Assembly: GCA_025774865.1 (NCBI GenBank)
Contig: JALGZO010000672.1
Span: forward strand, 1 to 19,201
From: a bacterium
Lineage (GTDB): Bacteria > ARS69
Direction of reading: 5' to 3'
Length of the DNA: 19,201 nt
Below, piece by piece: positions 1 through 19,201 of the stretch (position 1 is the stretch's first letter; each line of letters begins with the position of its first letter). The notes under the pieces are model-generated. The model saw only the letters and a list, made by a program, of their open reading frames with translations, was not told the DNA's origin and did no database searches. Made by a program: the position numbers and the translations under genes.

Positions 1-2652
1 TTTCAGGTCCGCGACCCAGAATTCGTCCTTCGCCCGGCGCACGCTTCTCGCCAGGTAATCGGCCGCCTCGTCATTCCGGCCCAGCGCCATCAGCACGACT
101 CCGATGTGGTAGAGGTTCTCGGCCCTCATGGAGGGATCGTCCCTCGGCAGGCTGTCTTCCGACAGCCGCAGGACCTCGAGCGCCTCCGGGTACTTGCCCG
201 CCCGGTATCTGACCCACCCCAGTGTATCGTACCAGTATGACGACCGCTCCGGGTCCAGCTCGAGCGCTTCCTCGGCCAGATCTTCCGCGCGCCCGAGGCT
301 ATCCCCGGTGACGGCGAAGATGTACGCCAGAGCGTTGCGGCTGTCCGCATTCTGCGGTTGGAGCTCGAGGATCCGGCGAAATGCCTTCGCCGCGTCCTCG
401 TACTGCCCGGCCTGCAGCAATCCGTAGCCCAGTCCGTACACCGCGGCGACGCTCTCCGGGCTCCTCTGGGCCACCTCCCGGTACAGCTCCGTCGCCTTCC
501 GGATCTCTCCTCGTTCCACATACCGCTGGGCCAGCTGGAGAGTTCCGCCGACGGCCAGCGGATCGACCAATCGCTGCGCCTCCAGCACCCCTTCCTCCCC
601 GCCGATCTCGAGTCCCCGACTCACCGCTTCTCGGAGCTGAAGCGCCGGCTCGAGCGTGGAGACGAGCGCGAGCGCACGCGACGCCTGCACGCCGGCGTCT
701 GCGAGCCTCCCGGCCCGCACGAGCTCGATCCCGTAGTTCAGGTAGACCTCGGGGAAGGGCAGCGAAAGCGCGGCGAGGCGATCGAACCACACGAGCGAAT
801 GCTCGACGCGCCCCGTATGAGAATACAGCACCGCCAGGTTGTACATGGCGTCCTGGTTCGCCGGCTCGAGCTCGATCGCCCGCAGGAAACGCTCCTCCGC
901 GAGCAGGAAGTCGCCGAGGTCAAGGTGCGACAGACCGAGATTGCGAACGAGCCCGGCGATTCGATCCCCGTATTCCGCCGACGACAGGAAGCTCTCCCGC
1001 GCCTCGTCGACCCGGCGCTCTTGCAGGAGCCCGAGCCCCTGCCGGTAGAGCATCACTCCCGCGAGGTGGCACTCCAGGAAATCGTCGCGGTCGATCGGTG
1101 GGATCGTGATCAGCTCGTGGCGAACCGGAATAGTCCTCTTTCCCGGTCGGAGAAGCTGGTGGAGAATCCCCCAGGGGACCAGCCGGCTGCCTCCGAAGTC
1201 GGCGACGTCGAAGATCTCCGAGTAGAAGATGGGGGCGTCGAGCTGATCGAAGGCGATCTCGAGCTCGCGCTCGTCGCGCCGCGCCTTTCGCTCCCGTCTC
1301 GACATCGCCAGGAAATCCGCGCCGTAGGACTCGACGAAGAGGTTCAGGGTGCGATCCATCAAGAGAACGTCGGGGCGCAATCCCTCCACCTGCTGGAAGT
1401 ACGCGAGCCCGAACGTCGCGTTGTCGCCCAGGACGTAGAGCCGCGCGTTCGGCGGTAGTGGATCGAGAACCGCTTCCGCGTAGACTCGGGCGACCGTCGA
1501 CCGGCTCCGGTCGCAGGCACGCAGATTCATCTGGTAGAGGGTCGCCGGCACGAGGACCGCGATAGCCCCCGTGACGATCGTGGCGGTTCTTCCCACGCCG
1601 GCCAGACGCTCCCAGACCCAGCGATCGAGCGCACCGACGCCGACCCCGGCGAGCAGGAACGTTCCGAGCACCGCCGGCAAGAAGAACACGGTGACCACGG
1701 ACTGATCCAGGAACGTGTCCTCGTAGCGAATGACCGCGGCGGTGAAGGGTCCGGCGGCCGCGAGGAACGCCGTGAGCGCGACCGCCGGCAGCCGCCGGCC
1801 CGACCGCACGAGCCCGATCAGGCCGTAACCGGCCGCCACGGCGAGCAGGCCCGGCACCCCCTTCGCCAGCACGCCGAAGAACACGCGCAGCCGCAATCCG
1901 AGCGACGTGTCGGCCGACGCCTCGCCGAGCCCACCGTACTGCGCCCGCATGACGTGATCCCACAGCTCGCCGACCGATCGAACCCCACCCCAGTTCATCT
2001 CGGGGCCCGCGCTCCATCGCACCGGCAGGTAGAGGTAAGCCGAGAGCCCCAGAAGAAAGAGCCCGGCCATCGGCCCCAGACGGCGAAGGCGTGCGCTGGT
2101 CTCCTCGGACGACGGCCAGAACACGAGGACCGCCACCGGCACGGCCGCGATCAGGACGAACGGATGGTTCGCGCAGCCGAGCCCGAGCAGATAAGCGGTG
2201 AGGAGGAAAAGCCTGGGTCTCCCGTCGCGCGCGGCGAACGCCGCCGTCAGCGCGGCGACCGTCATCAGCAGGTTGAGCGCGTAAACCTCGGTCGTGACCG
2301 CGACCGGCCACACGTGACGGCTCCACGCGAATGCGAGCGAGACGCCCGCGGACACGGCGAGGCGGCCCGTCAACCGAGTCAGAAGCGCGGTCAGGAGACC
2401 CGCCGTCGCGGCCGCGGTGGCGGCGGACAGGACGTTCAGCGACCACGCCGTGGAACCCGGAAGCGCCATGACGGCCACGCGGCCGAGCAGGGTCCACAGC
2501 GGATAGCCCGGGGGGTGGGCGATCCCGAGACTGGCGGCGGCCCACGCCAGCTCTCCCGAGTCACCGACGAAGATCGTCGGGCACAACGTCCTCCAGTACA
2601 CGACCAAGGAGACGAGCGAGACGGCGAGACCGGCTCCGACGGTTCGGCTCAT
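1..2652 (-). CDS. DUF2723 (TMEM260-like, GT-C fold) membrane protein with C-terminal TPR domain, 3' end cut by window edge
   Basis: The frame is open from the ATG at 2652 to the left edge, giving at least 884 residues with no stop. SD GAAGGA lies 5 nt before the ATG. TM1 covers about residues 5-20. It is followed by the DUF2723 signature GDSGEL (D31, E34) and GIAHPPGYPLW, then a TEVYAL motif and many hydrophobic segments up to about residue 370. A soluble part with LGDNATFGLAYFQQVEG (about 405-419) leads into TPR-like helical repeats from about residue 515 to the edge. DUF2723 proteins are polytopic GT-C-type enzymes; the eukaryotic relative TMEM260 is a protein O-mannosyltransferase. In GT-C enzymes an acidic residue in the first outer loop is catalytic, so D31 or E34 is the candidate by inference. 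It is the last visible gene of the DUF4159-DUF4175 unit, 28 bp after DUF4175. Donor and acceptor are unknown. Confidence 0.88.
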   Translation of the reverse strand, partial: MSRTVGAGLAVSLVSLVVYWRTLCPTIFVGDSGELAWAAASLGIAHPPGYPLWTLLGRVAVMALPGSTAWSLNVLSAATAAATAGLLTALLTRLTGRLAVSAGVSLAFAWSRHVWPVAVTTEVYALNLLMTVAALTAAFAARDGRPRLFLLTAYLLGLGCANHPFVLIAAVPVAVLVFWPSSEETSARLRRLGPMAGLFLLGLSAYLYLPVRWSAGPEMNWGGVRSVGELWDHVMRAQYGGLGEASADTSLGLRLRVFFGVLAKGVPGLLAVAAGYGLIGLVRSGRRLPAVALTAFLAAAGPFTAAVIRYEDTFLDQSVVTVFFLPAVLGTFLLAGVGVGALDRWVWERLAGVGRTATIVTGAIAVLVPATLYQMNLRACDRSRSTVARVYAEAVLDPLPPNARLYVLGDNATFGLAYFQQVEGLRPDVLLMDRTLNLFVESYGADFLAMSRRERKARRDERELEIAFDQLDAPIFYSEIFDVADFGGSRLVPWGILHQLLRPGKRTIPVRHELITIPPIDRDDFLECHLAGVMLYRQGLGLLQERRVDEARESFLSSAEYGDRIAGLVRNLGLSHLDLGDFLLAEERFLRAIELEPANQDAMYNLAVLYSHTGRVEHSLVWFDRLAALSLPFPEVYLNYGIELVRAGRLADAGVQASRALALVSTLEPALQLREAVSRGLEIGGEEGVLEAQRLVDPLAVGGTLQLAQRYVERGEIRKATELYREVAQRSPESVAAVYGLGYGLLQAGQYEDAAKAFRRILELQPQNADSRNALAYIFAVTGDSLGRAEDLAEEALELDPERSSYWYDTLGWVRYRAGKYPEALEVLRLSEDSLPRDDPSMRAENLYHIGVVLMALGRNDEAADYLARSVRRAKDEFWVADLK

Positions 2653-2680
2653 TCAGATCCTTCGGGAGGTCGACCGGGCG

Positions 2681-5600
2681 CTAGGGGAGATCGGTGAGTG
2701 ATCGGAAGTATCTCCGGATCAGCTCCTCGTACTTGGGAGGATAGCGCCGGTCGAGCGCCTTGAGAAGGTCCTCTCGAAGATCGCGCTTCTCATCTTCCAG
2801 CCCCGGGGTGAGCTCCGGCGGCGTTAGGCGATCGGCGAGCTCCTCGCCGGTGCGCGATCGGCGCTCTCGACCGAAGTCTCGCTCGCGGATGGAGCGTTGC
2901 GCGTCGAGGAGACGGGTCAGCGCCCACTCCTGCTCCTTCAGCACGCCCTCGTCGAACTCGCCGCGCGCCATCTTCTCGGCCGCTTCGTCGAGCTTGCGCT
3001 CCACATCGTCGAGGCGACCCAGGAAGCCCTGGCCGTCCCCGAGCTCGTCGATCAACTGCTGGAGCTGATCCCGAATGCGCTGCTGCTCTTCGGCGAGGCT
3101 TCGCATCGACCCCTGAAGGCGCTGATCGAGACTCATGCCGTTTTCCTTCATCATCTGCTGCAGCATCTGATTGAGCTTCTGCTGATCGCCGGACAGTTCC
3201 TGGAGCTGCTGCATCATGCCCGACATGGGCATGCCGCTCGAGCAGCTCGACATGCTCTGCGCCGCCTGGAGCAGCTCGATCACGACCGCGTTCATGCTCT
3301 CGACTGCCTGCGCGCCGTCGTCCTGAGCGATGTGAACGGCGCCATTCTCCAACCCGTAGGCGGCGTCCCGCATGGAGTCGAGGCTTCGCTCCAGCTCCTT
3401 CCCGACGGCCGAGTCCATGAGCGGCGTGTTCTTCGCGACCTCCTCCAGTTGCCGTTCCACTCGCTCGGCGCCCTGGATCAGCAAGTACTGCTCGTCGGCG
3501 AAGGACCGGGTGGCGGACGTGGAGTTGCGGGGAATCGTCTCCAGGTCGAGTGCGAGAACCTCCTCGTCGCCGGACAGCGAGAGCAGATCACGGACCGCGC
3601 GATTGATGGCGGCCTGATTGATCGCCATCATCCGCGCCGACATCCCCATCTGAGCGCCGCTGAGGTTCTCCAGCATCTTGCGCAGCTGAGTGAGCGCTTT
3701 CTCCCCCTGCTCCTGAGCTCCCGGAACGTCCTGGCTCTCCATGTTCTCGGCCATTTCGTCCATCGTGCCGGGGACGTCCCCCGACTTCATCTGTTCGGAC
3801 AGTTCCTGCATGGACTGCTGATCCACGGAGTCCCGGAGCTCCTGGGTCATCTCCGCGAGCTCCTTCATGGTCTCCTCGAGACGGCGGGCCTCTTCGGCGA
3901 GCGCCCTCTCTTCCTCGGCAAGGCGATCGAGCTCTTCCTGGCTCGGCTCGCCGCCCGGGTCCTTCGACTCGGAGCTTTCCCCCGACTCGGCTTCCTGGTC
4001 CTTCTCCGAAGCGTCCGCTCTCTCTTGCCCGGACTTCTCGCCTTCGGATTTCTCACCTTCGGATTCCTCGCCTTCGGATTCCTCGCCTTCGGATTTCTCA
4101 CCTTCGGACTTCTCGTCACCGGCTTTCTCACCGTTCTCGGCGTCGGCGAGCTGATCCTCGTTCTTCTCGCCCTCTTTCGCGGCTTGATCCAGCTCGTCGT
4201 TCACGCGCTCCTGGCGAGCGGCGAGCTCCTCGAGCTCGCGCACCGCCGCCTTCATCTTCTCCTCGAGACGGAACTGCTTCAGGTTCTCGAGAATGCGATC
4301 GAGGTTCTCGGTCAGCTGTTCCTGGGTCATCTGGAATTCCGCGAGATCCTCTTGCATCCGCCGCGCGTTCATCTCTTCCATCGCTTCGCGCAGCTTTTCG
4401 AGCGCTTCCTTCATCTCGTCGGTCGCGACTTCGTCCAGGAGCTTCTGGATCTGCTCCATCTTCTGCATCGCTTCGAACGTCGCGAACTCCGATTCGGTCA
4501 GGCGCTCGAGGTTCGACGAGATCTCCGCCTGGAGCTCCTGCAGCTGGTCAGAGAGCTTCTCCTGCGCCTCCAACGCTCGCTCCACTTCCTTGCGGTTCTC
4601 CCAGGATGAGTCTCCCTTCTTGAGAATCTCGCGCGAGAGCTGCTCGACCTTTTCCTCCACGCGACGCGCTTCGTCGACGATCTCCTCGAGGTCGTCGATC
4701 GACGCCTCCTCTCTTTCGTCGATCTGGGCGAAGATCTCTCCGAGGGTCGGGAAGCGGAGGACGTACACGCGGGTCCGGGCGGTGGACGGGCCGTCCACGG
4801 CGTTGTTGTCCCTCACCTCGAGGTGGTACGCGACCGTGTCCCCCGGCAGCAGGTCGAGGTCCGAGAGGTTCCATTCGAAGCGCTCGTTGATCTCGGTCCG
4901 CCGTCCGGCGGGGCGATGGATGACGCGGGAGTGCGCTTCGCCCTCTTGCCGCCCGACCTCGAAGACGAGCTTCACGGGGCCGAGCCCGTAGTCGTCGATG
5001 GCCGAGAAACGGAGCGCGACCGTCATGCTTTCGTCGAGGTCGCGATCTTCCGCCGGCTCCAGCAGGCGGATGAACGGAGCCTCGTCGGTGAGCGCGCGCA
5101 CGCGGTATTGCAACGGGTTCTGGTTCGTGAGGCCGAGCGAGTCCTCGATGTGCAGGCGGTAACTGTCCTCTTCGACGATGGCAAGCTCGCCAGTGAGGAG
5201 CCTCCCCTCTTCGACCGCGAGGGGGACTTCGGTTCCGCTGTCGAGAATCAGGGCCGCGGCCGCCGGCTCGTTGGTGGAGCGGATACTGAGCCGCGCGGTC
5301 GTGCCCTTCACGGCGGCGAGATCGCCGGAACCGTCGCGAACCGAGCGATCGACGAGTCCCGTGTACTCCGGATAGTCGTAGCGGACCTCGTCGATCGTGA
5401 GGCTCGGGTGCGGCACAGCCTCGACGGCGTGGGTAGCGGAGTACGCGCCCTCGTGAGAGAAGCGGTAACGGAACGATTCGCGTACATCGGAGAAACGGTA
5501 CCGGAACTTCGCGACCGCAACGCGGGAGTCGCCCGGACGCGTTTGCACGGTGGCGTCGGCCTCGCGGCCCACGAGATCGATCTCGCTCCAGGGCGACTCT

Positions 5601-6316
5601 TCGTCGGCTCGCCAGAGAAGCCTTCCCTCAGCGTTTCCGGCGCGCAGCGCCGCATTCTCGACGAGGACCGAGAGCTCGATGTCCTGCCCGCGCGGGATCG
5701 AAATGTCGCCGGGCGTCACGTAGAACTCGGCGGGCAACCGTGGGCCGAGCTCGCGAGCAGCGAACGCGAGCCGGAGAACCGCGCTCCCCACTCCGCCGAG
5801 GCCGAGCACCAAGACGGCGACGATGACCGCGGCGAGCCCCGCGCCGGCGACGCCCAGAGCGCGGCGGACGCTCACGTTGTACGGGAGCGCCGAGGCATCC
5901 ACGCGGGCAACGCGTTCTACCGTGTCGTCGACGAACGCATCGACCAGCTCGTGCGAGTACCCGGTCCGACGCTCGTCGCGTACTCGCAGGACCTGGAGCG
6001 CGGGAACGAGCCGCTCCTGGAGGGCCTCCGTTTCGACCTCGGTCCGCCGGGCCGCTTCCTCCAGATCGCGCAGGGCCGGTAGGCGACGCAGCAGTGCCCC
6101 ACCGATGAGAGCGAGGGGAAGAGCGACCGCGACCCCGAATCCGAGGAAGCGGACCAGGGCCGGCAGAGGCATGAAACGATCGACGACGAGCAGAATCGCG
6201 AGCACGAGAAGGGCCGTGCCGAGCCCCTTCGCGGCCGCGGCGAGCAGGATACGCGAGGTGTGGTGCGAACCGAGCCGCCGGGCTTCGCGCCTCAGTCTTC
6301 TCCCGCTGTCCGTCAT
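2681..6316 (-). CDS. DUF4175 family membrane-anchored coiled-coil protein
   Basis: This is a 1211-aa protein starting at ATG 6316, with a GGAG-like SD about 9 nt upstream. TM segments are seen at about residues 23-45, 53-76 and 153-175. A beta-rich region (about 190-510) with Ig-like stretches such as PAEFYVTPGDISIPRGQ follows. A very long Glu/Lys/Gln-rich coiled coil (about 520-1110) is interrupted by an acidic Ser-Glu-Gly-Glu/Lys repeat (about 734-765) and a Met/Gln-rich stretch (about 1010-1050). This order of parts is typical of DUF4175 proteins, whose molecular role is unknown. Most of the protein is probably outside the cytoplasmic membrane. It starts 16 bp after the DUF4159 stop and ends 28 bp before the DUF2723/TPR start, so the three are probably one operon. 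In other genomes such genes occur with MoxR/DUF58/Bat-type genes; none is visible here. Confidence 0.88.
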   Translation of the reverse strand: MTDSGRRLRREARRLGSHHTSRILLAAAAKGLGTALLVLAILLVVDRFMPLPALVRFLGFGVAVALPLALIGGALLRRLPALRDLEEAARRTEVETEALQERLVPALQVLRVRDERRTGYSHELVDAFVDDTVERVARVDASALPYNVSVRRALGVAGAGLAAVIVAVLVLGLGGVGSAVLRLAFAARELGPRLPAEFYVTPGDISIPRGQDIELSVLVENAALRAGNAEGRLLWRADEESPWSEIDLVGREADATVQTRPGDSRVAVAKFRYRFSDVRESFRYRFSHEGAYSATHAVEAVPHPSLTIDEVRYDYPEYTGLVDRSVRDGSGDLAAVKGTTARLSIRSTNEPAAAALILDSGTEVPLAVEEGRLLTGELAIVEEDSYRLHIEDSLGLTNQNPLQYRVRALTDEAPFIRLLEPAEDRDLDESMTVALRFSAIDDYGLGPVKLVFEVGRQEGEAHSRVIHRPAGRRTEINERFEWNLSDLDLLPGDTVAYHLEVRDNNAVDGPSTARTRVYVLRFPTLGEIFAQIDEREEASIDDLEEIVDEARRVEEKVEQLSREILKKGDSSWENRKEVERALEAQEKLSDQLQELQAEISSNLERLTESEFATFEAMQKMEQIQKLLDEVATDEMKEALEKLREAMEEMNARRMQEDLAEFQMTQEQLTENLDRILENLKQFRLEEKMKAAVRELEELAARQERVNDELDQAAKEGEKNEDQLADAENGEKAGDEKSEGEKSEGEESEGEESEGEKSEGEKSGQERADASEKDQEAESGESSESKDPGGEPSQEELDRLAEEERALAEEARRLEETMKELAEMTQELRDSVDQQSMQELSEQMKSGDVPGTMDEMAENMESQDVPGAQEQGEKALTQLRKMLENLSGAQMGMSARMMAINQAAINRAVRDLLSLSGDEEVLALDLETIPRNSTSATRSFADEQYLLIQGAERVERQLEEVAKNTPLMDSAVGKELERSLDSMRDAAYGLENGAVHIAQDDGAQAVESMNAVVIELLQAAQSMSSCSSGMPMSGMMQQLQELSGDQQKLNQMLQQMMKENGMSLDQRLQGSMRSLAEEQQRIRDQLQQLIDELGDGQGFLGRLDDVERKLDEAAEKMARGEFDEGVLKEQEWALTRLLDAQRSIRERDFGRERRSRTGEELADRLTPPELTPGLEDEKRDLREDLLKALDRRYPPKYEELIRRYFRSLTDLP
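4041..4115 (-). repeat. Five tandem 15-bp units inside the DUF4175 gene
   Basis: Five consecutive copies of a 15-bp unit (plus-strand form CCTTCGGATTTCTCA with a few variable bases) lie in frame. They encode a repeated Ser-Glu-Gly-Glu-Glu/Lys pentapeptide. A degenerate partial copy lies just left of position 4041. Because 15 is a multiple of 3, changes in copy number would lengthen or shorten the linker without a frameshift. The encoded linker is acidic and likely disordered, between coiled-coil segments. Confidence 0.9.
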
Positions 6317-6332
6317 CGCGTCTTTCTCCCGG

Positions 6333-6992
6333 TCAATTCATCATCGCATAGGCGACGACGTTGATGGCCATGCGCATCGCCTGCTCGCGGACGTCGGGGG
6401 GATCGTTGTGGACGTCGGCGTCCTCCAGCCCGTCCCCGATGTCGGTGTTGTACGAGTAGAAGACCACCATGCGGCCTTCGTGAAAGATCGCATATCCGTG
6501 GGGGGGACCACCATGGTGCTCGTGGATTTTCGGCAGTCCCTTGGAGAAGTCGTAGACCGAATGGTAGACGCCGTGCCCGAATGGAAGCTCCACGAGCTCC
6601 TCCTCCGGGAAGATCCGGCGGACCTCGCGCCGGAACGACTCGTCCATCCCGTAGTTATCGTCGGCGTAAAGGAACCCCCCGTGCACGAGATACCACCGGA
6701 GCCGTTCCGTCTCCTCCGGAGTGAAGCGAACGTTGCCGTGGCCCGTCATGTGCAGAAACGGGTAGTCGAAGAGCTCGTCGTCGAGAGGCCCCACTCGCCC
6801 CTCCTCGGAGTCCACGTTCATGCCGAGGCGGTCCCGGAGCTCGCGCGCCAAGTTGGGCAATGACGTGGGGTTGGCGTACCAGTCGCCCCCCCCGGAATAG
6901 TGCAGCCGGCCCAGCCGGACCGAGGAACCGGGGCTCTCCTGGCCGGCGATCGGAGCCAGGAGCAGGGTCGAAGCCAGCAGGGCAGGCACCAC
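6333..6992 (-). CDS. Secreted DUF4159 domain protein
   Basis: This is a 219-aa protein starting at GTG 6992. SD GGAG lies 6 nt upstream, and an in-frame TAA at 7032-7034 with no ATG/GTG/TTG between rules out a longer form. Residues 1-18 look like a signal peptide (hydrophobic LLASTLLLAPIAG). The mature part shows DUF4159 features: RLHYSGGGDWYANPTSLPNL (29-48), FLHMTGHGNVRFTPEE (79-94), a LRWYLVHGGFLYADDNYG stretch (98-115), a His-rich GLPKIHEHHGGPPHGYAIF (152-170) and FYSYNTDIGDG (178-188). DUF4159 is thought to have a glutamine-amidotransferase-like fold, but no catalytic Cys is present (I see no Cys at all), so catalysis of that type is unlikely. It is the first gene of the unit with DUF4175 and is probably a periplasmic partner of it. 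Confidence 0.88.
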   Translation of the reverse strand: MVPALLASTLLLAPIAGQESPGSSVRLGRLHYSGGGDWYANPTSLPNLARELRDRLGMNVDSEEGRVGPLDDELFDYPFLHMTGHGNVRFTPEETERLRWYLVHGGFLYADDNYGMDESFRREVRRIFPEEELVELPFGHGVYHSVYDFSKGLPKIHEHHGGPPHGYAIFHEGRMVVFYSYNTDIGDGLEDADVHNDPPDVREQAMRMAINVVAYAMMN

Positions 6993-7034
6993 GGGGCTCT
7001 CCGACGGGGAAATGGCAAAGGGTTGATCGCGTTA

Positions 7035-7063
7035 ACTATATGCTTTCCAACGACTTCGGTCAA
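7035..7063 (-). promoter_or_regulatory. Sigma-70-type promoter of the DUF4159-DUF4175-DUF2723/TPR unit
   Basis: On the minus strand TTGACC (7063-7058), a 17-nt spacer and TATAGT (7040-7035) form a near-consensus housekeeping promoter. The predicted start of transcription is near 7028, leaving a leader of about 36 nt before the GTG at 6992. It lies in the only intergenic gap on this side (6993-7147). Confidence 0.72.
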
Positions 7064-7122
7064 GCCGGCGGGTCTCGGCGACGGCCCGGTTGCCTCGTTG
7101 CACCCCCGGACCGCGACTCGGT

Positions 7123-7139
7123 TCCGCCAGGATGGCGGA
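7123..7139 (-). terminator. Short GC hairpin after the DUF2723 stop (possible weak terminator)
   Basis: On the minus strand TCCGCCA, loop TCC, TGGCGGA forms a perfect 7-bp stem starting 8 nt after the TGA at 7150-7148. No U tract follows (AACCGAG), so intrinsic termination would be weak. It may be a 3'-end stabiliser or a pause site. It is placed sensibly between a gene end and the next promoter. Confidence 0.35.
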
Positions 7140-7147
7140 GAGTCACT

Positions 7148-8974
7148 TCAAGGTCCGCCTGCTCGCCCCAGCGCCTCCCAGCCCTCCCGGGCGAGGGGCT
7201 CCCGCGGATTCCACGCGAGCGCCCGCGCCAGCTCGTCGCGGGCCCGCTCCGTCTGCCCGAGCCGGAACGCGGTGAGCCCGGCGTAGGCCGCCATGCGCGC
7301 CGCGTAGCCCAGCGCGTTCGAGAAGTGAGTGTCTTCCGGGGGGTCGGGCCCCGGCGGCAGCTCCGGCCACGGCGCGGGAGGACCGAGGGCGACCTTCGCG
7401 TCGGGGTCGTCCAGTCGGAACAGCAGACCGTCCGGCACACGAACCCGGTCGGCGCCGATCCCCGCCTCGATCTCCGGCGTGATGTAGGCGCCGCCGCGTG
7501 CGCTCCCATTCGCCAGGATCCCGTTGATCACAGCCTCGAACTTCGCCTGGATCTGGGCGGCGTCGTAGGGTTCGTCGCGCTCGAACCGATGAAGCAGCCG
7601 TTGCAGATCGGCGGCCTCGTTCCCGAGGCCTTCGAGCAGATCGGGATGGTGCCGCTCGATCCACGGGAGGTTCCAGCTCCGGCGGAAGTGCTCCTGGTCG
7701 AGCAACGTCAAGTCTGGGCGAATCCCTTCGACCTCCTGCAGGTAGAGGGCCGGCGACTGCAGCACGTCCCAGTGCGCGGTCAACACCACGGCACGCTGCC
7801 GCGGCGTCTCCAGGAAGGAGTGCGCCATCGCTTCCACCCAGCGATCGTCGGATCGATCGGCCGCGCGCCACCCTTGAGCGGCGGGGAGCAGCGGGAGGGC
7901 GAAGAGCGCCGGCACGAGCCGTGAAGCCGCACCCCCCCGCTTCTCCCCCCACTCGACCAGCTGCACGAATCCCAGCCCGATCCAGATCGCCACGAAGAGA
8001 AACGGCGGCAGGAAGTACGTCTCGATGTCGTGGATGTCGTACCCGAGCGGGTAGAGGACGGCCAAGACCGACATCGCGAGACTCCCGGCGAGAAGGCCGC
8101 GGATCCGTCGCGCGCGCCAGAGACCGGCGACGGCGAACCCGAGGAGCGGCCAACCGAAGCCGGCCGGCAACAGACCGAGGAACTCGCGGAGATTCCGGAG
8201 AAACGCCTCCCCCGACGCGAACATCCACACGCGGTACTGCGCACCGCTGACGTGACGCCAGAACGCTTCCAGCGTCCGAACGCCGCCCCAGTCGAACACG
8301 GGGAACTGCGCCGAGCGAATCGGCAGGAACGCGTAGACGCTGACCCCGAGAGCCGCGAGCCCGAGCCCGGCCGCGAGCGTCCGCCCGGCGACCTCCCGCC
8401 GCCGGAGCCAGAGTGCGAGACCGAACCCCGGCCACAGCAGAGCGCTCGTGAGGTGGTTCGTGAGGCACAGCCCCCCCAGATAGCACGCCGCGAGGAACGC
8501 ACTTTCCCGGAACCGGCGCCCCCCCCACAGGCCGGACCGCACGATCGCGTGCAGGAACGCGGCGTCCAGGAACATCTGCAAAGCGTGCACTTCGGTGACG
8601 GTCGCGACCGACCACATCGTTCCGTTCATCGCGAACGCGAGCGACCCCGTCCACGCGCCGAGCTCGCGAGCCACCCGGCCCTTGCCCGCGGCCGGCTCGG
8701 GCAGAACGTCGCGAATCGTCCGGTGCACCAGAAAGACCGCGCCCGCCGCCAGCACGGCCGACAGGACGTTCATGGCGAGGATCGTACGCATTGGCCACGG
8801 AAGGAGATTCCATGCGCGGCCCACGACCGAGTAGAGCGGATAGCCGGAGGGATGTGCGACGCCGAGGGTCGCGGCGACGCCGGCGAGCTCCCCCGCGTCG
8901 ATCTCCGTGAGTCCCGGAGCCATCGTCGCGAGGTAGACGGCGAGCGCGACGCCGGCGGCGACGAATGCAGTCAC
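7148..8974 (-). CDS. DUF2723 (TMEM260-like, GT-C fold) membrane protein, short C-terminal tail
   Basis: This is a 608-aa protein starting at the GTG at 8974, which overlaps the histidine kinase TGA by 4 bp (GTGA), suggesting translational coupling. Reading further back to an ATG at 9211 would add 79 Arg/Asp/Gly-rich residues lying within the kinase domain, which is implausible. TM1 covers about residues 3-18. The signature EIDAGEL (D26, E29) and LGVAHPSGYPLY follow, then a TEVHAL motif, several TM segments to about residue 400, and an outer soluble part containing YLQEVEGIRPDLTLLD. The end has a single TPR-like helix pair (RARDELARALAWNPREPL). It is a paralogue of the left-edge gene but lacks the long TPR array. 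It is probably a membrane glycosyltransferase; donor and acceptor are unknown. Confidence 0.87.
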   Translation of the reverse strand: MTAFVAAGVALAVYLATMAPGLTEIDAGELAGVAATLGVAHPSGYPLYSVVGRAWNLLPWPMRTILAMNVLSAVLAAGAVFLVHRTIRDVLPEPAAGKGRVARELGAWTGSLAFAMNGTMWSVATVTEVHALQMFLDAAFLHAIVRSGLWGGRRFRESAFLAACYLGGLCLTNHLTSALLWPGFGLALWLRRREVAGRTLAAGLGLAALGVSVYAFLPIRSAQFPVFDWGGVRTLEAFWRHVSGAQYRVWMFASGEAFLRNLREFLGLLPAGFGWPLLGFAVAGLWRARRIRGLLAGSLAMSVLAVLYPLGYDIHDIETYFLPPFLFVAIWIGLGFVQLVEWGEKRGGAASRLVPALFALPLLPAAQGWRAADRSDDRWVEAMAHSFLETPRQRAVVLTAHWDVLQSPALYLQEVEGIRPDLTLLDQEHFRRSWNLPWIERHHPDLLEGLGNEAADLQRLLHRFERDEPYDAAQIQAKFEAVINGILANGSARGGAYITPEIEAGIGADRVRVPDGLLFRLDDPDAKVALGPPAPWPELPPGPDPPEDTHFSNALGYAARMAAYAGLTAFRLGQTERARDELARALAWNPREPLAREGWEALGRAGGP

Positions 8975-11900
8975 TCGGTTGCGTCTTCCGAGGGGAAGAC
9001 GAGCGTCACGGTCGTTCCCGTCCCCTCGACGCTCGCGATGTCGATCGACCCCCCGTAGTCTTCCATGATCGCCTTGCAGATCGGAAGCCCGAGACCCGCT
9101 CCGCCCGTCTTCGTCGAGAAGCTCGGCTCGAAGATGCGGGTCAGGTTCTCGCGCGAGATCCCCATTCCCGAGTCCCGGATCGTGACGCGCGCCCAGCCGT
9201 TCTCCGGACACGCCGTCACGCAGAGGTCGCCGCCGCCGGGCATCGCCTGGATCGAGTTCTCGAAGAGGTTGATGAAGAGGCGCATCACCTCGTCCTTGTC
9301 CACCTTCGTCCAGAGCGACTCCTCGGGCGCGTCCATGGTGAAATCCACGTTGCGGTCATCGGCCTCTCCGTAGAGACGCCTCGCCTCTTGCAGGAGTCGG
9401 CCGAGGTCCTCGCGCTGGATCTTGCGTCCCGGCATCCGCGCGTAGTCCGAGAACTCGATCGCGATTCGCCGCAACGCCTCGCACCGATCGATGATCGTCT
9501 CGGTGGACTCTTCGAGAATCTCGTCGAGCTTGGGGTGCTGGTCGCGCCAGGCTTGCCGCAAATGCTGGGCGGAGAGCTTCATCGGCGTCAGCGGGTTCTT
9601 GATCTCGTGCGCCACCTGCCGCGCCATTTCCGCCCACGCCTTGATCTTCTTCGACTTGACGAGCTCGGACAGATCTTCGAAGACCACCACTGCGCCTTGT
9701 GGCCGACCCTCGCGGTCGACGAGCGGGGTGCCGACGAGGCGGACCGTCCGCAGCTCATCCTCCCCCTCGACTGCGGGCGCTTCGATCTCGTGAACCACTT
9801 CCGAGCGGCTGCCCGAAAGCACCGGGTCGGCGGCCGCCAGGAGGGCGGCCAGCGTCGCGTTGTCGGCGTGCCGGGTGGGTCGATCCCCGATCAGCGCGGC
9901 GGAATCCACGTCGAGAATGCGCGCTGCCGCCTCGTTGACGGTCGCGATCCGCCCGCTCGCATCGAAGCTGATCACGCCGGACGCGACGTGCCGGATGATC
10001 GCCTCGATGTACTCGCGACGCTCCCGGTCGCGCGCTTCCGACTCTGCGAGCCGCTGGGACATGAGGTTGAACGAGCGGACGAGCGCGCCGATCTCGCCCG
10101 ACGCCCGCGTCATGATGCGGTGCCCCAGGCTCCCCGCGCCGATCCGTTCCGCGCCGGCGGTCAGCTCCGTGATCGGTCGCGTCAAACGGTTGGCGAGGAC
10201 GACCGCGGCCGCGATCGCCCCGGTGAATACGAGGAGACACAGAAAGTAGATCCGCGAAAGCACGAGAGAGGCGTCGAGGTCGAGGCCCCCTCCCTGGAAC
10301 GGGGCCAGCGTCGCGAGGATCCCGACCGGCTCACCGCGCTCATCGGGCAGGGGCGCGTAGCTCGACAAGAACGACGTCGTTCCCACCCGGCTCTCGAGCA
10401 GCGTACGACGTGCCCCCTCCAACTCGATCTTCAAGTACGCGATGGACTCCACCAGATCGCTCAAGATCTCCGACTGGTAGAGCTCGGGCTTCGACGTGGC
10501 CGACAGCTGGCCGTGCGTGAAGAAGCTCACCGACGACCCGACGCGTCGTTCCAGCTCCGCCGCGAGCACGGGATCGATGCGCTGGAACGCGAGCACCTTC
10601 CCGCCTTGCGGCAGCGCCGCCGCTCGGGTCGCGACGACGGGCACGACGGCGCACGCGTAGATGGCCGAGCCCCGACGGCGGAAGAACTCGCCCACCGAGG
10701 CGTCGGGGGAGAGCTCTCCCGGGATGAGGGCGATGCCGAGATCCGCCGAGGGGCTTCCGCCGAGGAGGCGTCCCGATTCCTCCACCACCACGATGCCATC
10801 GACGGAGGCCGGCGTCGAAAGCACTCGATAGTCGGACATCTCCCGGAACAGATCGAGCACCTCCTCGGAGCCCGCTGCGTTGCGGGCGGCGTCGGAGAGG
10901 CGTCGGCCGAGCAGCTCGCGCGACACTCGGAGATCCTCTTCGAGCCGTTCCTGGAATTCCTTCCGCTTCTCCTGTACGAAGAGCCCTCTCCCCGCGAAGC
11001 CGAGGAAGACCGTGGGCAGGAGCGACACCAGGAGGAAGCCCGCGATCACGCGTTCGCGGAAGCCCAGGCGCGGCACGTCGATTCGTCGGGGCTCGGGCGC
11101 GATCCACGAGAAGATCATGAGAAACGCGATCGTTCCCACAGCGAGCACGAGCGTCACGAGCGCGGATCGAGCGAGCAGCGACCCGCCCGACAGCAACCCG
11201 TGCCGCTCGATGCCGAACGTGAGATAGCCGACCGTCATTTCGCCGTCGCGCTCCCGCACGCAATAGAGATCGTAGAGCCGGCGCCCCATGCGACGCTCGA
11301 CCCAGCGGCCGCCGTCGGTGCCGGCGAGCGCCTGCACGATGATGGGCGGAACTCGTTTGCCGAGTCCGCCTTCGGGATCGGTCGACGACACGAGCACCTC
11401 GCCGCGGTACCGGTCGATTCGGTCGGGGACCTCGCGCGTGAAGCGGAGAAACTCCTCCGGCGCCGACAGGTTCGTGAAGACGGCGGGGAGCGCGCGTCCC
11501 GCTCCGGGGCGGTGCAGGTCGTCATAGTACGCGAGGGAGAGCTCCAGCGAGCCGACGCGTCGCTCAGAGCGAACCACGGGCACCCGCCCGGAGTAGAGGT
11601 CGATCCGCATCGAGCCGATCTCCTCGCGGCGAAATCGCGTGGCGAGCGTGCCGGGACTCGGCTCCCGGAGCTCGGCCGGATAGCCGAGGCTGAAGGTGGC
11701 GAAAGTTTCGCCGTCCCGATCGATGACGCGCAGGTAGCAGCCGGCCGCGACGTTCGCGAGCGGGCTCTTCGCCCAGAGGATGAACGCGAGGTTCGCCTGC
11801 TCCAACTTCGTCTCCCCGTCCAACGCCTCCGCCACGTCCTCCGATCGCCGCAAGTAGTCCAGAGTGTTCTCGAGCAGGAAGTGACGCGAGTTCGACGGGC

Positions 11901-13674
11901 TCTCCGCGTGCTCGAGCGCGAACAGTTCCACGAGCTCGCGACGACGTGCCTCGATGCCCTCGAACAGCGGCACGAAGTTCGTCAGCGTCGCCAGGAGAGA
12001 GACCAGGAGAATCGCGCCCGCCCCGGGGCGCTCCCAGCGCTTGGAGAGCGCGTGAAAGAGCGCGAGCGCCCCCAGCGCGGGCAAAGGCCGAAGGAAATCG
12101 CCGGCGGACACCTCTTGCGGGTCGCCCATCTTCACGGCCGAGCCGAGCAGCGCGCACGCCCCGACGATGCCCGCGGCCAGCCGGGCCGGGAGCCGGCCGA
12201 GCAGCGCCGAGCCCAGGGTGACGAGCGCATCTCCGTAAAGAAGAAGACCCGCGCCGGCGAGCAGCAACGCCAGCTCGAGGGCCGCGACGGGAGGCGACGT
12301 GAACGGGTCGAGACCGCCGAAGAGCGGGACGTTCGAGTTCCGCGCGATGTCCATCGTGCGCGTCCAGTGCAGGCCGAGCGCGGAGCCCACGAGCATCGCG
12401 CCGAACACCCCGGGCGCGAACGAGAGGATCGGGTGACGCTCTCCGAACTCCCGGATCGAGCGCTCGTGCCGCCAGATGAAGTGACGGATCTCGCGGCCGA
12501 CGAGAGCCAGCGCCACGGCCGTGAGGAGCACGTCTCCGGGCGAGCGAAGGAGGCCGCCGAAGCGGATCGACGCGAACCACGCCGGGTCGAAGACCGCGAG
12601 CGGATCGAGGGCGTCGCGCGGCGACCAGAGGTGAAGCCCCCACCGCACCACGACGACCAGAGCCACCCGGGAGATGAGCGTGAGGATCCCCGACGGCCGC
12701 ACCCGATGTCGCACCGCGGCGGCCGCCGACAGGAACCAGACGTGGGCCGCGGCGAGCAGTGTGATCGCGAGGATCAACCATGACCGGACGCGCGTCCATC
12801 GCGCCACGCTCTCGCGAACGGTGATCCCCCGCGAGAGTCCGGAGAGCGAGACACGGCCGACCGGCGCGCCCGTGCCCGAGACGATGGCGGCGCTCGCCGA
12901 AGCGACGTCCGGACGCACGTTGAGCTTCAGGGCGCCCGCCCGAATCGACTTGATGTCGTCTTGGTCTTCGATCGAGAGCTCGAGTGCGACGTCGGCCCGG
13001 ACACCGCCGCCGCCTTCGAGCCGCTGCAGAACGTCGTCCACCTGGAGGAGGCGGTTTTCGAGCGGGAACTGCACTCGCAGCGGCTCTTGGTACACGACGT
13101 AGCCGAGTACCGGACCGTCGCGCTCTCGGATCGGATGCGTGGCCTCGAGCAGCGTGTAGATGTTGCCTTGCCGAATCTGGACGACGTCGGAGTCGCGGCT
13201 CGGCTCGCGGTTGAGCGACATCGTCGCGGTCGGTGACCAGCCGGACCAGGCGCGGGGCGCGCCGAACGCGTCGTACACCGTCACTCCCCCGGCGCCCATC
13301 CGAGGGAAGCGGTCGAGAAGATCGAGCAAGACGGGACGGCGCGCGGTGCGGGAGAGCTGTTCCTCCGAGGAGAACAGTGCCCGCGTGTCGGGATCGTCCC
13401 CGACGACGCGGATCTCGCGAATGGCGGTGGCGCCTTTCTCCCGCAGGAAACCGACGATGCGTGCCGTGCGTTCTTCGAGCTGGGCGACCGCGAGCGACTC
13501 CCAGCGGGAGTCGAGCCGAGCCTCACGCGCCCACAGGCCCAGCTCGCACGCGATCCCCGCGACGGCGAGCGTCAGCAGAAAGGCGGCGCCGCCCCGGTGG
13601 TGCTTTCGCAAGCGGTGGAGAGCTCCCGCCGCGATGGCGACCATCAGGGCCAGAAGCCCGAGATGAACCGTCAC
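8971..13674 (-). CDS. Giant multi-sensor NtrY-like histidine kinase
   Basis: This is a 1567-aa protein starting at GTG 13674 (SD GGGAG, 7 nt spacing). Two N-terminal TM segments (about 3-18, 28-48) are followed by an outer region (49-297) and a polytopic block of roughly seven or eight TM segments (about 299-572). A second outer region (573-836), two more TM segments (837-857, 874-897), a third outer region (898-1136) and a last TM (1141-1160) follow. The cytoplasmic part has HAMP (about 1161-1215), PAS (about 1216-1328) and HisKA with HEIKNPLTP (phospho-acceptor His1356). The ATPase domain has an N box with ENSIQ (N1473), G1 box DSGMG (D1501), F box FEPSF and G2 box GGAGLGL. All catalytic motifs are intact. 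HAMP-PAS-HisKA-ATPase with HEIKNPLTPM resembles NtrY. No response regulator is visible. The signal sensed is unknown. Confidence 0.9.
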   Translation of the reverse strand: MTVHLGLLALMVAIAAGALHRLRKHHRGGAAFLLTLAVAGIACELGLWAREARLDSRWESLAVAQLEERTARIVGFLREKGATAIREIRVVGDDPDTRALFSSEEQLSRTARRPVLLDLLDRFPRMGAGGVTVYDAFGAPRAWSGWSPTATMSLNREPSRDSDVVQIRQGNIYTLLEATHPIRERDGPVLGYVVYQEPLRVQFPLENRLLQVDDVLQRLEGGGGVRADVALELSIEDQDDIKSIRAGALKLNVRPDVASASAAIVSGTGAPVGRVSLSGLSRGITVRESVARWTRVRSWLILAITLLAAAHVWFLSAAAAVRHRVRPSGILTLISRVALVVVVRWGLHLWSPRDALDPLAVFDPAWFASIRFGGLLRSPGDVLLTAVALALVGREIRHFIWRHERSIREFGERHPILSFAPGVFGAMLVGSALGLHWTRTMDIARNSNVPLFGGLDPFTSPPVAALELALLLAGAGLLLYGDALVTLGSALLGRLPARLAAGIVGACALLGSAVKMGDPQEVSAGDFLRPLPALGALALFHALSKRWERPGAGAILLVSLLATLTNFVPLFEGIEARRRELVELFALEHAESPSNSRHFLLENTLDYLRRSEDVAEALDGETKLEQANLAFILWAKSPLANVAAGCYLRVIDRDGETFATFSLGYPAELREPSPGTLATRFRREEIGSMRIDLYSGRVPVVRSERRVGSLELSLAYYDDLHRPGAGRALPAVFTNLSAPEEFLRFTREVPDRIDRYRGEVLVSSTDPEGGLGKRVPPIIVQALAGTDGGRWVERRMGRRLYDLYCVRERDGEMTVGYLTFGIERHGLLSGGSLLARSALVTLVLAVGTIAFLMIFSWIAPEPRRIDVPRLGFRERVIAGFLLVSLLPTVFLGFAGRGLFVQEKRKEFQERLEEDLRVSRELLGRRLSDAARNAAGSEEVLDLFREMSDYRVLSTPASVDGIVVVEESGRLLGGSPSADLGIALIPGELSPDASVGEFFRRRGSAIYACAVVPVVATRAAALPQGGKVLAFQRIDPVLAAELERRVGSSVSFFTHGQLSATSKPELYQSEILSDLVESIAYLKIELEGARRTLLESRVGTTSFLSSYAPLPDERGEPVGILATLAPFQGGGLDLDASLVLSRIYFLCLLVFTGAIAAAVVLANRLTRPITELTAGAERIGAGSLGHRIMTRASGEIGALVRSFNLMSQRLAESEARDRERREYIEAIIRHVASGVISFDASGRIATVNEAAARILDVDSAALIGDRPTRHADNATLAALLAAADPVLSGSRSEVVHEIEAPAVEGEDELRTVRLVGTPLVDREGRPQGAVVVFEDLSELVKSKKIKAWAEMARQVAHEIKNPLTPMKLSAQHLRQAWRDQHPKLDEILEESTETIIDRCEALRRIAIEFSDYARMPGRKIQREDLGRLLQEARRLYGEADDRNVDFTMDAPEESLWTKVDKDEVMRLFINLFENSIQAMPGGGDLCVTACPENGWARVTIRDSGMGISRENLTRIFEPSFSTKTGGAGLGLPICKAIMEDYGGSIDIASVEGTGTTVTLVFPSEDATE

Positions 13675-13681
13675 GATGGAG

Positions 13682-13686
13682 CTCCC
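13682..13686 (-). promoter_or_regulatory. Ribosome binding site supporting the GTG start of the histidine kinase
   Basis: GGGAG on the minus strand lies 7 nt upstream of the GTG at 13674, within the 13-bp gap after the NTF2-like gene. It supports this GTG over the in-frame internal Met at residue 10. Confidence 0.6.
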
Positions 13687-13687
13687 G

Positions 13688-14197
13688 TCAGCGGTCGAGA
13701 GAGCAGATCTCCCCGACGTACCAGTCGGAGCCGCGCTTCCGGAGCGAGACGTAGACCTGGTCCGTGTGGGTGTCCTCGTCGTTCATCCGGAACTCTCGGA
13801 GAGCGACCGCGTATGGGGACCGGCCATCGGATTCGAGATTCCAGTACTTCTGAAACTCGAAGCGGTCGGTCCGCGTGAACTCGAGCATGTCCTTGAGGAG
13901 GTAGTACGCCTGGTCCCGATTGAAGTAGCCGCCCCGGGGCCCGCCCTCGGTGAACGAGAGGCGCACCTTCTCCTCAGGATCGAGAATCTCGACGAGGGCC
14001 TCGGGATCCCCGTCCGCCCAGGCTTCCTCGAAGGCGGCGAAAACCCCGAGCGGTCCGGGACGCGACGAAGGCTCGGGAAGGTCGCCCCGCTCGATCCCAC
14101 GATCGAGGGCGGAGTCCTGTTCCGCTGGCGCGTCCGCCCCGGCGGGGGAAGCGAGCGCCAGGAGACAGAGCCATGGGGCGAGCCGGAGATTCTTCAC
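13688..14197 (-). CDS. Small exported NTF2/SnoaL-like protein
   Basis: This is a 169-aa protein starting at GTG 14197. The start is chosen because AAGGA lies 4 nt upstream and because it opens directly into a signal peptide (KNLRLAPWLCLLALASPAGADA, cleavage near residue 21-23). The longer ATG at 14251 overlaps the predicted -10 element and has no SD. The mature part has an acidic linker followed by an alpha-helix with FAAFEEAWADGDPEALVEIL and a beta-rich C-terminal half (VRLSFTEGGPRGGYFNRDQAYYLLKDML, then DQVYVSLRKRGSDWYVGEI). This pattern resembles NTF2-like or DUF4783-type folds, but the match is from memory and weak. It is the first gene of a unit with the giant sensor kinase, 13 bp upstream, so an accessory role in sensing is possible. 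No catalytic residues can be assigned. Confidence 0.75.
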   Translation of the reverse strand: MKNLRLAPWLCLLALASPAGADAPAEQDSALDRGIERGDLPEPSSRPGPLGVFAAFEEAWADGDPEALVEILDPEEKVRLSFTEGGPRGGYFNRDQAYYLLKDMLEFTRTDRFEFQKYWNLESDGRSPYAVALREFRMNDEDTHTDQVYVSLRKRGSDWYVGEICSLDR

Positions 14198-14201
14198 GGA
14201 G

Positions 14202-14206
14202 TCCTT
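14202..14206 (-). promoter_or_regulatory. Ribosome binding site that decides the start of the NTF2-like gene
   Basis: AAGGA on the minus strand lies 4 nt upstream of the GTG at 14197. The alternative ATG at 14251 has no purine-rich stretch upstream and falls inside the promoter. Confidence 0.65.
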
Positions 14207-14249
14207 CCCTTCTCTCCGAAACACGCGGAAGCGTACGACGGTTCCTCCC

Positions 14250-14279
14250 ATGATAGGACGAAGCTCGGGGGAGGGTCAA
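14250..14279 (-). promoter_or_regulatory. Sigma-70-type promoter of the NTF2-like/histidine kinase/DUF2723 unit
   Basis: On the minus strand TTGACC (14279-14274), an 18-nt spacer and TATCAT (14255-14250) match the housekeeping consensus well. Transcription should start near 14243, about 45 nt before the GTG at 14197. It sits 31 bp past the secF stop, with no obvious terminator between, so some read-through from secDF is possible. Confidence 0.65.
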
Positions 14280-14309
14280 CGCGGGCGGCCCCAAGTGGCT
14301 GTGGATGCG

Positions 14310-15200
14310 CTACTTGGCCTTTCGCGGCCGCCGCTGCTCCCACTCCACGAGAAGGGGGGTTGCGACGAAGATCGAGGAGTACGTCCCGACGACCACCCCG
14401 ATCGTCAGGGCGAAGGCGAAATCGCGGAGCACTTCGCCGCCGAAGAACAGCAGGACGCCCACCACCACGATCGTGGTGCCCGACGTGACGATGGTGCGGG
14501 CAAGCGACTGGTTCACGCTCCGGTTCAGGATCTCGGCGTATCGCCGGCGCGGCGACGGAACCCGGAGGTTTTCCCGGATGCGGTCGAAGACGACGATCGT
14601 GTCGTTGAGCGAGTACCCCACGATCGTCAGAAACGCCGCGATCACCGCGAGCGAGATCTCGTGGTTCGTAGCGCTGAACACTCCGAGCGTGATCATGACG
14701 TCGTGGACGAGGGCGACGATCGCCGCCACCGCGAACCGGAGCTCGAAGCGAGCCCAGAGGTAGATCAGAATGAGCACGAGGGCCAGGATGACGGCCTGGG
14801 TCGCCGCGCCCCGGAGCTCGCCGCCGATCTTCGGACCGACGGTCTCCTCGCGCCGGAGCACGAGGTCCCATCGGTCCCGGAGCGCTTCCTTCACATCTTG
14901 GATCGCGGTGGAGTCGCCCGTGTTCTGAATTCGGACGAGCATCTCGTTCGGCGCGCCGAACTGCTGGATCTCCGCCTCCGAGTAGCCGATCGCGTTCAGC
15001 GCCTGACGAACCTCGTCCACCGGGACCGGCTCCGGGAACTGGACCTGGATGAGCGAGCCGCCGGTGAAATCGATCGAGTACCTCGGCCCCTGCTTGACGA
15101 TGAGCGAAGCGACCCCGATGCCGATCAGGACGATCGAGATCAGGGCGGCGATCCGCCGCTTGCCCACGAAGTCGAAGTTCGCTTCCGCGAAGAAACTCAT
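14310..15200 (-). CDS. secF: Protein translocase subunit SecF
   Basis: This is a 296-aa protein starting at ATG 15200. The SD AGGAG directly follows the secD stop codon (TAG-AGGAG) and is 5 nt from the start, typical of coupled translation. SecF pairs with SecD in the proton-driven motor that helps SecYEG finish export across the inner membrane. Seen in the sequence: TM1 at about 18-35 and an outer P4 domain starting RYSIDFTGGSLIQVQF. The C-terminal five-TM block carries GAATQAVILALVLILIYLW, the ALVHDVMITLGVFS stretch and IVGYSLNDTIVVFDRIREN, which are SecF family hallmarks. The length is near the usual 290-325 aa. It ends in a basic tail (RRPRKAK). Confidence 0.97.
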   Translation of the reverse strand: MSFFAEANFDFVGKRRIAALISIVLIGIGVASLIVKQGPRYSIDFTGGSLIQVQFPEPVPVDEVRQALNAIGYSEAEIQQFGAPNEMLVRIQNTGDSTAIQDVKEALRDRWDLVLRREETVGPKIGGELRGAATQAVILALVLILIYLWARFELRFAVAAIVALVHDVMITLGVFSATNHEISLAVIAAFLTIVGYSLNDTIVVFDRIRENLRVPSPRRRYAEILNRSVNQSLARTIVTSGTTIVVVGVLLFFGGEVLRDFAFALTIGVVVGTYSSIFVATPLLVEWEQRRPRKAK

Positions 15201-15210
15201 GGGCTCTCCT

Positions 15211-16938
15211 CTAGATCGCGATCTTGCGGACGGTGCCGCCGCGGGTCAGCAGGTCGAATATCACTCTCGAAACGAAGAGGGCGGTGAACATGCTCACGAC
15301 GATTCCGATCGAGAGAACGACCGCGAACCCCTTGATCGGCCCGGTCCCGAACCAGAGGAGCGCGAGAGCCGCGAACAGGGTGGTCAAGTTGGCATCGAGA
15401 ATCGTGCGGAACGCTTTGTCATACCCCCGGTTGATCGCGTTGCGGAATGTCTGCCCGAGGCGCAGTTCCTCCCGGATTCTCTCGAAGATGAGGACGTTCG
15501 CGTCGACCGCCATGCCCACCGTGAGCACGAACCCCGCGATCCCCGGCAGGGTGAGCACGGCATCCAGGTAGACGAGCATCGCCGCGAGAAAACCGAGATT
15601 GAGGAGCAAGGCGAAGACCGCGATGACGCCCGCGACACGGTAGTACACGACCATGAAGACGAGAACACAGACGAATCCGATCATGATCGACTTCGTCCCG
15701 AGGTTGATGGAGTCCTGACCGAGCGACGGCCCCACGGCGCGCTTCTCCTCGATGCGGATCGGCACGGGCAAGGCACCCGCCCGCAGCACGACTGAGAGGT
15801 CCGTGGCCTGCTCCGGCGTGAAGCGTCCGGTGATCGTGGCGGTCCCGCTGCGGATCTTGTCCTGGATCTCGGGAGCGGATTTCACCTTGCCGTCGAGCAC
15901 GATCGCCATGAGCCGCCCGACGTTCTCTCCCGTGGTGCGGCTGAAGAGCCGCCGGCCAGTGCGACTGAGGTCGAACTCGACGAGAAAGTTGCCGGGGACG
16001 TTCGACTGGGTGTCGGGCTGCGGGCGGGCGTCCTCGAGCATCTCGCCGGTGAGCTCGGGCCGCGTGGTCAACAGGTAGAGACTGCGCATCCGGTTCCCCG
16101 AGCCGTCCGTGCGCGCTTCGGCCTGCCAGGCGAACTCGACGTCGGACGGGATGGCTCGCTGAGCATCCAGGTAAGCCAGGTAGGCGGAGATGATTTCCAC
16201 GTCGCTTTCGAGCACCGACGCCGTTTCGTTCACGGCGACCTTCCCCTCGCTCGAGAAGTACAGGATTCGCGACGCGAGAGGGCGCGCCTCCGACGCACTC
16301 ACGTCGTCGGCGAGATACTTCGGCAACTCCGACGAAACCGCGACCGCCGCCGCGACGGTTTCGCTCGTATCCACCGCCGCCGCTACGGTGTCGACCGCCG
16401 CCGAGTCAGCCGCCGCGGTATCGGGCACGACCGGGTCAGCCGGTGAAGTTCCCGTGATCGTCGCGAGCTCCAGATCGAGCCTGTCGACGAGCCTTCGCAC
16501 TTCGCCGCCGGAGCGCACCATCTGAAACTCGAGGACCGCAGCCTTGCTGATGATCTCCTCGGCGCGCTCGGGATCGTCGATCCCCGCGAGCTCGACGATG
16601 ATCCGTTTCGATCCCGCCTTCTGAACGACCGGCTCGGTGACGCCGAACTCGTCGATCCGGTTGCGGATCACCTCGAGCGCTCGGTCCATCAGATCGCTCG
16701 TTTCGACGTCGTCGCCGACCTCCGAGTCGTCGATCTCCAGCACGATGTGCATGCCGCCCTGAAGGTCGAGACCGAGACGGAGCGACTGGAGCTTCATTCG
16801 CTCGAACTCGGCCGGATCCATGTCCCGCCGCGTCTGATCGTCGAGCCGGGCGAATTGAACCGTCGGATAGAGAGCGAACCCCGCGAGCGCGATCGCCCCC
16901 AAGATGATCAGGATTCTCCAGCGGATGTTGAGGTTCAC
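15211..16938 (-). CDS. secD: Protein translocase subunit SecD
   Basis: This is a 575-aa protein starting at GTG 16938 (SD AAGGG, 6 nt). A start 69 nt earlier at 17007 falls at the predicted transcription start and has no SD. SecD acts with SecF as the proton-driven accessory of SecYEG. Seen: TM1 (about 8-25), the P1 signature LRLGLDLQGGMHIVLEID (D58), GVTEPVVQKAGSKRIIVELAG, a head domain, and a C-terminal five-TM block with VGMAVDANVLIFERIREEL and the ending GIVVSMFTALFVSRVIFDLL. Residues about 166-206 form an unusual Ala/Val/Asp-rich low-complexity linker within the periplasmic part. It ends 10 bp before secF. Confidence 0.96.
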   Translation of the reverse strand: MNLNIRWRILIILGAIALAGFALYPTVQFARLDDQTRRDMDPAEFERMKLQSLRLGLDLQGGMHIVLEIDDSEVGDDVETSDLMDRALEVIRNRIDEFGVTEPVVQKAGSKRIIVELAGIDDPERAEEIISKAAVLEFQMVRSGGEVRRLVDRLDLELATITGTSPADPVVPDTAAADSAAVDTVAAAVDTSETVAAAVAVSSELPKYLADDVSASEARPLASRILYFSSEGKVAVNETASVLESDVEIISAYLAYLDAQRAIPSDVEFAWQAEARTDGSGNRMRSLYLLTTRPELTGEMLEDARPQPDTQSNVPGNFLVEFDLSRTGRRLFSRTTGENVGRLMAIVLDGKVKSAPEIQDKIRSGTATITGRFTPEQATDLSVVLRAGALPVPIRIEEKRAVGPSLGQDSINLGTKSIMIGFVCVLVFMVVYYRVAGVIAVFALLLNLGFLAAMLVYLDAVLTLPGIAGFVLTVGMAVDANVLIFERIREELRLGQTFRNAINRGYDKAFRTILDANLTTLFAALALLWFGTGPIKGFAVVLSIGIVVSMFTALFVSRVIFDLLTRGGTVRKIAI

Positions 16939-16944
16939 GCGGCA

Positions 16945-16949
16945 CCCTT
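16945..16949 (-). promoter_or_regulatory. Ribosome binding site that decides the secD start
   Basis: AAGGG on the minus strand lies 6 nt upstream of the GTG at 16938. It favours this start over the upstream in-frame codon at 17007, which would add 23 residues unlike a SecD N-terminus. Confidence 0.6.
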
Positions 16950-17015
16950 TCGAGCGGCGTTCGGTCTCGATACCTGGGCCCCGCGGAATTCCGGGAGCAA
17001 ACCACAAGGGCGCAG

Positions 17016-17044
17016 AGCGTAGAGATCCGCGGCCCGACTGTCAA
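17016..17044 (-). promoter_or_regulatory. Sigma-70-type promoter of secD-secF
   Basis: On the minus strand TTGACA (17044-17039, perfect -35), a 17-nt spacer and TACGCT (17021-17016, the three most conserved -10 bases kept) lie just after the pdxJ stop. Transcription should start near 17009, giving a leader of about 70 nt. This leader contains a perfect 10-bp palindrome, CGGAATTCCG (16984-16993). Confidence 0.6.
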
Positions 17045-17058
17045 CGGTGGGAAGGTAT

Positions 17059-17796
17059 TCAGCCGACCGGCACGCCCGCGCGGTGGAACCGGACCAGGGC
17101 CGCCATCTCCCGCACCGCCTCGGCGATGCCGACGGCCAGCGCCCGGGCCACGATCGAGTGGCCGATGTTCAGCTCGGTGAGCTCGGGGATCCGGGCGATC
17201 GGACCCACGTTCTGGTAGTCCAGCCCGTGGCCCGCGAGCGGCTCCAGACCGACTCTGTGAGCGAGCTTGGCGGCATCCGCGATGCGATGCAGCTCCTCAT
17301 CCCGCTCGGTCGATCCCGCCGCATCCGCGTAGCGGCCCGTGTGGATCTCGACGGCCTCCGCGCCGATCCGGAGCGACTCGTTGATCTGGTCCAGGTTGGG
17401 ATCGACGAAGAGACTGACGCGGACGCCGGCCTCCCTCAGGCGCCTGACCGCGGTCGCCACCTTGTCGCCGCCGCCGAGGACGTCGAGACCGCCTTCCGTG
17501 GTGAGCTCTTCGCGCTTCTCCGGCACGAGCGTCGCGGTGTCGGGACGGACGGAGAGCGCGACCGAGACCATCTCGTCGGTGGGGGCCATTTCGAGGTTCA
17601 GCTGCGTCTTCACGAGCTCGCGGAGGACCCGCACGTCGCGGTCCTGGATGTGGCGCCGATCCTCGCGAAGATGCACCGTGATCTGGTCCGCGCCCGCCTC
17701 CTCGCACAGGAGTGCGGCGGAGACCGGGTCCGGCTGGCGCCCCTGGCGCGCCTCTCTCACCGTCGCCACGTGGTCGACGTTGACTCCCAGTCTCAT
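17059..17796 (-). CDS. pdxJ: Pyridoxine 5'-phosphate synthase
   Basis: This is a 245-aa cytoplasmic enzyme (E. coli PdxJ has 243) starting at ATG 17796, which overlaps the previous stop by 4 bp (ATGA). PdxJ condenses 1-deoxy-D-xylulose 5-phosphate with 3-amino-2-oxopropyl phosphate to form pyridoxine 5'-phosphate in the DXP-dependent vitamin B6 pathway. Seen: [12 protein letters not shown] at the N-terminus, [12 protein letters not shown] with His42, [10 protein letters not shown] with Glu69, [17 protein letters not shown] (90-106), VEIHTGRYA (149-157), AGHGLDYQN with His190 and [12 protein letters not shown]. His42, Glu69 and His190 correspond to E. coli His45, Glu72 and His193 with a constant offset of three. 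No other pdx gene is in view. The start has only a G-rich stretch as SD, consistent with coupling to the gene before it. Confidence 0.97.
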
Positions 17797-18776
17797 GGCG
17801 ATGACCCCCCTGACGGTGCGGCCCGCGGGTCAAGATGCATCAGATCGGACAGTCCGACCAGCCGAATTCCGTCGGCCTGCCAGCGGGGAATCGCCTCGCG
17901 GACGGCCTCGACCGTCTCGTGCCGCACGTGCCCGATCCCGATGGCTTGCCCCCTTCGGTCCGCGATGCGGCGCAGCCGACGGGTCTGGACCGGGGGTCGT
18001 ACCCGCTTCGGATCGGTGCCATCGAGGAACAGGTTGCTCGAGAGGCAGGGAACGCCGACCTCGCGCGCCTGCTCGGGAATCACGGAGTACGGCGTCGTCC
18101 GGCTGTCGAGGAAGAAGAGAGACCGATCGTGGCGGCGCACTTCACGGAGCAGCAACTCCACCGAACCGGGGTCCGAGGAGAAGCGCGAACCCATGTGATT
18201 GGAGATGCCGAGGTAGCTCGGGAGCGCCTCGAGCAACTCGGAGAGCCGGCGACGATTCTCCTCGGGATCCAGATCGACGAAGAGCGCGTCGTGACCGGGG
18301 TCGTGACGGTCGAGATCCACGGGCTCCAGCGGCAGGTGCAGAATCACTTCGTGTCCACGGACGGAGGCCGACTCCGCGAATGCCCGACTCGCGCGGAGAC
18401 CGGGGAGGATGGCGAACGTCAGCTTCGCGGGGAGCTCGAGGAGCTCGCCGGCCAGACCGTCGGTGCGGTAGCCCAGGTCGTCGAACACGAGCGCGATGCG
18501 AGGCCCCGGCGGCGGGTCGACACCCTCGTGCGCGTGATCCTCAGCGCCGAACGTGATCCGGGGCGTGTCCATCTCGACGGTATCGGGTCGCTCGAGCGGG
18601 GGCTGGTTCTCCACTTCCTCGAACACCGCCACGTCGACTCCCAGGTCCGCCCTTGTCTGCAGGGAAGCGCCGGCCGCCACGAACAGTGTCGCGATGAGAG
18701 CGACGACTCCCACAACTCGTCGGGGTCGATACGAACGATCGGATCGAAGGAAGGTGGCGGTTTCGCTGGGGAGCAC
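17793..18776 (-). CDS. Divergent polysaccharide deacetylase (YibQ/DUF610 family)
   Basis: This is a 327-aa protein starting at GTG 18776 with a GGAAG SD. An N-terminal TM anchor (about 20-38) is followed by a Glu/Pro-rich linker and the deacetylase-like domain (about 92-305). Seen: [11 protein letters not shown] (D99, D100), [10 protein letters not shown] (118-127), [12 protein letters not shown] (H142, H147), [10 protein letters not shown] (H194), FFLDSRTT (222-228) and a late AIGIGH motif. These are hallmarks of the divergent polysaccharide deacetylase family (PF04748), a NodB-like fold anchored at the envelope. Its substrate is not established. A role in peptidoglycan or polysaccharide processing is the usual guess. 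It overlaps pdxJ by 4 bp. Confidence 0.9.
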
Positions 18777-18815
18777 GGCTTCCGGTCGTCTACGGTGGAG
18801 GGGGCGCGGTGTCGA

Positions 18816-18844
18816 AAGTTAACAGATCGGCTTGGCCGAGTCAC
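18816..18844 (-). promoter_or_regulatory. Weak promoter candidate for the YibQ-like gene and pdxJ
   Basis: On the minus strand GTGACT (18844-18839), a 17-nt spacer and TAACTT (18821-18816) have the right spacing but only partial consensus matches. Transcription would start near 18810, about 34 nt before the GTG at 18776, similar to the leaders of the other units. Confidence 0.3.
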
Positions 18845-18905
18845 TTCCCTATCGGCAGGAACGGCCACCACCTGAGCAGGCCGGCCGGGGACTCGCGCGA
18901 GAAAG

Positions 18906-18927
18906 GGCCGGAACTCGCGTCCCGGCC
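18906..18927 (-). terminator. Intrinsic-type terminator after the right-edge gene
   Basis: On the minus strand GGCCGGGA, loop CGCGAG, TTCCGGCC forms an 8-bp stem (one G-U pair) followed by CTTTCTC. It starts 32 nt after the TAG at 18962-18960 and precedes the YibQ-like gene. The U tract is short, so efficiency is uncertain. Confidence 0.5.
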
Positions 18928-18959
18928 ACTTCTGGCGTTTAACGATGCGGGTTCGGACC

Positions 18960-19199
18960 CTAGATGACTTCCCTCTCCCGCTGCTCCTTGACCTGGAAGA
19001 GCGTGTCGTCCGCCGGATCAGGGACGACCAAGAACTCGAATCGCGTGTTCGAGAGCCAGCCGTTATCGGCGTTGACGAGAACGCGGACATCCGCGTCGCA
19101 CGTGACCAGTACGCCGATCACGGTTTGATTGGGGCCCAGGACGTCGCGCGTGTCGATGCCCGTATAGTCGAACTCGATGGTGTCGACCGGATCCTCCAG
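18960..19199 (-). CDS. C-terminal 79 residues of an unrecognised protein, 5' end outside the window
   Basis: The frame is open from the right edge to TAG at 18962-18960. G/C dominates third positions as in the neighbouring genes, which supports a real gene. The visible part begins LEDPVDTIEFDYTGIDTR and has beta-strand-like stretches (TVIGVLVTCDADVRVLVN, then TRFEFLVVPDP). It ends in a charged tail (KEQREREVI). Alternating hydrophobic residues suggest a beta-sandwich, but I do not recognise a family. The rest of the gene is to the right of the window. It is probably a separate transcription unit, given the hairpin after it. Confidence 0.65.
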   Translation of the reverse strand: MEDPVDTIEFDYTGIDTRDVLGPNQTVIGVLVTCDADVRVLVNADNGWLSNTRFEFLVVPDPADDTLFQVKEQREREVI

Positions 19200-19201
19200 C
19201 C

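Follow-up and report, generated by a model that had tools for sequence, protein, structure and literature searches.

A sensor histidine kinase with three Cache-like outer regions and a polytopic membrane block, conserved beside secDF in several bacterial phyla

We identified a sensor histidine kinase of 1567 residues, encoded at 8971..13674 on the minus strand of the window (the whole 19,201-nucleotide stretch of DNA analysed here), whose long N-terminal part presents three Cache-like outer regions around a polytopic membrane block. The gene is a single open frame with a GTG start behind a ribosome-binding-like GGGAGC site, lies 13 nt from the gene upstream, and shows uniform codon-position GC along all 1567 residues. 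It is present once in the source genome, where the remaining matches cover the kinase part only. The original prediction had called this frame and had considered that two genes might have been joined by an assembly error, an artefact of assembly or gene calling for which the fragmented assembly (785 contigs) could speak. However, full-length collinear frames occur in other genera and phyla, one-contig genomes included, and because of these homologues a chimera or mis-assembly joining two genes is ruled out, leaving the artefact a negligible probability. The frame is thus one intact and genuine histidine kinase.

The original prediction had also proposed a search for homologues of the same architecture, and this returned full-length collinear relatives across several phyla. 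In its own phylum, the kinase was found in all five genomes examined, with two full-length relatives (1565 and 1630 aa) and the others cut by contig ends. A first homologue from Krumholzibacteriota, of 1557 aa, came from one random genome of that phylum, and a profile search matched 54 of its 58 genomes, where complete frames measure, with few exceptions, about 1490–1780 aa. By named records, the relatives belong to Candidatus Krumholzibacteriota, including a complete chromosome labelled Latescibacterota (CP070631). The kinase was also present in 7/7 genomes of a third phylum, in 7/8 of a fourth and in the one genome sampled of a fifth. The possibility that it is an oddity of one genome was rejected on the strength of these relatives of similar size. 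A broad sample gave matches in 17 of 290 genomes, some of them weak and including shorter relatives of 1364–1427 aa. Since prevalence is high in several phyla compared with this broad sample, the kinase is lineage-specific but near-universal, and mostly single-copy where present, in at least four phyla.

The topology was derived from hydropathy averaged over 33 homologues together with the positive-inside rule. Thirteen transmembrane (TM) segments were found, at approximately residues 3–20, 30–48, 295–315, 328–347, 380–398, 420–438 and 460–486 (TM1–TM7) and 498–517, 525–543, 552–571, 837–856, 876–895 and 1142–1162 (TM8–TM13). Positively charged cytoplasmic stretches follow TM1 (RLRKHHR), TM3 (RHRVR), TM5 (RHFIWRHER), TM7, TM9 (SKRWERP), TM11 (PEPRRIDVPR) and TM13 (the HAMP domain), and because they alternate as expected, regions A (residues 49–294), B (572–834) and C (896–1140) are placed outside. 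The chain therefore runs from a TM1–TM2 hairpin (residues 3–48, 13531..13668, minus strand, as are all kinase segments below; also helical in the AlphaFold2 model of the window kinase) through region A (12793..13530), a block of eight TM segments, TM3–TM10 (residues 295–571, 11962..12792; hydropathy and AlphaFold2 models), region B (11173..11961), TM11–TM12 (residues 837–895, 10990..11166, with a conserved cytoplasmic GF motif at 871–872), region C (10255..10989) and TM13 (10189..10251) into HAMP-PAS-HisKA-HATPase. This agrees with the outer regions originally proposed at 49–297, 573–836 and 898–1136 and with the eight-TM block between the first two. The contrary outcome, a single outer region, did not materialize: three outer regions around the polytopic block were also seen in two AlphaFold2 models and by structural alignment.

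To assign folds to the outer regions, we used these two models. The first, of window kinase residues 1–1164 built with 17 homologues, is of moderate confidence only (pLDDT 63.6, pTM 0.54), parts of region A falling below pLDDT 50; the second, of residues 1–597 of a Krumholzibacteriota homologue, reached pLDDT 77.4. Aligned with VIA-align, region C of the window model matched the CitA, DcuS and WalK sensors, the best being CitA (Z 12.2 over 120 residues, rmsd 3.0 Å). Region B matched double-Cache sensors, 3lif at Z 10.3 over 186 residues with a high rmsd and 6w3s at Z 9.6 with an rmsd of 2.5 Å over 98 residues, and its model has a long stalk helix. For region A, residues 58–202 of the window model matched CitA (Z 9.2) and DctB (Z 9.1), and the same region of the homologue model matched LuxQ best (Z 9.7), then KinD, DctB and dCache chemoreceptors, with Cache/PDC or related sensor domains making up almost all of its best 50 matches.

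A hallmark that sets Cache apart from PAS domains is a long helix continuing the TM segment before it (PMC4822843). In the window model, helices 552–609 of B and 872–934 of C continue from TM10 and TM12 ahead of the beta sheets, while in A a separate helix (57–92) follows TM2 and precedes the sheets; in all three, a PAS-like beta sheet is modelled outside the membrane between TM helices. Middling Z values can be unspecific, yet each region returns one superfamily and has both a helix in front and correctly ordered strands, and for this reason there is good evidence that A, B and C belong to the Cache/PDC superfamily of extracytoplasmic sensors, in the case of A mainly through the homologue's model. 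The original prediction was thus right that there are three sensor regions, but the distinct folds it expected appear to be a single superfamily. A recent internal triplication was considered and rejected, profile-profile comparison of A, B and C giving at most 4.8% probability and the sequences no evidence of duplication. No ligand-binding motif was identified in the sensor regions of the kinase.

Sequence profiles are nearly silent on this part of the protein. Before residue 1159, Pfam gave only a sub-threshold dCache_3 match to region C (16.3 bits against a cut-off of 25.7); the same profile reached 24.4 bits in one relative (L108). When the sensor halves of homologues were scanned singly, a Cache profile was seen in 1 of 25, below the curated cut-off, and the first 1140 residues of these 25 relatives otherwise gave almost nothing, so that the curated libraries do not describe this part.

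Cache domains are held to signal only via their C-terminal TM helix (PMC4822843). In the modelled topology, only region C fits this wiring directly, its C-terminal helix leading into TM13 and HAMP. The segment from C through TM13 to HATPase would by itself make a complete ordinary kinase and the N-terminal part is the least conserved portion among the 33 homologues, as might be expected if A, the TM block and B were passive remnants with no sensing role. This is very unlikely, however, since the whole extension is kept in nearly all relatives across phyla and residues of the outer loops and of the B domain are strongly conserved.

Within the eight-TM block, residues kept in at least 80% of the 33 homologues lie mostly in two outward loops. 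The first comprises the TM4–TM5 loop and the start of TM5 (residues 361–385, 12520..12594; L361, D363, P364, F367, A368, G374, D381 and T385), with D381 and T385 at the outer end of TM5. The second is the TM6–TM7 loop (residues 446–453, 12316..12339), with N446, A447, N448, L451 and G453 as the family consensus, which reads NANPRLIG in many relatives. The TM interiors are variable, with top-residue frequencies of 0.35–0.49, and conserved polar residues within the membrane are few and close to helix ends (D381, T385 and H467, the last not His in the window kinase). Judged from this conservation pattern, the loops are better explained as an outer surface for binding or docking than as part of a route for transport.

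The original prediction had suggested that the block could itself be a sensor or a transporter-like module. A polytopic block within a sensor kinase, with its two best conserved stretches facing outward, invites a transceptor reading: the block would be, or derive from, a transporter, would bind or carry a solute and would inform the kinase of the flux, the Cache domains being accessory. Such fusions have a precedent in CbrA with its SLC5 domain (PMC7096432, PMC13022988). We regard this reading as unlikely. Pfam gave no transporter family match at E<=1 across the whole kinase, SLC5/sodium-solute symporter included, Foldseek returned only noise for the block, searched within a longer query, and the interiors are poorly conserved with few polar residues held.

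The kinase also has a fixed place in the genome. The order polysaccharide deacetylase, (pdxJ), secD, secF, a secreted DUF4783-like protein, kinase, DUF4159, DUF4175, a TPR protein and a conserved 436-aa protein recurs across these phyla. In the window, family matches identify SecD (15211..17007) and SecF (14310..15200), both on the minus strand like the neighbours that follow. The DUF4783-like, NTF2-type protein of 187 aa (13688..14251) ends 13 nt upstream of the kinase; its DUF4783 match is weak, as in the relatives, and it has a signal-peptide-like N terminus, shared by many relatives. In most relatives its gene immediately precedes that of the kinase, and it is a possible periplasmic partner. 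In the 20 kb analysed in one genome (G119), it alone was retained of the cluster genes looked for. The DUF4159 gene (6333..6992) directly follows the kinase in most relatives (about 27 of 34 loci), often with overlapping ends, and the DUF4175 gene (2681..6316; Pfam, conserved gene order) belongs to the same cluster. We found no paper on DUF4159 or on Krumholzibacteriota kinases in a literature search; for DUF4175 the match was A. baumannii AdvA, a cell-division protein.

Several other features of the cluster were observed. In the window, a TMEM260-like gene lies between the kinase and DUF4159; TMEM260-like (O-mannosyltransferase-like) membrane proteins are encoded at 7148–8905 and 1–2652, one with a TPR tail, and this TPR-tailed form is likewise found after DUF4175 in another phylum. 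A Latescibacterota-labelled relative has CstA, a carbon starvation protein, after the kinase and separating it from DUF4159 (L068:5400-7205). The cluster ends with a protein of 436–449 aa (L017:15913-17223, L041:16559-17908 and equivalents), about 50–87% identical across families and with no Pfam or NCBIfam match. Long open frames overlapping the DUF4175 gene on its reverse strand (2681–6316) are a coding effect of a Glu/Lys-rich coiled coil and not genes.

Pairwise distances between sensor halves track those of SecD (r=0.96), SecF (0.89) and DUF4159 (0.87), with none of 500 permutations as high. This indicates long vertical co-inheritance, which is compatible with a functional link and no proof of one; the kinase gene may lie beside secDF because the two are expressed together rather than because they work together. 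Another explanation is that regions A and B and the outer loops dock onto envelope proteins (SecDF, DUF4159/DUF4175 or the DUF4783-like protein); the kinase would then read how far their complex is assembled or loaded, and A and B would bind no small ligand. The gene order kept across phyla, 4-nt overlaps with DUF4159 in several loci, the divergence matched to SecD and the precedent of LuxP as periplasmic partner of LuxQ (PMC8534201) are in its favour. Yet plain vertical descent is also expected to give matched divergence, and DUF4159 is widespread in the absence of the kinase (112 of 280 genomes; the kinase, 17 of 290), with no giant kinase beside it in the loci checked that lacked a kinase profile hit; we hold this explanation, taken as a whole, to be credible but rather improbable.

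The kinase core proved ordinary and intact, as the original prediction had judged from HAMP, PAS, His1356, N1473 and D1501. Pfam places HAMP at residues 1159–1210 (10045..10200), a cytoplasmic PAS domain at 1229–1339 (9658..9990), HisKA with H1356 at 1348–1414 (9433..9633) and HATPase_c at 1459–1562 (8989..9300), the last two scoring over cut-off at 34.4 and 83.1 bits. H1356, N1473, D1501, G1503 and G1505 are present and conserved, as in orthodox histidine kinases, and the phosphoacceptor box is HEIKNPLTP. The best NCBIfam match of the core is AtoS, a kinase that partners an NtrC-type regulator, at 219.9 bits over residues 1137–1564 only, against an equivalog cut-off of 646, so that the kinase is not an AtoS equivalog; it lies far under every NCBIfam equivalog cut-off listed. 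ZraS is the best PDB match of the core. Together, the box and these matches weakly suggest NtrC-type partners. An NtrC-type regulator is directly downstream only in one genome (G003) and in a relative further removed (G278), and most copies are orphans; searched for in the other four genomes, the G003 regulator has only generic NtrC relatives of ~40% identity and none that is clearly an orthologue. Among the shorter distant relatives, L109:6208-11861 (1427 aa) and L110:4010-8104 (1364 aa), the former has an NtrC-type regulator directly downstream and may be a good system for finding the kinase partner.

On balance, we lean towards an NtrC-partnered sensor of envelope or secretion status with three Cache sensors, region C driving the kinase and A, the TM block and B modulating it. 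As a membrane-embedded kinase with three tandem extracytoplasmic Cache-type sensors, it would take its direct input from C, because only the C-terminal helix of C runs into HAMP, while A, the eight-TM block and B would form a second sensing module adjusting the signal via TM11–TM12. It may report envelope or secretion status through the secreted DUF4783-like protein, as LuxP does with LuxQ, and its phosphotransfer target would be an NtrC-type sigma-54 activator, whose gene in most genomes would lie away from that of the kinase. A bolder reading, which we regard as possible rather than probable, is that several under-studied phyla share an ancient, hitherto undescribed core signalling system, in which a three-Cache kinase monitors SecDF-dependent secretion or the assembly of the envelope and its eight-helix block is a new kind of membrane module for sensing or relay. 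On this reading, two of the three Cache sensors cannot signal via their own C-terminal TM into HAMP, so a different relay would have to exist.

Sensor kinases mostly have a single extracytoplasmic input, adjoining HAMP, and this kinase would be a natural test of how Cache domains remote from HAMP transmit a signal. The fixed position next to secDF, DUF4159 and DUF4175 offers a way into envelope control in lineages for which metagenomes are almost the sole source. Although a three-Cache kinase is near-universal in at least four phyla, its first 1140 residues have almost no Pfam coverage.

Overall, the architecture is well supported and of a kind already known, that of Cache sensor kinases, in a type absent from the family libraries searched. 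With AtoS, ZraS and NtrY-type kinases, which work with NtrC-type regulators, it shares the HAMP-PAS-HisKA-HATPase order, the H-E-I-K-N-P-L-T-P box and, in G003 and G278, an adjacent NtrC-type regulator, but it is about twice their length and in most genomes lacks such a neighbour. Like CbrA, an SLC5-histidine kinase fusion, it contains a polytopic membrane module, but one with no SLC5 match and flanked by Cache sensors. It resembles LuxPQ as a Cache-type sensor kinase with a candidate secreted partner gene adjoining, although that partner is NTF2-like (DUF4783-like) rather than a periplasmic binding protein and its interaction putative. The Cache/PDC kinases DctB, CitA/DcuS, LuxQ, KinD and WalK likewise carry an extracytoplasmic Cache domain between two TM helices, as C does with its last helix leading into HAMP and kinase; the giant kinase differs in having three Cache regions per chain, two of them parted from the kinase by TM segments, and an eight-TM block.
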